Of a DNA stretch of 64,000 bases, positions 1 through 64,000 are shown piece by piece. The stretch comes from Terriglobus sp. RCC_193 (lineage in GTDB: Bacteria; Acidobacteriota; Terriglobia; Terriglobales; Acidobacteriaceae). The notes beneath the pieces are model-generated. The model saw only the letters and a list, made by a program, of their open reading frames with translations. It ran no database searches and was not told the DNA's origin. Every line of letters starts with the position of its first letter. Position 1 is the first letter of the stretch. A program made the translations under genes and the position numbers. Location of the stretch: positions 1,922,001 to 1,986,000 of the forward strand of contig NZ_JBFUPK010000001.1 in the NCBI RefSeq assembly GCF_041355105.1. The letters are read 5' to 3'.

Positions 1-531
1 ACCTGCGACCTCCGCCTCAGACCCCGGCCACATGAATGTTGCCGCACGCATGCCCTGTTGCCGCGCCAGCGACCATAGCGGCACCCCACCGTACCATGTA
101 CCGTCCGAGCTCGTCTTCGGGTCCTTGTACTGATAGGTCTCATCGCGCACGGGATCGTAAAAGCTGTTACGCACAATGCCGTGGTGCTCCGGCAGCAATC
201 CTGTCACAAGCGTCCAGTGGTTGGGAAACGTCAGCGATGGATAGGAGGGCAACATGCCATTGGGAGCGGTGGCTCCCGCCTTCACAAGATCATCCAGATG
301 CGGTGCGCCGTGCAGCTTCGGGTAGTCGTAACGGAAACCATCGAGCGACACCAGCACCACATAATGCTGCTTCATGGCATGGGCATTGTTCGGTGCACCG
401 CCCGTGTCCACGATAAGATTCGGCATGGGATGGGCCGAACCGTACGCCGGGTGCTTTGCCTGCGCGGCAAGATTCGCGGTGGCCAGAATAAAAGCGGAAG
501 CTGCGACAAGTGTGCGAAAGACGGAAAACAT
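1..531 (-). CDS. Type I phosphodiesterase/nucleotide pyrophosphatase (alkaline phosphatase superfamily), 3' truncated
   Basis: The ATG lies at 531-529 and the frame stays open to the window edge, giving the first 177 codons. The protein starts with a signal peptide (about 23 residues, ending ANLAAQA). This is followed by YVVLVSLDGFRYDY, where the Asp is a metal ligand, and by a stretch with SLTFPNHWTLVTGLLPEHHG. The TFPNH Thr is the nucleophile of the NPP (nucleotide pyrophosphatase/phosphodiesterase) family, so these are the hallmark N-terminal blocks of an exported zinc phosphodiesterase. The substrate cannot be told from this part. It lies 63 bp downstream of the mutarotase gene on the same strand and may be co-transcribed with it. 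Family assignment is firm; function within fucose metabolism is not implied. Confidence 0.85.
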   Translation of the reverse strand, partial: MFSVFRTLVAASAFILATANLAAQAKHPAYGSAHPMPNLIVDTGGAPNNAHAMKQHYVVLVSLDGFRYDYPKLHGAPHLDDLVKAGATAPNGMLPSYPSLTFPNHWTLVTGLLPEHHGIVRNSFYDPVRDETYQYKDPKTSSDGTWYGGVPLWSLARQQGMRAATFMWPGSEAEVAG

Positions 532-594
532 GGGTTATTAGCAGTGTAGCGACAGTGTCGGGTTCAGCCGTTCTCTGTGACGTCTTTGACGGGG

Positions 595-933
595 CTAGCT
601 CGTTTGCAGATCGAAAATCTTTTCCATGGGAAGCCACTTTGCGCTGGCGTCGGCTCCGGGATCGCTCTGCTGATACTTCGCCATCTCCGACTCCCACCGC
701 ATAACCACAGGGTTGGCGCGGTCCATCTCTGCCTTGCGCTCCATGGTGAAATCATCGGTGGTCTCCATGATCATGACCATGCGGTAGCCATCACGGAAGA
801 TCTGCATACCGGTCACTCCGGCAGCACGGATGGACTCCAGAATCTCTGGCCACACGGCCGCATGACGCTGCACATACTCTTCCATCAACACGGGATCGGG
901 CCGCATCTTCAACGTCAGACAAAAGCGCTGCAT
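595..933 (-). CDS. L-rhamnose/L-fucose mutarotase family protein (COG3254)
   Basis: A 112-residue protein of the usual length for the RhaM/DUF718 family. It begins MQRFCLTLKMRPD and has the family pattern of a central RDG-containing strand followed by a Trp-rich C-terminal part (KWLPMEKIFDL). The family interconverts alpha and beta anomers of 6-deoxy sugars. In Xanthomonas-type oxidative L-fucose pathways the mutarotase is of this family (type 2) rather than FucU. It is divergent from the lactonase gene at 1027 and adjacent to FucP and fuconate dehydratase genes, so L-fucose is the likelier substrate here, although the sequence alone cannot separate L-fucose from L-rhamnose. Confidence 0.85.
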   Translation of the reverse strand: MQRFCLTLKMRPDPVLMEEYVQRHAAVWPEILESIRAAGVTGMQIFRDGYRMVMIMETTDDFTMERKAEMDRANPVVMRWESEMAKYQQSDPGADASAKWLPMEKIFDLQTS

Positions 934-1026
934 CTGTACCCTCGTCTTTCTTGTACGTCTCAGTGTTTAACATTCTGCGGGCCTGCGGGACAATCGGCCT
1001 ACTGAATTGCTATCCTCATCCTCCGC

Positions 1027-1881
1027 ATGACGGAGACCGACTACTCGCAGCGAATTGATAGCCACCACCACCTCTGGCACTACACGCCAGAGGAATACGG
1101 CTGGATTGGCGATGACATGGCGCCACTGCGCCGCGATTTTCTGTTGGATGATCTGCGACGAGAGCTGGCTGATACGGGCGTGGATGGCACCGTTGCTGTG
1201 CAGGCACGACAGACCTTGGAAGAGACACAGTGGCTGCTGGAACTTGCAGAGGGTGATAACTCGCCTGTTCGCGGTGTTGTGGGATGGCTTCCCATTGCGA
1301 GCACTCGCTTCCCCGCTGTCCTGGAGTCCTTTCGTGACTCTAAACACTTATGCGGATTGCGACACATTGTGCAGGCGGAACGTCCGGGATTTCTGGATGG
1401 CGATGCCTTCAACCAGGGCATCGCTCATCTGCGGGACACGGGGCTGGTCTATGACATCCTCATCTACGCACGCCAACTGGAAGAAGCCACGCGTTTCGTA
1501 GACCGTCATCCGGCGCAGTCGTTTGTGCTGGATCATATCGCCAAGCCGGATATCCGCAATCATGGTTTTGCCGCATGGGCAAAGGCTTTTCGCGAACTTG
1601 CGCGACGTGACAACGTTTCCTGCAAACTCTCCGGCATGGTTACAGAAACCGACTGGAACCATTGGTCGTCTGCGGAACTGCATCCTTATTTCGAAACTGC
1701 GGTGGAAGCATTCAGCCCGAATCGACTCATGATGGGTACGGACTGGCCTGTGCTTACCGTTGGCTGCACCTATTCCGGTTGGTGGAAGACGGTAGAAGAT
1801 TGGATCGCTGCTCTGAGTTCGCAGGAGCGCAACATGATTCTGGGCGGAACTGCTACACGCGTTTACGAATTACGATCTTGA
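1027..1881 (+). CDS. Amidohydrolase family lactonase, probable L-fuconolactonase
   Basis: A 284-residue amidohydrolase_2 (COG3618) protein. The N-terminal IDSHHHLW supplies the first metal-binding histidines. A central VLDHIAKPD block and C-terminal MMGTDWPVLT give the remaining ligands and the catalytic Asp. Length and motifs fit the fuconolactonase/4-sulfomuconolactonase group. Neighbours (mutarotase, FucP, fuconate dehydratase, two dehydrogenases) point to hydrolysis of L-fucono-lactone to L-fuconate in the cytoplasm. The ATG at 1027 has no strong ribosome binding site, but the conserved DSHHH block starts 11 codons later, so the start cannot lie much downstream. Confidence 0.85.
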   Translation: MTETDYSQRIDSHHHLWHYTPEEYGWIGDDMAPLRRDFLLDDLRRELADTGVDGTVAVQARQTLEETQWLLELAEGDNSPVRGVVGWLPIASTRFPAVLESFRDSKHLCGLRHIVQAERPGFLDGDAFNQGIAHLRDTGLVYDILIYARQLEEATRFVDRHPAQSFVLDHIAKPDIRNHGFAAWAKAFRELARRDNVSCKLSGMVTETDWNHWSSAELHPYFETAVEAFSPNRLMMGTDWPVLTVGCTYSGWWKTVEDWIAALSSQERNMILGGTATRVYELRS

Positions 1882-1935
1882 ACGCCCTCGTAAGAACAAA
1901 TATGTTGCACCTTTGATCATTTCCAGGGAGAAACC

Positions 1936-3267
1936 ATGGCATTTGCAAGTCAGCTTCCCGAATCCCGGCAGGATAACTCCGGCGCACCGCTGCTGCCGGC
2001 GGGTGTTTTGCGTACGTTCCTGCTGGTAGCGTTTGTCTTTCTGCTGTGGGGCATTCCCAACAACCTGAATGATGTTCTGATTCGCCAGTTCATGAAGAGT
2101 TTTGAACTGAATCGGTTTCAGGCTGGGCTGGTGCAGTTTGCGTTCTATCTGGGTTACTTCCTGCTTGCACTGCCTGCCGGGATGCTCATGCGCCGCAAGG
2201 GTTACAAGGCTGGTTTTCTAACGGGACTTTGTCTATTCGCTGCTGGATGTCTCAGCTTTCCTTTCGCCGCAAACTCCGGGCAATACAGTTATTTTCTTGC
2301 TGCGTTGTTCGTGATTGCGATGGGGCTTTCGTTCCTGGAAACAGCAGCGAATCCGTTCATGGTGCAACTGGGGCCAACAGCAACATCGGAACGGCGATTG
2401 AACATTGCACAGACGTGCAATTCGCTTGGCTCTATTCTTGGTGTGGTCGCAGGCAATCTGTTCATCTTTTCAGGCGTGGAGCTGACTCCACAACAACGCG
2501 CCGCCATGCAGGCGGCGGGTACGTATGCGGAGTATCTGCACAAGGAAACGCTGCGCATTGCCGCGCCTTATGTTGTGCTCGGCATATTTGCACTGGTGTG
2601 GGCAGTGTTAATCGCGATCAACAAATTTCCCGCGTTCATTACGCAGCGCGAACACACCGCGGAGGTAGCCGGAAAGCCTTCTGAGCTGCTGCGGGAAAAA
2701 CATTTCCTGTTTTCGCTGCTGGCGCAGTTTATGTATGTCGGCGCGCAGGTTGGATCGTGGAGCTATGTCATCCAATATGCGCATGACTATGTTCACGCTG
2801 CCGAACGCACCGCAGGATGGATGCTGACGGGAACCTTAATTGCTTTCGCGCTGGGACGCGTTCTGTCGTCGTACCTGATGCGCAGTATTCTTCCCAGCCG
2901 CTTGATGGCGATCTATGCCGGTTGCAACATCGCACTTTTGATTACCGCAATTTTCGTTCCGGGTTGGGCAGGTTTGGCTGCCGTGCTGGCTACCAGTTTC
3001 TTCATGTCGCTGATGTTCCCCACCATCTTCAGTCTTGGATTAAAGGACCTTGGCCCCAACACGAACGTTGCCGCATCGCTGTTGGTGATGATGATTGTGG
3101 GCGGTGCCGTGATGCCGCCCATCATGGGTTTACTTGCAGAACATCTGCATTCCACGGCGCTCAGCTACCTGGTTCCACTTGCGGGCTACGTTGTCGTGCT
3201 TGCCTTTGCACTTTTTATGACTCGTTACCATCGCCACCGTGAAGCCCTCTCCACCTTTGAGGTGTGA
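1936..3267 (+). CDS. fucP: L-fucose:H+ symporter FucP (MFS)
   Basis: A 443-residue major facilitator with 12 predicted membrane segments. It has FucP-family signatures: FLLWGIPNNLNDVLI in TM1, where FucP proteins carry a proton-coupling acidic/polar cluster, and ETAANPFMVQLGP in the TM4-5 region. A clear ribosome binding site (gggag) precedes the ATG. It lies 54 bp after the lactonase and 63 bp before the dehydratase, on the same strand, as part of the fucose operon. It imports the free sugar across the inner membrane. Close relatives also move galactose or glucose, but the surrounding genes favour L-fucose. Confidence 0.9.
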   Translation: MAFASQLPESRQDNSGAPLLPAGVLRTFLLVAFVFLLWGIPNNLNDVLIRQFMKSFELNRFQAGLVQFAFYLGYFLLALPAGMLMRRKGYKAGFLTGLCLFAAGCLSFPFAANSGQYSYFLAALFVIAMGLSFLETAANPFMVQLGPTATSERRLNIAQTCNSLGSILGVVAGNLFIFSGVELTPQQRAAMQAAGTYAEYLHKETLRIAAPYVVLGIFALVWAVLIAINKFPAFITQREHTAEVAGKPSELLREKHFLFSLLAQFMYVGAQVGSWSYVIQYAHDYVHAAERTAGWMLTGTLIAFALGRVLSSYLMRSILPSRLMAIYAGCNIALLITAIFVPGWAGLAAVLATSFFMSLMFPTIFSLGLKDLGPNTNVAASLLVMMIVGGAVMPPIMGLLAEHLHSTALSYLVPLAGYVVVLAFALFMTRYHRHREALSTFEV

Positions 3268-3330
3268 GCTGCTTCACGGTGCGTGTTGCATATACTTTCA
3301 ATCAAAGCTTCCGCCGGAGAGAACTCAGCA

Positions 3331-4644
3331 ATGGCCGCATCACCCAGGATTACACGTTGTCGCACAGTGGATCTGCGATTCCCCACGTCACGTTTCAGCA
3401 TCGGGTCCGATGCCGTCAACAAAGACCCCGATTACTCCGCCGCCTACTGCGTTTTGGAGACAGACAGTGGCGTGGAAGGCCATGGCCTTACCTTCACGCT
3501 GGGACGTGGAACTGAACTCTGTGTGATGGCGATTGAGTTTCTTTCGCGCTTTGTCGTAGGACGCACGTTGGAAGAAATCACAAGCAACATGGGAGCCTTC
3601 GCGCGCGAACTGACTGGCGACACACAGTTCCGCTGGCTGGGGCCCGAAAAAGGCGTTATCCATCTGGCTGCTGCCGCGCTGGTGAATGCGGTGTGGGACC
3701 TGTGGGCTCGCGTGGAGAACAAGCCGGTGTGGCTTCTGCTGGCGGAGATGACGCCGGAACAGATTGTGCAGTGCATTGACTTCCGCTACATCGACGATGC
3801 GCTGTCGCCCGAGGAAGCGCTCGCCATTCTTCATCGCAACGAATCGACACGTGCGGAACGTATCGCTTTCCTTCGCGAAAAGGGCCTGCCTGCTTACACG
3901 ACCAGTGTCGGCTGGTTTGGCTTTAGCGATGAGAAGATTCGCAGGCTATGCAAGGAAGCGCTTGCCGAAGGATGGACACACTTCAAGCTGAAGGTGGGTG
4001 GCGACCCTGCGGATGATCTTCGCCGCGGCCTGCTGGTGCGTGAAGAAATTGGCTGGGACAACAAGCTGATGGTAGACGCCAACCAGAAGTGGGGCGTGCC
4101 GGAAGCCATTGACCGCACCACTGCGCTAAAGCCGCTGCAGCCGTGGTGGATGGAAGAGCCGACCAGTCCCGATGACATCCTGGGCCATGCTCGCATTCGC
4201 CGCGAGACAGGCGTCCGCATTGCCACCGGCGAACACTGCCACAGCAAGGTGATGTTCAAGCAACTGATGCAGGCTGGGTCTATTGATGTGTGCCAGATTG
4301 ATAGCTGTCGTGTGGCGGGTGTGAATGAGAACCTGGCGATCATCCTGATGGCAGCGAAGTTTGACATCCCGGTGTGTCCGCATGCCGGTGGCGTTGGCCT
4401 TTGCGAATACGTGCAGCATCTGGCCGCGTTTGACTACATCTGCGCATCTGCGTCGCTGCAGGATCGGGTGGTGGAATTTGTCGACCATCTGCATGAGCAC
4501 TTCGTTGTTCCGACACGCATCGAACGTGGCCGCTACATGCTTCCGGAAGAGGCGGGATACAGCATCGAGATTCGCAAGGAATCGCTGCAGGAATATGCCT
4601 TCCCTCAGGGAACGTATTGGGCTTCTGCCTCCACCACCGCCTAA
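3331..4644 (+). CDS. L-fuconate dehydratase (enolase superfamily)
   Basis: A 437-residue enolase-superfamily acid-sugar dehydratase. I chose the ATG at 3331 because it follows a ggaga ribosome binding site; a longer in-frame extension to 3283 is not needed. Visible catalytic elements are K219-L-K221 (FKLKVGG), metal ligands D249 (MVDANQKW), E275/E276 (EEPTSPDD) and E301 (ATGEHCHS), and H351 in CPHAGG. This combination of KxK and a distal His matches the fuconate dehydratase subgroup. The reaction is L-fuconate to 2-keto-3-deoxy-L-fuconate. It sits between the permease and a dehydrogenase, consistent with pathway order. Confidence 0.9.
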   Translation: MAASPRITRCRTVDLRFPTSRFSIGSDAVNKDPDYSAAYCVLETDSGVEGHGLTFTLGRGTELCVMAIEFLSRFVVGRTLEEITSNMGAFARELTGDTQFRWLGPEKGVIHLAAAALVNAVWDLWARVENKPVWLLLAEMTPEQIVQCIDFRYIDDALSPEEALAILHRNESTRAERIAFLREKGLPAYTTSVGWFGFSDEKIRRLCKEALAEGWTHFKLKVGGDPADDLRRGLLVREEIGWDNKLMVDANQKWGVPEAIDRTTALKPLQPWWMEEPTSPDDILGHARIRRETGVRIATGEHCHSKVMFKQLMQAGSIDVCQIDSCRVAGVNENLAIILMAAKFDIPVCPHAGGVGLCEYVQHLAAFDYICASASLQDRVVEFVDHLHEHFVVPTRIERGRYMLPEEAGYSIEIRKESLQEYAFPQGTYWASASTTA

Positions 4645-4663
4645 GACGCAAGGAGAGAGATAC

Positions 4664-5425
4664 ATGACATTGCAGGGAAAGCGTGCGCTGGTTACAGGCG
4701 CAGCAAGCGGCATCGGCAGGGCAATTGCGGAGACACTTGCATCGGCAGGTGCAGAGGTCATCCTGCTGGACTTGAATCACGATGCAGTCACAGCGACCTC
4801 CGACAGCATTACGAAAGAGACAAAGGCAACATGCCACGCAATTGCATGTGATGTTTCCGATGATGCGAGCGTCACCGCTGCGTTCGCACAGGCAGGCGCG
4901 CTGGATATCGTGGTGAACAGTGCAGGCATTGCCCACATTGGTACGGTTGTCGATACATCATCAGACGATTTTGATCGTCTGTTTCGTGTGAATGTGCGCG
5001 GCACTTATCTGTGCATACAGGCTGCTGTTCGCAACATGGAACCGCGCCGCACAGGCGTCATACTGAACATGGCATCTATTGCCGCAACTTCCGGCATCAA
5101 GGATCGCTTTGCGTATTCCATGACGAAGGGTGCTGTGCTTTCCATGACGCTTTCTGCCGCGAAGGATTGCCTGTCACTTGGATTGCGCATCAACTGCATT
5201 TCACCGGCACGTGTGCACACACCGTTTGTCGATGGCTTTGTGGCAAAGAACTATCCCGGCCGCGAAGAGGAGATGATGAAGACACTCTCCGCGGCACAAC
5301 CTATTGGCCGCATGGGAACGCCAGCAGAGATTGCGCAACTCGCTCTGTTTCTCTGCTCGGATGCATCCAGCTTCATCACCGGAACCGATGTTCTGATTGA
5401 CGGCGGTTTCACGAACCTGCGATAG
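4664..5425 (+). CDS. Short-chain dehydrogenase, probable 2-keto-3-deoxy-L-fuconate dehydrogenase
   Basis: A 253-residue classical SDR. The ATG at 4664 is preceded by an aggagaga ribosome binding site; the much longer open frame upstream overlaps the dehydratase gene and is not real. It has TGAASGIG (NAD(P) binding), NSAGIAH, the catalytic YSMTK pair and the C-terminal GTDVLIDGGF. It starts 19 bp after the dehydratase and would oxidise the 4-hydroxyl of 2-keto-3-deoxy-L-fuconate, giving the diketo acid. Which of the two adjacent SDRs acts at this step is inferred from gene order and from the Xanthomonas pathway, not proven by residues. Confidence 0.8.
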   Translation: MTLQGKRALVTGAASGIGRAIAETLASAGAEVILLDLNHDAVTATSDSITKETKATCHAIACDVSDDASVTAAFAQAGALDIVVNSAGIAHIGTVVDTSSDDFDRLFRVNVRGTYLCIQAAVRNMEPRRTGVILNMASIAATSGIKDRFAYSMTKGAVLSMTLSAAKDCLSLGLRINCISPARVHTPFVDGFVAKNYPGREEEMMKTLSAAQPIGRMGTPAEIAQLALFLCSDASSFITGTDVLIDGGFTNLR

Positions 5426-5452
5426 ATAACGGAAGTACTACGAGTACACGCA

Positions 5453-6253
5453 ATGGACCTTGGACTGAAAGATCACGTCATTCTTGTCACGGGCGGCGCC
5501 AGCGGCATTGGCCAGGCCATTACACGCACGTGCCTTGCTGAAGGTGCGCGCGTGCTTGTACTCAGCCGCATCTCTGAAGGCGTGGAAGAGTTCATGCAGG
5601 AGATGAAGGAACGCCATCTTCCCTGCGAACTTCGCATGACCGAGCTGGATGATCCAGAACACTGTCGCGGCGCGGTGAACTATTTGCGAGAACGCTATGG
5701 GCGTTTGGATGCGTTGGTAAACAATGCAGGTTTCAATGATGGCGTGGGATTAGAGCACGGCTCGATTGACGGTTTCCAACGCAGTTTGTCGTTGAACCTG
5801 CTGCACTGTTATGCGCTTGCTCACCATGCTGTACCGCTGTTGAAGGCAAGCCGTGGTTCCATTCTGAATGTCGCAAGCAAAGTGGCTTTGACTGGACAAG
5901 GTGGTACTTCAGGCTACGCCGCATCGAAGGGCGCGTTGCTGGCGTTGACACGTGAGTGGGCAGCGGAACTGCTTCCCTTCAGCGTGCGTGTGAACTGCAT
6001 CATTCCGGCGGAAGTCATGACGCCGCAATATACGAAGTGGTTGCGCACACTTGCCGATCCCGATGGAACCATAGCGCACATTGCAGCACAGGTTCCGCTG
6101 GAACACCGCATGACACGCGTGGAAGAGATCGCATCGACTGCGGTTTTTCTGCTATCACCAACGCAGTCCAGCCACACCACGGGACAACATATTCACGTGG
6201 ATGGCGGCTATGTGCATCTGGACAGAATGCTCACGGTGAAGGCGCTTCACTGA
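5453..6253 (+). CDS. Short-chain dehydrogenase, probable L-fucose dehydrogenase
   Basis: A 266-residue SDR with TGGASGIGQ near residue 14, NNAGF, catalytic YAASKGALL and a C-terminal HIHVDGGYVHL. It is the last gene of the fucose operon, 27 bp after the previous SDR. It differs enough from that SDR to be a separate enzyme, and L-fucose 1-dehydrogenase (fucose to fucono-lactone) is the step otherwise missing. Its stop codon overlaps the convergent oxyR stop by 7 bp. Swapping the roles of the two SDRs would also be compatible with the sequence. Confidence 0.75.
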   Translation: MDLGLKDHVILVTGGASGIGQAITRTCLAEGARVLVLSRISEGVEEFMQEMKERHLPCELRMTELDDPEHCRGAVNYLRERYGRLDALVNNAGFNDGVGLEHGSIDGFQRSLSLNLLHCYALAHHAVPLLKASRGSILNVASKVALTGQGGTSGYAASKGALLALTREWAAELLPFSVRVNCIIPAEVMTPQYTKWLRTLADPDGTIAHIAAQVPLEHRMTRVEEIASTAVFLLSPTQSSHTTGQHIHVDGGYVHLDRMLTVKALH

Positions 6254-7173
6254 GAAATAACAGCTGGTAGCAAGTCGGTTTTTGCGGCCTTCTTCCCTTG
6301 CGATGATTGTCTTGCCATGCCGGAGAGAAATGCCCGCTGCACATGGCTGAAGCTGCGCCCACGCAACACCGCAGCCACGATGGTGCGAGAGGCTCGCGGA
6401 TCCATGATCCTGGCGTAGTGACACGCAGCACCTGTATCGACAGCCATCTCCGGCACGATGGATACGCCTATGCCTGCTGCAACCATGCCCAGCAGGCTGC
6501 TGAACTGGCCACTTTCAAATGCAATGTTTGGCGTGATTCGTGCATGTGTGCAGGCGGCGATAGTCAGATCGCGGAAACAGTGTCCGTCACGCAGCATGAC
6601 AAACGACTCACCGCGAAGTTCTTTCATGATGAGCCCCTTTTTCCGCGCAAGGGGATGTGTCTTCGGCAGCGCAGCAAAGAGCGGCTCGGTATGGAGCGTG
6701 AATGTCTCCAGGTCCTTATGGCGCAGCGGTAGCGCGAGGATCGCAATATCAATCGAGAGATCACGCAATCCATCAATCAATACGGGTGTCGTTTCTTCTA
6801 CGATACGCAGCTTTGCTGCAGGAAACTTTCGCGTGAAGTTTGCCGTGTATCCCGGCATTCGATACGGAGCAATGGTGGGAATAACGCCGACCGTAATCCT
6901 GCCCTGCGTATCTGCGGACGTCTCCGCAACACTATTACGTGCTGCGTCCAATTGCGACAGGATTGTCCGTGCATGCGGTAGAAATGCTTGCCCCGCTTCG
7001 GTCAGCCGCACGCGACGGCCAAGTCGATCGAATAGTCTGGCCCCCAGGTCTTCTTCCAACTTCTGAATCTGCTGCGAGAGGGATGGTTGCGCAATATGGC
7101 ACGTCTCCGCAGCGCGGCTGAAACTGCCTGTTTCGGCAACCGCACAGGCGTATCGAAGCTGCTGAATTTCCAT
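6247..7173 (-). CDS. oxyR: Hydrogen-peroxide-sensing LysR regulator OxyR
   Basis: A 308-residue LysR-type regulator. The HTH occupies about residues 5-60 (FSRAAETCHIAQPSLSQQI). The C-terminal domain carries LRDGHCFRD and a second Cys in AACTH. By direct count these are C199 and C208, the same positions as the peroxide-sensing cysteine pair of E. coli OxyR. It is divergent from katG, and the intergenic site at 7172-7208 fits an OxyR operator overlapping its own start codon, implying autorepression with katG activation. Assignment is firm because of both the cysteines and the partner gene. Confidence 0.93.
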   Translation of the reverse strand: MEIQQLRYACAVAETGSFSRAAETCHIAQPSLSQQIQKLEEDLGARLFDRLGRRVRLTEAGQAFLPHARTILSQLDAARNSVAETSADTQGRITVGVIPTIAPYRMPGYTANFTRKFPAAKLRIVEETTPVLIDGLRDLSIDIAILALPLRHKDLETFTLHTEPLFAALPKTHPLARKKGLIMKELRGESFVMLRDGHCFRDLTIAACTHARITPNIAFESGQFSSLLGMVAAGIGVSIVPEMAVDTGAACHYARIMDPRASRTIVAAVLRGRSFSHVQRAFLSGMARQSSQGKKAAKTDLLPAVISQ

Positions 7174-7208
7174 AGTTTTATTCTATGCCTCGCATGGCAA
7201 TTATATAT
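7172..7208. promoter_or_regulatory. OxyR binding site between oxyR and katG
   Basis: Four tetranucleotides are spaced by 7 bases each: ATAG (7172), CTAT (7183), ATGG (7194) and ATAT (7205). The known OxyR tetramer site is four such elements (ATAG/CTAT) with 7-base gaps over 37 bp, exactly this layout. The first half is a perfect ATAG-N7-CTAT; the second half has two mismatches in the tetranucleotides. The site overlaps the oxyR start codon and ends 147 bp before the katG start. Confidence 0.75.
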
Positions 7209-7340
7209 TTCCCCTATCTATCGGCACGGTGCTACATTCAAGTTCGCCAAGCGGTGTGAGTCTCCGCCGTTACAGACAATTCACGATGCCGTGCGATGGT
7301 GCAGCCAGCCCCTTGCAAGGCATGCAATTTTCAAAGGTAA

Positions 7341-9641
<2,301 letters not shown>

Positions 9642-9667
9642 AACAAGTCTGACAACGTAACAACGCG

Positions 9668-9720
9668 AACGCCCGATACTCCGCCAGTTGCTTAGGTTGA
9701 GGATCGGGCGTTTGTCTTGT
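9668..9720 (+). terminator. Rho-independent-like terminator after katG
   Basis: Perfect 10-bp inverted repeat, AACGCCCGAT (9668-9677) and ATCGGGCGTT (9703-9712), followed by a T-rich run (tgtcttgtt). The loop is long (25 bases), which weakens it slightly. Confidence 0.7.
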
Positions 9721-9754
9721 TCATTGCGTCTGTGAGTACGATAGGATTGCCTCA

Positions 9755-10783
9755 ATGGCAGCTTCCCGGCTAAGTGATATCGCCAAACGCGCTGGTGTAT
9801 CCATCGCAGCAGTCTCCATTGCGCTGAACGACCGCAATACCACGCGTGTAAGTGCCGCCAAACGAGACCTGATTTACAAAATTGCAGAGGAACTTTCCTA
9901 TTCTCCAAATGAATTGGCAAAGGCCCTGGCTGAAAAACGCAGCCGCCTGCTGGGGCTTGTGGTTCCCATGCGCGACCCCATCTTCTTTAATCAATTCATT
10001 GCGCAGGCACTTTCCGGGATTCAATCCACGCTGATGCGGCGCGGCTATAACCTGCTGATCTTTTCGCCCTCAGGGCGGCCCGGTCGTACCACGCGTGACC
10101 AGATACTGGAAAGCCGTTTTACCGATGGCTTGCTGTTCATCAACACACGTTCCTGCTCTGCGCGCGATATCAACGAAACCATCCATGAACTGAACGAAGC
10201 GAAGATTCGCTTTGCCATGATGAACAGTTATTATGGCCGCGCACCAGTCAACTACGTGGGTGTGGACGATGCTGCGATTGGTGAAGCTGCTATTCGCTAC
10301 CTGGTACAGCGGGGTCACAAACGCATCGCATTCCTGAGCGGCGAAAGCACGCTGCCGACGCACATCCATCTGCTGCAGGGATTGCGCAGGGCCATGATGG
10401 ATTTCGGTTTGGAGCTAAAGCCGGAACACATTGGCTGCACGCATTATGACCAGACACAGGCGTTCAGCATTATGGACAGTTGGTTCGCCCGCAAGAAGGA
10501 CCGCCCGACTGCCATCTTTGCCGCAGACGATACGCTACTGGTACACGTGTACGACTACATAGAGGCTCGCCGTCTGTCCGCACCCGGCGATGTAGCCATT
10601 CTCGCTCGTGCCAACTCCGCAAATGCGGGTGGCTTACGACCACGTCCCACCGCGTTTTTCATTCCCGTCTTCGAAATGGGTCAGCTTGCAGCAGATATGG
10701 TCATTGACGCCATTGAAAAGCCCGAGCGTCCGTCGCAGCGTGTCCTGCTGCCCTTCACCTTTTCCGCCGGAAACACCACCTAG
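9755..10783 (+). CDS. LacI-family transcriptional regulator
   Basis: A 342-residue LacI/GalR regulator. Residues 5-25 (LSDIAKRAGVSIAAVSIALN) form the HTH and hinge-helix start. The rest is a periplasmic-binding-protein-like sugar domain with the typical GVDD and GHKRIAFLSG stretches. A short agga ribosome binding site precedes the ATG. It sits just upstream of the MFS/FAD-oxidoreductase operon, and three 14-bp CG-centred palindromic sites in front of the following transcription units are the probable targets. The effector sugar is unknown. Confidence 0.9.
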   Translation: MAASRLSDIAKRAGVSIAAVSIALNDRNTTRVSAAKRDLIYKIAEELSYSPNELAKALAEKRSRLLGLVVPMRDPIFFNQFIAQALSGIQSTLMRRGYNLLIFSPSGRPGRTTRDQILESRFTDGLLFINTRSCSARDINETIHELNEAKIRFAMMNSYYGRAPVNYVGVDDAAIGEAAIRYLVQRGHKRIAFLSGESTLPTHIHLLQGLRRAMMDFGLELKPEHIGCTHYDQTQAFSIMDSWFARKKDRPTAIFAADDTLLVHVYDYIEARRLSAPGDVAILARANSANAGGLRPRPTAFFIPVFEMGQLAADMVIDAIEKPERPSQRVLLPFTFSAGNTT

Positions 10784-10806
10784 CCAAAAACTCGCGAGAA
10801 AAGTGT

Positions 10807-10857
10807 TTGACACAAGAGGAAACGGCTTGTTAGGTTAATTTACGTTAAACGATTAAC
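10807..10857 (+). promoter_or_regulatory. Promoter and LacI-type operator for the MFS/FAD operon
   Basis: A -35 box TTGACA is at 10807-10812. A poorly conserved -10 candidate (TTAGGT, 10830) follows with 17-bp spacing. The sequence GTTAAACGATTAAC at 10844-10857 has perfect GTTAA/TTAAC arms around a central CG, as LacI-family operators do, and lies 5 bases before the start codon. Two sister sites occur at 14558 and 25058. Confidence 0.6.
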
Positions 10858-10862
10858 TTAAT

Positions 10863-12161
10863 ATGAACTCGCAAACCTCGGCCGATCCGGTTGTATCCAT
10901 CCCACCGCCTGACACAGGCGCGGAACCAGATGGAAACGCCGATGAGACGACGTTGCACGCTGCACACGCCAGCCCACGGCGATGGCTTTATGCCGGACTG
11001 CTGCTGCTGGCTTCTGTGGTGAATTACATCGACCGGCAAACGCTGTCTGTGCTTGCGGTGACGATGCAACGCGATCTGCATCTGACTGACGTGGATTACA
11101 GCCATGTGGTGCAGGCGTTTCTGCTGGCCTACATGGTGATGTATACGCTTTCCGGACGACTGGTGGACCGCTTTGGTGCGCGCTGGACACAAGGGGCGTT
11201 TCTGCTGGTCTGGTCCATTGCCGACGCGTGTACCGGATTGGCGCGGGGTCTTTTTTCGCTGGCCACAAGCCGCTTCGCGCTGGGCGCGGCGGAGCCGGGC
11301 AATTACACCGCTTCTCTGCGCGCCTCCGGCGACTGGTTCAACGAACGTGAACGCTCCATTGCAGTCGGTATTTACAGCATGGGCGGAACATTAGGGGCAG
11401 CCATTGCTGTGCCAATCGCGGCAGGCCTCGCAACGGTCTTCGGATGGCGCTCCGCATTCTTCTTCACTGGCGCCATTGGCACGTTGCTGGCAGTGGTGTG
11501 GGTGCTGCTGTATCGCGATCCCGGAGTGCAGCACGAACGCGCCGCATCTGTGCCATGGCGCATGGTATTGCGTCAGCCCCATATCGCGGTGCTTTTGATC
11601 ACACGTACGATGACGGACAGCGTCTGGTACTTCTTCCTGTTCTGGTCCGTGAAGTACATGCAGGATGCGCATGGCCTCACGCTGAAAACCGTTGGCACCA
11701 CTCTGTGGGTTCTTTACGTGGCAGCCGACGCAGGCTCGTTACTTGGCGGATTTCTATCAGGAAGACTCGTGCCGCGTTTGGGTGTATTGCGTGCTCGCTT
11801 CGCGGTCATGCTGCCGGTGGCAGCAGGCATGTTCGCGCTTTGCACGGTGCCGCATCTGCGTAGCACGACCTCCGCGATCGCAGTCCTAAGTGCGCTGGCG
11901 CTGTGCCACATGGCGTGGATGACCAATGCCACCGTGATGACGCTGGATTTATTCCCGCGTTCCATGGCAACGACCGTGCAAGGCATGATTGGCTCCGCAA
12001 GTGCGGCCGGTGGATTGATCACAGCGGCGGCCATTGGTTCCAGCATTCAGGCGCATGGATACGCGCCTGTTTTTTATGGGTTGTGCATGCTGCATCCTCT
12101 TGCTGCGTTGCTGTTGTGGTGGCGCATTGGATCGCGTGCAGTTGCAGGAGGACAGGGATGA
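10863..12161 (+). CDS. MFS transporter, anion:cation symporter (ExuT-like) family
   Basis: A 432-residue 12-TM permease with a soluble N-terminal tail of about 38 residues. The first membrane segment region VVNYIDRQTLSVLAV and FALGAAEPGNYTASL are signatures of the ACS family, which includes hexuronate (ExuT) and sugar-acid carriers. The gene lies directly behind a LacI-type operator and overlaps the downstream oxidoreductase by 4 bp (ATGA), so the two are translationally coupled. A paralogue with the same partner type is at 21416. It probably takes up a uronic or aldonic acid released by the nearby glycosidases; the substrate is inferred. Confidence 0.85.
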   Translation: MNSQTSADPVVSIPPPDTGAEPDGNADETTLHAAHASPRRWLYAGLLLLASVVNYIDRQTLSVLAVTMQRDLHLTDVDYSHVVQAFLLAYMVMYTLSGRLVDRFGARWTQGAFLLVWSIADACTGLARGLFSLATSRFALGAAEPGNYTASLRASGDWFNERERSIAVGIYSMGGTLGAAIAVPIAAGLATVFGWRSAFFFTGAIGTLLAVVWVLLYRDPGVQHERAASVPWRMVLRQPHIAVLLITRTMTDSVWYFFLFWSVKYMQDAHGLTLKTVGTTLWVLYVAADAGSLLGGFLSGRLVPRLGVLRARFAVMLPVAAGMFALCTVPHLRSTTSAIAVLSALALCHMAWMTNATVMTLDLFPRSMATTVQGMIGSASAAGGLITAAAIGSSIQAHGYAPVFYGLCMLHPLAALLLWWRIGSRAVAGGQG

Positions 12162-14452
12162 AGCAGCAGACGGAACAATACGATGTGGTGGTGTGTGGTG
12201 GCGGCCTGGCGGGCGTGTGTGCGGCCATTGCTGCAGCACGTGGAGGCGCAGCAACGTGTCTGGTGCAGGACAGACCGGTGCTCGGCGGCAACAGTTCGTC
12301 TGAGGTCCGCGTTACACCGCATGGCGCGGCTGCATTTCATGCCTATGCCCGTGAAACGGGTATTCTCTCGGAACTCCTGATTGAAGAACGAGCACAGAAT
12401 CACGAAGAGATTTTCGAGAATGGCTGGACCAACTCCGTATGGGACATGGTGCAGTACGACCTGGTGCAGCGCACAGACAATCTGACGCTGCACTTGAACA
12501 CCGCGGTTCTGAGTGTTGAGATGGACGGTCGCACGCTAAAGGCCGTGCGATGCCGCATTGGCAATGCGGAGGTAGACCTCACGCTTCACGCAAAGGTCTT
12601 CATCGATTGCACAGGCGATGGCATGGTCGCGGCAGAGGCGGGTTGCGAGTGGCGCATGGGCAGCGAAGGGAAAGCGGAGTTTAACGAACCGCACGCGCCT
12701 GCCGTGGCCAATGGCGACATCATGGGTAACTCCATCCACTTTCGCGCACGCAATATGGGGCGACCTGTTCCATTCAAGTGTCCCGAATGGGCGATGCATT
12801 ATGACGACGCACGCTTCTTCTACGACCAGGGACGTCTTCCCAAAGAGATTCGCGGCGGCTATTGGTGGATTGAGATCGGAGTGCCATATGACACGATCCA
12901 CCAGGCGGAAGAAATTCGTCATGAACTGACGCGCCACACGCTGGGTGTGTGGGACTGGATCAAGAACCGCGATCCGAAGACGATGAAACTGGCGGAGAAC
13001 TGGGCACTGGACTGGATTGGGCAGGTACCTGGCAAACGTGAAAGCCGCCGCATCATGGGCCTCTATCTGATGAACGAATGGGACGCGATCCGCTGTACCG
13101 TTCACGATGATGAGATCGCCTTCGGTGGGTGGTTCATTGATATCCATACGCCAGGTGGATTACTGGCGCCCACCAGCGAACCAGCCAGCGCGGAAGGCTA
13201 TTCCGAGACAAGCGAGTATGCCGCACGCTCTTATGCAGGTCCTTACGGCATTCCCTTGCGCTGCCTTGTATCGAAAGATGTTGACAACCTGATGATGGCG
13301 GGCCGCAACGTCAGCGCTACGCATTGTGCGCTGGCAACTGTGCGCGTGATGGCCACAACAGCGTTGACGGGACAGGCAGCAGGTGTAACAGCTGCGTTGG
13401 CAACGCGGCAGAAGACCTCACCAGCACATATCGCTACGGTTGAATACAAGCGCGTGCAACAACAACTGCTGCGCGATGGCTGCTTCCTGCCAAATATCCG
13501 CAATGAAGATGCGAACGACTTGGCTCAAAGCGCCAACGTGTCTGCGTCCAGTGAAGCAAGCTTCATGGGCGTTGGCCCGGAGAGCGTCGGTGCACACGAA
13601 GGGCTCGCCTTCTGGCGCGATCAGGCTGTACCGCTGCGGGAAGAGCTGCTGCAACGACGTGGACAGTGGCTGGCACTGGGGGGAGACAGGTTGGAAACAC
13701 TTCGTTTCTGTCTCTCCAATGTGAGCGACCAGCCGCAGTCACTTTTAATAAGGCTCATGCAGGTGCAGCACATCTGGGACTATCGCGTGGACGATGCCAT
13801 GGAGATTAGTGCTGGTGAAATCAGCGTACCCCCAGGGGCCAAGCAATGGATTGCGTGGCAGATTCCAGCTACTGTCGAGCTTCCGAAAGCCGGTTACATC
13901 CGTGTCGATCTGTTGCCGAATCCCCAAGTGCAATGGCATGTTGCCGGTGCCGTGGAACCCGGCCATGTGTCTGCATTTGAGATGTCGCCAGGCAAGATGC
14001 GCCGTTATTCAAGCGGTGTCACGCTATCGATGCAGGTGGAGCCGCCACAGACGTCGTACGCTGCTGCGAATGTTTTGAGCGGTGTGACGCGTCCTCATGC
14101 CACCACGAACTTGTGGCGGTCTGATCCACAACAATCGCTGCCACAGTGGCTGGAACTGACCTGGGCAGCACCGCAAGACGTTTCGGAAATCATCCTGATT
14201 TTCCCCGGCCATCTGCTCCGCGAATACCACGCCTATGCGCCGATGTATCGTGACCCGCAGTGCGTTCGCGACTATGACATACAGATTCACGACGACACAG
14301 AGTGGCGCACCGTAGCTCAAGTGCGCGGTAACTATCAACGACGGAATGTCGTTCCATTCGCAGAACCGGTTCACACGGATCGGATACGCGTTGTGGTGCG
14401 GGCTACACATGGCGATCCGTCTGCAGCCATCTACGAAGTTCGCCTGTACTGA
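12158..14452 (+). CDS. FAD-dependent oxidoreductase (PF12831 type) with C-terminal accessory domains
   Basis: A 764-residue protein. The ATG at 12158 overlaps the MFS stop and follows an aggaggac ribosome binding site; upstream extension is spurious. Residues 9-30 carry the dinucleotide-binding fold VVVCGGGLAGVCAA, followed by QDRPVLGGNSSSEVR. The FAD domain runs to about residue 430 (GRNVSATHCALATVR). The remaining 330 residues look like beta-rich accessory domains. No signal peptide is seen, so it is cytoplasmic. Homologues are common in polysaccharide loci of Acidobacteria and Bacteroidetes, but their reaction is not established; oxidation of a sugar is a guess. A paralogue is at 22687. 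Confidence 0.75.
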   Translation: MKQQTEQYDVVVCGGGLAGVCAAIAAARGGAATCLVQDRPVLGGNSSSEVRVTPHGAAAFHAYARETGILSELLIEERAQNHEEIFENGWTNSVWDMVQYDLVQRTDNLTLHLNTAVLSVEMDGRTLKAVRCRIGNAEVDLTLHAKVFIDCTGDGMVAAEAGCEWRMGSEGKAEFNEPHAPAVANGDIMGNSIHFRARNMGRPVPFKCPEWAMHYDDARFFYDQGRLPKEIRGGYWWIEIGVPYDTIHQAEEIRHELTRHTLGVWDWIKNRDPKTMKLAENWALDWIGQVPGKRESRRIMGLYLMNEWDAIRCTVHDDEIAFGGWFIDIHTPGGLLAPTSEPASAEGYSETSEYAARSYAGPYGIPLRCLVSKDVDNLMMAGRNVSATHCALATVRVMATTALTGQAAGVTAALATRQKTSPAHIATVEYKRVQQQLLRDGCFLPNIRNEDANDLAQSANVSASSEASFMGVGPESVGAHEGLAFWRDQAVPLREELLQRRGQWLALGGDRLETLRFCLSNVSDQPQSLLIRLMQVQHIWDYRVDDAMEISAGEISVPPGAKQWIAWQIPATVELPKAGYIRVDLLPNPQVQWHVAGAVEPGHVSAFEMSPGKMRRYSSGVTLSMQVEPPQTSYAAANVLSGVTRPHATTNLWRSDPQQSLPQWLELTWAAPQDVSEIILIFPGHLLREYHAYAPMYRDPQCVRDYDIQIHDDTEWRTVAQVRGNYQRRNVVPFAEPVHTDRIRVVVRATHGDPSAAIYEVRLY

Positions 14453-14515
14453 CAGCTCTTTAGACCCTGTACATGGGTCTTTTCCGGGAAAACGAATTTA
14501 GCCCGAGAAAAGCTC

Positions 14516-14571
14516 TTGACAATGCATTCACAGTTTTTCTAATCTCGCCGCCGTTAAGTTAATCGGTTAAC
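14516..14571 (+). promoter_or_regulatory. Sigma70-type promoter with LacI-type operator before the GH30-like gene
   Basis: TTGACA at 14516-14521, a 16-bp spacer, then TCTAAT at 14538-14543, a good promoter match. GTTAATCGGTTAAC at 14558-14571 has the same GTTAA/TTAAC arms and central CG as the site at 10844. It falls just downstream of the expected transcription start and immediately before the ATG at 14573, a classic repressor position. Confidence 0.7.
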
Positions 14572-14572
14572 C

Positions 14573-16066
14573 ATGTCACTTCAAATTTCCTGGATTACAT
14601 CTCGAATCGTGCAGCGGCAACGCCGATCTATCGCAATACTCCTACTGTTTGCGGCGGTGCCCGGCTGTTCTGTCGCACAAACTAAAGGCGATTACACGAT
14701 CCGCTATGACCAGCCACACCAGGTGATCCGCGGACTCGGGTTTGAAATTCAGAGCGATTCCATTGGTTCAGGAAATGCAGGCATGCCCGACGATGTGATT
14801 GCTGTTCCACACGATCTAACACCTGCAGAGAAAGTGCGGTTCGCGAAAGAGATGCTGCATGGCTTTCGTTACGCGCGGTTGGCCATGGGCCTGTATCTGC
14901 GCGGCCTGGACGCTGACCAGAAGCACATTGTGGAGCGCTATCCGGGGCAAATGGCCGACTTGAAGCAGATGCAGGACCTCTCCGGTATCCAGGGTTTCGA
15001 TGTGGAGTACTGGTCTCCCGCACCGTATTGGAAAGAGGGAAAGACCTATTACAGCGGCAGCATCGCGTCGAACGACAAGGTTTTTTTGAACAGCTTCAGC
15101 GATGCCCTGGTACAAGATGTGCGCTACCTGCAGCAGCATGGTCTCCGTATCGCGCAGTGGGGTCTGCAGAATGAACCAGCGTTGGGCAAGCCGAAGAAAG
15201 AGACGTCACAAACGCTGGACGCAAAGCAGTCCTATGCACATTGCTACTACTCACCGGAGGACTACGCAGCGGTGTTGAAGGTTACCGTGCCAAAGGTTCG
15301 CGCATTGATGCCATCGGTCGAAATTCATGCAAATAGCTGGGATGGTCCCGCAGGCCTTTATGCCGCGGAGATTCGCAAAGACCCCGCTTTGCTGAAGGAA
15401 GTTGACTCCTGGACGTGGCACCAGATCGGACACAACTCAAACGACCAGATCGCGCTGCGCGAGAAATACCTCGCAGGTGCTGGAGGTAAAGCGGTTTACC
15501 AAAACGAGTACGAGTATCAGCCCTGGGACAAGAATATGCCCGTTGACGGCTACTTCATGAACACCGGGCAGGCACTGATGAACTGGATGGCCTTTGAAGA
15601 TTCTCCCGTCTGGTACTGGATTCATGCGTTGAAGCCAGTCACCAATATGGAGGCGACGGGATATGCACTTGGCTTCTGGCGTCCACAGGGCGAATTGAAA
15701 GATAACCTCGCACCGGCCATCCAGCCCGGGCACTGGGATTACAACCCGCGCAACTACAACGCAGTCGCGGGCTTTTTGAAATACCTGCCGTGGGATTCCA
15801 CGCGTCTTGCCGTTGATGAGAGTGAGGTCCGAAATGACCAGCGCATTCTCGTCTGGCGTTCGAAGGACGGTCGCCTGGGTGTTGCTCTTTCCAATCGCGG
15901 CACGACGCCGTTCCAGTTCCATCTGCATGGAGTTCGTTCCGACCAGCTTATCGGGCATCGTTACACCGTGCAGTCACGTGACGTTTCTCTTTCCAGCAAG
16001 AAAGCAACCGCGGACCTCGTGATTACGGTGCCGCCGCAGAGCTTCGAGTTCTGGATTGGTAAGTAG
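14573..16066 (+). CDS. Secreted glycoside hydrolase, GH30-like (clan GH-A)
   Basis: A 497-residue protein with an N-terminal signal segment (residues about 19-36, IAILLLFAAVPGCSVAQ; a Cys at 32 makes a lipoprotein possible but the box is not canonical). The catalytic barrel shows WGLQNEP with proposed acid/base E201, and VYQNEYEYQPW with proposed nucleophile E312, separated as in clan GH-A. A C-terminal beta domain (FEFWIGK end) fits GH30. The GH30 subfamilies include glucosyl-, fucosyl-, xylosidase and xylanase activities; I cannot choose between them. It starts an operon with the TonB receptor. Confidence 0.7.
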   Translation: MSLQISWITSRIVQRQRRSIAILLLFAAVPGCSVAQTKGDYTIRYDQPHQVIRGLGFEIQSDSIGSGNAGMPDDVIAVPHDLTPAEKVRFAKEMLHGFRYARLAMGLYLRGLDADQKHIVERYPGQMADLKQMQDLSGIQGFDVEYWSPAPYWKEGKTYYSGSIASNDKVFLNSFSDALVQDVRYLQQHGLRIAQWGLQNEPALGKPKKETSQTLDAKQSYAHCYYSPEDYAAVLKVTVPKVRALMPSVEIHANSWDGPAGLYAAEIRKDPALLKEVDSWTWHQIGHNSNDQIALREKYLAGAGGKAVYQNEYEYQPWDKNMPVDGYFMNTGQALMNWMAFEDSPVWYWIHALKPVTNMEATGYALGFWRPQGELKDNLAPAIQPGHWDYNPRNYNAVAGFLKYLPWDSTRLAVDESEVRNDQRILVWRSKDGRLGVALSNRGTTPFQFHLHGVRSDQLIGHRYTVQSRDVSLSSKKATADLVITVPPQSFEFWIGK

Positions 16067-16106
16067 CACTACATAAAAGAACGCAGACCTATCCTGGGGT
16101 GAAGGT

Positions 16107-19100
16107 ATGTTGAAGTCCTTGAGGCAAACGCAACTGGCACGAACAGCCGTGCTGGCAACGCCCATTTTCCTGTGTGCGCTTCCGATGTACGCGCAGCAGG
16201 GGACGGGCAATATCTCTGGAACGGTGCACGATTCCAGCGGTGCGGTGGTTCCCAACGCGACCGTCGATATTGAAAATATCGACCGTAACGATGCCATCCA
16301 TCTGACAACAAACGACGCGGGTTTCTATAACTCGCCGCCATTGACTCCCGGCAGCAACTATCGCGTGACCATTACGCGGCAGGGCTTCGGCAAGTCGGTC
16401 ATCAGCAACATTATCGTAACTGTTGGTCAACGAGTCGGTGAAGACGCCACGCTGACCGTTGGTGGTGTTAATGACACGGTAGTGGTAGAAGCAACGCAAG
16501 CCACGGCACTTGATACCACTTCTGCAACGCTGGGTGCGGTCATCGGCGAGAAGTCGATTGAAGAACTGCCGCTGAATGGCCGCAACGTCATTGCACTAAC
16601 CACGCTGACACCAGGTGTTCGGATCAACACGACGGTGGCACAGTCTGGCTTCGCAAACCGCGGCACAAATCTTTCAGCCATTTCGATCAACGGCTCGCCT
16701 ACAGGATCGAACTCGTACATCCTCGATGGCCAGAGCAACCTCTCCACCACGACCGGCGAAATCGCTGTGAATCCGACCGTGGATGCCATTCAGGAATTCA
16801 AAGTGCAGAGCGGTGTTTTCTCTGCACAGTATGGTTTCACGCTGGGCGGCGTGGTGAACCTGGTTAGTCGCAGCGGTACCAATAGCATTCATGGCTCGGC
16901 CTATGAATTCTTGCGGAACGATGTATTCAATGCGCGAAACTACTTCGCCCGTACCGGCGTTGTCGCAAAGCCGGTGCTGCGTTACAACCAGTTCGGCGGG
17001 GCCATGGGCGCGCCGATTATAAAAAACAAGGCATACGTTTTCGGGAACTTTGAAACCTACCAGTTCAAGCAAGCATCGCCACAGTTTCTCAGCGTACCTA
17101 CGGCTGCGCAGCGTACGGGCGACTTCAGCCAGCTAATCGACGCCAATGGAAACTTCATTCCGCTTTACAACCCGTACACCACTACTGCTACAACCACAGG
17201 CGGCAATACGGTCTATACCCGTCAGCGTTATGCAAACAACCAGATAACCAATCTTGATCCGGTTGCTGTTGCTTACCAAAATAATTTCTACCCGCTGCCG
17301 AATAACACGCCTGCAACCGTTGCACAGCAGCGCACCAACACGAACAACTACTTGTTCAATGCGCAGGGCCTGTCCCATATGTACAACGCACTGGGACGTG
17401 TGGACTATCACCTGGGCGAGAAGGACACGCTCTTTGCACGCTTTGCCTACTATCAGAACTACACCAATGGTGGCACGGGTGGTGGCACTTATTATCCAAA
17501 TCCAGTCGTGGCCAACCGCTATGACACTTACACGGCGGAAGAACTACTCATCGGTGACACACACGTCTTCTCGTCCTCTTTGATCAATGACCTTCGGCTT
17601 TCGATTGAGCGTCAGGAGTTCCCCTTCCAGGCAGCAAGTGCAGGGCAGAACTGGCCGCAGAAGCTTGGGCTTCCCTCAAACGTTCCCAGCTTTGCAATTC
17701 CCACGGTGAGCAACGGGCTGCCGAGTTCCAATCAGACCATCGGCTATCGCGCCTACACGCTACCGGAAGTTACAGACACCGTCAGCAAGGTCATCCAGCG
17801 TCACGCGCTCAGTTTCGGCTTTGACTGGCGTTACAACGCCGGTGCGAACCTGCAACGCAATGCGCCGTCTGGCACTTTCAGCTTTGCTGCAAGTCTTACC
17901 CAGGATCCATCCGGCGGTGCCGCGGCTCCTAATACGACGAATAGCGGAAACACTTACGCTACTTTCCTTTCGGGTGCCGTCAGCTCGGCAGGCATCACCA
18001 CAAACCAGGGGGAATTGGATCGCGCGTTCAGCGTGTCTGGTTTCATTCAGGATGATTGGTCCGTATCGGATCGACTGACACTAAACCTTGGCCTGCGTTA
18101 TGACTTTCAGCAACAGCCCTTCGAGCAGAACAACGGCTATAGCAACTTCAACCCGGCACTTAGCTCCGGCGGTTACACCGGCATCATGCAGTATGCGAAT
18201 ACGCCGGGTGTAGGTCGTAACTTCGTTCCGGAAAGCTATCGCGATTTCGGCCCGCGGCTAGGCTTCGCATACCAATTAACCGGCGATGGCAAGACTGTCC
18301 TGCGCGGTGGTTTCGGTATCTACTATCCGCTGTTTTTCAACTCCATTTATACCGGCCAGACGAATGGCTTCTCATCCACCAGTACCAACTACAGCGCGAC
18401 CACCAATCAGCCTGCCTTCCAGTTTAAAAACGGTTTCCCGTATGATCCGTTGCAGCCTGGCGGCGCATCGTATGGCCCACTCGGCTTCCTGGGTCAGTCC
18501 GTGGGCTATCAGACTCCCGGCGCCTGGAAGTCGCCTCAATCGCAGCAATATACACTCAGCATTCAACGTCAGATCCCTTACGATACGGTGTTGCAGATTA
18601 CCTATGTGGGCAACCACGGCGTCCATCTTCCCGCAGGCGGATGGAATATCAATGCGCTAAACCCGAGCTACTTTTCTCTTGGCAAGACGTATCTACAAAC
18701 GCAGGTTGCTAACCCCTATGCCGGTAAGTTTGCCGGTTCACTCGGCGCAGCAACGGTATCGCGACAGACGCTGCTTAACCCATACCCGTACTACTCCACG
18801 ATCTCCACGTACAACGCACATGTGGGCAACCTGCACGCAGATTATCTGGAACTGTCTGCACAGCGGCAGGCAAAGAACGGTCTCACCGTTCTCTTCGGAT
18901 ACACCATGGGCAAGCTGCTTACCGACAGTGTCAACTCACCGCTGGCATATCTGAATGGCCTCGCATCGAACAATGGCTATCAGAACCCATACAACCGCGC
19001 GGCGGAATACTCATTGGATCCGTCGGACGTATCGCAGCGTGCCACGATCAGCGCGCTGTATAACCTTCCCATTGGAAAAGGGCAGCGCTTTGACCTGCAC

Positions 19101-19637
19101 AGCGGCTTCCTGAACCGCGTGGTGGGCGGCTTCCAACTCAACCTGATCGGTGTCTTCCAGACGGGCACACCGCTCACTATTACAGGTGCAAATTCACAGA
19201 GCACCGCAACCCGTCCGAACTACGTCCCAGGTGTAGATGTGGTGAACAAGAACCAGAACATTAATGCATGGTTCAACACGCTGGCCTTCCAGAATCCGAA
19301 TGACTATACCTTCGGCAACGTTCCGCGCACACTGCCTCACGTACGTGGACCGGGAACACAAAACTTCGATCTCTCCATCTTTAAAACGACGGAACTCTAT
19401 GGTCGCTTCAAACTGCAACTGCGAGCAGAAGCATTTAACTTCCTGAATCATCCGAACTTCGGTATGCCCGGAACTGCATTTGGCGCTTCGACGAATCCTG
19501 TGGTGAATGGCAATGGCGTCAGCCCAGGTTGCGCTACGGCAGGAGCGGGCGGCTGCAATACCAGCTCTTCCTTCGGCGTGATCAGCAGTGCCGCAGATGG
19601 ACGTTCACTGCAGCTTGCAGGCAAGATCATCTTCTAA
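16107..19637 (+). CDS. TonB-dependent receptor with carboxypeptidase-regulatory-like N-terminal domain (Oar type)
   Basis: A 1176-residue outer-membrane protein with a signal peptide (ending MYAQQG). A CarboxypepD_reg-like domain (GNISGTVHDSSGAVVPNATV) follows, then a plug domain with LPLNGRN and a large beta barrel ending in KIIF. The size and order are those of the Oar-like receptors greatly expanded in Acidobacteria. It probably imports oligosaccharides released at the surface. It lies 40 bp behind the GH30-like gene and before a hairpin terminator at 19664. Expression is probably set by the operator at 14558. Confidence 0.93.
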   Translation: MLKSLRQTQLARTAVLATPIFLCALPMYAQQGTGNISGTVHDSSGAVVPNATVDIENIDRNDAIHLTTNDAGFYNSPPLTPGSNYRVTITRQGFGKSVISNIIVTVGQRVGEDATLTVGGVNDTVVVEATQATALDTTSATLGAVIGEKSIEELPLNGRNVIALTTLTPGVRINTTVAQSGFANRGTNLSAISINGSPTGSNSYILDGQSNLSTTTGEIAVNPTVDAIQEFKVQSGVFSAQYGFTLGGVVNLVSRSGTNSIHGSAYEFLRNDVFNARNYFARTGVVAKPVLRYNQFGGAMGAPIIKNKAYVFGNFETYQFKQASPQFLSVPTAAQRTGDFSQLIDANGNFIPLYNPYTTTATTTGGNTVYTRQRYANNQITNLDPVAVAYQNNFYPLPNNTPATVAQQRTNTNNYLFNAQGLSHMYNALGRVDYHLGEKDTLFARFAYYQNYTNGGTGGGTYYPNPVVANRYDTYTAEELLIGDTHVFSSSLINDLRLSIERQEFPFQAASAGQNWPQKLGLPSNVPSFAIPTVSNGLPSSNQTIGYRAYTLPEVTDTVSKVIQRHALSFGFDWRYNAGANLQRNAPSGTFSFAASLTQDPSGGAAAPNTTNSGNTYATFLSGAVSSAGITTNQGELDRAFSVSGFIQDDWSVSDRLTLNLGLRYDFQQQPFEQNNGYSNFNPALSSGGYTGIMQYANTPGVGRNFVPESYRDFGPRLGFAYQLTGDGKTVLRGGFGIYYPLFFNSIYTGQTNGFSSTSTNYSATTNQPAFQFKNGFPYDPLQPGGASYGPLGFLGQSVGYQTPGAWKSPQSQQYTLSIQRQIPYDTVLQITYVGNHGVHLPAGGWNINALNPSYFSLGKTYLQTQVANPYAGKFAGSLGAATVSRQTLLNPYPYYSTISTYNAHVGNLHADYLELSAQRQAKNGLTVLFGYTMGKLLTDSVNSPLAYLNGLASNNGYQNPYNRAAEYSLDPSDVSQRATISALYNLPIGKGQRFDLHSGFLNRVVGGFQLNLIGVFQTGTPLTITGANSQSTATRPNYVPGVDVVNKNQNINAWFNTLAFQNPNDYTFGNVPRTLPHVRGPGTQNFDLSIFKTTELYGRFKLQLRAEAFNFLNHPNFGMPGTAFGASTNPVVNGNGVSPGCATAGAGGCNTSSSFGVISSAADGRSLQLAGKIIF

Positions 19638-19663
19638 GGATCGGAACGTCGCCTCCTCACTTT

Positions 19664-19700
19664 GCAGGATGGAGATTCCCTTCTCCGTCCTGCTTTATTT
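19664..19700 (+). terminator. Hairpin terminator between the TonB receptor and GH2 genes
   Basis: GCAGGATGGAGA (19664-19675) pairs with TCTCCGTCCTGC (19682-19693) with a single G-T wobble and a 6-base loop, followed by TTTATTT. Strong by eye. It would stop or reduce read-through into the GH2 gene, whose start is only 29 bp further on. Confidence 0.8.
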
Positions 19701-19728
19701 CAGTAGAAATGAACTGGAGACACAACAA

Positions 19729-21435
19729 ATGAACTTCCTTCGCACCACCGCTGCTGCCGCATTTGCCCTGATGACACTTACCAGCACGGCCTTTGCCGCA
19801 GAACGCATCTCACTGAATGGCAGCGGATGGACCTTCAAAACAACACTGGATAATCCGGTACCGGTAGAAGTTCCTCATTGCTGGACGGGCACCGAACGCT
19901 GGCGCCATTACATTGGTTCGGCACTCTATCAGCATGATTTCGATGCGCCCACACTCAAGCCGGGGCAGGTGGTTCGTCTTCACTTTGATGCGGTATATGA
20001 CGTGGCGACCGTGTGGGTGAATGGCAAGCGTCTGGGCACGCACGAAGGCGGCTATACAGCATTTGAATACGACGTAACTTCGCTATTGAAGACGGGCAAG
20101 AACCGTATCCTGGTGGAAGTAAACAACACACCCACAATCAGTTCGATTCCCGCATTGGCAACGGGTAATCCTTCCTCTGCAAATAACAATGGCCGCATCA
20201 CGATTGTGGGCTGGCTTCCTTACGGCGGCATTGTGCGGCCGGTGAGCCTGCTGGTCACGGATGCAGTGTATCTGCGCAACATGAAAGTGGATGCGAAGCC
20301 TGACCTGAAGACCGGCGATGCCACGATCACCGTACATGCATGGGCCCACAACGGCAGCAATACGGATCGCACATCGGACATTACAGGCACCGTCGCTGGA
20401 CTTGCAGTATCGTTCCCTCACAAACGAATTGCTGCCAACAGCGATGAGGAACTTACCTGGACAGGCAAGCTGTCGCACGCACATCTGTGGAGTGTTGCCG
20501 ATCCTTTCCTCTATGACGCACATCTTCAGACAGCCGGCGATGCGCTCGACGCAAAAGTTGGCGTGCGCGACATTCGTGTAGTTGGAACGGAACTGCAACT
20601 CAACGGCAAAACAGTGCATTTGTATGGTGCGAATCGCGTCGGCGAAGATCCGATCGAAGGCCTGATTGAATCTGACGCCACCATCGAGCGCGACATGAGT
20701 GACATGCTTGCGCTGAACATGCGCATGATGCGTATTGCGCACTATCCACAGCCTCCTGCGCTATTGGACTATGCAGATAAGCACGGCATGTTGATCATTC
20801 CCGAAGCTGGCAACTGGAACATGAGTTCATGGCAGATGGCTGACCCCGACATTCGCCAGCGCTTTCAGAAGCAGCAGCAGGAGATGATCGAGCAGGAATG
20901 GAATCATCCATCCGTCATTGCATGGAGTGTGGGCAACGAGTACGAGTCTTATACGCAGGAAGGCAAGGACTGGACACGGGACATGCGCGCGTTCTCGTTG
21001 AAGCTGGATCCCACGCGCCTGATCACCTTTGCCGACCGTTACACGGGCGATCCTATAGTAAAGAAGGGATCCGATGATGCCGGTCAGTATTGCGACTTCG
21101 TCTCCATCAACATCTATGGCGATTATGCAAAGCGCCTTGACTACGCACACCAGCTTTATCCGGATAAGCCCATCTTCGTAACAGAATTTGGCAAGATGGG
21201 AGAGCCCGGGTTGCACGATCCCAAACGCATCGCGGACATTACAGATGCCGTAACCGCGATGAAGGGACGTCCGTGGGTGATTGGCGGTTCGCTGTGGACA
21301 TGGGCGGATTATCGCTCATTCATCAATGGCACGCCAGACAACGGTATCCGCAGTTGGGGTGTGGTGGACTTCCTTCGTCAGAAGCGCGACAGCTACCCCG
21401 TGGTGCAGCAGTTGTTTAAGACGGAACTTCCGTAG
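19729..21435 (+). CDS. Exported glycoside hydrolase family 2 (beta-glucuronidase/galactosidase-like)
   Basis: A 568-residue GH2 enzyme. The ATG at 19729 begins a proper signal peptide (MNFLRTTAAAAFALMTL, ending AFAA); the longer open frame upstream crosses the terminator and is not coding. An N-terminal jelly-roll with LHFDAVYDVATVWVNGK is followed by an Ig-like domain, then the barrel with MRIAHYP, AWSVGNEYES (acid/base E404) and FVTEFGKMG (nucleophile E486). It is compact for the family, closest in size to beta-glucuronidases. Its 3' end overlaps the convergent MFS gene by 20 bp. Specificity is not determined. Confidence 0.88.
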   Translation: MNFLRTTAAAAFALMTLTSTAFAAERISLNGSGWTFKTTLDNPVPVEVPHCWTGTERWRHYIGSALYQHDFDAPTLKPGQVVRLHFDAVYDVATVWVNGKRLGTHEGGYTAFEYDVTSLLKTGKNRILVEVNNTPTISSIPALATGNPSSANNNGRITIVGWLPYGGIVRPVSLLVTDAVYLRNMKVDAKPDLKTGDATITVHAWAHNGSNTDRTSDITGTVAGLAVSFPHKRIAANSDEELTWTGKLSHAHLWSVADPFLYDAHLQTAGDALDAKVGVRDIRVVGTELQLNGKTVHLYGANRVGEDPIEGLIESDATIERDMSDMLALNMRMMRIAHYPQPPALLDYADKHGMLIIPEAGNWNMSSWQMADPDIRQRFQKQQQEMIEQEWNHPSVIAWSVGNEYESYTQEGKDWTRDMRAFSLKLDPTRLITFADRYTGDPIVKKGSDDAGQYCDFVSINIYGDYAKRLDYAHQLYPDKPIFVTEFGKMGEPGLHDPKRIADITDAVTAMKGRPWVIGGSLWTWADYRSFINGTPDNGIRSWGVVDFLRQKRDSYPVVQQLFKTELP

Positions 21436-22666
21436 CCACTTCAAGCTGCTGTGGCGGGTGGCCTTCTTCCCTGCTGGTATACACCGGCCACAGCAGCGTA
21501 ATGGCAATGGGATGCAACACAGCCATTAAACAAAACACAGGCGTGTAGCCACCATGCATGACGAGATAACCAACTGCTTCACTGGAAAGCATGCCGCCAA
21601 AGCCACTGCCCATAGCGATCAACCCCGCAGCTTTACCCAGTTGTTGCTGTGAATACAGATCAACCAGCACAGCAGTAAGTGTTGCAAGCCATCCCATGTG
21701 CGCGAATGCGATGAGCGCGGCGACGAAAATGGAGGAAAGCGTTCCGGGGATGAATGCTGCAAGTGGGCTCAAGGGGACAATGCAGGCTGCAACAAGCATG
21801 ATGCGGCGATACGCCAGGCCGGGGCGCAGTCCAGAGCGGATCATATATCCGGAAATCAAACCGCCCATCAGCGTGCCAAGTCCACCACCCGCGTAGACAA
21901 TCCATCCCACCTTTGCCACGGAATCCAACGGTAGATGGCGCGCACTGAGCAGATACTTTGGAAACCAGAACAGCAGGAAGTACCACACAGGATCAGTGAT
22001 GCTGCGCGCGACCAGCAGCTTCCATGTTGCCGAACGTCGCAGCACGGCCATGGTGTTGGCCTTTGCGGGCTGTTGCGATGCAGCGCTGTCGCTACTGCGA
22101 TAGATCCAGAACCACACCGGAACGAGAAGTAAACCTGCAACGCCATCCAGAAGGAAGATGGAGCGCCACGGCAGATGCGTTGTGACCGCTGTGATGATGG
22201 GCAGTGCCACGATTGCACCCACCGTTGCGCCCATGGTGTAAATGGAAATTACCAGTGGGCGGCGTTTCTCGTCGAAGGTTTCGCCCACGGCTTTTGGCGC
22301 GGCAACCCATAATCCGGGTTCGCCGAGCCCCAGACAGAAGCGAGTGAGACCGAGCAGCCATGCTGTGCTCACAAACGCAGTCGCAGCTTCCGCCAGCGAC
22401 CACCACCCAACGAAGAGCGCCATGGAACGGCGAGTGCCAAGACGATCAGAGATAAATCCAGAGATGCCATAGGCTATGGCAGAGGCGAAGAGGAAAAGGC
22501 TGACGATGTGAGCGTAGCCCTGGTCATTTAGATGCAACAGCGCCTGCATGCGTGGCGCCACCACCGAGAGGCTCTGACGATCAAAGTAGTTCACCAGGGC
22601 AATCAGAAAAAGCCATACTACCAACTGCCACTGCCGCGCGCTCATCCGGCTATTCTGCTTGTCCAC
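21416..22666 (-). CDS. MFS transporter, ACS family, paralogue of the one at 10863
   Basis: A 416-residue 12-TM permease. I chose the GTG at 22666 because a caggag ribosome binding site sits 7 bases upstream; the frame stays open to 22696 from a TTG. ALVNYFDRQSLSVVAPRMQ near the N-terminus and RFCLGLGEPGLW match the ACS family and the permease at 10863. It lies 20 bp after the FAD oxidoreductase gene on the same strand, so the two form an operon with transporter last, the reverse order of the first pair. It probably takes up a sugar acid. Confidence 0.85.
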   Translation of the reverse strand: MDKQNSRMSARQWQLVVWLFLIALVNYFDRQSLSVVAPRMQALLHLNDQGYAHIVSLFLFASAIAYGISGFISDRLGTRRSMALFVGWWSLAEAATAFVSTAWLLGLTRFCLGLGEPGLWVAAPKAVGETFDEKRRPLVISIYTMGATVGAIVALPIITAVTTHLPWRSIFLLDGVAGLLLVPVWFWIYRSSDSAASQQPAKANTMAVLRRSATWKLLVARSITDPVWYFLLFWFPKYLLSARHLPLDSVAKVGWIVYAGGGLGTLMGGLISGYMIRSGLRPGLAYRRIMLVAACIVPLSPLAAFIPGTLSSIFVAALIAFAHMGWLATLTAVLVDLYSQQQLGKAAGLIAMGSGFGGMLSSEAVGYLVMHGGYTPVFCLMAVLHPIAITLLWPVYTSREEGHPPQQLEVATEVPS

Positions 22667-22686
22667 GGCGCTCTCCTGTTTTTCGA

Positions 22687-24990
22687 TCAGTAGCAACGTA
22701 TTTCAAAGATCGCTGGTATTGCATCGCCATGGCCAAGAATCGTTAACGTAAGTTCGTCGGTTGTGATTAGCTCTGCAAGGTTCAACGTGTAGCGTGTTTG
22801 ATGATTCTCTTCCACATGTGTCAGCACGATATCTCCCGCACGAACTTCAAATGCGGTGACACATGCTGGCATCACACGTTCCGGATGCCCCATCAGAACT
22901 GACTCCATGGGATGATCAAAGTCCGTATCGAACCCGATCACAATTTCACAGATGCTTTGAGGTTTATCCCAGGTTAGTTTCAACGTGGACTTGCTGTCGT
23001 TCTTCGCGGGCAGCCACGCATTCACGCTGCTCCATGGACGCGCAATTCCGTTGCGCACATTCTCCGGGTCAAAGAGGTTAAGCGCTGGTTCAAATCGCAT
23101 TGCCAGATTGCGTGCGTGCGGTCTGCGTGTGGGAAGCCAGAACGCAAAAGTATCGACCCCGACGCCTTCCGGTGGTGACTGCACCGTGCTCTTCGCAACG
23201 GCCTTGTTCATCTTCTGCGCAAGTGTCAGAATGCCCGTCACCTGTTCGGTGCTCAAAGCAACAGATACATCTTCATTGCCATGCAGCACAACAAACACAT
23301 GAGCCGCTTGCGGCATGGTTGCGGAGAATGCAATCACTCCATCCTGCTCGCCCTGGTTTAATGCGAGGATCATTGCATCCAGCTTCACATCAGGAGTCGT
23401 GTTGCCTTCGCGGCTGCCGATCCACAACTCACAATGCAACTGTGTCGTCACCTTTGCGCGCACAGATAACGTAAATCGTGGCACCACCCCAACAGTCAAT
23501 GGCATCAGTAGAGCCACCGATTGCGAAAGTATCTCCCATTCTCCAGAAGGCGCCAATTCGGCAAGCCGCAGTGTGGAACTGGCGGTGATGTTTGCGCTTC
23601 GCACTTTATCGTTTGGGTCCTGCAATCGCAGGCCGGGAATGTGTTGCCCATGCGCAAGCAGAGCCTGCTGCAGGCATTGCATATGCGCTGGTTCTATCAG
23701 ATCGCGCGGCAGAAGTTGTTCTTTCTTGCACAATGCCGCCGCCATGCCCACTGCTTGCGCATTGTGAGCGCACGTGGCCATCACCCGTGTGGAACCGAAC
23801 GCGATGTGCGATGCCGAAAGGATTCTGCCTGTGAGAAATAGATTTGGCACATTGCGGCTATACATTGTGCGATACGGAATCGTGTAGACGCCTTTGCTGT
23901 GCCACTGCGTGCAACCGGGTTGCGAACTATAGACACCATCCGGAGGATGCAGATCAACGGCCCATCCGCCGAAACTGACAGCATCGTCATGATGACGCTG
24001 TTCAATCACATCCTGCTGCGTCAGCATGTAATCGCCTTCAAAGCGGCGGCTTTCACGCTTACCGGGAATCGTTCCCATCCACTCCAGCGTTAGCGTCTCT
24101 GCTTCCGGAAATTCACCGGAATTCTTGATGTAATTCCAGACGCCATAGGCCACCTTCCATAGCTCGTACTTAATCTCTTCCGTTTCATACACGGTGTCGC
24201 GAGCGCCACCATATTCCAGCCACCACAGACGGCATCCGGAATCCGTCACGCGCAGCTCACGGAAACGCGGTATCGCTGTGATGTCTTTCAACGCGAAGGC
24301 CGGGGGCACGTACTTCACTGGCCTACCAGTGTCACGTGTGTAGAAATAAAGCGAATGCCCAAGCAGAGAGTGATCCTCTGTTTCAGGAGCCAGCAATTCA
24401 CCAAACTCCGCGCGTGATTCCGCACCCACGCGGAACGCTGCACCTGCAAGAAATCCAAGGATGCCATCACCTGATGCATCGCAGAACAGCGGCGCTGTGA
24501 TGTTGTAACGAATCTGATTCTGACTACAGAATGCGCTCACACCAAGAATGCGACCGTCTTCGTGCCTGGTCTCTGCGGAATCCACTGCCGTATTGAGCAG
24601 CAGTGTGATGTTGGATTCGCGCAGCGTCCATTCCAGCAGAATGGAGTCAAGCACAATGGCATTCCCTTCCGGGTTGCGCCACATGTTTTCCACCAACAAC
24701 TCATCAATCACGCCGCCTTCGCGTGCCCAGCGATTGTTATTGCCCATGTGGGAAGTTGCTCCCAGAACCCACAGCCGAACTTCGCTGGATGCGTTCCCGC
24801 CAAGCACCGGGCGATCCTGTACCAGGATCGTCCGCACACCCTGCCGCGCTGCGGTAATGGCAGCGCAGACGCCGGAGAGTCCCCCGCCAACCACGACGAA
24901 ATCAGCGTCCATGCTCTGCTGGCGCAATGTCCTCGGTCCAGCCATCGTGCTGGCTCCAGTCGAGCCAATCGTGTCTTTCAGTTCATGCAT
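22687..24990 (-). CDS. FAD-dependent oxidoreductase, paralogue of the one at 12158
   Basis: A 767-residue protein with FVVVGGGLSGVCAAITAA and QDRPVLGGNASSEVR near the N-terminus, nearly identical blocks to the 12158 protein. The same overall length and beta-rich C-terminal half are seen. The ATG at 24990 is the first in frame; the frame runs back to a TTG at 25035, and starts at MAGPR or MDADF are also possible because none has a clear ribosome binding site. It is divergent from the GH31 gene across a LacI-type operator. Cytoplasmic; substrate unknown. Confidence 0.75.
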   Translation of the reverse strand: MHELKDTIGSTGASTMAGPRTLRQQSMDADFVVVGGGLSGVCAAITAARQGVRTILVQDRPVLGGNASSEVRLWVLGATSHMGNNNRWAREGGVIDELLVENMWRNPEGNAIVLDSILLEWTLRESNITLLLNTAVDSAETRHEDGRILGVSAFCSQNQIRYNITAPLFCDASGDGILGFLAGAAFRVGAESRAEFGELLAPETEDHSLLGHSLYFYTRDTGRPVKYVPPAFALKDITAIPRFRELRVTDSGCRLWWLEYGGARDTVYETEEIKYELWKVAYGVWNYIKNSGEFPEAETLTLEWMGTIPGKRESRRFEGDYMLTQQDVIEQRHHDDAVSFGGWAVDLHPPDGVYSSQPGCTQWHSKGVYTIPYRTMYSRNVPNLFLTGRILSASHIAFGSTRVMATCAHNAQAVGMAAALCKKEQLLPRDLIEPAHMQCLQQALLAHGQHIPGLRLQDPNDKVRSANITASSTLRLAELAPSGEWEILSQSVALLMPLTVGVVPRFTLSVRAKVTTQLHCELWIGSREGNTTPDVKLDAMILALNQGEQDGVIAFSATMPQAAHVFVVLHGNEDVSVALSTEQVTGILTLAQKMNKAVAKSTVQSPPEGVGVDTFAFWLPTRRPHARNLAMRFEPALNLFDPENVRNGIARPWSSVNAWLPAKNDSKSTLKLTWDKPQSICEIVIGFDTDFDHPMESVLMGHPERVMPACVTAFEVRAGDIVLTHVEENHQTRYTLNLAELITTDELTLTILGHGDAIPAIFEIRCY

Positions 24991-25057
24991 ACTGTTGTGA
25001 TCCAGTCCGTTCGAGGAGGAAAAAGAACTTGTCAAGCTAACGTCGAAGAGAGTACAT

Positions 25058-25071
25058 GTTAAACGTTAAAC
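25058..25071. promoter_or_regulatory. LacI-type operator in the FAD-oxidoreductase/GH31 divergent region
   Basis: GTTAAACGTTAAAC, 14 bp with central CG. It differs from the 10844 and 14558 sites only in the centre and one arm base. It lies between two divergent genes and could control both. Confidence 0.6.
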
Positions 25072-25122
25072 CTGTAAAGAACCAGGCAAATTTGAACGCC
25101 GATTCACACCATTTGCTGGAGG

Positions 25123-27327
25123 ATGATCTTGCTTTCTCTTCGCCTCTCGACTGTCATCATGACTGTCACCGCTCTGCTCCCATTCGGCGCCGTTGGCCAG
25201 AACAGTATTCAGCTTTCTTCATCCGGCATTGTTTTTCATGCAGAGAGACCCGGCGCTCGCTTTTCTATAGACAGCAATGGCAGCACAACAATCCTTGCTT
25301 CGCCCACCGCAGGTATTTTGATCAACGGGAGTCCGTTGACACTGACGGACACGTGCAAAGCATCGCCATGCATCCTGCATGGCAAGACTGCTGCAGGCGA
25401 AGAAGCGGCTCTCACCATCCGCGTTGAGCCACATCACATTGCACTTACCCTGCATCCTGCACATGATGGAGCGGAAGTACGATTTGTTACGTTTGGCGCA
25501 TCTCCCGCATACGGTTTGGCGGATCATGCCGTGGAGCAGAAACAGTTCTCCACGCTGGAAAACAAGCAGTTCAATACCGATGTGACGGGATTTAAGGACG
25601 ATATCTTCCTGTCTGGTCAGGGCCTTACGCGGCTCGTCAGTAACTTCATCATCTATCCGAAGCAGGGATTTGCGGAAGTATTGATCGATCCGTATCGGAA
25701 GATTGTTCACACTAATAGCAACGAAATTGTGCAGGGCGTGGAACACTCCCATGGCGATGTTCGCATGCATTATTTCTTCGGCGATCCGCATGCAATTTAT
25801 GCGGAGTATCTGGCTTCCCGGAATGCTGCCGGATACCGTGTAGTGACTCCAAAGTATGCAGCGTTCGGCGTGGGATGGGAAGCGTTTGGCGCACTTGGCT
25901 GGGATACGAACCAGAAGACCGACACGGAGAGCATCGACCGCTACTTAAAGGATGGATTTCCTCTTCGCTGGATTGTGGTGGGTTCCGGCTTCTGGCCAGC
26001 ACAGCCTGAATCGATGCATGAAACAACATCCTTCGGTTACTGGGACAAGGAAAAGTATCCCGACCCGCGCGGCATGTTTCAGCACTTCAAAGACGAGGGC
26101 CTTGTCTCTATGCTTGGCCTTCGTATTACCTTCATCACGACCGGTCCCTACGCAGAAGAAGGCGTAAAGCACGGCTACTTCCTGAAAGATGCCGGCGGCA
26201 AGGTTGAGTCCTTTACTGGCGGGTGGCCTAAGATGCCTTACTACCTTCTGGATGCGCACAATCCCGCTGCGCTGGACTGGTACATGGCTCTGGTAAAGAA
26301 GTGGCAAAACTATGGCGTGAGCGGGTGGAAAGAAGATTTTTACGGTTACGGAAAATATCCCCTGCGTGATGACAAGGTGGATCCGACAAACGATCGCCTG
26401 ATGGCTCAGGGCCAGCTCATCATTGAACGCAATGGTTATCTTTCTTCGAACGGTGATCTACACCGTATCAATGACTTCAATTACAACCAGGATCAGGATC
26501 GTGGTCCGGTCAATGCACTTGCGCTTGCCTACGCAGGCTTTCCGCTGGTCTATCCGGATATCGTTGGCGGAACATTTGGGGAAAGCCACTTCAATACGCA
26601 ACGAACGCCACAGATGGAAACCTACATGATGCGCAATGCCATGTGGGCCGCCCTGCACAGCAGCATGGGCATGGGCGAACCACCGTGGAGCTTTCGCCCC
26701 GAAGTGGCCAATGTGATGCGCAAGGCTGCACAACTGCATGATCGTATCTCGCCATATTTATTCCAGTACGGACGGCAGTTTGCAATCGATGGCTATCCGT
26801 GGACGATGACTCCTTTGCCCATTGCCTATCCGAAGGACAGCGCTGTGTACGGACACGAGAATGCGACTGATCGACGCTACGAGTGGTTGATTGGCGAAGC
26901 ACTTCTGGCAGCACCGCTGTATGGCAACGACTACGCAACCGCAACCACACGGGATATTTACCTGCCGGTCGGTGAGTGGATGGATTTTGAAACGGGAACC
27001 ATCTATCAAGGCAATCAGGTATTGCGCGGCTTCGCACTGCCGGTAGAGAAGATCCCCCTATTCGTCGGAGGCACCGGAATCACGCTGGAAAAAGAGAACC
27101 AGAACGTCGTCGCATGTATCTATCCTGTCGCCCCCAAAGGCTCGGTCACGCTGTCATTACCAGATGACCGTCGTCCGATTCACGTAACGATCGCTGCCTC
27201 GCTTAAGGGAGCGCGCAACGTTGTGGTGAAGGATCACACAGGAAAAGAAACTCCGGTGAGAAAAGTAGGATTCGCGTATCGATTCCACCCTGCTGCGGGC
27301 GAGTCCTACACGGTTACTCTTCACTGA
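25123..27327 (+). CDS. Exported glycoside hydrolase family 31 (alpha-xylosidase/alpha-glucosidase-like)
   Basis: A 734-residue GH31-type protein. An N-terminal signal (LSLRLSTVIMTVTALLPFGA) leads to a beta-sandwich, then a barrel with SGWKEDFYGYG, where D405 is the proposed nucleophile. YPDIVGGTFG supplies the later GH31 block. The ATG at 25123 directly abuts the ggagg ribosome binding site, which is too close; an in-frame TTG at 25129 is correctly spaced and may be the true start. Regulation is probably through the operator at 25058. Substrate class (xyloside or glucoside) cannot be read from the motifs. Confidence 0.8.
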   Translation: MILLSLRLSTVIMTVTALLPFGAVGQNSIQLSSSGIVFHAERPGARFSIDSNGSTTILASPTAGILINGSPLTLTDTCKASPCILHGKTAAGEEAALTIRVEPHHIALTLHPAHDGAEVRFVTFGASPAYGLADHAVEQKQFSTLENKQFNTDVTGFKDDIFLSGQGLTRLVSNFIIYPKQGFAEVLIDPYRKIVHTNSNEIVQGVEHSHGDVRMHYFFGDPHAIYAEYLASRNAAGYRVVTPKYAAFGVGWEAFGALGWDTNQKTDTESIDRYLKDGFPLRWIVVGSGFWPAQPESMHETTSFGYWDKEKYPDPRGMFQHFKDEGLVSMLGLRITFITTGPYAEEGVKHGYFLKDAGGKVESFTGGWPKMPYYLLDAHNPAALDWYMALVKKWQNYGVSGWKEDFYGYGKYPLRDDKVDPTNDRLMAQGQLIIERNGYLSSNGDLHRINDFNYNQDQDRGPVNALALAYAGFPLVYPDIVGGTFGESHFNTQRTPQMETYMMRNAMWAALHSSMGMGEPPWSFRPEVANVMRKAAQLHDRISPYLFQYGRQFAIDGYPWTMTPLPIAYPKDSAVYGHENATDRRYEWLIGEALLAAPLYGNDYATATTRDIYLPVGEWMDFETGTIYQGNQVLRGFALPVEKIPLFVGGTGITLEKENQNVVACIYPVAPKGSVTLSLPDDRRPIHVTIAASLKGARNVVVKDHTGKETPVRKVGFAYRFHPAAGESYTVTLH

Positions 27328-27681
27328 TGAGAACAAAGCGCGGAATGAGTAAGTAGATTCCCCATCTATTTAGTCGTTCGCCCCCCATAATTTTCCGCGG
27401 AAGATTGTCTTCCAATCGGACTTCATCTCAATGACAGTCCGATGTTTCTCACCGGCGCAAACGTGGCGATGCCCTGGGTCGAACTAATCCGTAGATACTT
27501 TCCAAACCAATTTCATCCCCACGCATTGATCCTCTCGGCTGGAATTTCTCAAGACAAAGACTGAACTCGAAGAAAGTCACAAGACCTGTACGTTATGACA
27601 GTGTTTGCTCCCGCGTTACGGCTTTATTGTCACCTTCTACAGGGCGCGGATGTTCGGATAAATCCGCGTGGAGGATGAGTC
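27328..27681. other. Intergenic region before the DUF3300 operon
   Basis: 354 bp without a gene. A small hairpin GGAAGA-TTG-TCTTCC lies near 27400 with no T tract. A perfect 7-bp hairpin CGCGGAT/ATCCGCG (27645-27668) lies 13 bases before the start of the next gene, just ahead of its gagg ribosome binding site. Otherwise presumably the promoter region. Confidence 0.5.
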
Positions 27682-28788
27682 ATGCGACACCCCGCCTTCG
27701 TGGTCCCGCCACTGATCGTGTCCCTTTGCACGCTTCAGACGATGAGCGCCCTCGCGCCGACTCTTTCTTATGCGCAGACAGCAACCGCCCCGGCACAAAC
27801 GCAGACAACAACAATGCCGACGCAGGATCAACTGCGTACACTGCTGTCGCCGATAGCGCTGTATCCGGATCAGTTGCTTTCGCAGATCTGCAATGCCGCC
27901 AGCGATCCGCAGCAGATCGTCAACGTGGACAATTGGATCCATCAACAGAAGGGTTTGACAGGGGAAGCGCTGAGCAACGCGGCGCAGCAGCAGAACTTCG
28001 ATCCCGCATTCATTGCCCTGGTGAATTTTCCGCAGGTGCTCGATCAAATGGCGCAGCATGTCAATGACTATGCGCAGATTGGGTACGCCTACCAGGCAAA
28101 TCAGAAGATGGTGCAGGACACCATCCAGTCCCTCCGCAAACAGGCACAGAAGGCCGGCAACCTGAAGACGAATGCGCAGCAGAAAGTGGTGGTGGAAAGC
28201 ACCTCTGGACAGCAGACGATCGTCATCGAACCGGCCAATCCTCAGGTTGTGTATGTGCCGCAATACAATCCGACCGTTGTTTACGCGGCACCTCCTCCGG
28301 GACCCAGCACGGGAGCGGTGGTCGCTACAGCGGTCATTAGCTTCGGAGCAGGCATCGCCCTCGGCGCATGGATGAACAATAGCTATCCCTGGGGATGGGG
28401 CGGATGGGGCTGGTCGTGGGGACACCCTCCACCGCCTCGGCCGATGCCCCCTCCGCACTGGGGGCCTCCGGGACCTGGTCCAGGGCCCCGTCCATATGGC
28501 CCTCCCAACGGTGGTGGCGGTAGGTATCCACCGAATGGCGGCGGTGGTCGTCCCCCGAACGGTGGTGGGGCACAGAATCGCTACGGTGGCGTGCAGAGTC
28601 CCCAGCGCGGGGGCGGCAACACCCCTCAGGGGATGTCACATTCTGGCTATCAGCAGCCTCACAACAATATGGGTGGGGCATTCCACCCCGGCAACGGCGC
28701 ATCAACACGTCAGGCCCAGTCACGTGGAACCCGCAGTTTCGGAGGATTCAGTGGTGGCGGCGGACGGCGCGGCGGAGGTCGCAGATGA
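27682..28788 (+). CDS. DUF3300 domain protein with proline/glycine-rich tail
   Basis: A 368-residue exported protein: signal peptide, then a DUF3300 domain over about residues 40-200 (LLSPIALYPDQLLSQI and VYVPQYNPTVVYA are typical). A hydrophobic segment with GWGGWGWSWGHP and a low-complexity Pro/Gly/Asn tail with repeated PNGGGGR units follow. The stop overlaps the DUF2950 start by 4 bp (ATGA). DUF3300 and DUF2950 genes are frequently neighbours in Proteobacteria and Acidobacteria; the function of both is unknown. The tail suggests a periplasmic or surface location. Confidence 0.88.
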   Translation: MRHPAFVVPPLIVSLCTLQTMSALAPTLSYAQTATAPAQTQTTTMPTQDQLRTLLSPIALYPDQLLSQICNAASDPQQIVNVDNWIHQQKGLTGEALSNAAQQQNFDPAFIALVNFPQVLDQMAQHVNDYAQIGYAYQANQKMVQDTIQSLRKQAQKAGNLKTNAQQKVVVESTSGQQTIVIEPANPQVVYVPQYNPTVVYAAPPPGPSTGAVVATAVISFGAGIALGAWMNNSYPWGWGGWGWSWGHPPPPRPMPPPHWGPPGPGPGPRPYGPPNGGGGRYPPNGGGGRPPNGGGAQNRYGGVQSPQRGGGNTPQGMSHSGYQQPHNNMGGAFHPGNGASTRQAQSRGTRSFGGFSGGGGRRGGGRR

Positions 28789-29732
28789 ACATGTATCACA
28801 ACACTTCCCTGGCCTCACGAGCCGCCAAAGTTGCCATCACGGCTGCTTTGGCTATCCCCTTCTCCATGATGGCGCAGGATCATGAAAAGACGTTCCCATC
28901 ACCGCAGGCTGCAACCGATGCGGTCGTGCTCGCTCTCAGGGCAAACGACACGAAAGCGCTCACGGAAGTGCTGGGCCCCGAAGGGCGTGACCTACTGAAC
29001 TCGGGCGATGCCGGATCGGACAAGGCTGACTTACAAGCCTTTTTGGAGGCCTATGACAACCATCATGAACTGATGGAGGGGCCGGGAGGTATTCGGATTC
29101 TCACAGTTGGCCCTACCCGCTGGCCCGCTCCCATCCCTCTTCGAAAAGCCGCTTCGGGGTGGTATTTCGATTCCGCGGCCGGAAAGCAGAACCTGCTATA
29201 CCGCCGCGTGGGGCGCAATGAGTTCGACGCGATGCAGGCTTCTCTGCAACTGGTAAAACTGCAGCGTTCCTACGCCTTGACGGCGCATGATGGAGTACCG
29301 GCCGGCGCCTATGCAGCCCACTTCTGGAGTCGCCCGGGCTTCCATGACGGCCTCTACTGGGACGCGCAGGGCAATGATGCCGAAAGCCCGGCAGGGCCAC
29401 TACTGGCTGCTGCTTCCGATCAAGGTTACGGCATTGTTCACCCAAAGGGCTCCAAACTGGTGCCCTATGGAGGCTACTACTACAAAATTCTCACCGCCCA
29501 AGGGCCCCATGCTCCGGGAGGTGCGCGCAATTACTTCACCAATGGCGCACTTACGAAAGGGTTTGCCATTCTGGCTTATCCGGCAGGATATAAGTCCAGC
29601 GGTGTGATGACATTCATGACCGACTCTCACGGTCGTACCTACGAGAAGGATCTTGGCGCAGATACCTCTAAGATTGCTCCCAACATAACAAGCTTCGATC
29701 CAGATCCATCGTGGAACCTGGTGGAACCGTAA
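28785..29732 (+). CDS. DUF2950 domain protein
   Basis: A 315-residue exported protein. Signal peptide in residues 1-28 (AITAALAIPFSMMAQ), followed by the DUF2950 domain through the C-terminus, with GYGIVHPKGSKLVPYGGYYYKILTAQG-like blocks typical of the family. It is translationally coupled to the DUF3300 gene. A role in the envelope is likely from the signal peptide and partner; no enzymatic motif is evident. Confidence 0.88.
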   Translation: MNMYHNTSLASRAAKVAITAALAIPFSMMAQDHEKTFPSPQAATDAVVLALRANDTKALTEVLGPEGRDLLNSGDAGSDKADLQAFLEAYDNHHELMEGPGGIRILTVGPTRWPAPIPLRKAASGWYFDSAAGKQNLLYRRVGRNEFDAMQASLQLVKLQRSYALTAHDGVPAGAYAAHFWSRPGFHDGLYWDAQGNDAESPAGPLLAAASDQGYGIVHPKGSKLVPYGGYYYKILTAQGPHAPGGARNYFTNGALTKGFAILAYPAGYKSSGVMTFMTDSHGRTYEKDLGADTSKIAPNITSFDPDPSWNLVEP

Positions 29733-29761
29733 ACTGAACCGTCAATTTCAAGGACTATTCC

Positions 29762-30271
29762 ATGAAACCCCTGCGCACATCTGCCATGCTGCTTTTCGCC
29801 CTCACATCCACTATTGCGATTTCTGCTCAGAAAACCAGCGTGGACTACGACCACTCAGCAAACTTCAGTGGCTACCACACCTATAGCTGGGGACAGGTCA
29901 AAACGGTTGACTCTATCTGGGCCGATCGGATCAAGACCTCCGTCGATCAACAGCTCCAGGCAAAGGGGTGGACAAAGGTTGCTGACGGTGGCGACATTGC
30001 CGTTGCAGCACTAGGCCAGGTGCGCAATCAACAGGAAGAGCAGACGTTTTATTCTGGCGGCGGATGGCGTTGGGGCTCGGGCATTGCCACTACATCCACC
30101 TACAACACTCGGCAAGGTACGCTTGTTGTCGCAATGTTTGATACGAAGACGAAGAAACTCATCTGGCGCGGTGTAAGCGACGGAGATCTTTCAGGAAAAC
30201 CCGAGAAAAACATCGACAAGATGAATAAATCAGTGGCGAAGTTCTTCAAGACGTTTCCACCAGCTAAGTAG
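29762..30271 (+). CDS. DUF4136 domain lipoprotein-like exported protein
   Basis: A 169-residue protein with a signal peptide (MLLFALTSTIAISAQ) and the DUF4136 pattern: VDYDHSANFSGYHTYSW at the N-terminus and TLVVAMFDTKTKKLIWRG near the C-terminus. It follows the DUF2950 gene by 29 bp with an aagga ribosome binding site and is probably in the same operon. The family is periplasmic or outer-membrane associated, with unknown function. There is no lipobox Cys here. Confidence 0.85.
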   Translation: MKPLRTSAMLLFALTSTIAISAQKTSVDYDHSANFSGYHTYSWGQVKTVDSIWADRIKTSVDQQLQAKGWTKVADGGDIAVAALGQVRNQQEEQTFYSGGGWRWGSGIATTSTYNTRQGTLVVAMFDTKTKKLIWRGVSDGDLSGKPEKNIDKMNKSVAKFFKTFPPAK

Positions 30272-30498
30272 ATATTCCTATTCACTCGTTACCTGCATTC
30301 GCGTGCAGCATGGCAGAGCTTTGGCAGCCTCTGAAGAAGCGAGTACCGGAAAGCCGCTCCTGGCATAGGCCCTGAGACGCCAGGGCCCTGCCGCCTTAGT
30401 GAGCGCAGTATTTACTGCACGATCCGGCAACTACTGCGCTGCAGTCCTCCCCACACGGGAAGCACTGGGAACGCTTGAAGAAAAGTTCTCTGCTGCAT

Positions 30499-32247
30499 CT
30501 ACACCATCCGTCCGAAATCGGTTTTCGTATGAGATCCGTCGGGAATGGAGGCCCATATTTCGGTGCCACGTCCTTTTAAGGAATGGATTCGAAACTCTCC
30601 GTTCAGCAGCTTGACCCTTTCCGTCATACTGATCAATCCGAGTCCGGTCTTAGCGACTCCCGTGTCAAATCCGCTCCCCGTATCCTGGATGGACATGTAA
30701 TACGTTGCCCCCAGCCTGGTGACAATGACACAGACTTTTTCCGCGTTGGCGTGATGGAGTGCATTATTCAGTGCCTCCTGCGCTACGCGGTAGATGCAGA
30801 GAGCAATATCCTCTGCTACCGGATCGGCGAACTCATCAATATGCAGATCTACATGAAAGGCAGGGCGCTCAAAATCTCTGCACATTGCCTTTATCGCTGG
30901 CCCTAAGCCAAGATGCTGCAATTTACAGGAATGAAGATTATGCGACATCTCATGCAGGTCCGTGCAGAGAGTATCCAGTTCGTCGCGAATATGCTTTAAC
31001 TGTCCTGAGTACGTACCTGGAAGCGGCTGCAACGGATCGTCTGACAGCAGGGCGATCTGGCTGGTCACCAATGAAAGCCGCTGCCCGATATCATCATGCA
31101 GTTCACGCGACAGACGTTTCCGCTCATCTTCCTGCGAACGAAGCAACTGGGCCGTAAGGACACGTATCTCACGCTTACGCTGCTCCAATTCCCTTTCCCC
31201 ACGCTCTGGCCCGGACATTGTTTTCAGCGCAATAAGCTGTCGGCTTCCAAGTCCTTCCATAGTCGTAACAACGACATTTGCTAACAGGGTAGAGCCATCT
31301 TTCCGAGTCAGCATCTGGTCCTGAGGACCACCTGCGGAACGATAGCTTCCCTTCTTATGCAAGGCAGCCCCTGGATGCCATGCGGTGAGGTCGTTGTACT
31401 GCATGGCATCGAATTCCTGCTGCGAATACCCCAGGGCATTTTGAAAATGCGCATTTACAGAAAGAAATCGTCCGGAGGACTCCAGCATCGCCATTGGAAA
31501 TGGAACAGACGAGAGTAGCAATTCCGCGACATAGGTCGAGGAACGCACCATCTCCGCCGATCGGCGCTCCTGTTCCGCATGAACCATAAGGTCAAGCAAT
31601 AGGTTGGCCTGCGCAACACAGTCAGCCGACCGCGCGATCTCATGGCGACGACTGGCGAGGATCAGAACTGTCTGACCAAAGCCGTCCTGGCTGTGTGGGA
31701 ACATCATCAGCGAGTTGATAGCCGCAGTCTTAGAAGTGGCAACGGATGATGCTGCCTCCTTACGCTGCCAAAACGCTGGAATTCTCAAGCTGGCCTTTTC
31801 CAGAAGGCCACGCAGATCGTCGAAGCTGTCATTCAAAAAACGTAATAAAACAGACTTCGGCGAGGACGGGTACACCGGTGCAAGGCGACCGCCATCCAGA
31901 AGATACAACCACGCTACGTGCTCGCAGTTGTGAAGACGAGCGAATGCGTCGACGCCTTTTCGAACCGGGTCATGCGCATTCTGACTGTAAATCGATGAGC
32001 GGTTAGCTAACTTATGAAATCCAGGGCTTGTTTGCTTCAGTGACCATGGAACAAACGATTGATGACTGGAATATACCTTTGCAGACCCCATACAATCCTC
32101 GATTCGAGCACAAGTCAATGCGGGCATATAACCCAGGGGATAGTTAGAGGGCATCAGTTCATCAAAAGGTCCGTATCCGACAGGAATGTGGGGCTGTCGG
32201 ATAGCATTGCTGGAGTAGGACGCTTGCGGTCGTGCCACTTCTTCCAT
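30499..32247 (-). CDS. Histidine kinase with PAS and HisKA_3/HATPase domains
   Basis: A 582-residue kinase without membrane segments, so probably cytoplasmic. Residues about 85-235 look like a GAF-type sensor; about 245-365 are a PAS domain (NALGYSQQEFDAM). The dimerisation domain is HisKA_3 (RLSRELHDDIGQRL, phosphoacceptor H384) and the ATPase has YRVAQEALNNALHHA, DTGSGFD and GLGLISMTERV. This architecture belongs to NarL-type two-component systems. The likely partners are the NarL-type regulator at 35959 or the stand-alone receiver at 32396, transcribed upstream on the same strand. The signal is unknown. Confidence 0.9.
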   Translation of the reverse strand: MEEVARPQASYSSNAIRQPHIPVGYGPFDELMPSNYPLGYMPALTCARIEDCMGSAKVYSSHQSFVPWSLKQTSPGFHKLANRSSIYSQNAHDPVRKGVDAFARLHNCEHVAWLYLLDGGRLAPVYPSSPKSVLLRFLNDSFDDLRGLLEKASLRIPAFWQRKEAASSVATSKTAAINSLMMFPHSQDGFGQTVLILASRRHEIARSADCVAQANLLLDLMVHAEQERRSAEMVRSSTYVAELLLSSVPFPMAMLESSGRFLSVNAHFQNALGYSQQEFDAMQYNDLTAWHPGAALHKKGSYRSAGGPQDQMLTRKDGSTLLANVVVTTMEGLGSRQLIALKTMSGPERGERELEQRKREIRVLTAQLLRSQEDERKRLSRELHDDIGQRLSLVTSQIALLSDDPLQPLPGTYSGQLKHIRDELDTLCTDLHEMSHNLHSCKLQHLGLGPAIKAMCRDFERPAFHVDLHIDEFADPVAEDIALCIYRVAQEALNNALHHANAEKVCVIVTRLGATYYMSIQDTGSGFDTGVAKTGLGLISMTERVKLLNGEFRIHSLKGRGTEIWASIPDGSHTKTDFGRMV

Positions 32248-32385
32248 GCATATGCGTTCGCGAATAGCCTACATGAAAGCACTTCTCGTTGTGCATGAAA
32301 TTAGAGTGACACGGCTGTCAAGTTCTGACAGGCCGCTTTGATATATCAGAATGTCTACAGGAATCCGTGAAATCTAAGAGGGGGT

Positions 32386-32413
32386 TTTTATTGTTTTATA
32401 GAGAACAATAAAA
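32386..32413 (-). repeat. AT-rich inverted repeat at the receiver stop codon
   Basis: TTTTATTGTT (32386-32395) and AACAATAAAA (32404-32413) form a perfect 10-bp stem with an 8-base loop spanning the receiver gene's stop codon. It could be a weak terminator or mRNA 3' end stabiliser; there is no T tract beyond it on the minus strand. Confidence 0.4.
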
Positions 32414-32788
32414 TTCACCACGGACAGCCGACTGTAGCGCTGGAACTAAATCGCTGGCCAGTTTTTTCTTCAGAACATATCCATTGCCGATCGTCCTGGC
32501 GATGGCTACGTAGTCCTCATCCTGAATGAGCGTCAGAAAGATAATTTTTGTAGGACATTCTGCTTTTCGCATATATCGCGCTACTGTCATGCCGTCCATC
32601 CGAGGCATGGAGATATCCAGGATGGCAACGTCGGGACGAAGCTGAAGCGCCTGTTTCAACGCGTCTTCTCCGTCACTGGCCGTTGCCACGATGTTGTATG
32701 TGTCCGACAGCATGGCGCGCAGGCGGATGATCACGCTTGCGTCATCATCCGCACACAGCAACGTCGCTCGATGCAAAATTTCTTGCAC
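32396..32788 (-). CDS. Stand-alone response-regulator receiver domain
   Basis: A 130-residue single receiver domain with no output domain. The acidic pocket is CADDD (14-16), the phosphoacceptor D58 in VAILDISMPRMDG, with T86 and K107/K108 in place. I chose the GTG at 32788 because an aggggac ribosome binding site lies 6 bases upstream; another GTG at 32806 is possible. It precedes the histidine kinase gene by 148 bp on the same strand. It could act by protein-protein contact or as a phosphate sink for that kinase. Confidence 0.85.
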   Translation of the reverse strand: MQEILHRATLLCADDDASVIIRLRAMLSDTYNIVATASDGEDALKQALQLRPDVAILDISMPRMDGMTVARYMRKAECPTKIIFLTLIQDEDYVAIARTIGNGYVLKKKLASDLVPALQSAVRGEFYCSL

Positions 32789-33143
32789 GCTGTCCCCTGC
32801 CTCCACATCCCATCCTGCTTAGACGAACTTCCATGCACAACTGTGCACAAAGACAGTCTGCGGACTGCGAATCGCACAGCACATTGCTGACACAGGAATT
32901 TTCTGGATGAAATAAAGCATACTGCACTTCGTCTTCGATGGGAAAGCGATTTCTACTCGCCGTTCTCGACCGGCACAAGAAGCCTGGGGCGCTGGTTGAA
33001 CCCTTCCTGCCTTCGTGCTGTTGAGAAACCTTGAGAATTCAGGCCAGCAGAGCTCCAACAGCAGGCACGCCCGGCTGCGCGTTACGAAGTACCGGAAGCC
33101 TGAAAAATCAGGAAGATGGATAACGAAGAGGGCGTGACCGCCA
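32789..33143. other. Intergenic region between the receiver and Omp85-type genes
   Basis: 355 bp with no convincing gene. A long open frame on the minus strand across 32819-33472 overlaps the barrel gene in another frame and lacks any recognisable protein. It presumably contains the receiver promoter. No hairpin or repeat stands out. Confidence 0.5.
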
Positions 33144-34367
33144 TCAAAACGCTTCGCCCAGACTGACATAGGCGGCGTGACTGCTGTCACCCCATGCGTA
33201 ATCCATGCGGAGGTTGATGTGATTCCGCTTGGCGAGAATGAACCGAAGGCCCAGCCCTCCGCCCGGTTCTGCTTGTGAATTGCTGAACCCGCCCCAGTCA
33301 TGTGCGACCGCTCCTGCTCCCGCAAACGCTGTGGCGCCAATTCTCCAGAACAACTCCCTGCGGAATTCCATCTGCCCGACCAGCATGCGATCATCACGAA
33401 ACTGTCCCACCTGGTAGCCGCGAAGGTCTTTGGACAAGCCGAGTTCACATACGTCATAGAAAGGTGCGCCATCCGTCACCATGCAGGAGGAGGCATGAAT
33501 TGCGAGGATGTTCTTCTTACCCAGCGGAAGATACTTGTTATACGTGAGCGTCAGATTCTGATAGGTTCGCTTGCCGCCAAATTGCGGTGCATAGAAATCT
33601 GCAAGTGCATCGAAGAGCGATCCGCTGGTGGGATAAAATGAGCTATCACTGGTGTCTCGCTGCAGCCGGATTCCCAACGCCGCCGTACGAAGATCTACCG
33701 TGGACGGCAGCGGTATGAGAAGCTTGCTGGGATCCAGAGTAGTCGAGTTCAAGCCGGCGGTACTGCCGATGATGTGATAACGCGGTCCCAGATACCAATC
33801 ACGATAGACACGAATCTTCGGTTCTATGAGGAAAGCCTTTGAGGTCTGGGAGAGCGGAATGCTTTTACCCCCGCTGCCAGTCCCGACGCCAAAGTAGTTA
33901 TAGTTAAATTTGCCACCACCGACAGCAACCGTGATTCGGTATTTCTCGTCGCGCAGGTGAATCTGCCCACCCAAGCCTGCTGACCAACTTCCCTTTGCAG
34001 TAATGAAACCAGCCGCACCTAATGCAGACGGTTCTGACTCCGGGCCTCCATCAAGACGGACCGCGTAGATGATCCCCAGTCCGCCGCCGTTCCCAATAGA
34101 AGGGTTCACCATAGGAATTGGGGCAATCGCGAATTCACCGCGATGCTTTTTCTTCTTCTGATCCTTCTTCTTGGATTCGTAGGCACCCAACCCGAGATTC
34201 GTCCCTTTGCTCTTGCCACCCTGATCGACATCCACATTCGTTCCAAACAGAATCGGGGCACTATCACTCTCGGATCGCGGAGAGTTTGCAGGCGTGGCTT
34301 TCTGGGCACTCAACAAGCGCGAAAGTAGAACCACTGCCAGGATCAGGCCGCAACGAATTCCTGTCAT
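33144..34367 (-). CDS. Omp85/surface-antigen (bacterial surface antigen D15) type outer-membrane barrel
   Basis: A 407-residue exported protein. The ATG at 34367 (MTGIRCGLILAVVLL) follows a gggggac ribosome binding site; another ATG lies 7 codons upstream. A short Lys-rich linker (KKKDQKKKKH) precedes a barrel of about 16 beta strands of the D15 type, with FYPTSGSLFDALADF and LRGYQVGQFRDDRMLVGQME (the conserved RGY and strand-closing region) and a C-terminal aromatic residue (SLGEAF). No POTRA domain is present, so it is a short Omp85-like protein. Its role is unknown; the patatin-like D15 group is one comparison. Confidence 0.85.
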   Translation of the reverse strand: MTGIRCGLILAVVLLSRLLSAQKATPANSPRSESDSAPILFGTNVDVDQGGKSKGTNLGLGAYESKKKDQKKKKHRGEFAIAPIPMVNPSIGNGGGLGIIYAVRLDGGPESEPSALGAAGFITAKGSWSAGLGGQIHLRDEKYRITVAVGGGKFNYNYFGVGTGSGGKSIPLSQTSKAFLIEPKIRVYRDWYLGPRYHIIGSTAGLNSTTLDPSKLLIPLPSTVDLRTAALGIRLQRDTSDSSFYPTSGSLFDALADFYAPQFGGKRTYQNLTLTYNKYLPLGKKNILAIHASSCMVTDGAPFYDVCELGLSKDLRGYQVGQFRDDRMLVGQMEFRRELFWRIGATAFAGAGAVAHDWGGFSNSQAEPGGGLGLRFILAKRNHINLRMDYAWGDSSHAAYVSLGEAF

Positions 34368-34518
34368 AGCAATCGTCCCCCTTCTCATGAATCGCGGAAG
34401 TTGTTACACGAGCGATAAGACAGGGCCGCTTCTGCCACTGCGCCCTATCAAGCTATCGGCGCACACCTTCGCGTACCACTGGCAGATTTGCCAGATATGT
34501 ATCCACCGCCTTCCGCCT

Positions 34519-35637
34519 TTAGCGGAACGACCAACCCACTGTCAGCGAAGTTCCCAGATTGTTCGTGGGCGCCGACACCGTAGGGCGGTTGTCATAGTTG
34601 TCATAAAAGCTGCCGCGAACATAGAAGTCTTTGTAGAACTTCACGTAGACGTCCTGGTTCAGCGTCATTCTCACTCGCCCCCCCTGCGTAAGACTGGGGT
34701 ATACCCACACCGTGGTATCAAAATCTGTCGAATCGAAACGAAAAGTGGAATACTGCATAGCCCATGCTGAATCCAAACTGTTGGATCGCGGTGACGCCGC
34801 GGCTGAGGAATCATTTTCAATGGTGTAGGCGACACCGCCAATAAAGGTAAGGTCCGTTTTGTTGCTGATAATTGGACGCATCGCAAGCGCCGCTCCAAGA
34901 GATGTCCGCAGATTGATCTTCTGCGCTGAACTGGAAAGGAAGTTGGCGATTCCACCTGCTGCCCATCGCGTTCGTCGAAGCTGCGCGAAGTATTCCGTTT
35001 TGATATCCGTTTGGCGTGTATTGCTGGTTTCCAACTGACTCGTAAACTGTGTGCTCACAGTCACGCCGATGACCCGTTTCACTGTTTGTGAAAACAGGTT
35101 TCCCTGCAGTGTTGCCTGCTTCTGAGAGTTCGATTGGGCAAAGTTCATGCCTAAATCAATATCGCCACGCCAACTGCGAAAAAATCTCGCATCGGTTTCT
35201 TGAATGCTTACCACCAGGCCATGAGGAACAGATGCAGATGCAACCCCTTCCACCACGAGCATGGAATCGATTGAGTCTTGATGTATCGTCCCGCTGAACG
35301 TTCTGCCGTGGTTATCAATCACAACGAACGATTGCTTTGATTGAAGCGTCGCAATGCTCTTCCAATCAAGGACCACCGTCGAAGTTGCGTTAGGCTGCTT
35401 GATGGTAAGCTCCCCCTTTTCAAGAGAGCGGATCTCACAGGTGATCATGTCGCCATTCTTCAGCGTAATGGTGTCGTTTTTCTGCCTGTTCGAAGCAAAG
35501 GCGGGCGTTGCGAACACCACGATGATGAAGATGACTGACCAAATGCGAAACGAACGACAGACCGCGTGCAATCGCTTATCACCGCTCAGTGCAGCACAAC
35601 GCATCAGTCTGCCGTTCCCGAGAACATTGATAACCAC
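34519..35637 (-). CDS. DUF481 outer-membrane protein
   Basis: A 372-residue exported protein. The GTG at 35637 follows a ggagg ribosome binding site by 6 bases; an upstream extension exists but has no signal. Residues about 30-48 are the hydrophobic signal core (WSVIFIIVVFATPAFA). The N-terminal half has an Sm/SH3-like region (TLKNGDMITCEIRSLEKGEL) common in this family, and the C-terminal 220 residues are a DUF481 beta barrel ending in VGWSFR. Probably outer membrane. It lies 151 bp upstream of the Omp85-type gene on the same strand. Confidence 0.85.
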   Translation of the reverse strand: MVINVLGNGRLMRCAALSGDKRLHAVCRSFRIWSVIFIIVVFATPAFASNRQKNDTITLKNGDMITCEIRSLEKGELTIKQPNATSTVVLDWKSIATLQSKQSFVVIDNHGRTFSGTIHQDSIDSMLVVEGVASASVPHGLVVSIQETDARFFRSWRGDIDLGMNFAQSNSQKQATLQGNLFSQTVKRVIGVTVSTQFTSQLETSNTRQTDIKTEYFAQLRRTRWAAGGIANFLSSSAQKINLRTSLGAALAMRPIISNKTDLTFIGGVAYTIENDSSAAASPRSNSLDSAWAMQYSTFRFDSTDFDTTVWVYPSLTQGGRVRMTLNQDVYVKFYKDFYVRGSFYDNYDNRPTVSAPTNNLGTSLTVGWSFR

Positions 35638-35958
35638 TGCTCCCTCCTGCTGGATACGGCGACTATGGAGTGCACATGCCATGCGGGTGCAGCAATATCA
35701 CATTGCAATTCTGCTTCAGTCACTACTGCCAGTTCTTACAGGTGCAACTCGCTCCATGAGTGCTATGCTCAGTGGTCAAGTAACAGGCAGTTCAAAGATG
35801 GATGATGAACGTGAACGTGGCTCGCGTGGGCGTTTTCGTTTCTTTCACCTATTCATGTCGACTGTATGGGATTAACAGTCCGCCCGGTTTCCCCTGACGC
35901 GGTCATGCAGGCAAGAGCGAATGCGGAATGATTTCGAGGTGGGAGAAAGGGGTACACC
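35638..35958. other. Divergent intergenic region before DUF481 and NarL-type regulator genes
   Basis: 321 bp without a convincing gene. It must contain the promoters of both divergent genes. I see no clear promoter boxes, repeats or hairpins by eye. A gagaaagggg ribosome binding site near 35945 serves the regulator. Confidence 0.5.
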
Positions 35959-36609
35959 GTGAATCGGCCTGGTGTTCTGATTGCGGACGACCATATCCTC
36001 ATCGCAGAAGCGTTGCGAGCGCTTCTCGAACCGGATTTCCAAGTTCTGGACCTTGTCCATGACGGCAAAAAACTACTGTCACGTGCCGTAGAGCTGAAGC
36101 CGGAAATTGTGATTCTTGACCTTGGCATGCCACTGCTGAATGGTATTGATGCTGGTCAACAATTGAAAAAAATGCTGCCACGGACAAAGTTCGTTGTCGT
36201 CACCATGAATGAAGATCCGGATGTAGCTTCCGTCGCGCTCCACAACTGGGCCTCGGGCTATCTTCTGAAGAAATCCGCTGGCACAGAATTAAAGCTCGCA
36301 CTCGACTCTATCCTGCGCGGAAGAACGTACGTCACACCTTCCATCGCACAGCCCCTCATGGATGAATTTATTCGCAATCCGAAACCAATCAAGAATAAGG
36401 AGCTGACACCACGCCAGCGCGAGGTGCTACAACTTCTGGCTGAAGGACGCTCCATGAAAGAAGCCGCAGCCATTCTTGATGTTGCGGTACGCACGATTGC
36501 ATTTCACAAATACAAAATCATGGAAGAATTTGGCCTGAAGAGTAACGCGGAACTGGTGCGCTTTGCTCTTAGCGAACGCCTGGTCGCAGAAGATCCACGG
36601 TTCTCCTGA
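35959..36609 (+). CDS. NarL/LuxR-family response regulator
   Basis: A 216-residue two-domain regulator starting at GTG (35959) behind gagaaagggg. The receiver domain (residues 1-120) has IADDHI and phosphoacceptor D54 in VILDLGMP. The C-terminal LuxR HTH reads LTPRQREVLQLLAEGRSMKE, ending AELVRFAL. It is the natural partner type for the HisKA_3 kinase at 30499. Targets are unknown; the next gene downstream on the strand is the SYLF gene, which has palindromes in its upstream region. Confidence 0.92.
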   Translation: MNRPGVLIADDHILIAEALRALLEPDFQVLDLVHDGKKLLSRAVELKPEIVILDLGMPLLNGIDAGQQLKKMLPRTKFVVVTMNEDPDVASVALHNWASGYLLKKSAGTELKLALDSILRGRTYVTPSIAQPLMDEFIRNPKPIKNKELTPRQREVLQLLAEGRSMKEAAAILDVAVRTIAFHKYKIMEEFGLKSNAELVRFALSERLVAEDPRFS

Positions 36610-36728
36610 ATCACTTAAGAAATGGGGTGGCGAACGTGGTCGCAGCCTGCTGTTGCCTGCCTTGTCTCCCTTTGATTTCGAGGCTGGACCTATCAATAGC
36701 TATTAGAGTTTTCGTTTAGTTCATTGAT

Positions 36729-36773
36729 ACGTTTCAAACGTTATCCTGCATGTTTTGCCAGTATTGCTGGCAA
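36729..36773. promoter_or_regulatory. Two palindromes upstream of the SYLF gene
   Basis: ACGTTTCAAACGT (36729-36741) is a perfect 6-bp-arm palindrome with one central base. TTGCCAG-TATTG-CTGGCAA (36755-36773) is a perfect 7-bp-arm inverted repeat. Both lie in the 233-bp gap before the gene at 36843 and could be protein binding sites. Confidence 0.45.
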
Positions 36774-36842
36774 GAACTATCCCGATAGTGTGTGCAAATG
36801 AAGAGTTCGCTTCTGAGGAAGCAAATGGAGAGAGGCCTGTAC

Positions 36843-37526
36843 ATGAAAACATATCGCGCACTTCTGCTACTTATTCTTGGCACGGCGCTTCCCGCGCTTG
36901 CCCAAAACAAAATGGATGATCGTCTCGGTAACTCAGCCGAAGTACTGCGCCAGATGCTTTCCCGCGAGAATGCCATCCCGAAGACGTATCTGGATCGTTC
37001 CGTGTGTGTACTTGTCTTCCCGGCCGTTAAGAAAGTAGGTGTGGGTCTTGGCGTTACTTACGGTCGTGGCGTACTCGTCTGCCGGACAGGAACGGAGATG
37101 AACGGCCCTTGGTCTGCTCCTGCCATGTACAAGATCGACGTGGGCAGCTTGGGCCTACAGCTTGGCCGCACGGAGACGGACTACGTCATCCTTCTTGAAA
37201 ACAAGAAGAGTGCTCTCAAACTGCTTACCGGCAAACTGAAATTGGGTGCCGATGCGACCGCAGTTGCCGGCCCGAGCGGTGCTAAGGCCGTGGGTGCCAA
37301 CGACACAAACTTTGATGTGCTGACATACTCTCGCGCAAAGGGTGGTCTCTTCGCCGGCGCTTCTCTCGGTAGCGCATCGATGGCCACCGACGACGACGCG
37401 AATAAGGCAGTGTATGGCAAGGACATCACAGCAACGGAAATCGTCCGCGAAGGCGGCGTGACAGTCACCCCAGCTGGCAAGCCCATCATCAAAGTCCTGA
37501 CAACCGCTTCCCCCCGCGGCCGTTAA
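36843..37526 (+). CDS. SYLF-domain (Ysc84-type lipid-binding) exported protein
   Basis: A 227-residue protein with a clear signal peptide (MKTYRALLLLILGTALPALA) from the ATG at 36843. The Ysc84/SYLF domain follows: AIPKTYLDRSVCVLVFP, KKVGVGLGVTYGRGVLVC, and TDYVILLENKKSALKLLTG, then YSRAKGGLFAGASL. The family binds phosphoinositides in eukaryotes; in bacteria it is exported with unknown function. It is monocistronic, ending at the strong terminator at 37541. Confidence 0.92.
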   Translation: MKTYRALLLLILGTALPALAQNKMDDRLGNSAEVLRQMLSRENAIPKTYLDRSVCVLVFPAVKKVGVGLGVTYGRGVLVCRTGTEMNGPWSAPAMYKIDVGSLGLQLGRTETDYVILLENKKSALKLLTGKLKLGADATAVAGPSGAKAVGANDTNFDVLTYSRAKGGLFAGASLGSASMATDDDANKAVYGKDITATEIVREGGVTVTPAGKPIIKVLTTASPRGR

Positions 37527-37540
37527 CCACAACGCATTGG

Positions 37541-37586
37541 AGCGCGAGTAGGCCGAGTCGATACCCGGCCTACTCGCGCTTTTCTT
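37541..37586 (+). terminator. Strong rho-independent terminator
   Basis: AGCGCGAGTAGGCC (37541-37554) and GGCCTACTCGCGCT (37567-37580) form a perfect 14-bp stem with a 12-base loop, followed by TTTTCTT. It terminates the SYLF transcript and separates it from the tRNA gene. Confidence 0.92.
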
Positions 37587-37685
37587 ATCGCCCGACGAAT
37601 ACGAAACTTGGGCTTAAGCCATGTTTGCAGCACCGCTCCCTTTGATGCGATACTTGTGTTCTCGCCCACAACCCAAAGAGCGAGC

Positions 37686-37772
37686 GCCGGGATGGCGGAA
37701 CTGGCAGACGCAGCGGACTCAAAATCCGCCGACCGCAAGGTCGTGGGGGTTCGACCCCCCCTCCCGGCACCA
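37686..37772 (+). tRNA. tRNA-Leu (anticodon CAA)
   Basis: An 87-base class II tRNA with encoded CCA. The acceptor stem is GCCGGGA with TCCCGGC. The anticodon stem is GCGGA/TCCGC with loop CTCAAAA, giving anticodon CAA. There is a long variable arm (GACCGCAAGGTC) and a T loop TTCGACC. The 3' end is the probable attachment site for the downstream integrative element. Confidence 0.95.
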
Positions 37773-37830
37773 ACTGACAACAAAGGACTTACGCGACTTT
37801 GGCCCCTCGAAAATCGGGAGGCCAAAATTG

Positions 37831-37854
37831 TTTGGTGGCTGTTTTGGTGGCTGT
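37831..37854. repeat. Tandem exact 12-bp direct repeat next to the tRNA
   Basis: TTTGGTGGCTGT occurs twice head to tail (37831-37842 and 37843-37854), 58 bp inside the putative element's left end. The position fits integrase arm-type sites, which are short direct repeats near the attachment core, but this is inference. Confidence 0.6.
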
Positions 37855-37908
37855 TGTGTAAAGCACGCGGTTCCGAACATCATAGAACTAAGAGCCAGGA
37901 GCCGAGAC

Positions 37909-38862
37909 GTGGACATCGAGACCCTACCAATCAATCTTCCAGACTCACTTTCGAAAGACTTGGCCGACGAAGTTGGTACAGCGATTCGAGAGCAACTCTC
38001 CGAACTGATCTCCGTGGCGGGATTCGATCTCTCTCTACTTGAAGGAGTTTCTGTACCGACCGACCTCAGACAAGGTTTGCTTGCCTTCAACTCTGGACTT
38101 GGTGACGAGCACAACTCAGGCATGAGAGATACCGTCAACGCGAAGATGGTGACGACGATGAGGAACGGACAACTTGGAGCTCATGTCTTCTTCCCTCTGT
38201 CATCGGCCACTGATCTTTGCAGTGGCGATTCTGGGTCTAGACAGACGGCTCAGTACGTACTCGCACATGAAAATGCCCATTGCCATGATCTTTTGAAACG
38301 ACTGGAAGTCATGCCAGCAGATGTCCGGAAATACCCGATAGCAAATCCGCTTTCGATTTGTCTACAAGTCAGTTGGAATGAGTATGCGGCCTGCCGTCTT
38401 TCGGCATTCAAGATGCCGACAATGGTCGAAACTATGAAAGAGGGATTACGCCAAGCAGTTCAAGGCCTTAGAGGGGTCTCTAAAGTTGCTGCTCAGTCGT
38501 TCGCCCCGACGCAGGAAGGCCGCCAAGCAGCGCTGTCTATAGCCCTGGATAGTAGCGTCGCTTTTCTGCAGGCCTTTTCGTACGCGCTGGGTCACTGCAG
38601 AGGTTTGGGCATATCTCTGAACGAAAGCCTTCCCGAGAACTTCGTGTTGCTTCAGGCAAATCCCAACTGCTCCACAGCGCTTCAAAACATCGCCAATGAA
38701 CTTGATGCCCTCTGGGCAGCGTATGGTGAATGGCCCGGGTTCGAAGCGTTGAACCCGCTGCTGGAGAAGATCTGCAGATTCATCTTTGTCTCCACTGGAG
38801 TTGGGATCAAAAGGCATGCAGATCAGATGAGTGTCGGCTTCGTTCCGACGGTCGGTATCTGA
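37909..38862 (+). CDS. Unknown protein with a zinc-metallopeptidase (HEXXH) motif
   Basis: A 317-residue protein starting at GTG 37909, preceded by a caggag ribosome binding site; the open frame upstream runs through the tRNA and is not coding. VLAHENAHCHD places HEXXH at residues 120-124. SWNEYAACRLSA follows, with E158 suitably placed as third zinc ligand, as in several zincin families. No signal peptide or membrane segment is seen, so it is cytoplasmic. I do not recognise a named family. It is followed 31 bp later by a nuclease-like gene. A hand count of one 60-base line (38281) gives 28 G+C, low beside the conjugation genes (38 of 60 at 43141). Confidence 0.75.
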   Translation: MDIETLPINLPDSLSKDLADEVGTAIREQLSELISVAGFDLSLLEGVSVPTDLRQGLLAFNSGLGDEHNSGMRDTVNAKMVTTMRNGQLGAHVFFPLSSATDLCSGDSGSRQTAQYVLAHENAHCHDLLKRLEVMPADVRKYPIANPLSICLQVSWNEYAACRLSAFKMPTMVETMKEGLRQAVQGLRGVSKVAAQSFAPTQEGRQAALSIALDSSVAFLQAFSYALGHCRGLGISLNESLPENFVLLQANPNCSTALQNIANELDALWAAYGEWPGFEALNPLLEKICRFIFVSTGVGIKRHADQMSVGFVPTVGI

Positions 38863-38893
38863 CAAGGCACCACTACGCTGCGACAATTCAGAG

Positions 38894-39391
38894 ATGCGAG
38901 AACTAGTAATCGATGCACTGAGAAAGTCGATGATGAAAATCGTCGATCCACGCTTTTATGAAACCGAGCGAGGTTACCAAGGAGCCCTAGTCGCGCAGCT
39001 CACGGCCCACCTCGATTGGGCTCAGTTCAGCGGCACTCCAATTGTGGAGCAGGAATATCAAAAGACACTACCTAAGCACGGGATCACGATCCGGCCAGAT
39101 GTCATCATTCACGTTCCCGTAGTCCCTGGTCACCCGGAACATCGAACTCAAGGCAACTTCGTGGCCTTCGAACTCAAGAGAAGAGCTTCCACCGCCGACG
39201 CGGTGGCAGATTACGAGAGTCTGCGTTTGTTGGCTCGCAAACTGGCCTACCCTCTAACGATCTTTATAAATCTCGATTCAGAGGTTGACCACCGCGAGCA
39301 GTGCCCACCAGATATACAAGATCAGACCGTTAGCATAGCGGTTCGTTTAGTCAATGGCGCTCCGATCATGATCAGTCGCGATTTTGTCTGA
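38894..39391 (+). CDS. Small PD-(D/E)XK-type nuclease-like protein
   Basis: A 165-residue protein from the ATG at 38894; an earlier in-frame start overlaps the preceding gene. RPDVIIHVP places D69 after a turn and NFVAFELKRR gives E93-x-K95, the D...ExK pattern of the PD-(D/E)XK nuclease fold. ETERGYQGALVAQL may be the preceding helix with its conserved acidic residue. No DNA-binding domain is added, which suggests dependence on a partner, presumably the HEXXH protein upstream. It is convergent with the integrase gene, 7 bp apart. I do not recognise the exact family. Confidence 0.7.
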   Translation: MRELVIDALRKSMMKIVDPRFYETERGYQGALVAQLTAHLDWAQFSGTPIVEQEYQKTLPKHGITIRPDVIIHVPVVPGHPEHRTQGNFVAFELKRRASTADAVADYESLRLLARKLAYPLTIFINLDSEVDHREQCPPDIQDQTVSIAVRLVNGAPIMISRDFV

Positions 39392-39398
39392 TCGGACA

Positions 39399-40412
39399 TC
39401 ATGGTCCCGTTGATGCAGACGAGATCCGATCGATGACTGACAGCCGATGCTCGGGAGAGAGATGGCTGTAGCGCGCAGACATCGTGATCGTCTTGTGTCC
39501 GGCTAATTCCTGAATTTCTTTGATGGATGCCCCAGCCATTGCTAGCCAAGAGCAGAATGTGTGACGGTTGGAATGCCACACGTAGCCAGAAATCTTTGCG
39601 TCTTCCAGGCATGGCACGAACCAAGATCTCGTATCAAACCTTGGTCCTTGCCTAGGGAAGACCATGTCCGAGGGCTTCGACTGCTTTTTCTGCATTGTCT
39701 TCAAAGCGGCGACCGCATCCGCATTCAGATGAACGGTGCGGGCGGAACCGTTCTTTGTCTTCGTTAGATCAATGGTCCGGCGTTCGAGATGGACCTGACC
39801 CCATGTCAGCGAATACTGCTCCGACAACCTCATACCCGTGTTCACGGAAACTTCGAACTCCGCCACATGTTCAGGAAACCGCTTCTTGATTACTTCATGA
39901 AGCGTCTCGTACTCGTCGCGACTGAGGAATCTGAGGCGACCAGCGCTCTCGCGACGGTGACGGACTTGGCGAGCGGGATTGACCGTTACCTTGCCGTTGT
40001 GAAGCCCCTCCCGATAACAGAGCGAGATGAATGCTTTGTAGCGGTTGGTCGTTGCAGCCGTCTTACAGTGCGACCGCAGCCACCGCTCCAACTCTTGTGG
40101 AGTGATCTCGGCTGCTGGGCGCGAGCCGAGATCCTTGCGAACAATCTTGGCTTTGCTGATGTAGCTGCGGCGGTCCTTGTGATCGGCCACATACTCAAGA
40201 GCATCATCGATCAATTCAGAGAAGTGGAGAACCTTGCTGTCTCGGAGTTCAGGTAGCTTTCTGCCCGCAATCGCGTCGGCCTTGCGACTAACGTACAGCT
40301 TGTTCGCATCGGACTTCCGTCCTACCTTTTCACGATGCCGCTTCCCCTCAACGTAGTAATTGATCCACCAAATCCCACTTCCTACGGGATGTTCGTAAAC
40401 ACCTCTCGGCAT
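39399..40412 (-). CDS. Tyrosine recombinase (integrase)
   Basis: A 337-residue phage-type integrase. I chose the ATG at 40412 (MPRGVYEHP); the frame opens 11 codons earlier. An N-terminal arm-binding and SAM-like core-binding region covers about residues 60-155. The catalytic domain has R195 (NTGMRLSEQ), a Lys near 218-220 (TKTKNG), H280-x-x-R283 (WHSNRHTF), H306 (AGHKT) and nucleophile Y315 (ARYSHL), a complete set. It is transcribed toward the tRNA-Leu gene, from which it is separated by 1.6 kb of cargo. It should integrate the element at the tRNA 3' end. Confidence 0.93.
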   Translation of the reverse strand: MPRGVYEHPVGSGIWWINYYVEGKRHREKVGRKSDANKLYVSRKADAIAGRKLPELRDSKVLHFSELIDDALEYVADHKDRRSYISKAKIVRKDLGSRPAAEITPQELERWLRSHCKTAATTNRYKAFISLCYREGLHNGKVTVNPARQVRHRRESAGRLRFLSRDEYETLHEVIKKRFPEHVAEFEVSVNTGMRLSEQYSLTWGQVHLERRTIDLTKTKNGSARTVHLNADAVAALKTMQKKQSKPSDMVFPRQGPRFDTRSWFVPCLEDAKISGYVWHSNRHTFCSWLAMAGASIKEIQELAGHKTITMSARYSHLSPEHRLSVIDRISSASTGP

Positions 40413-40488
40413 AAGCCCTCCGATGGCTGTTTGTGCGGATAGCACAAATTTGCTAGTCCTATTTTACAGCCAAAGTCGAAGTAGAGCC

Positions 40489-40731
40489 CTAACCAGCTAG
40501 GCGCTGCGGGTGATCCGAGCGGGAAAACTTCTGAAGTTCAATCATCGGTATCAGTACCCGCGCACCGATCCTTCGCGTCAACAGCTGCTTGGTGGAGACA
40601 AGGTAATCGAGAGCGCGGGGACTGATCGAGAGAAGGCCAGCAGCTTCTCGTTTTCCCACAAGAAGCGGATCGACTTTACGGGCTTCTGCACGGGCAGGTG
40701 GCTTTTTTCCAGGCTGAAACTCATCACGCAT
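40489..40731 (-). CDS. Small HTH protein, excisionase-like
   Basis: An 80-residue protein. The ATG at 40731 follows a gagg ribosome binding site; an open frame extends much further upstream without support. Residues about 28-75 (LVGKREAAGLLSISPRALDY) form a MerR-like winged HTH of the excisionase/HTH_17 kind. It is 76 bp upstream of the integrase gene on the same strand, the usual place for a recombination directionality factor. It could instead be a repressor. Confidence 0.7.
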   Translation of the reverse strand: MRDEFQPGKKPPARAEARKVDPLLVGKREAAGLLSISPRALDYLVSTKQLLTRRIGARVLIPMIELQKFSRSDHPQRLAG

Positions 40732-40933
40732 AGGGTTGCACCTCAGACAAATCTTGCGGCAAGGAACTGACCAAGTCCAATTCATTTTGGGAATACCGCC
40801 ATCGCTGGGAGAGATGACTAAAGGTTGACGACTTATGTCCCCTTCGTGGAAAATTGTTAACGCAGTCTTGACAGCTTGTCCGATTTGTCTCTCAGTTTCG
40901 CCTCGCACCCTAGTGAGCATCGAGGAGGGCCCC

Positions 40934-41950
40934 ATGAGTGATTACGATCAGCTTGAGTTTCGCCATCTGAAGTACATCCAGGCAGTCGCGGAAACGCGGT
41001 CGTTCAGCGCGGCAGCTACGGTCGCCAACACGACCCAATCGAACATCAGCACACAAATAGCCCATCTCGAAGGCCTCTTCGACATCGAGATTTTTACTCG
41101 ACATCGCGATGGCGCGACGCCTACTCCCTACGGCGAAGTTCTCGTCGCTTGCGCGCGAGACCTGCTGCAGGTTCGTCAAGATGTCATCGACATGTTGAGG
41201 GCCCTGCGCACGGGCGAGATCACTCCTCTCAAGCTCGGCTACTCATCTCTTGTAGGGAAAGAAACCCTGCACACGCTGATCGAAACTACACACAATCTCT
41301 TCCCGCACTGCGAGATATTCTCAGAGGGCGATGAGATTCAAAACCTTGAGCAGAGAGTCGGTTCCGATGAGCTCGACGGCGCTCTAGTCACGCTTCCGAT
41401 AGAGCACAATTCCGACCTAACGACTTGCATAGTTGCCAGAGAAAAGCTCCTCGTCTGTATGCGTTCGGACGACCCATTGGCGGAGCATGAAGCAATCCCC
41501 ACACATCTCCTGAACAATCGCGTCAGCATCTTTCAGTTCCCAATGGTTCATCGTCCCGCGTACCGCAAGATGCTTGAGTTATTGAGTGCTGTGGGCATCA
41601 CTCCCAAAGACAACAAGCCAACGACAAATGTTGAGCACATTCAATGGATGGTTCAGCAAGGCCAATGTCTAGCTTTCTTCAGAAGCGGAACTCGCCTGTT
41701 GCCAGGTCTAATTCTGAAGCCCGTTCACGGTGCGGATTGGACGATGGACACGGCGCTAGTTCTGAAGCCTTCATCGCAACATCCCGCTCTCGCGTTGCTC
41801 CTTCGCGAACTGCGAAAGAGAGCGCGGGAAATCGGCTCTCTCTGGGCACCCAAGAAACCTGAATCCGCAGACGCTGTTACCAAGCGGAAAGGTCCGAAGT
41901 CGGTGCGCGCTAAAGGCACTGGGGTCCTGCCGCTGTTTGAGGCTAGTTGA
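40934..41950 (+). CDS. LysR-family transcriptional regulator of the element
   Basis: A 338-residue LysR-type regulator. The ATG at 40934 has an excellent gaggagg ribosome binding site. The HTH is at about residues 8-65 (FRHLKYIQAVAETRSFSAAA, TTQSNISTQIAHLE), followed by an effector domain and a basic tail of about 35 residues. It is divergent from the excisionase-like gene and directly upstream of the conjugation operon, so it probably controls one or both in response to an unknown ligand. It is not related to a metabolic operon here, which is unusual for LysR proteins. Confidence 0.88.
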   Translation: MSDYDQLEFRHLKYIQAVAETRSFSAAATVANTTQSNISTQIAHLEGLFDIEIFTRHRDGATPTPYGEVLVACARDLLQVRQDVIDMLRALRTGEITPLKLGYSSLVGKETLHTLIETTHNLFPHCEIFSEGDEIQNLEQRVGSDELDGALVTLPIEHNSDLTTCIVAREKLLVCMRSDDPLAEHEAIPTHLLNNRVSIFQFPMVHRPAYRKMLELLSAVGITPKDNKPTTNVEHIQWMVQQGQCLAFFRSGTRLLPGLILKPVHGADWTMDTALVLKPSSQHPALALLLRELRKRAREIGSLWAPKKPESADAVTKRKGPKSVRAKGTGVLPLFEAS

Positions 41951-41963
41951 GGACCGACAAGGA

Positions 41964-41986
41964 CGCCATCTCTAACAGAGATGGCG
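41964..41986 (+). terminator. Hairpin after the LysR gene
   Basis: CGCCATCTCT-AAC-AGAGATGGCG, a perfect 10-bp stem with a 3-base loop, 14 bases after the LysR stop. No T tract follows, so it may be a factor-dependent terminator or a leader structure for the conjugation operon. Confidence 0.55.
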
Positions 41987-42071
41987 GTATCAAAAAGAAG
42001 AATTGGACGACGAGATAACTCCGGCCTAAGGTCTCGGCATACCCGACTGGTTCCAGTCGAAGGAGGTGCCA

Positions 42072-42407
42072 ATGTCCAGCCGTATTCGTGTCCGCATTCC
42101 TGCCAGAACAGTTGCACAGGTACACCAATGGATTCGCTCCATGGGTGGTTTGTTGCTTCTGGTAATCCTCGTCCCTCTCACAGCACAAGCTCAGTCCGGA
42201 TCGCCCTTCGATACCGGATTCTCCAATATGCAAACCCTCTTCACGGGAACCGTGGCGAAGGTCGCCTCGCTGATTGCAATCGTGATCGGTGGCTACCAAT
42301 TCGCACACGGCGAGCCCGGTGCGAAGAAGGCACTTGCTGGCGTGGCCGCCGGCACGGGGATCGCTGTCATGGCGACCAACGTTCTGTCGTGGCTCTGGGG
42401 CTCCTAA
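42072..42407 (+). CDS. virB2: VirB2/TrbC-type pilin
   Basis: A 111-residue protein with an aaggaggtg ribosome binding site directly before the ATG at 42072. A long signal sequence (GGLLLLVILVPLTAQAQ) precedes two hydrophobic segments (VASLIAIVIGGYQFAHG and AGVAAGTGIAVMATNVL) linked by a short basic loop, the classic VirB2/TrbC pilin layout. First gene of the type IV secretion operon, followed by virB3 and virB4. Confidence 0.85.
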   Translation: MSSRIRVRIPARTVAQVHQWIRSMGGLLLLVILVPLTAQAQSGSPFDTGFSNMQTLFTGTVAKVASLIAIVIGGYQFAHGEPGAKKALAGVAAGTGIAVMATNVLSWLWGS

Positions 42408-42464
42408 GCCAGAACTCTCCCAGCCTGCATTCAACCGTTCACGCCACTACAAATCGAGGGGCTT

Positions 42465-42767
42465 ATGTCAGACCAATCCCGAAACACACGTCGCCGAAAT
42501 CGGGTGTTCAAGAGCCTGCACAAGCCCCTCACTTATCTCGGGGTCGAACGCACCTTGTTTTTCTTCGTCTGCGTCTCCGCAGTCGGCGCGTTCAATCTCT
42601 TCAACTCTCTCCTCGCAGGTCTCGGAGTCTTTATCGGAGGCTTTGCCTTCGGCCATTGGGTTACAAACACCGACCCGGCCTACCTGCGGATCCTCGCGAA
42701 GTCCGAGAAGTTCAAGACCCGCTACGACGCTGCCAAGCAGCGTGTACCGATGGTGGAGGTGCGCTGA
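42465..42767 (+). CDS. virB3: VirB3/TrbD-type inner-membrane protein
   Basis: A 100-residue protein with a hydrophobic double segment (LFFFVCVSAVGAFNLFNSLL then AGLGVFIGGFAFGHW) after a basic N-terminus beginning VFKSLHKPLTYLGVER. Length and pattern fit VirB3. Its stop overlaps the virB4 ATG by one base (TGATG). Confidence 0.85.
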   Translation: MSDQSRNTRRRNRVFKSLHKPLTYLGVERTLFFFVCVSAVGAFNLFNSLLAGLGVFIGGFAFGHWVTNTDPAYLRILAKSEKFKTRYDAAKQRVPMVEVR

Positions 42768-45256
42768 TGTTCAACATAAACAAAGCAATCAAGCCGTGGC
42801 GAGAGACAGCCGAACTAAACGACCACATCAGCCTGTACGGCTTTTGGAACGAAAGCGTGTTCGTCACCAAGGCCGGTGACGTTGGAATGGTGCTGAAGGT
42901 CGAGGGTGTGGACTACGAGAGCCTGGACCAATCCGAACAGGAATATGCCGTCAAACGTCTGGAAGCGGCGATGAAGGCATTTGGGCCCGGCATCCGCATC
43001 TATCAATACCTCTTCAAGACCAACCGCCCGGATATCCCGTTCGCCCATTATGACGATGCTGTTGTGGATGCAGCGATCGACCAGCGTAGGACATTCTTCG
43101 ACGGCAAGCGCGACCAGCTCTTTCAAGTGGAGATTTTCTACGTCGTCCTATTCGAAGGCCAGAGAGCGAAGCGTGGCATTGGGGCCGGACTCGCGATGCT
43201 GTTCCGCGATCCCGCAGCCGGCGTCGCAGAACTGAGAAGTCAGTTCAGCAGCGGAAGCATGAAGACCTTGATGCGTTCGCAGGTTGCATCTTCCGTCGCT
43301 CGTCTCGAACAGCGTGTTCAAGTTTTCGTTCGTCAGCTCCAGGACTTCGTCCAGATCGCTGCCCTCGGACAGCAGGACCAATTCACTTTTTTCCGCCGTT
43401 TGCTCAACTTCGATGACTGGCGCATCGCGGGTGCACCGCAAAGCAGCCAGTTTCTCGACTATCAGGTCGTCAATTCTTCCATCGAAGCGGAACGGGATCA
43501 TCTGCGAGTCGCCGACCACTTCGTACGCCTCCTTACGATGAAAGAAGCCATCACGGAGACGAAGCCGCTGGTGCTCGACGCTCTGCTCAAGATTCCAACC
43601 AGCTTCATCGTCTGCACCGAATGGGCTCCCTTGTCTGCCGACAAGGCTCGCAAAGAAGTGACGAAGAGGCGTCGCCACTTCAATGTCTCCAAAACTGGAT
43701 TCGTGTCTCAAATGGGCAACGACGCGACGCAGACCAATCCCCGTGATGTGTTGGTGGATGAATCGAAGCAGGCTGACATCGAGAATCTAGGAGATTGCCT
43801 TCGCGTGCTGGGCGAGGGACAGTCGCTGGGTGACTTCTCCCTGACCATCCTGCTTTACGGGAAGACACAGCAGGAACTTGATGGGCTTGCGGGCGAGTTC
43901 GCCGGTATCTTCACCACGGCTGACGGCAATCTCTACGCCGAGACCTACAACCAGCTCAATGCTTACTTTGCCATTGTTCCGGGCAACTACGCGCTGAACA
44001 TGCGCCGCATGTACCTGCTCAACAGTAACTATGCTGACCTATCTTTCTTGTTTTCGATTCTGCCGGGAGAGAAGCACAATGCCCATCTCGGGGCCGAATA
44101 CCTGGCTGTCTTGGAAACCGACAACAGCACGCCCTATTTCTTGAACCTTCATAACGGAGAGGTCGCGCACTCCCTCGTCCTTGGCATGACCGGTTCCGGG
44201 AAATCATACTTCGCCAACTTCCTATTGCAGAACGCGCAGAAGTATCAGCCGCAGACCTACATCTTCGACATCGGTGGCAGCTTCCAGTCCTTGACGACGA
44301 TCTTCGGTGGCAGCTATCTGAACGTAGGGCGTGAGTCGAGGGACTTCACGATCAACCCTTTCTCCCTAAAGCCGACGAAAGAGAACCTCCAGTTTCTCTT
44401 CAGCCTGTTTCGTGTATTGATCGAGGGCTCAGAGGGCCGCTATAGGCTGGACTTCAAGGAAGAGCGGAAGCTGTGGGACGCAATCGAACGCACCTACGTT
44501 CTTGAACCCGAACAGCGGACTTTCTCCAACTTCGCCAACATAGTTGGCGAGTTGAAGGAGCGGTTGCACCGCTGGACAGCCAAGGGCCAATACGGGTTTG
44601 TCTTCGACAACGTCGAAGACACTCTCACCTTCAATCAGTTCCAGACCTTCAACTTTGGTGGTTGGGGAGATGCGCCGGAAGTCCTGGAGCCGCTGCTCTT
44701 CTACATCCTCCATCGGGCTTCGAACGAGATCGCGAACCCCGAGAAGCTCGCGACCTTCAAAATCTTCCTGCTTGATGAGGCTTGGCTTTTCGTCAAGAAC
44801 GAAACCATTCGCAATTACATCGTTCAAGCGCAGAAGACGTGGCGGAAACACAACGCCGCTATGGTGCTGGCTACCCAGTCACTCAAGGAACTGGAGGAGT
44901 CCGGGATGCTGCAGATCGTATCGGAGAGCTGCCCCACAAAGATATTCCTCGCCAACCCTGAAATGAATCGTGACCTGTATCGAGAAGCCTTCCACTTGAA
45001 CGATACCGAGCTTGAGTTGATCGCCGGTCTGGTCCCGCCCGGACAGATGCTCGTCCGCAAGGCCCAGAGCTCCAAGAAGGTTCACCTCAATGTCGATTCA
45101 GTCAGCCATTGGACTGCGACCAATAACGCCCGCGACAACCTTGTGAAGCGCGATTACTTCGCTCGCTTCGGCATTGCCGAAGGCTTGCGTCAACTTGCCA
45201 AAGACCATCCGTTCCGGCCGCGTTCGCTGGCCGTCACCTCAACCTCAACCCGGTAG
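42767..45256 (+). CDS. virB4: VirB4/TrbE conjugation ATPase
   Basis: An 829-residue ATPase. The ATG at 42767 follows ggtggagg and overlaps the virB3 stop; the longer open frame from 41981 covers virB2 and virB3 in another frame and is not coding. The N-terminal CagE/TrbE domain covers about residues 1-430. Walker A is GMTGSGKSYF at about residue 472, Walker B is FKIFLLDEAWLF, and DIGGSFQSL is the family block between them. It energises pilus assembly and substrate transfer at the inner membrane. Confidence 0.95.
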   Translation: MFNINKAIKPWRETAELNDHISLYGFWNESVFVTKAGDVGMVLKVEGVDYESLDQSEQEYAVKRLEAAMKAFGPGIRIYQYLFKTNRPDIPFAHYDDAVVDAAIDQRRTFFDGKRDQLFQVEIFYVVLFEGQRAKRGIGAGLAMLFRDPAAGVAELRSQFSSGSMKTLMRSQVASSVARLEQRVQVFVRQLQDFVQIAALGQQDQFTFFRRLLNFDDWRIAGAPQSSQFLDYQVVNSSIEAERDHLRVADHFVRLLTMKEAITETKPLVLDALLKIPTSFIVCTEWAPLSADKARKEVTKRRRHFNVSKTGFVSQMGNDATQTNPRDVLVDESKQADIENLGDCLRVLGEGQSLGDFSLTILLYGKTQQELDGLAGEFAGIFTTADGNLYAETYNQLNAYFAIVPGNYALNMRRMYLLNSNYADLSFLFSILPGEKHNAHLGAEYLAVLETDNSTPYFLNLHNGEVAHSLVLGMTGSGKSYFANFLLQNAQKYQPQTYIFDIGGSFQSLTTIFGGSYLNVGRESRDFTINPFSLKPTKENLQFLFSLFRVLIEGSEGRYRLDFKEERKLWDAIERTYVLEPEQRTFSNFANIVGELKERLHRWTAKGQYGFVFDNVEDTLTFNQFQTFNFGGWGDAPEVLEPLLFYILHRASNEIANPEKLATFKIFLLDEAWLFVKNETIRNYIVQAQKTWRKHNAAMVLATQSLKELEESGMLQIVSESCPTKIFLANPEMNRDLYREAFHLNDTELELIAGLVPPGQMLVRKAQSSKKVHLNVDSVSHWTATNNARDNLVKRDYFARFGIAEGLRQLAKDHPFRPRSLAVTSTSTR

Positions 45257-45270
45257 TCAAGGAGTGTCCT

Positions 45271-46032
45271 ATGAAGCGCGTCCTCATCTCTTTCGTCCTC
45301 GCTCTCACAGCCAGCGTCTCCGTGTTTGCGCAGGAGAACACAGGAGCCCGTAGGGTCTCCTACCACTCCCAGGACATCATTCCTATCCGGGCCAAGATGA
45401 AGTACAGCACCCTGATCGAGGTGCCTTCCAGCGAGAAGATCATCCTCGCAGCTACGGGCGACAAAGAATTCTGGGCTGTAGACGTGGTGAACAACGATTG
45501 CTTCATCCATCCTGCAAAGGCCGGCATCAGCACCGACCTTCATCTGAAGACGGACAAAGGCAACGACTACACCTTCACACTCCAGGACATCTCCGGCTCT
45601 TCTGTTCTTCCAGACTTGAAAGTTCTGGTAGAGCCAGCCGATCACTCTTCGCTCGTCGCTTCGAGTGGCCCGGCAGAGTTCGTCCCGGCTGCGCAGCTTG
45701 AGCAGTCGAAGGCTCAGTACGCCGCTCTGCAGTCGCACGTCACGCAAGCCGTGGATGAGTTCAAGAGCGACTACCAAACCAAGCTGCGGTTCGATTACAA
45801 GTTCAACGCCATGAAAGCGCCGTTTGATATCGAGTCGATCTATCACGACGACAAGTTCACCTACATAACCACGAAGGCCTCCGAGAAGTTTGCTGTCTAC
45901 GACATGAAAGATGGCAAGCCCAATCTGGTCAGTTATGACCTTCGCAACGGGACGTATGTGATTCCCATCGTGATGGACAACGGTTACGTGCAACTCGGCA
46001 AGAAGAAGATGAGCTTCACTCGCAAAAGCTAA
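45271..46032 (+). CDS. virB9: VirB9/TrbG outer-membrane-complex protein
   Basis: A 253-residue exported protein with signal peptide MKRVLISFVLALTASVSVFA and ribosome binding site aagga. It has the two-lobe VirB9 pattern: an N-terminal beta domain with STDLHLKTDKGNDYTF and a C-terminal domain with DDKFTYITTK. It binds VirB10 and VirB7 in the core complex. Order virB4-virB9-virB10 here differs from the classic virB operon. Confidence 0.88.
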   Translation: MKRVLISFVLALTASVSVFAQENTGARRVSYHSQDIIPIRAKMKYSTLIEVPSSEKIILAATGDKEFWAVDVVNNDCFIHPAKAGISTDLHLKTDKGNDYTFTLQDISGSSVLPDLKVLVEPADHSSLVASSGPAEFVPAAQLEQSKAQYAALQSHVTQAVDEFKSDYQTKLRFDYKFNAMKAPFDIESIYHDDKFTYITTKASEKFAVYDMKDGKPNLVSYDLRNGTYVIPIVMDNGYVQLGKKKMSFTRKS

Positions 46033-46066
46033 CCATTCATCAACAACCCGCAGGAAGGAGTGAGCC

Positions 46067-47335
46067 ATGTCTGACCCAATTAAGTCGCAACCGTCTCTTC
46101 AGTCCAAGGTGTTCGATCCGAAGGGCGTTTTCCGAAAGAACACGAAACCGCTTCTCTATCTTGGGGCAGCCGCCCTCGTCATCATGGCAGCGATCTTCAG
46201 CTCCTACGGTAAAAAGACCACTACCTCAGCAGCGTCGAAGAATGCTGCGCCGCAGCCCCTAGTGCAGGACAACACGGAGAACAACGTTCAAGACCTGAAA
46301 GACCAGGTAGACGCCGCGCGACAGAAGCAAGCGCAAGAGGCCGCAGCGCAAGCCGCGCTCGACCCCACGCTAGCTAACGCCACTGCCGCCCAAAGGACAG
46401 TCGCAGCAGGTTATGGCGCAAACGGCCAAGGCTCCTCTTGCGCGCCCGGTCAGCTGTGTCCCTATGCCTCGCAAGGCGGCGGTCAACCATCGCCAGCACA
46501 GCAAGAACGATTGCTGCTTGCGGCCAAGGAGAGCGACAAGGCGTTTGATGGGAGATTCTCTTCCAACCTCGCCTACGTCCAGCCTGCTACGCAGGAAACC
46601 GTGCGGTCGCAGGTTCCTGTCCCTCCGGCAGCAAATCCTCAGGCTGGACCCGAGTCTGCGGTTTCCGCGAGGACTGTAGGTTCGGAGGGCGCAACTCCTA
46701 AGCGAGCACCTGAAGTGAATATCGACTCGGCTTCTGGGCAGCCCTACGTGATCTATGAAGGCACAACGGTAGACACCGTGCTCATGAACAGGCTTGATGG
46801 GGACGCGGCTGGGCCAGTGAAGGTACTGGTGTCGAATCCCATCTACTCGCACGACCACCAGCACGTTCTTATCCCTGAAGGGGCCATCGCGCTTGGTGAG
46901 GCCAAAAAGATTGGTTCAAGCGGATTCGGCCAACAACGGCGCCTGGCCGTTGTCTTTCACCGGCTCATCATGCCGGACGGGTATTCGGTCGACCTTGACC
47001 AGTTCCACGGTCTGGATCAAATTGGAGAAGAGGGTCTGAAAGACAAGGTCAATAACCATTACCTTCAGATCTTCGGTGCGTCCATCGCGCTTGGAGTAAT
47101 TGCCGGCGCTTCGGAGATAAGCCAAGGCGGCGCTGTACTGACAGCAAACGGTCCGGCAGTCTTCGCTAGTGGAGCCTCTGGTTCCGTCTCTCAGTCTGCC
47201 ACGACGATCCTTGATCGCTTCATGCAGATTCCCCCGACCATCACGATCCGCGAGGGGCATCGCGTGAAGCTCTACATCACCCAGGACATGCTTTTGCCTG
47301 CGGTGGAGAATCACACGATTCCGCAGTCGTTCTGA
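46067..47335 (+). CDS. virB10: VirB10/TrbI core-complex scaffold
   Basis: A 422-residue protein with a cytoplasmic N-tail and single membrane segment at about residues 29-47 (LYLGAAALVIMAAIFSSYG). A periplasmic Gln/Ala/Pro-rich linker follows, then the C-terminal beta barrel with YVIYEGTTVDTVL and YSVDLDQFHGLDQIGEEGL, conserved TrbI/VirB10 blocks. It spans both membranes. Ribosome binding site gaagga. Assignment is firm. Confidence 0.93.
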   Translation: MSDPIKSQPSLQSKVFDPKGVFRKNTKPLLYLGAAALVIMAAIFSSYGKKTTTSAASKNAAPQPLVQDNTENNVQDLKDQVDAARQKQAQEAAAQAALDPTLANATAAQRTVAAGYGANGQGSSCAPGQLCPYASQGGGQPSPAQQERLLLAAKESDKAFDGRFSSNLAYVQPATQETVRSQVPVPPAANPQAGPESAVSARTVGSEGATPKRAPEVNIDSASGQPYVIYEGTTVDTVLMNRLDGDAAGPVKVLVSNPIYSHDHQHVLIPEGAIALGEAKKIGSSGFGQQRRLAVVFHRLIMPDGYSVDLDQFHGLDQIGEEGLKDKVNNHYLQIFGASIALGVIAGASEISQGGAVLTANGPAVFASGASGSVSQSATTILDRFMQIPPTITIREGHRVKLYITQDMLLPAVENHTIPQSF

Positions 47336-47342
47336 GGTGCAT

Positions 47343-47633
47343 ATGAAGAGAATTATCTTGATACCCGTGCTGCTGTCTGTTGCATTCTGCGTCGGCTGCA
47401 ACAACAACCAAGCCAAGCTTGACGCATTGAAGGCTCAGTACGGTCCTGCTTACAAGCAGTACTCGAATGATTGCTTAGCAATCAACGGATCGGGAGCGAC
47501 TGCCATGATGGGTGGTGCTCCGTCCAAACCTCCGACTCCAGAAGCCGAAGCGGCACACAACAAGAAGTGCGCTGAGGAGTCGAAGAACGTCACAGCCCTA
47601 GAGCAACAAATCTCGGCGCTGCAGCAGAAGTAA
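47343..47633 (+). CDS. Small lipoprotein of the conjugation operon (VirB7/TrbK-like position)
   Basis: A 96-residue protein whose ATG at 47343 follows gaggtg; a GTG two codons earlier is possible. The signal peptide ends in FCVGC, with Cys the likely lipidated residue, then a short soluble domain with two more Cys and a C-terminal helix (VTALEQQISALQQK). Its position suggests either the VirB7 lipoprotein or an entry-exclusion protein of the TrbK kind. Homology cannot be judged by eye. Confidence 0.7.
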   Translation: MKRIILIPVLLSVAFCVGCNNNQAKLDALKAQYGPAYKQYSNDCLAINGSGATAMMGGAPSKPPTPEAEAAHNKKCAEESKNVTALEQQISALQQK

Positions 47634-47679
47634 CTCCAACGCAACCGATGTCCACCAACTCAGCCTCAGGAGGCAGAGC

Positions 47680-48483
47680 ATGAGAACTCGTTTTCTTATA
47701 ACGATCCTTCTACTGTCAGTTACCGTACCTGTTGCCGCAAAGGCACAGTTCGGCTCTGGCATCGTCTACGACCCTACTCAAGCAGCCCACGCTCTTCAAC
47801 AGATTGAGCAAGGGCAGAACATCTTTACAAACTCCGTCAAGCTGGCCGATAACGCCATCGCAACGTACAACGTGGTCCATCAGATGTCGATGGCTCCAAG
47901 CAGTCTCTATCAGCCATACCTCTCCCCGTGGTCGTATTGGGCAAAGCTCAACCAGGCTGCCAACACTTATGGGAACTCACAGTCATGGATGAACTCCGCA
48001 AACACGGGTTCAAACGCCTCGGCTGCCTATCAACAGGCTTCCGTGCCCCGTACTGGACAGGTCGCTGGTTACGGGAACTTGAGCCTTGCAGGACAGCAGC
48101 AAATTGCTGCGCACGGCGCAACAGTGGATCTAAACGATTCGGTTAGCGCCAGCAACCTGCAAACTCTTGGCACAATCCGGGCAAACGCGCAGCAACGGCA
48201 GACGGCAATCACCGCTTTGCAGTCGCAGACACAGTCGAGTGACCCTGCGCAGCACACGGAGTTGGCAACCCTTCAGCGCATCAATCAGGCGTTGATTCTC
48301 CAACTGCAACAACAGCAGGAAGCTAACCAAATCGCGCAGGCCTACACCCTTCAACAGATCGTCGTGCAGAAGCAGCAGCAGGACGTGATGAAGATCGGGT
48401 TTCAGCAGGCTTCACAGTTTCAAACCGGCTACACCGCCGTTGCTCCGTCTTCGTCCGGAGCCGCAGCGGCTATGCGCTACTAA
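47680..48483 (+). CDS. virB5: VirB5/TrbJ-type conjugal transfer protein
   Basis: A 267-residue exported protein with signal peptide (LITILLLSVTVPVAAKAQ) and an aggagg ribosome binding site. GSGIVYDPTQAAHALQQIE is the recognisable TrbJ/VirB5 N-terminal block. The rest is alpha-helical and Gln-rich with coiled-coil character (QLQQQQEANQIAQAYTLQQ). VirB5 proteins sit at the pilus tip; TrbJ is the IncP equivalent. Confidence 0.85.
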   Translation: MRTRFLITILLLSVTVPVAAKAQFGSGIVYDPTQAAHALQQIEQGQNIFTNSVKLADNAIATYNVVHQMSMAPSSLYQPYLSPWSYWAKLNQAANTYGNSQSWMNSANTGSNASAAYQQASVPRTGQVAGYGNLSLAGQQQIAAHGATVDLNDSVSASNLQTLGTIRANAQQRQTAITALQSQTQSSDPAQHTELATLQRINQALILQLQQQQEANQIAQAYTLQQIVVQKQQQDVMKIGFQQASQFQTGYTAVAPSSSGAAAAMRY

Positions 48484-48507
48484 TTCAACCTGAGAGCGAG
48501 GTGGTAT

Positions 48508-49365
48508 ATGGATCTCTTTGCATGGATTACGCAAGCCTGCACTACGCTGACGAATACGATCAGCCCTTCGATCGATTCGATGGGGGTGCATATCTGCATC
48601 GCTCTCGCAACCATCATGCTGGTATGGTTCGGAGTCCAAGAAGCATTGGCCTCCGCCCAAGGGGGGCCGGGATTCAGTGTTGGGAAGTTCTTAAACTTTT
48701 TCATGCTCATCACGTTCGCCTACGTGATGGTGAAGTTCTACGATTCCAGCATTCCTGGGATTGGAAACTCCCTCAAGGGCTTCATTAACGGCGGCGCGCA
48801 GTACCTTGTAAGCCAGATTGGAACCGACAGTGCGGCGAACATTCTGAATCAGCTTCAGCAGGCCGAAGCAAGTTCAGGGCCGGGGATGATGTCCGCTGCG
48901 ATGAATCCCTACAACGCGATCATCTTCGCCATCATTCAGGTTCTTATCTCTGTGCTGGCAGCTCTCGTGAGCGTGATCGTCGCCTACGGCGCAGTGGCGA
49001 GTTCCATAGTCGGATTGCTTGGCCCCATCTTCATCCCATTCCTTGTGTTCGACAAGCTGGAGTTTCTCTTCTGGGGCTGGCTACGAGCTTTCTTGGGCTT
49101 CTCGTTCTACAAGGTCGTTGCCGCCGCCGCGCTCAGCATCCTTTCTCAGCTGCTTACCCACTACTACGCAATGATGGGTGGCTTCGTCGATCCAGGCACG
49201 ATGATCAAACAGTTTCCAGTGCTGATTCTGTTGGTGGTTGTTTGCGGCTTCATCCTGCTCAAAGTCCCGGCAATGACAGCATCTCTCTTCTCCGGTAGCA
49301 CTGGCGGACACGACGCCGGCACCGGCATCCTCACCAGTCTCGCAACCACCGCAATGATGGGCTAA
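48508..49365 (+). CDS. virB6: VirB6/TrbL polytopic membrane protein
   Basis: A 285-residue protein with five or six hydrophobic segments, including ICIALATIMLVWFGVQEAL, AIIQVLISVLAALVSVIVAY and FPVLILLVVVCGFILLKVP. A Trp-rich FWGWLRAFLGFSFYKVV loop is typical of TrbL/VirB6. It forms part of the inner-membrane channel. Gene order between virB5 and virB8 supports the call. Confidence 0.85.
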   Translation: MDLFAWITQACTTLTNTISPSIDSMGVHICIALATIMLVWFGVQEALASAQGGPGFSVGKFLNFFMLITFAYVMVKFYDSSIPGIGNSLKGFINGGAQYLVSQIGTDSAANILNQLQQAEASSGPGMMSAAMNPYNAIIFAIIQVLISVLAALVSVIVAYGAVASSIVGLLGPIFIPFLVFDKLEFLFWGWLRAFLGFSFYKVVAAAALSILSQLLTHYYAMMGGFVDPGTMIKQFPVLILLVVVCGFILLKVPAMTASLFSGSTGGHDAGTGILTSLATTAMMG

Positions 49366-49374
49366 GGAGGGATC

Positions 49375-50061
49375 ATGTCCAGCACAACGATGTCGCCGTC
49401 TTCCGAACTCACACGGGCCGCCGAACGCTATCTCGAATCGAACGCGGAGCCGTTGGTCCTCAACACCTACCTGAAGATCACGATTCTCTGCCTGGTGGTG
49501 GTCTGCATGGCGCTGGCCGCCGCCGTCTTCAAGAGCCAGAAAGCTCTTGCGTCTGCGAAACCGATGATTGTCCGAATCAACGACGTTGGACATGCGGAAG
49601 CGGTGGACTATCGGAACTTCGCCTACCGGCCTCAGGAGGCCGAGAACAAGTATTATTTGACGCGCTGGGCGGAGCTTTACTTCAGCCGTAACCGCTACAC
49701 CATCGAGCGCGACCAAACTAGCGCACTCTACTTCCTGAATAGCGATGTACAGCGTGCCGTAATTGAGCAGGAACGCAAAGACAACATTATCGTGAACTAC
49801 CGGGGGGACAGCACACTCCCGTACGTGGATGTCGAAGTAAAGAACGTCGTGCTCGACGACCTTCGACAGTCGCCCTATTCGGCAAGGATTGAGTTCGAGA
49901 AGGTGTATACGAACCCGGCGGATCACACCGAGCTCAAGCGGGAGCGATGGACGGCCAGCGTCACCTATGTATTCCGCGATCTGGTGAAGAACAACGAACT
50001 CGCGGTTGATCCTCTCGGACTGACCATCGTTCGCTTCCGCGCCGACCAGGCATTCAGCTAA
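49375..50061 (+). CDS. virB8: VirB8/TrbF inner-membrane protein
   Basis: A 228-residue bitopic protein with an aaggagg ribosome binding site. One membrane segment spans residues about 38-58 (LCLVVVCMALAAAVF). The periplasmic domain has VDYRNFAYRPQEAENKYYLT and ERWTASVTYVFRD, matching the TrbF/VirB8 NTF2-like fold. It nucleates the secretion complex. Ten bases separate it from virB6. Confidence 0.88.
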   Translation: MSSTTMSPSSELTRAAERYLESNAEPLVLNTYLKITILCLVVVCMALAAAVFKSQKALASAKPMIVRINDVGHAEAVDYRNFAYRPQEAENKYYLTRWAELYFSRNRYTIERDQTSALYFLNSDVQRAVIEQERKDNIIVNYRGDSTLPYVDVEVKNVVLDDLRQSPYSARIEFEKVYTNPADHTELKRERWTASVTYVFRDLVKNNELAVDPLGLTIVRFRADQAFS

Positions 50062-50573
50062 AGAACCGAAGCCAAACCTGAGGTCACTTTATGTCCTTCC
50101 ACGCTGCCAATCCGGCTGCAAAGCCCAACTCGTCTTCAGACGCGCCAAACCGGGCGGCAACGAGCTTCCAGACGCACGCATTCCCTTGCTCAAAGCCATC
50201 CCATCGGTGCCTCAACAGGCGGGGTGAATGGGCTGCGAAAGGTGCGGACCTCTGCAGCCGAGGAGAGATGGTTATACGTAGTCCATATTGCACTCTGCCG
50301 TCCCGTTTCCCGTCCTCTACTCGGGATCACGCTTCGGGGCCAAACCGGCGCCCTGCGGCTCGGCGTCGTTCTGCTTCGACTGCGTCGCCCCTGCGGGGTC
50401 TCGGTTCCTCCCAAAAGAAGTTTGAAGACCGCAGCAATGAACGCTGCTCAAACTTCTTTCGGGCCCCACCAAGAAAGCACTCCTTGGCACTTGGGAGCCG
50501 GGCCCACTCGCTTGGCTTCGCCTAGTGTGACCCGAGCAGGATACGGGAAATCAACGAAACGGAGATCACCACC
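50062..50573. other. Non-coding region with a large stem-loop, between virB8 and ssb
   Basis: 512 bp. An open frame at 50091-50525 is Ser/Arg/Pro-rich and resembles no protein, so I treat the region as non-coding. The clear feature is a stem-loop: AAAGAAGTTTGA (50414-50425) with TCAAACTTCTTT (50448-50459), a perfect 12-bp outer stem. Inside it GCAGC/GCTGC forms a 5-bp inner stem with a 7-base loop and a 5-base bulge on one side. It could be a transcript 3' end, a promoter-region structure for ssb, or part of an origin of transfer. Confidence 0.65.
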
Positions 50574-50969
50574 ATGTACAAGAACAACGTTCAGCTCATC
50601 GGCTTCCTCGGCAACGACGCAGAGGTTCGCACCAACGACAACCGCAGCCTTACTCGTTTGTCCCTCGCAACCAAGTCCTCCTACAAAAAGCATGGCAAGT
50701 GGATTGAGCACACCGAATGGCACAAATGCGTCGTCTTCGGGAAGCTCGGAGAGTTCGCCGGAGCCCTCAAGAAAGGCGCTCACATCCTCGTAGAGGGCGA
50801 GATCCGCAGCCGGGAGTATGACAGCACCAAGACCGGCCAGAAAGAGTCCGTCACCGAGATTCGGGTGGACTCGATTCTGAAGCTTGATCGGGCAGCCAAG
50901 GCCAGCGCAGAAGACAACGAGACCGGGGATGTCGCGGAGGACGTCCCCGCCGAGGAAGTGGCCGCTTAG
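50574..50969 (+). CDS. ssb: Single-stranded DNA-binding protein
   Basis: A 131-residue SSB. OB-fold residues 1-105 include NNVQLIGFLGNDAEVR, LSLATKSSYKK and HILVEGEIRSREY. The tail is acidic (DNETGDVAEDVPAEEVAA) but lacks the usual terminal DDDIPF-type tip. Element-encoded SSBs protect the transferred strand or the recipient copy. It is placed inside the secretion operon, between virB8 and virB11. Confidence 0.92.
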   Translation: MYKNNVQLIGFLGNDAEVRTNDNRSLTRLSLATKSSYKKHGKWIEHTEWHKCVVFGKLGEFAGALKKGAHILVEGEIRSREYDSTKTGQKESVTEIRVDSILKLDRAAKASAEDNETGDVAEDVPAEEVAA

Positions 50970-51034
50970 GCCGCTTCCTTACAACCGGGAAGGTCGGCTG
51001 ACGCCGGCCTTCCATCTTTACTGAGGCACCCGCT

Positions 51035-51985
51035 ATGAGTTTCGAATTGATCCTTCCATTCCTTCGCCCCATTGAGCCGCTACTCCTAGACGAGAGCGTG
51101 AGCGAAATCATGGGGAATCCCGATGGTTCGTGGTGGTCCGAACGTGCAGGCATATTGCAGCGGGAGGCGAGCATCCAGATGGATGCGAACAGCCTCCGCG
51201 TCGGCTTGGAAGTGATCGCAAACAAGATGGAGAAGCGGCTCGATGCCGATTCGCCTCTGCTTCACGTTCAACTTCCAGACGGGAGCCGCCTTGCGGCGGT
51301 TCTCCCTCCGGTGTCGCGACCAGCTCCGGCCATCACCATTCGTAAGTTCACGAGTCGACGCTTCACCGTAGAAGACCTTATCGCTCGCGGAACGCTATCG
51401 CGCCCGCTTGCGGACTTTCTATCCGCACGGATCGTTGAGGGTAAGACCCTCCTCATCAGCGGCGGAACAGGAACCGGGAAGACAACCCTGCTCCGCATCC
51501 TTGCGGATGCGATCCCAGAGCACCAGCGGATCGTTGTGATTGAAGACACTGCCGAACTCGCCATCCAGAAGCCGAACATTCTGGCTGTTGAATGTCAGAC
51601 CGACACCTTCAAATCGGCCGTCACGTTTGACGACCTTTTGAAGTCTGCTCTGCGGTGGCGTCCAGACCGGATCATTCTGGGCGAGGTGCGTGGCGTAGAA
51701 GCGCGAACGCTACTCGATTCTTTGAACACTGGGCATTCCGGTTCGCTCGCTACAATCCACGCGAACACTGCCGAGAAAGCTCTGCATCGCTTCGCCAATC
51801 TCGTCATGCGAAGCCATGCCCAATCGACCTTTGCCGACATTGAAGCAGAGATCGCCGATGCGGTCGACTTTGTCGTCCACATCGAGCGTGAACCAGGACG
51901 CCGGGTTGTGCGCGAGGCTCTCGCGCTATCCGGCTATGACCGTGACGCCAAACGCTTCCAGATCGAATCCGTTTTCGCAGCTTGA
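51035..51985 (+). CDS. virB11: VirB11/TrbB hexameric ATPase
   Basis: A 316-residue traffic ATPase. The N-terminal domain covers about residues 1-115. Walker A is SGGTGTGKTTLLR near residue 142, the Asp box VVIEDTAEL, Walker B region RPDRIILGEVRG, and the His box TGHSGSLATIHAN. All elements are complete. It acts at the cytoplasmic base of the channel with VirB4 and VirD4. Confidence 0.95.
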   Translation: MSFELILPFLRPIEPLLLDESVSEIMGNPDGSWWSERAGILQREASIQMDANSLRVGLEVIANKMEKRLDADSPLLHVQLPDGSRLAAVLPPVSRPAPAITIRKFTSRRFTVEDLIARGTLSRPLADFLSARIVEGKTLLISGGTGTGKTTLLRILADAIPEHQRIVVIEDTAELAIQKPNILAVECQTDTFKSAVTFDDLLKSALRWRPDRIILGEVRGVEARTLLDSLNTGHSGSLATIHANTAEKALHRFANLVMRSHAQSTFADIEAEIADAVDFVVHIEREPGRRVVREALALSGYDRDAKRFQIESVFAA

Positions 51986-52009
51986 ATCACCAATCAAAGG
52001 AGAACACCA

Positions 52010-52324
52010 ATGCCACTTATCGAAGTTTCCACCAACCGTCAGATCAGCGCTTCTATCCGGCTGGAAGAAGTCACTGCAACCCAGGTCGATCAATACGCTG
52101 CTTTCATCAAGGCTTCGCCTGATGATGTCGTTGACAAAGCCCTTGGCTATGTCTTCTCGAAAGACCGCGACTTCCAGGACTTTCTTCGCACGGATGCTGC
52201 TCGCTCAGTTCCGTCTCTTCTGCGTGTTCGTAAGTCTCCGGTTGTACCTGAGCCTTCGACCGCTCCGAAGAAGCCTGTTTCCGTAGCGAAGCCAACAGAG
52301 TCCGCGGCGGTTCGGCAGGCATGA
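52010..52324 (+). CDS. Hypothetical protein between virB11 and the relaxosome genes
   Basis: A 104-residue protein with a strong aaaggag ribosome binding site. The N-terminal half (SASIRLEEVTATQVDQYAAF) is mixed alpha/beta and could be a small DNA-binding fold such as ribbon-helix-helix. The C-terminal 35 residues are Pro/Lys/Ser-rich. I do not recognise it. Its context (next to MobC-like and coupling-protein genes) suggests a relaxosome accessory or regulatory role. Confidence 0.7.
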   Translation: MPLIEVSTNRQISASIRLEEVTATQVDQYAAFIKASPDDVVDKALGYVFSKDRDFQDFLRTDAARSVPSLLRVRKSPVVPEPSTAPKKPVSVAKPTESAAVRQA

Positions 52325-52342
52325 ACCTCCATCGGAATCTTG

Positions 52343-52487
52343 CCCGGTACGTGAGCGGTGCTGCGCACCGGGTAAAAGTTGACACTCCACCCCTCCGAGG
52401 GTCGTGCAGTGAATCCAAATGGATTCCCTCAGGCCAAGGCAAAGAATCAACTACATAGCCGATCCTTGAATCCAGATGGATTCAAGG
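52343..52487. repeat. Inverted-repeat cluster, candidate origin of transfer
   Basis: Three inverted repeats in the 177-bp gap before the MobC-like gene. CCCGGT/ACCGGG (52343-52348 and 52367-52372) is a 6-bp stem. GAATCC-AAAT-GGATTC occupies 52411-52426. CCTTGAATCC-AGAT-GGATTCAAGG occupies 52464-52487, a perfect 10-bp stem with 4-base loop. The last two share the same GAATCC-N4-GGATTC core, so one protein probably binds both. The nick sequence cannot be identified by eye. Confidence 0.65.
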
Positions 52488-52501
52488 TCTGGAGCTCAAT
52501 A

Positions 52502-52879
52502 ATGGCGATTCTGAGCGATGAAGCAGTCATGAAAGCAGCGGAGAAACAAGCAACGCTTCGAGCCTGCAATGTCTCCGCCCGCCTCACTAAAACTGAGACG
52601 GAAAACCTAGACGCTCTCGCTCGGTCGCGCGGCCTTCAGCGCGGGGATTGCATCCGGCAAATTCTCAGAGCTGAGATTGCTCGGGCTCACGCCTCCGCAA
52701 CTCCAACTCCAGAGCTGTCCGAGATCGTTGGTCTAAGGATGCTTTTGCATAACGTGCTGAAGCCTCTCATCAGCGGTCAGAAGATGACGCCCGAGACATT
52801 TGACGCGCTCGCGCAACACGTCAGGCGCGAAAAAGTACAAGCCGCAATCGAACTCTTGATACCGAATGGAGGTCGCTGA
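52502..52879 (+). CDS. MobC/relaxosome accessory-like protein
   Basis: A 125-residue protein from the ATG at 52502 (ggag upstream); the frame is open further back through the inverted repeats, so the later start is preferred. The central part (ARLTKTETENLDALARSRGL, GDCIRQILRAEIARA) fits a ribbon-helix-helix or MobC-type DNA-binding module, followed by a helical C-terminus. Its stop overlaps the coupling-protein start (TGATG). It presumably binds the inverted repeats just upstream, to assist the relaxase and control its own operon. Confidence 0.7.
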   Translation: MAILSDEAVMKAAEKQATLRACNVSARLTKTETENLDALARSRGLQRGDCIRQILRAEIARAHASATPTPELSEIVGLRMLLHNVLKPLISGQKMTPETFDALAQHVRREKVQAAIELLIPNGGR

Positions 52880-54837
52880 TGCCGACACAATGGGGACGCA
52901 AAGAGACAGTCATCTGGCCGCCGCACTCACCGATCTACACTTACGGTGCGGCCTTTATCGCTCTGGTTCTGACCGGGCTATTTCTCTACATGCGCTTTGC
53001 TCTCGGGAACACGCCACTGCAGCGTTTCTACACGCCGATTTATCTGCGGGCGAGTGTAGCGTCAGAATTTGGAGCGAAGAGGCAAGATAAGTATCGGCTC
53101 CTCTTCTTGACCGGCGTAGAAGTAACGCCGAAGATGCCCGTCGAAGCGGATGTTCAGGACGGTTTGACGACGGCGCACGCGGAGAAGCCCATCCCTTTAA
53201 TACCGAGCCAGACAGCTCTTCGTAGTGGCTTTGATGTTCTCTTTCGCGGGCCGGAAACTAGCTTTTCCGATGCGGCATTGCGTGACTATCTGAAGCGCTC
53301 AGTCTTTAGCGGCGATGCCTTGAGTTCCATCTACAGCGAACAGCTCTTATTCGGTTTCCTCGCCCTGGCGATCCAGCTCCCGTTCTCCATCCGCAAAGAC
53401 ATCAAACGTCGCCGGCAGATGAAGTACGGACGGCTGCTGAAAGGTCCAGTCATGCTGACGCCGACTCAGTTCAACCAAGAGATCGGCGGCGACGGCATCG
53501 GTTTCAGGACCACAGAATCGAAGGATCTGATGCGTATTCCGGCTCGCTCGGAGGCGCAGCATATCGAGCTAATGGGCGATACAGGAGCCGGAAAAACCAC
53601 GCTCATCATGCAGGTGCTTCGGCAGATCGAGGAACGCGGGCACACAGCTATCGTCTACGACCCGGCCTGCGAGTTCATCCAGCGCTTTTACCGCCCGGAT
53701 CGTTGCGACATTGTTCTGAATCCGCTGGATGACCGCTGCCCATACTGGGGACCGGCGGAGGAGTTGCGGAGCAAGGCCGAGGCAAAAACTCTGGCGAAGT
53801 CCCTGTATCAACCAACCGATACGCAGCGCGATGAGTTCTTTACCAAGACTCCGCAGAAGATCTTTGCTCATCTCCTTCGTACAGGCCCGACACCGCGCCA
53901 GCTCGCCGACTGGATGGCGAATCCTGCCGAGATAGACAAGCAGGTTCGCGGCACAGAGATGGCGACGATGATCGCCAAGGACTCTCCGCCGCAGCGTAAC
54001 GGCGTTCTTTCTTCGCTCGGTCTAGTGGCTGACAGCCTCCGTATGCTTCCAACCTTGGAGGATGCCAAGGGGCACCGTTGGTGCGCGACAGAATGGGCAG
54101 AAACTCGTCGGGGCTGGATCTTCATCACCTCCCGTCCGACGGAGCGGGACGCTCTCCAACCGCTTCACAGCCTATGGATCGACTGGCTCGTCTTGCGGCT
54201 CCTCAGTGCGCCCAAGGAGCACCAGACACCTGTGTGGTTTGTGCTCGACGAACTCGCAAGCTTACAGCGGCTTCCTCAGCTTCACACGGCCATTACAGAG
54301 AACCGAAAGAGCAAGAATCCTCTCGTTCTTGGCTTTCAAGGCAAGGCCCAGTTGGAGAACATCTACGGGCATATCGCCGAGGTGATGCTCTCTCAGCCTG
54401 CTACCAAAATCTTCCTGAAAACCACGGAGCCAAAAGCAGCCGAGTGGGTGTCGAACGCCATCGGTAAGGTCGAAGTGGAACGAGTAAAGGAAACACATTT
54501 TGACGGGAGTCGGGCTGGCAGGAACTTCACCGTGGACCGCCAGGTTGAACCTCTTGTACTGGATTCCGAGGTGAGCGGACTTGAGGAGCGCAGGGCGTTC
54601 CTCAAGCTCGGAAACAATGTCTCGCGCTTCGCCTTCGAGTACATGGAGATGCCGATCATCGCGACCGACTTCATTCCTCGTGCGGTCGAGGACGACGCGC
54701 TCGATTATGACCCTCGGAGTCTAAGCGGTACACCGACTCCAGAGGATCTTGAGGCGGATGACGTTGAACCAACCGACGCTTCAACCTCCCAAGCTGAACC
54801 CTACGACCTTGAAAGTCAATTCGAGGCGGGAGCCTAG
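52879..54837 (+). CDS. virD4: VirD4/TrwB-type coupling protein
   Basis: A 652-residue coupling ATPase. Membrane segments lie at about residues 22-44 (YTYGAAFIALVLTGLFLYMR) and about 155-165. Walker A is MGDTGAGKTTLIM near residue 232 and Walker B is VWFVLDELASLQ, followed by the conserved TENRKSKNPLVLGFQGKAQL. It delivers the relaxase-DNA complex to the secretion channel. It overlaps the MobC-like gene by one base and is 3 bp before the relaxase gene, so all three are co-expressed. Confidence 0.92.
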   Translation: MPTQWGRKETVIWPPHSPIYTYGAAFIALVLTGLFLYMRFALGNTPLQRFYTPIYLRASVASEFGAKRQDKYRLLFLTGVEVTPKMPVEADVQDGLTTAHAEKPIPLIPSQTALRSGFDVLFRGPETSFSDAALRDYLKRSVFSGDALSSIYSEQLLFGFLALAIQLPFSIRKDIKRRRQMKYGRLLKGPVMLTPTQFNQEIGGDGIGFRTTESKDLMRIPARSEAQHIELMGDTGAGKTTLIMQVLRQIEERGHTAIVYDPACEFIQRFYRPDRCDIVLNPLDDRCPYWGPAEELRSKAEAKTLAKSLYQPTDTQRDEFFTKTPQKIFAHLLRTGPTPRQLADWMANPAEIDKQVRGTEMATMIAKDSPPQRNGVLSSLGLVADSLRMLPTLEDAKGHRWCATEWAETRRGWIFITSRPTERDALQPLHSLWIDWLVLRLLSAPKEHQTPVWFVLDELASLQRLPQLHTAITENRKSKNPLVLGFQGKAQLENIYGHIAEVMLSQPATKIFLKTTEPKAAEWVSNAIGKVEVERVKETHFDGSRAGRNFTVDRQVEPLVLDSEVSGLEERRAFLKLGNNVSRFAFEYMEMPIIATDFIPRAVEDDALDYDPRSLSGTPTPEDLEADDVEPTDASTSQAEPYDLESQFEAGA

Positions 54838-54840
54838 GTC

Positions 54841-57800
54841 ATGCTGACGATTTCGAAACCGTTGAGCGCAGGTCAGGCTCAGACCTATCACGCCAAGGAG
54901 TTCACGGCTGCGGAGCAGAATTATTGGAAGCAAGGCAATGAAATCATCGGGGAGTGGCAAGGCCGGATGGCGGCAGGCTTTGGTCTCTCAGGCGGCGTAG
55001 CAGCCGAAGACTTTGCTCGTCTCAGCAGCGGCCAGCATCCACAAACTGAGAAGCAACTCGTCCAGCATCGTAAAGCGCAAGAGTATTCAAACGCCCAAGG
55101 CGAAACGGTCAAACCCGTTGAACATCGTGCGGGGTGGGACGCCACCTTTTCAGCGCCGAAATCAGTCTCCCTGACCGCGTTGGTAGGTGGCGATGACCGC
55201 GTAAGAGTGGCACATCGAGAGGCTGTCACTTTCGCTCTGGAACAGTTGGAGCGTTACACTCAGGCTCGAATTGGCGGCAATCATCCGCCCGAATCGACGG
55301 GCAGATTTATCGCGGGAAAGTTTGAACATGACACCGCCCGTCCAGTGAATGGCTACGCCGCCCCTCAACTCCATACTCACGCCGTCGTCTTCAACATGAC
55401 CGAACGGCAGGATGGTTCCTTCCGTGCCCTTCAGCCGCAAAGCCTCTTTGCATCCCAGCAGTTCGCGACCGCTGTTTACCAATCCGAGTTAATGTTCCGG
55501 CTGAAGAAGCTCGGCTACGAGATCCAGCCAGGTAGGAGCGGTGCGCCAGAGATCAAGGGCTATTCGCCCGAATACTTGGCCGCTTCCAGCCCGCGCCGCC
55601 AGCAGATCGAAGAAGCTTTGGCGCGAAGCGGTTTTTCCAGTCCCGAAGCCGCTCAGATTGCGGCCCATACGACCCGAGATCGCAAGCAGATCATGACGCC
55701 GGAAAAGGTGCTGGCCGCGCACAGGCAGATTGCAGATGAGTTTGGGAATCAGGCCGACCGAGTCGTCAAAGAGGCCCAGGATCGGGCACAAGGTCGGCAT
55801 CACTCCAACGGCCAGAAAGAGAACGACCCGCACCAGAAGGCGCGGGAGAGTGTGAGCTTCTCCAAGGCGAGAAACTTCGAAAGAGATGCTGTGATCGACG
55901 AGCGAACCATCATGCGCGACGCGTTACGTCGAGGGATGGGCGAAGTCACCTATAGCGAGGTCCTAGCCAACTTTCAGAAGCGCGAAGCGGCAGGCGAATT
56001 CCTCAAAGTCGAAGTACCGGGCCAGCATTCTGCCAGCCGGTTCACCACCCGAGACATGCTCCACGCCGAGCGCTCGAATATTGACTACATTCTGGCCGCA
56101 AAGAATACGGTCGCACCAATCATGTCGGCGGAGGCCGCTTCGAAGTTCGCCGGTTCTGTAGAGATGTTGAACCCCGCGCAGCGGCGGACGACCGAGGAAG
56201 TGCTATCCACTACTGACCGGGTTCACGGCCTTCAGGGATACGCAGGCAGTGGGAAAACCACAACGCTTAGAAGTATCCGCGAGGCAGCCGAGAGTCGAGG
56301 GTACGCCGTGGAGGGGTTCGCGCCAACCAATCGAGCTGCTAACCAGCTCAAAGAGGCCGGCGTGAGCGCTGAAACTCTTCAGAGATTTCTCGCGCGTGGC
56401 GGGTCTGCCGAAGCTGCGTCGGATCCAGCCGCAAGGCGGCTTTACATGGTGGACGAGTCGAGCCTCACCAGCACTAAGCAGATGCAAAGCTTCTTCGAGA
56501 AGATCGGATCAAATGACAGAGTTTTGCTGATCGGCGATGTCCGACAGCACCAAGGCGTAGACGCAGGAAAGCCGTTCGAGCAGTTGCAGGATGCCGGTAT
56601 GAGAACGTCCAAACTCGACGAGATTATCCGACAAAAAGACGAAGGACTCCATCGTGCCGTAGAACATCTTTCGCAGGGTCAGACGGCAGACGGAGTACGC
56701 CTCTTGCGGGAGCAAGGCCGTGTGTCGGAAGCGCCCGAGCGTGCCGAGCGAATCGTGAGCATAGCCAAGGAGTACGCAGCGAAGCCAAACGGAACACTGG
56801 TCATTTCTCCGGACAACGCAAGCCGAGTGGAGCTGAACCAAGCCATCCGCGCGGAGCTTCGGGAGCGTGGTGACGTCAGAGGGCCGGATATGGAATTTAC
56901 GGTGCTTGTTGCCCGTTCGGAGCTAAACAGCGAAGACCGCAAGTGGGCTGCGCAGTACCAGGTCGCAGATGTGCTGCAGTACACCCGTGGCAGCAAAGAG
57001 ATAGGTATTGGGCCTTTGGGATATGCCACTGTTCGAGCGATTGACGAGCAAGCCAATCGTCTCACGGTAGAGAGACAGGACGGCCAGCAAGTCAGTTACG
57101 ACCCGAAACGGCTCAGCGGGATTACGGCCTACAGAGAAGTAACGCGACCGTTCGCTCAGGGGGACCGGCTACAGTTCACCACGAACGACCGTGAACTTGG
57201 CATCTCCAATCGCCAGCTCGCCACAGTCGAGAAATCGTCACCGTCCGAAATGAGTGTTCGCCTTGATGGTGAGGAAGGACGAACGATCAACCTCCGACCG
57301 GAGCAGATGCGTCACTTCGATCACGGCTATGCCGTCACGTCGCACAGCTCACAAGGACTCACCGCCGACCGTGTCCTCATCAATGTAGAGGTTTCGGCGC
57401 ATCGCGACCTTATCAATCAGCGATTCGCTTACGTTGCGGTGTCCCGCGCAGCTTACGATGTGCGGCTCTTCACCGACGACGGAAACCGGCTCGAAAAGGA
57501 TCTCGCGCGGGATGTGAGCAAGTCGGCAGCCATTGAAACAAGACCCCAAAAGGAGAATACGATGAACTTCCAAAATGAGCACGCTGACAAGAGGGAGCCG
57601 AGCAAAGAACCCCAAAGAATGCCCATCGAAATCTATGCGTCTTCGCTGACTCCGGAAGTCGTTAAAGAGGACATTCGCTTCGCGGAGCGGCAGCTAGAGC
57701 AAGGGCTCTCGCGACCTGAATCAGTGAGGAACCTGACTAGTGACCACGTCCGCCGAACAGAGGCGGAGCCATCGGCACTATCCTTGGCCGAGCGCTATAC

Positions 57801-58170
57801 AACTCACATCACGGACTTGGTGCGCCATCTTCCTGAGCAGCCGGCCGAAAAGGTCTTGGAATTCCTTCAACCGTCGCTGAATGACGTTGTCCACTGGGAA
57901 CCTGCACTCAATGCTCTCGGAGCTGCTCAATCCGATTCACTCTTGTGGAGGAGAGAACACGGGGACATCCAGAGCTATCAGCAGGCCGCAGAGCCCCGAG
58001 GCTGGCTCCATATCGATAGTGCAGGACAATTCTTCAACCGGAGCGCGCAAGCAATCACGAGCGACCAGGCCTTGACTCCCTTTGGATTGACGGCTGCGGG
58101 AACTCTCGCGCAGGAACGCGGCCAAGCGCAGGACATCGGCAAACAGGCCGGAGTAGGGATGTCACTCTAA
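54841..58170 (+). CDS. traI: MOBF-family relaxase-helicase (TrwC/TraI type)
   Basis: An 1109-residue two-function enzyme. The N-terminal TrwC relaxase domain (about residues 1-300) has HRAGWDATFSAPKSVSLT and PQLHTHAVVFN with metal ligands H178 and H180. Candidate catalytic tyrosines include the YWKQ Tyr near residue 29. The helicase domain starts with GLQGYAGSGKTTTLR (Walker A near residue 468) and has DESSLTSTKQM and the C-terminal VTSHSSQGLTADRV. It nicks the origin of transfer and unwinds the strand. The last 200 residues carry no motif I recognise. Confidence 0.93.
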   Translation: MLTISKPLSAGQAQTYHAKEFTAAEQNYWKQGNEIIGEWQGRMAAGFGLSGGVAAEDFARLSSGQHPQTEKQLVQHRKAQEYSNAQGETVKPVEHRAGWDATFSAPKSVSLTALVGGDDRVRVAHREAVTFALEQLERYTQARIGGNHPPESTGRFIAGKFEHDTARPVNGYAAPQLHTHAVVFNMTERQDGSFRALQPQSLFASQQFATAVYQSELMFRLKKLGYEIQPGRSGAPEIKGYSPEYLAASSPRRQQIEEALARSGFSSPEAAQIAAHTTRDRKQIMTPEKVLAAHRQIADEFGNQADRVVKEAQDRAQGRHHSNGQKENDPHQKARESVSFSKARNFERDAVIDERTIMRDALRRGMGEVTYSEVLANFQKREAAGEFLKVEVPGQHSASRFTTRDMLHAERSNIDYILAAKNTVAPIMSAEAASKFAGSVEMLNPAQRRTTEEVLSTTDRVHGLQGYAGSGKTTTLRSIREAAESRGYAVEGFAPTNRAANQLKEAGVSAETLQRFLARGGSAEAASDPAARRLYMVDESSLTSTKQMQSFFEKIGSNDRVLLIGDVRQHQGVDAGKPFEQLQDAGMRTSKLDEIIRQKDEGLHRAVEHLSQGQTADGVRLLREQGRVSEAPERAERIVSIAKEYAAKPNGTLVISPDNASRVELNQAIRAELRERGDVRGPDMEFTVLVARSELNSEDRKWAAQYQVADVLQYTRGSKEIGIGPLGYATVRAIDEQANRLTVERQDGQQVSYDPKRLSGITAYREVTRPFAQGDRLQFTTNDRELGISNRQLATVEKSSPSEMSVRLDGEEGRTINLRPEQMRHFDHGYAVTSHSSQGLTADRVLINVEVSAHRDLINQRFAYVAVSRAAYDVRLFTDDGNRLEKDLARDVSKSAAIETRPQKENTMNFQNEHADKREPSKEPQRMPIEIYASSLTPEVVKEDIRFAERQLEQGLSRPESVRNLTSDHVRRTEAEPSALSLAERYTTHITDLVRHLPEQPAEKVLEFLQPSLNDVVHWEPALNALGAAQSDSLLWRREHGDIQSYQQAAEPRGWLHIDSAGQFFNRSAQAITSDQALTPFGLTAAGTLAQERGQAQDIGKQAGVGMSL

Positions 58171-58192
58171 AAATCACTTCACACCCTCCTGG

Positions 58193-59299
58193 CTATGTCG
58201 CGCAGGGATAATGCGCCGCGCTCTTCTTTAGAAGGTTCTTAGTGAGTCCCAATGCACCGAAGTAGGCTTGCGATGACCGGGCATCTGCAAAATCGTTCAG
58301 CAATCCGTCACGGAGAATCTTGAGCAGGCTGTGCCGGATGATGAAACTGATCGCTTCCAAAAGCATGTCATACCGGCTTATATCGTCGCCGTAGATATTG
58401 GAGCGTCCCGTTTCGAAGTAGTACGCCGGGATTCGATCTCCATGGGCGATGTGATTCCGCAAGCAATAGAGGTCGCCAATGATGTCCGCCACAGTAAGAT
58501 TGGGATTCGTGTAGACAGACGACAGCTCCTCTGGCGGGTAAATCGGGGTCGCGCCTCCCAAGAATGACTTAATACGCTCGCGCGCCACTAAACTCCCAGA
58601 ATGTTGCGCATCCCGCGATTGCGTTGTGAACAGTGACTCAACGGCTGTTGTCCACAAGAAAAATTTCGCTCGCCAGTCGTCATTTTGGAAATGACCTGAT
58701 TCGTGCATGGCAATGCACATGCGATATTTCCAAAATTCTCCGGCCATCGCTTCCCGAAATCTCGGAAGGTAAATCCGCAGCGAATGCGCATCGGCGGAGC
58801 GAAATGCCAAAGTTCGATGGCTGATCGGATTTATGACATTGTCCAATGGCGTATCGAAAGCAATCCGCGTGAGGAAGCCCTCATGGTCTATGCGACCCTC
58901 GAAAAAATGAAGATGTTGCGTGGTCGGGCGTAGTAATCGAAGACATGCAGCCGCTTCCCGAACGAGCGTGCGGGAACGGAATATAAGGTCAGTGCTGAAC
59001 GCTGTGATTTTCCCTGACTCGTCAAACTCCAACTCAGGAAAGCGGTGGATGATGGCATATTTCAGGCGCGACAAACTCTCGTATGTATGCTGACCGATGA
59101 AATTTTCGAAAACATCAAACTCATCATCTCGGATGAGCGGTGAAACATCCTCTATCGTCAATCCAGGCAAAACTTCAAAAGGAAGAATGGCTGGATCGAA
59201 ATCCTCATCATCTCCGCCACCTCGAAGCAATCCGGAGGAGATTCGCTCGATGGCATACAAGGAAAAATGGGTGTTGGGACTCTCCATTGCATCTTCCAT
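58193..59299 (-). CDS. HEPN-domain protein (Apea-like), possible RNase
   Basis: A 368-residue protein without signal or membrane segment. Its C-terminal third has LWTTAVESLF and YCLRNHIAHGDR, the R281-N-x3-H286 (Rx4H) catalytic motif of HEPN RNases. An HESGH sequence at residues 199-203 also matches HEXXH, perhaps by chance. The N-terminal half has no motif I recognise. It lies 44 bp after the Mrr-like gene on the same strand, convergent with the relaxase gene. Composition is lower in G+C than the conjugation genes (24 of 60 at line 59101). A defence or toxin role is inferred. Confidence 0.75.
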   Translation of the reverse strand: MEDAMESPNTHFSLYAIERISSGLLRGGGDDEDFDPAILPFEVLPGLTIEDVSPLIRDDEFDVFENFIGQHTYESLSRLKYAIIHRFPELEFDESGKITAFSTDLIFRSRTLVREAAACLRLLRPTTQHLHFFEGRIDHEGFLTRIAFDTPLDNVINPISHRTLAFRSADAHSLRIYLPRFREAMAGEFWKYRMCIAMHESGHFQNDDWRAKFFLWTTAVESLFTTQSRDAQHSGSLVARERIKSFLGGATPIYPPEELSSVYTNPNLTVADIIGDLYCLRNHIAHGDRIPAYYFETGRSNIYGDDISRYDMLLEAISFIIRHSLLKILRDGLLNDFADARSSQAYFGALGLTKNLLKKSAAHYPCAT

Positions 59300-59343
59300 T
59301 CTCCGCCTGCAGGATCTGCTGACTGGTTAGTTTACGAACTAGT

Positions 59344-60291
59344 TCAGAGTAGCGCGTCGTCCACCAGAGTCAATGGTTCAAGCCGATAGCGATGAAACTC
59401 CTCGGCAGTCTCGGGTAGTGCATCCATTACATCCATCGTGATAATTGCCTCGACCGCTGGGTCTGTTACCTCACGCCAGCCCGCCACCTTGCCGCGAGAG
59501 ATTGCTCCGGTGTCGATCGGTGCTGTTTTGAACTGGTTGGTCGTGAAACTTCCATCCTGGTCGTTGAGCAACCCCTTGACGCTAATCGGCAGCGGACCGA
59601 GGTGTGCTCGATGAGCAACTCTCAATCTTGCGGTGATGCGAACATGACTCTGAGCATCTCTGAAATGCACAATTGCGTGTTCCGCGACCACGACAGAATG
59701 AATCCCGGATTCCTGTAGAGAGATGTCATGCATCCATTTCTGACCGAAAAGGGTGATGACCCATCCGAGATGTTCGTCTTTGGTATCGAAGACCTCCAGG
59801 AAGTGGAGGTCTTCACCGGGCAGACCCGGACAGTGATGTCCAGGCAGAGATTCAAAAGTTACGTTCCATGCTTCAAGGATGGTCGAACGTACCAAGACCG
59901 GGATGGCGACCTCGGAACTCCAATCGATGCTTTCTGTGTCGAGATATGTGCGTGTCTCTATGCCGCGATTGCGGGCCATGTTTATTGCGCCGGGCGTGAA
60001 TCCAGCGCTGGAGATTAGTACGCCCTTATTTGCTTTGACATCTGTGAGTGAGCTGGCGAACTCACCAATGACGCTGACATCAATCGGGCGCGCTTCATCC
60101 TTGCATTCGACAACGATCAAAAGAGGATAATTTGCGACAGTGATACGTATCGTGATGTCGAGCTGGCGCTCAACGCCAGATTCATGGCCTACGATCTTTT
60201 CGTTGTGGGCAACGACAGCGCCCTGCGGCGCCAACTGGGAATGGATCTCATGGATGACTTTTTCGAACCGCTTCCACTTCGCTTCTGCCAT
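59344..60291 (-). CDS. Mrr-like restriction endonuclease
   Basis: A 315-residue protein. Residues about 5-120 form an Mrr-type PD-(D/E)XK domain: ERQLDITIRI gives D45, LLIVVECKDEARP gives E62-x-K64, followed by KGVLISSAGFTPGAINMA, a strong Mrr family block. The remaining 190 residues form a beta-rich C-terminal domain that I cannot assign; it is not the usual winged-helix Mrr_N region, which is absent. It is first in an apparent operon with the HEPN gene. A DNA-targeting defence role is likely. Confidence 0.82.
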   Translation of the reverse strand: MAEAKWKRFEKVIHEIHSQLAPQGAVVAHNEKIVGHESGVERQLDITIRITVANYPLLIVVECKDEARPIDVSVIGEFASSLTDVKANKGVLISSAGFTPGAINMARNRGIETRTYLDTESIDWSSEVAIPVLVRSTILEAWNVTFESLPGHHCPGLPGEDLHFLEVFDTKDEHLGWVITLFGQKWMHDISLQESGIHSVVVAEHAIVHFRDAQSHVRITARLRVAHRAHLGPLPISVKGLLNDQDGSFTTNQFKTAPIDTGAISRGKVAGWREVTDPAVEAIITMDVMDALPETAEEFHRYRLEPLTLVDDALL

Positions 60292-60516
60292 GTCGTCATC
60301 GTCTCAAGATGTGTGTTGCTTGGGCAAGAGCGAAGCTCGTAAGCGCATGTTCTTGGCGCGCAAGCTGTTGAGGCTGCGCTGAGTACTAGATTGCCTGCAT
60401 TTGCGCAGCGTTCGGTTCGGATGCCGAGCAGGAGCAATCCTTCAGGAGTTTTCAACTGACGAGAACAGGCTGATGCACTCATCGAGCCAGAATTGTCCTC
60501 ATAAGCGCCCTTCTCT

Positions 60517-61659
60517 TCAGTCCAGAACCCTCGTTCCCGACGTGATCGGAGCAGCACTTGATCGGTCAATCAGGTCTGCCTCGGGTATGACACCTCCCTC
60601 GACTTCAAAGTTGCTTAAGCCAATCCCAACCAATCGGTAAAGTTGCCGCGCGTCGAAATCGACACGAGTACAGAGATGCAGACCTAAATTTGTGAAATCC
60701 TCACACGTCATCGGGACAGTGGGCGGCGTCAAGCTGCGAGTGAGCGAATTGAACTCTTTTGTCTTCAGTTTGAGCACTACCGTCCGGCCCCGACGCGCGT
60801 TTGCTTGCGAGGCATTCCAGACTTTCTCTGCTAGCCGCCGAATGTGTTGTTCGCACTCGGATAGTGGGATGTCGTCAAGGAATGTGTCTTCAGCGGAAAT
60901 TTGCTTGCGAACCCGATTTGAGATCACTGGATTGTTGTCAATGCCACGCGCCAGTTGGAACAACCGTGTGCCCCAACTTCCAAAGTGGCCTTCGAGCGTC
61001 GGGAGATCCATTGCGTAGATGTCGCTAACGGTTTTTATACCAACGTCCGACATCCGCGCTTCGGTGACTTTGCCGACACCAGGAATCTTCCCGACAGGTA
61101 GCGGCATCAGGAACGATTGAACCTCGTGCGGTTGGACAACGAACTGGCCGTTCGGTTTCCTCCAGTCAGAAGCAATCTTCGCAATGAATTTGTTCGGTGC
61201 GATCCCGGCAGACGCAGTAAGGTTCAGTTCATCCCAAATCTGTAGTCGGATGGTCTTCGCGACTAGCGTTGCGGTCTTCAAGCCAGTCTTGTTCACCGTG
61301 ACATCGAGGTAGGCTTCATCAAGCGATAGCGGCTCAATGTCGTCCGTGTGCCGTTCGAAGATTTCACGAACAGCTTTTGATACGGCTTTGTAACGTACGA
61401 AATCAGGTGGGAGAAACACTGCATCGGGACACATGCGCTCTGCCGTGATCGCCGGCATAGCGGAGCGTACGCCGAACCGCCGAGCCTCGTAGGACGCTGC
61501 ACAGACTACCGAACGCTTACCCTTCCAAGCCACGACAACAGGCCGACCCTTGAGAGATGGGTCATCGCGTTGCTCGACGGACGCATAGAAGGCGTCCATA
61601 TCGACATGAACGATCTTGCGAGTGCCTATCGCCAGGATTGCGTCCGTCAGATCATCCAT
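60517..61659 (-). CDS. dinB: Y-family DNA polymerase IV
   Basis: A 380-residue Y-family polymerase from the ATG at 61659 (MDDLTDAIL); an alternative ATG at 61698 would overlap the preceding gene by more. Palm residues are intact: HVDMDAFYASVEQ (D20, D22) and SLDEAYLDV. The GIGKVT-like finger (KIPGVGKVTEARM) and the little-finger domain follow. Because catalytic residues are present it is not an ImuB, which lacks them. It is the last gene of the dnaE2 cassette. Confidence 0.93.
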   Translation of the reverse strand: MDDLTDAILAIGTRKIVHVDMDAFYASVEQRDDPSLKGRPVVVAWKGKRSVVCAASYEARRFGVRSAMPAITAERMCPDAVFLPPDFVRYKAVSKAVREIFERHTDDIEPLSLDEAYLDVTVNKTGLKTATLVAKTIRLQIWDELNLTASAGIAPNKFIAKIASDWRKPNGQFVVQPHEVQSFLMPLPVGKIPGVGKVTEARMSDVGIKTVSDIYAMDLPTLEGHFGSWGTRLFQLARGIDNNPVISNRVRKQISAEDTFLDDIPLSECEQHIRRLAEKVWNASQANARRGRTVVLKLKTKEFNSLTRSLTPPTVPMTCEDFTNLGLHLCTRVDFDARQLYRLVGIGLSNFEVEGGVIPEADLIDRSSAAPITSGTRVLD

Positions 61660-61942
61660 GACAAAGCCTGCAGGTGGTGTAGTGTCGAACGAACTCATCC
61701 CACTCAGGAATCCCGATAAAGCCCGATGAGTCCAGATGTGCGAAGTCACTTGGCTCTAAGAACGTGAAATCAGTTGGACGTTCAAGCATGAACGAGAACA
61801 GCAATTCGATGCCATAAGCGCAAGGAGCGCCTTTACCCTTCGGGAAGAGATAGCCGATAGACGCGTCCGAAAGGCGACCCTGCATTCGTGTCTCCTTCGC
61901 CGTTAAGTCTGGCATATCGCGCCTTGTTTCCTGAAATTCCAT
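61652..61942 (-). CDS. Small hypothetical protein of the dnaE2-dinB cassette
   Basis: A 96-residue protein if it starts at the ATG at 61942 (MEFQETRRDM), 10 bases after the preceding stop; a longer form from 61984 is possible. Contains two Cys close together at the C-terminus (TTCRLCHG), reminiscent of half a zinc site, and an acidic/aromatic middle (FTFLEPSDFAHLD). No recognised family. Overlap of its stop with the dinB start shows co-translation. Possibly an accessory factor taking the place of ImuA. Confidence 0.6.
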   Translation of the reverse strand: MEFQETRRDMPDLTAKETRMQGRLSDASIGYLFPKGKGAPCAYGIELLFSFMLERPTDFTFLEPSDFAHLDSSGFIGIPEWDEFVRHYTTCRLCHG

Positions 61943-61952
61943 ATGGACCACT

Positions 61953-62246
61953 TCAGCGCGGCGAATCATCGTCATTTGCGACATACCAAGGCACTTTCTT
62001 CGACTGAAACAGATCTGGATATCGAGTGGTCAAGAAGGTCAGGACACGCTTCGCGACTCGCACGCTATGCTCCACTTCTTTTTCCCATTCGATGCTCGAA
62101 AGACCGTCGCTGTGGGTGGCGTCCCAACTGATCGTCCGCATCCCTAGGATGAGGCCTGCCGTGATGACCATCGCTGGTCCGAGCTTCTGCTGATCGACTT
62201 CATTGCGATGCCCGCCTACCTGAGAGCCTTTATTAGTGGAAGTCAT
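61953..62246 (-). CDS. Small hypothetical protein of the dnaE2-dinB cassette
   Basis: A 97-residue protein whose ATG at 62246 lies inside the 3' end of dnaE2 (14-bp overlap), with a ggtgac ribosome binding site. It has one hydrophobic stretch (PAMVITAGLILGM) and an otherwise helical sequence (EHSVRVAKRVLTFLTTRYPD). I do not recognise a family. The tight overlaps on both sides argue that it is real and works with the two polymerases. Confidence 0.65.
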   Translation of the reverse strand: MTSTNKGSQVGGHRNEVDQQKLGPAMVITAGLILGMRTISWDATHSDGLSSIEWEKEVEHSVRVAKRVLTFLTTRYPDLFQSKKVPWYVANDDDSPR

Positions 62247-64000
62247 GCGATGTCACCTGTAAGCGGCCAGCTTGGCTCTCTACGGAAAGTTCCTTGAATG
62301 ACTTCGCCATCACATGAATGATTGGGCCTTCTTTTTGCAACGGCCCTTCTACCGCCAAGAACTTCGCAGTCGTGATGAGCCGTCTGTTCTTTTCGAAGAA
62401 ATTCGGAGCCACGAAGACATTGAAGACGCCCGTTTCATCCGCCACTGAGAGGAAGACAACACCGGAGGCGGTGCCGGGACGTTGCTTGACTATCGCGAGT
62501 CCGGCAGTTTTGACGTAGAAGCCGTGAGGCCGCCGCGTAAGGTCAACAGCCCGCAGATAACCGCGACGACTTAGCTCCGCACGACGGAAAGACATAGGAT
62601 GAGGCCCCGTTGTGACGCTGCTCACCGCGTAATCCGCCACAAGTCTCTCTTCGGCTGACATCGGTTGAAGCGGTATCTCTGAAGCCTCTTCACGGAGCAA
62701 TTCGCTCTGCTGCATCAGCAGCGGGCCTTCCGGCTTTCCAGCGCGTTCTATCTGCCAAAGCGCATCCCGCCGATGCTCGACACCGTCGAGACTATTCAAA
62801 GCTCCCACGTTAGCCAAGAGTGACAGTTCTTTTCGGTTCAGCTGAGGAGCCCGAATCACCAGATCATCGACAGACTTGAAGCGGCCCATAGACCGTGCTC
62901 TAACAACCGTCTCTGCGCATTGGCTTCTCAGGCCTCGCACGTAACCAAGTCCAAGCCGCAATGACAAAGATTCGTCGTCTTCGTGCTCAATAGTGCAGGG
63001 CCAATCCGAAACTTGGATGTCTATGGGCTTTACTCGTAACCCGTGCCGTCGTGCATCTTCGATGATGACGGATGGGCTGTAAAAGCCCATTGGTTGGTTG
63101 TTCATCATCGCGCAGGTGAAGGCAGCAAGGTACTTCACTTTGATGTAAGCAGAGGCGTACGCGATGAGCGCGAAACTGGCAGCATGACTCTCTGGAAAGC
63201 CGTAGAGGGCGAACGAACTGATGTTCTGAATGATGGTCTCTTGCGTTTCAATATCGAGCCCGTTGGCGGTCATGCCATCCCGCAGACGACCTTCAAGATT
63301 CTTCATCCGCTCCCACGAACGGCGCATCCCGACAGCGCGGCGGAGCTCTTCAGCTTCCGAACCGGTGAAATTGGCAACGACCATAGCCATGCGCAAGAGC
63401 TGTTCTTGAAACAGCGGAACGCCAAGCGTCCGTTTGAGTGTCGATTCGAGGGAAGGGTGCGGATACGTCACTTCCTCTTGCTTCTGCCGACGCCGCATGT
63501 AAGGGTGCATCATCTTGCCGACGATAGGGCCGGGGCGGATGATGGCGACCTGAACGACGAGATCGTAAAATTTCTCAGGCCGGTTGCGAGGCAGCGACGA
63601 CATCTGCGCCCGACTCTCCACTTGGAACATCCCAATCGTGTCTGCACGCTGGAGAGTTCGATAGACTCCCTCGTCTTCCGGCAGTTGTGCGAGATCGAGT
63701 TGTTCACCGTGATGCTCGGGCACAAGCGACAGGCAATCCTTCAATACGGCCATCATCCCGAGGCCCAGCAAATCAACTTTGATGATTCCTAGGTTGGCGC
63801 AGTCTTCCTTGTCCCACTGCACGACAGTTCTTCCAGGCATGGAAGCTCTTTCGAGCGGGACAACCTTATCGAGCTGGCCTTGGCAGATAACCATACCGCC
63901 GGAGTGCTGACCGAGATGACGTGGAAAGTCTTGCACCCGCATACAGAGTTCGAGGTACTTCGCGATACGTGGATGTTCCACGTCGAAGCCCGCGTTCTGA
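62233..64000 (-). CDS. dnaE2: Error-prone DNA polymerase DnaE2, N-terminal part beyond the window
   Basis: The C-terminal 588 residues of a C-family polymerase; the frame is still open at the window edge, so the 5' end is missing (the full family is about 1050 residues). Visible blocks are LGIIKVDLLGLGMM with a catalytic Asp, DTIGMFQVESRAQMSSLPR typical of DnaE2, RPGPIVGKMMHPYMRRR, and PESHAASFALIAYASAYIK. The tail includes an OB-fold (GVVFLSVADETGVFNVFV). It lacks a tau-binding tail, as DnaE2 does. It works in SOS mutagenesis. First gene seen in the cassette. Confidence 0.95.
   Translation of the reverse strand, partial: QNAGFDVEHPRIAKYLELCMRVQDFPRHLGQHSGGMVICQGQLDKVVPLERASMPGRTVVQWDKEDCANLGIIKVDLLGLGMMAVLKDCLSLVPEHHGEQLDLAQLPEDEGVYRTLQRADTIGMFQVESRAQMSSLPRNRPEKFYDLVVQVAIIRPGPIVGKMMHPYMRRRQKQEEVTYPHPSLESTLKRTLGVPLFQEQLLRMAMVVANFTGSEAEELRRAVGMRRSWERMKNLEGRLRDGMTANGLDIETQETIIQNISSFALYGFPESHAASFALIAYASAYIKVKYLAAFTCAMMNNQPMGFYSPSVIIEDARRHGLRVKPIDIQVSDWPCTIEHEDDESLSLRLGLGYVRGLRSQCAETVVRARSMGRFKSVDDLVIRAPQLNRKELSLLANVGALNSLDGVEHRRDALWQIERAGKPEGPLLMQQSELLREEASEIPLQPMSAEERLVADYAVSSVTTGPHPMSFRRAELSRRGYLRAVDLTRRPHGFYVKTAGLAIVKQRPGTASGVVFLSVADETGVFNVFVAPNFFEKNRRLITTAKFLAVEGPLQKEGPIIHVMAKSFKELSVESQAGRLQVTSHDFH

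Follow-up and report, generated by a model that had tools for sequence, protein, structure and literature searches.

Introduction

Two groups of described proteins come close to the genes discussed here. ImmA/IrrE (M78) and CapP are cytoplasmic HEXXH peptidases of mobile elements and defence loci, as the first of our two proteins also appears to be. For the second protein the nearest described system is PD-lambda-3, which has a second component, as the ending of the model name PD-Lambda-3_A also suggests. In the sections consulted, PMC10952713 gives a PD-(D/E)XK domain for PD-lambda-3 with reference to Vassallo et al. 2022, and PMC13190303 describes it as an abortive infection system; a search of PMC9519451 for the term 'lambda-3' found nothing. 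Further, zincin-like peptidases are the commonest domain in the polyvalent proteins of phages and conjugative elements, according to the consulted part of PMC5512222.

Here we study two neighbouring genes in a window of 64,000 nucleotides (the whole stretch of DNA that was analysed), which belongs to a 4.2-Mb genome in 9 contigs. The original prediction saw in them a protein with a zincin signature and a nuclease-like protein that could act together as one defence unit. Among the titles and abstract openings searched, no paper was recognised as describing such a peptidase-nuclease pair.

Results

The gene pair

The two genes are co-directional and separated by an intergenic gap of 31 nt (38863-38893), and the coordinates bear out the two reading frames at the positions first proposed for them. 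The HENAH motif, the downstream NEYAA glutamate (within NEYAACR, 157-163) and the D69 and E93-x-K95 residues of a 165-residue second protein were likewise located where they had been predicted.

37909..38862, + strand: likely zincin-like metallopeptidase of the phrog_11743 family, 317 aa (ORF, family conservation, model)
38266..38280, + strand: HEXXH motif HENAH, residues 120-124 (H, E and H invariant in 25 sequences)
38374..38397, + strand: WNEYAACR, residues 156-163; E158 is the presumed third zinc ligand (W156, E158, Y159, A161 and R163 invariant in 25 sequences)
38894..39391, + strand: PD-(D/E)XK nuclease-like protein (P0002), 165 aa (ORF, homologues, weak profile matches)
39098..39100, + strand: D69 of the RPD motif, nuclease-like protein (invariant in 5 sequences)
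39170..39178, + strand: E93-L94-K95, nuclease-like protein (L94 and K95 invariant; E93 is E/E/Q/A/A in 5 sequences)

The peptidase frame starts with GTG at 37909, with AGGAG upstream. The ATG start of the nuclease gene at 38894 agrees with a homologue (L075) whose ORF likewise begins MREL.

When the peptidase sequence is shuffled (20,000 shuffles), an HEXXH motif arises by chance in 0.8% of cases. For the nuclease-like protein, with PD at residues 68-69 and ELK at 93-95, the pattern D-x(10-40)-[DE]-x-K arises by chance in 46% of shuffled sequences, and still in 7.7% of them when PD has to be present. On its own this motif is therefore weak, and we did not accept it as evidence for a nuclease. 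It is family conservation on which the case depends.

The mobile element

The pair had been placed between a tRNA attachment site and an integrase, and the features found on its two sides confirm this.

37686..37772, + strand: tRNA-Leu (CAA), integration target (ARAGORN)
37741..37773, + strand: attL, 33-nt perfect direct repeat (whole-genome pattern search, then extension)
G000:C1:2015229-2015261, beyond the window: attR, second 33-nt copy (same repeat search)
39399..40445, - strand: tyrosine recombinase, integrase (Pfam Phage_integrase, 8.9e-28)
40489..40935, - strand: small protein, at a guess a possible excisionase (Pfam HTH_17, 0.013, below the cut-off)

A 26-nt att core taken from the 3' end of the tRNA is found twice across the genome, within the tRNA at C1:1959747 and again at C1:2015235; both copies came out exact in a search that allowed up to 3 mismatches. 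The element between the repeats measures about 55.5 kb; it begins inside the window and ends outside. ORFs of conjugation type, named by eye, include VirB- (VirB4) and VirD4-type proteins and a MobF-type relaxase. With the integrase and the att repeats at the tRNA gene, the element is apparently integrative and conjugative. It holds several defence-type genes.

Elsewhere in the same element, beyond the window, there is an apparent CBASS with HORMA and TRIP13 (G000:C1:2000771-2004280, L080:15772-19281). Its cyclase (1.5e-123), HORMA protein (8.1e-70), TRIP13 (3.2e-120) and an effector with the PADLOC label 'TIR' (4.2e-184) are adjoined on the opposite strand by a WYL-type protein. At G000:C1:1993723-1999664 (L080:8724-14665) a type III methyltransferase (PADLOC E 0) is next to a large ORF whose matches to type III restriction models are weak (9.3e-6). 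Within the window, the ORF at 59344-60291 (- strand) looks by eye like an Mrr-like restriction protein and has a match to PADLOC PDC-S02 (5.8e-5). Also part of the element are ORFs at 60517-63981 (- strand) that resemble, by eye, a DNA polymerase of the Y family and one of DnaE type.

The slot between attL and the integrase

Apart from the peptidase and nuclease genes, no ORF in the interval from attL to the integrase was accepted as cargo. Integrase relatives at E<=1e-60 are present in 22 of 150 related genomes, the own genome included, and the slot was compared, at that end of the element only, in the four closest of them (G083, G057, G087 and G002; 75-81% identical). In three (G083, G057 and G087, with integrases 75-78% identical) a tRNA-Leu(CAA) lies beside the integrase.

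With ORFs of at least 90 aa counted and frames reading across the tRNA left out, we find one 367-aa ORF in the slot of G083, a 207-aa ORF on the plus strand and a 155-aa ORF on the minus strand in G057, and no ORF of that size in the about 300 nt of G087. For G002 the stretch taken holds no tRNA, and other ORFs occupy that place. No relative of the window peptidase or nuclease was found in the slot stretches of these four genomes. Since the three relatives at the same tRNA hold other ORFs or no clear gene, the contents of the slot appear to be exchanged. Thus the att repeats and the varying contents support the earlier idea that the interval from attL to the integrase is a place for cargo.

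The peptidase-like protein

Residues 17-301 of the first protein match phrog_11743 of PHROGs v4 (2e-13), a family annotated there as of unknown function; a literature search for 'phrog 11743' gave no papers. Thirteen positions are invariant in the 25 aligned members: L44, D52, H120, E121, H124, W156, E158, Y159, A161, R163, S165, G228 and W275. An AlphaFold model built with the family alignment (pLDDT 80.1, pTM 0.84) has strands at 44-48, 79-85 and 88-94, then the HEXXH helix (108-134) and then the helix with E158 (147-168). The consulted part of PMC5512222 gives the same order of elements for the zincin-like metallopeptidases that phages and conjugative elements carry.

Neither Pfam, NCBIfam nor PADLOC has a model that matches the protein, or the 13 family members that were scanned, significantly; this includes the zincin models of Pfam and NCBIfam. 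No second known domain was found in the protein with Pfam and NCBIfam. One family member has a weak match to Peptidase_M91 (0.25). The Peptidase_M78 profile is not among the families hit by the 13 members at E<=1, and an M78 identity was not accepted.

With Foldseek, no solved structure matches the model at E<=0.001, and the top rows are not zincins, the first being a talin domain (E 0.56). A PDB search with the 25-member profile brought up no zincin, and its sole match below 0.001 was a designed helical protein (7.8e-5); a 13-member profile gives two weak rows at an HEXXH stretch (E 0.19 and 0.49). Among the predicted viral proteins of BFVD the best row is a siphovirus protein with the UniProt label 'Lethal factor' (E 7.7e-3, probability 1.00, TM 0.44/0.56), a label that denotes a zincin domain of M34 type. 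Further down the list, some phage proteins labelled as peptidase, M34, SprT or IrrE stand among tail proteins and proteins with no name, and no row reaches 0.001. The predicted zincin is supported by the conserved motif and the predicted order of elements, with no significant zincin match from Foldseek; in view of the family conservation we consider the first protein likely to be a zincin.

Distribution and neighbours of the peptidase family

Relatives of the peptidase were found in 7 of 150 related genomes (the own genome and two later-dropped matches included) and, with the PHROG profile, in 6 of 396 genomes of the phylum (the own genome and one later-dropped short frame included). There are 26 named genome loci, including Granulicella, Terracidiphilus and Bryocella, 6 loci in viral contigs and 19 plasmid records at E<=1. 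The named genera suggest that the host of the window is an acidobacterium. A search with the single sequence found no relative in the genome_contigs or phage sets. Three matches were dropped: one in G002 (L035, E about 1e-3), whose alignment lacks HEXXH and which reads as a WYL-type regulator, one in G012 (E about 1e-3) that has the same residues covered and the same frame length, and a 94-aa frame in G024 that is too short.

The neighbours of the family vary by lineage. In a Pseudomonas locus (L057) a Cap17-like nucleosidase gene (PADLOC effector, 6.5e-283) precedes the family gene by 37 nt, and a like ORF of 508 aa is found upstream of the family gene in two further Pseudomonas loci (L059 and L060). 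The Afipia family gene (L036) comes 40 nt after that of a DUF4365 protein (7.9e-36), and in an alphaproteobacterium (L048) a DUF3800 protein follows the family gene after 20 nt. Two family genes are near ORFs whose start resembles, by eye, that of the element's MobF-type relaxase, at 24 nt (L040) and about 1 kb (L029). In the ORF listing, read by eye, many peptidase loci, among them many of Acidobacteriota, have no convincing close co-directional partner.

Further upstream and on the other strand at L057:90-4957, as in L059 and L060, a cyclase-like ORF that by eye resembles the cyclase of the element lies beside a WYL-type ORF.

The nuclease-like protein

Four clear homologues, 33-40% identical to the window protein, were found: G483, G253 and G274 in a set of 396 genomes and G789 in a set of 299. 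In the five sequences E25, E52, E54, R67, P68, D69, L94 and K95 are invariant, and the position of E93 reads E, E, Q, A and A. Of the proposed motif, D69 and K95 are thus conserved in these sequences and E93 is variable; the AxK of two homologues questions catalysis in those two, as judged from their sequences.

The PADLOC model PD-Lambda-3_A matches the protein at 5.7e-4 over residues 65-130, that is from D69 to past K95. It also matches the homologues in G483 (7.6e-6, residues 82-133) and G789 (0.007, residues 80-129), where the match omits RPD and begins at about the xLK stretch, and it has no match in G253 and G274; overall, three of the five family members are matched, weakly. Pfam and NCBIfam have no match. 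A model from the single sequence is poor (pLDDT 50.8) and gives, at low confidence, strands at 70-73 and 90-94, a helix at 100-117 and a strand at 121-128, that is strand, strand, helix, strand around D69 and K95. The weak profile matches and this low-confidence order of elements point to a probable PD-(D/E)XK-type protein, in line with the original prediction; a fold search with the same model returned nothing useful for it. Membership of PD-lambda-3 was not accepted.

Wider searches, in 150 relatives and in the order of G483 (94 genomes) and the class of G789 (78 genomes), added only a weak and distant match in G657 (5.1e-5), which is kept as a lead only. Weak matches in G435, G286 and G182 were dropped. 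No relative was found in plasmids, viral contigs or phages with the single sequence, in viral contigs with a four-row profile, or in plasmids or phages with two of the homologues as queries. The neighbours elsewhere are small ORFs in G483 and a 483-aa ORF in G789. At L112:5119-6718 (G657) an ORF of nucleoside-phosphorylase type (by eye) is followed after 40 nt by the weak nuclease relative; L112 is not one of the integrase loci.

Co-occurrence of the two families

The searches, which follow the check suggested with the original prediction, do not support the pair as one conserved system. With phmmer, the nuclease has no match among the ORFs of 49 fetched peptidase-family loci besides the window's own ORF (0/49; next best E 0.55). 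A part of these loci is short or reaches the end of a contig, and 43 are left when six that repeat another locus or have an equal-scoring member are removed. A nuclease profile found nothing in 28 peptidase-carrying genomes, a test that excluded the genomes of L037, L038, L043, L049 and L052, plasmids and viral contigs. An empty answer is uninformative unless the same set also holds a positive control; in other sets the profile does recover both G483, which is part of it, and G789, which is not. Conversely, the peptidase profile has no match in three nuclease-carrying genomes (0/3), and at the fourth nuclease locus (G789) there is no peptidase relative within 14 kb. On the sequences compared, this lack of co-occurrence lowers the likelihood of an inherited two-gene system; a recent functional pairing could still exist.

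Discussion

We lean towards the view that these are two mobile cargo genes with separate histories that are now neighbours in the slot, each probably a stand-alone or exchangeable defence or conflict factor. The direct observations behind it are the ORFs, the conservation of their families, the att sites, the varying slot contents and the absence of co-occurrence in the sample searched. Both genes would have been captured side by side between attL and the integrase of the 55.5-kb element at tRNA-Leu(CAA). The first would encode a cytoplasmic zinc peptidase, in which H120, H124 and E158 are expected to bind zinc and E121 to act as the general base, and which may cleave a protein partner or target, like mobile peptidases of conflict systems. 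The second would encode a small protein of PD-(D/E)XK type, with DNA cleavage as its most likely activity. Each gene probably serves the element alone as a defence or conflict gene, with no functional link between the two.

This reading is ranked above the functional unit, the form in which the pair was first interpreted and which we regard as possible though rather unlikely. Here the peptidase would sense infection, or be freed from inhibition, and then switch on DNA cutting by cleaving either the nuclease or an inhibitor of the nuclease; the peptidase would be a module placed beside different effectors in different lineages. Since only 31 nt separate the two co-directional genes, which share their slot with no other cargo, and since some family members have a close effector-type neighbour, a unit can still be entertained, and these features, which suit one operon, count against independence. 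The close co-directional neighbours of other members, that is the Cap17-like effector (37 nt in L057, and a like ORF at two more Pseudomonas loci), the DUF4365 protein (40 nt in L036) and the DUF3800 protein (20 nt in L048), may also be beyond chance. However, neighbouring cargo genes can act separately, the partner is upstream at some peptidase loci and downstream at others, many loci of Acidobacteriota have by eye no convincing co-directional partner, and the pairing was found nowhere else in the sample searched. The wider version, in which phrog_11743 is an undescribed mobile peptidase module beside varied effectors (a Cap17-type nucleosidase, a DUF4365 protein, a PD-(D/E)XK-type nuclease) that it controls by proteolysis, and the window pair is its nuclease form, we consider doubtful.

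It is improbable that the zincin works for the element itself and not for defence, acting in a new host after transfer on a host protein that it cleaves or a protein of the element that it processes, while the nuclease-like protein limits rival DNA. The presence of the family on plasmids and viral contigs, the two family genes near relaxase-like ORF starts (L040 and L029) and the frequency of zincin-like peptidases among polyvalent-protein domains, as given in the consulted part of PMC5512222, agree with such a role, but the gene lies outside the transfer region, has no second known domain and was not found in the slot of the four relatives with 75-81% identical integrases, of which that end was read. 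Very improbable, finally, is that the second gene encodes a binding protein of the PD-(D/E)XK or another fold and not an active nuclease. The change of E93 to A in two of the four clear homologues and to Q in a third, together with the poor single-sequence model, could be read in this way; against it, the window protein retains D69, E93 and K95, its low-confidence strand-strand-helix-strand order fits the PD-(D/E)XK fold, and three of the five family members match PD-Lambda-3_A weakly.

The analysis adds a widespread peptidase-like family of unknown function to the genes that are likely to act in conflicts, and it pinpoints the residues presumed to be catalytic. The exchangeable slot from the tRNA-Leu att site to the integrase is a place to seek more cargo in elements with this integrase. 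Should the peptidase turn out to control its varying neighbours, that would amount to a new type of protease-gated immunity.

Comparison with known systems

With ImmA/IrrE (M78) the locus shares one link, a peptidase-family member two genes from an XRE-M78 protein (RmrA model, 1.3e-181). It differs in that none of the 13 family members scanned has an M78 match and that no repressor gene lies between attL and the integrase. The likeness to PD-lambda-3 is the PADLOC match of the nuclease-like protein; the differences are its restriction to residues 65-130 and the adjoining peptidase-like protein, which matches no PADLOC model, so that no second component was found there. With the polyvalent-protein zincins, as described in the consulted part of PMC5512222, the peptidase has in common an HEXXH helix, a next helix with Glu, a small three-stranded sheet and carriage by phages and conjugative elements, whereas it is stand-alone, has extra conserved C-terminal helices and matches no Pfam or NCBIfam zincin model significantly, with no homology seen at the sequence level. 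The likeness to phrog_11743 is common to all 25 aligned members of the peptidase family (best 3.9e-86), among which the window protein is a divergent one, with 16-26% identity to the other 24.
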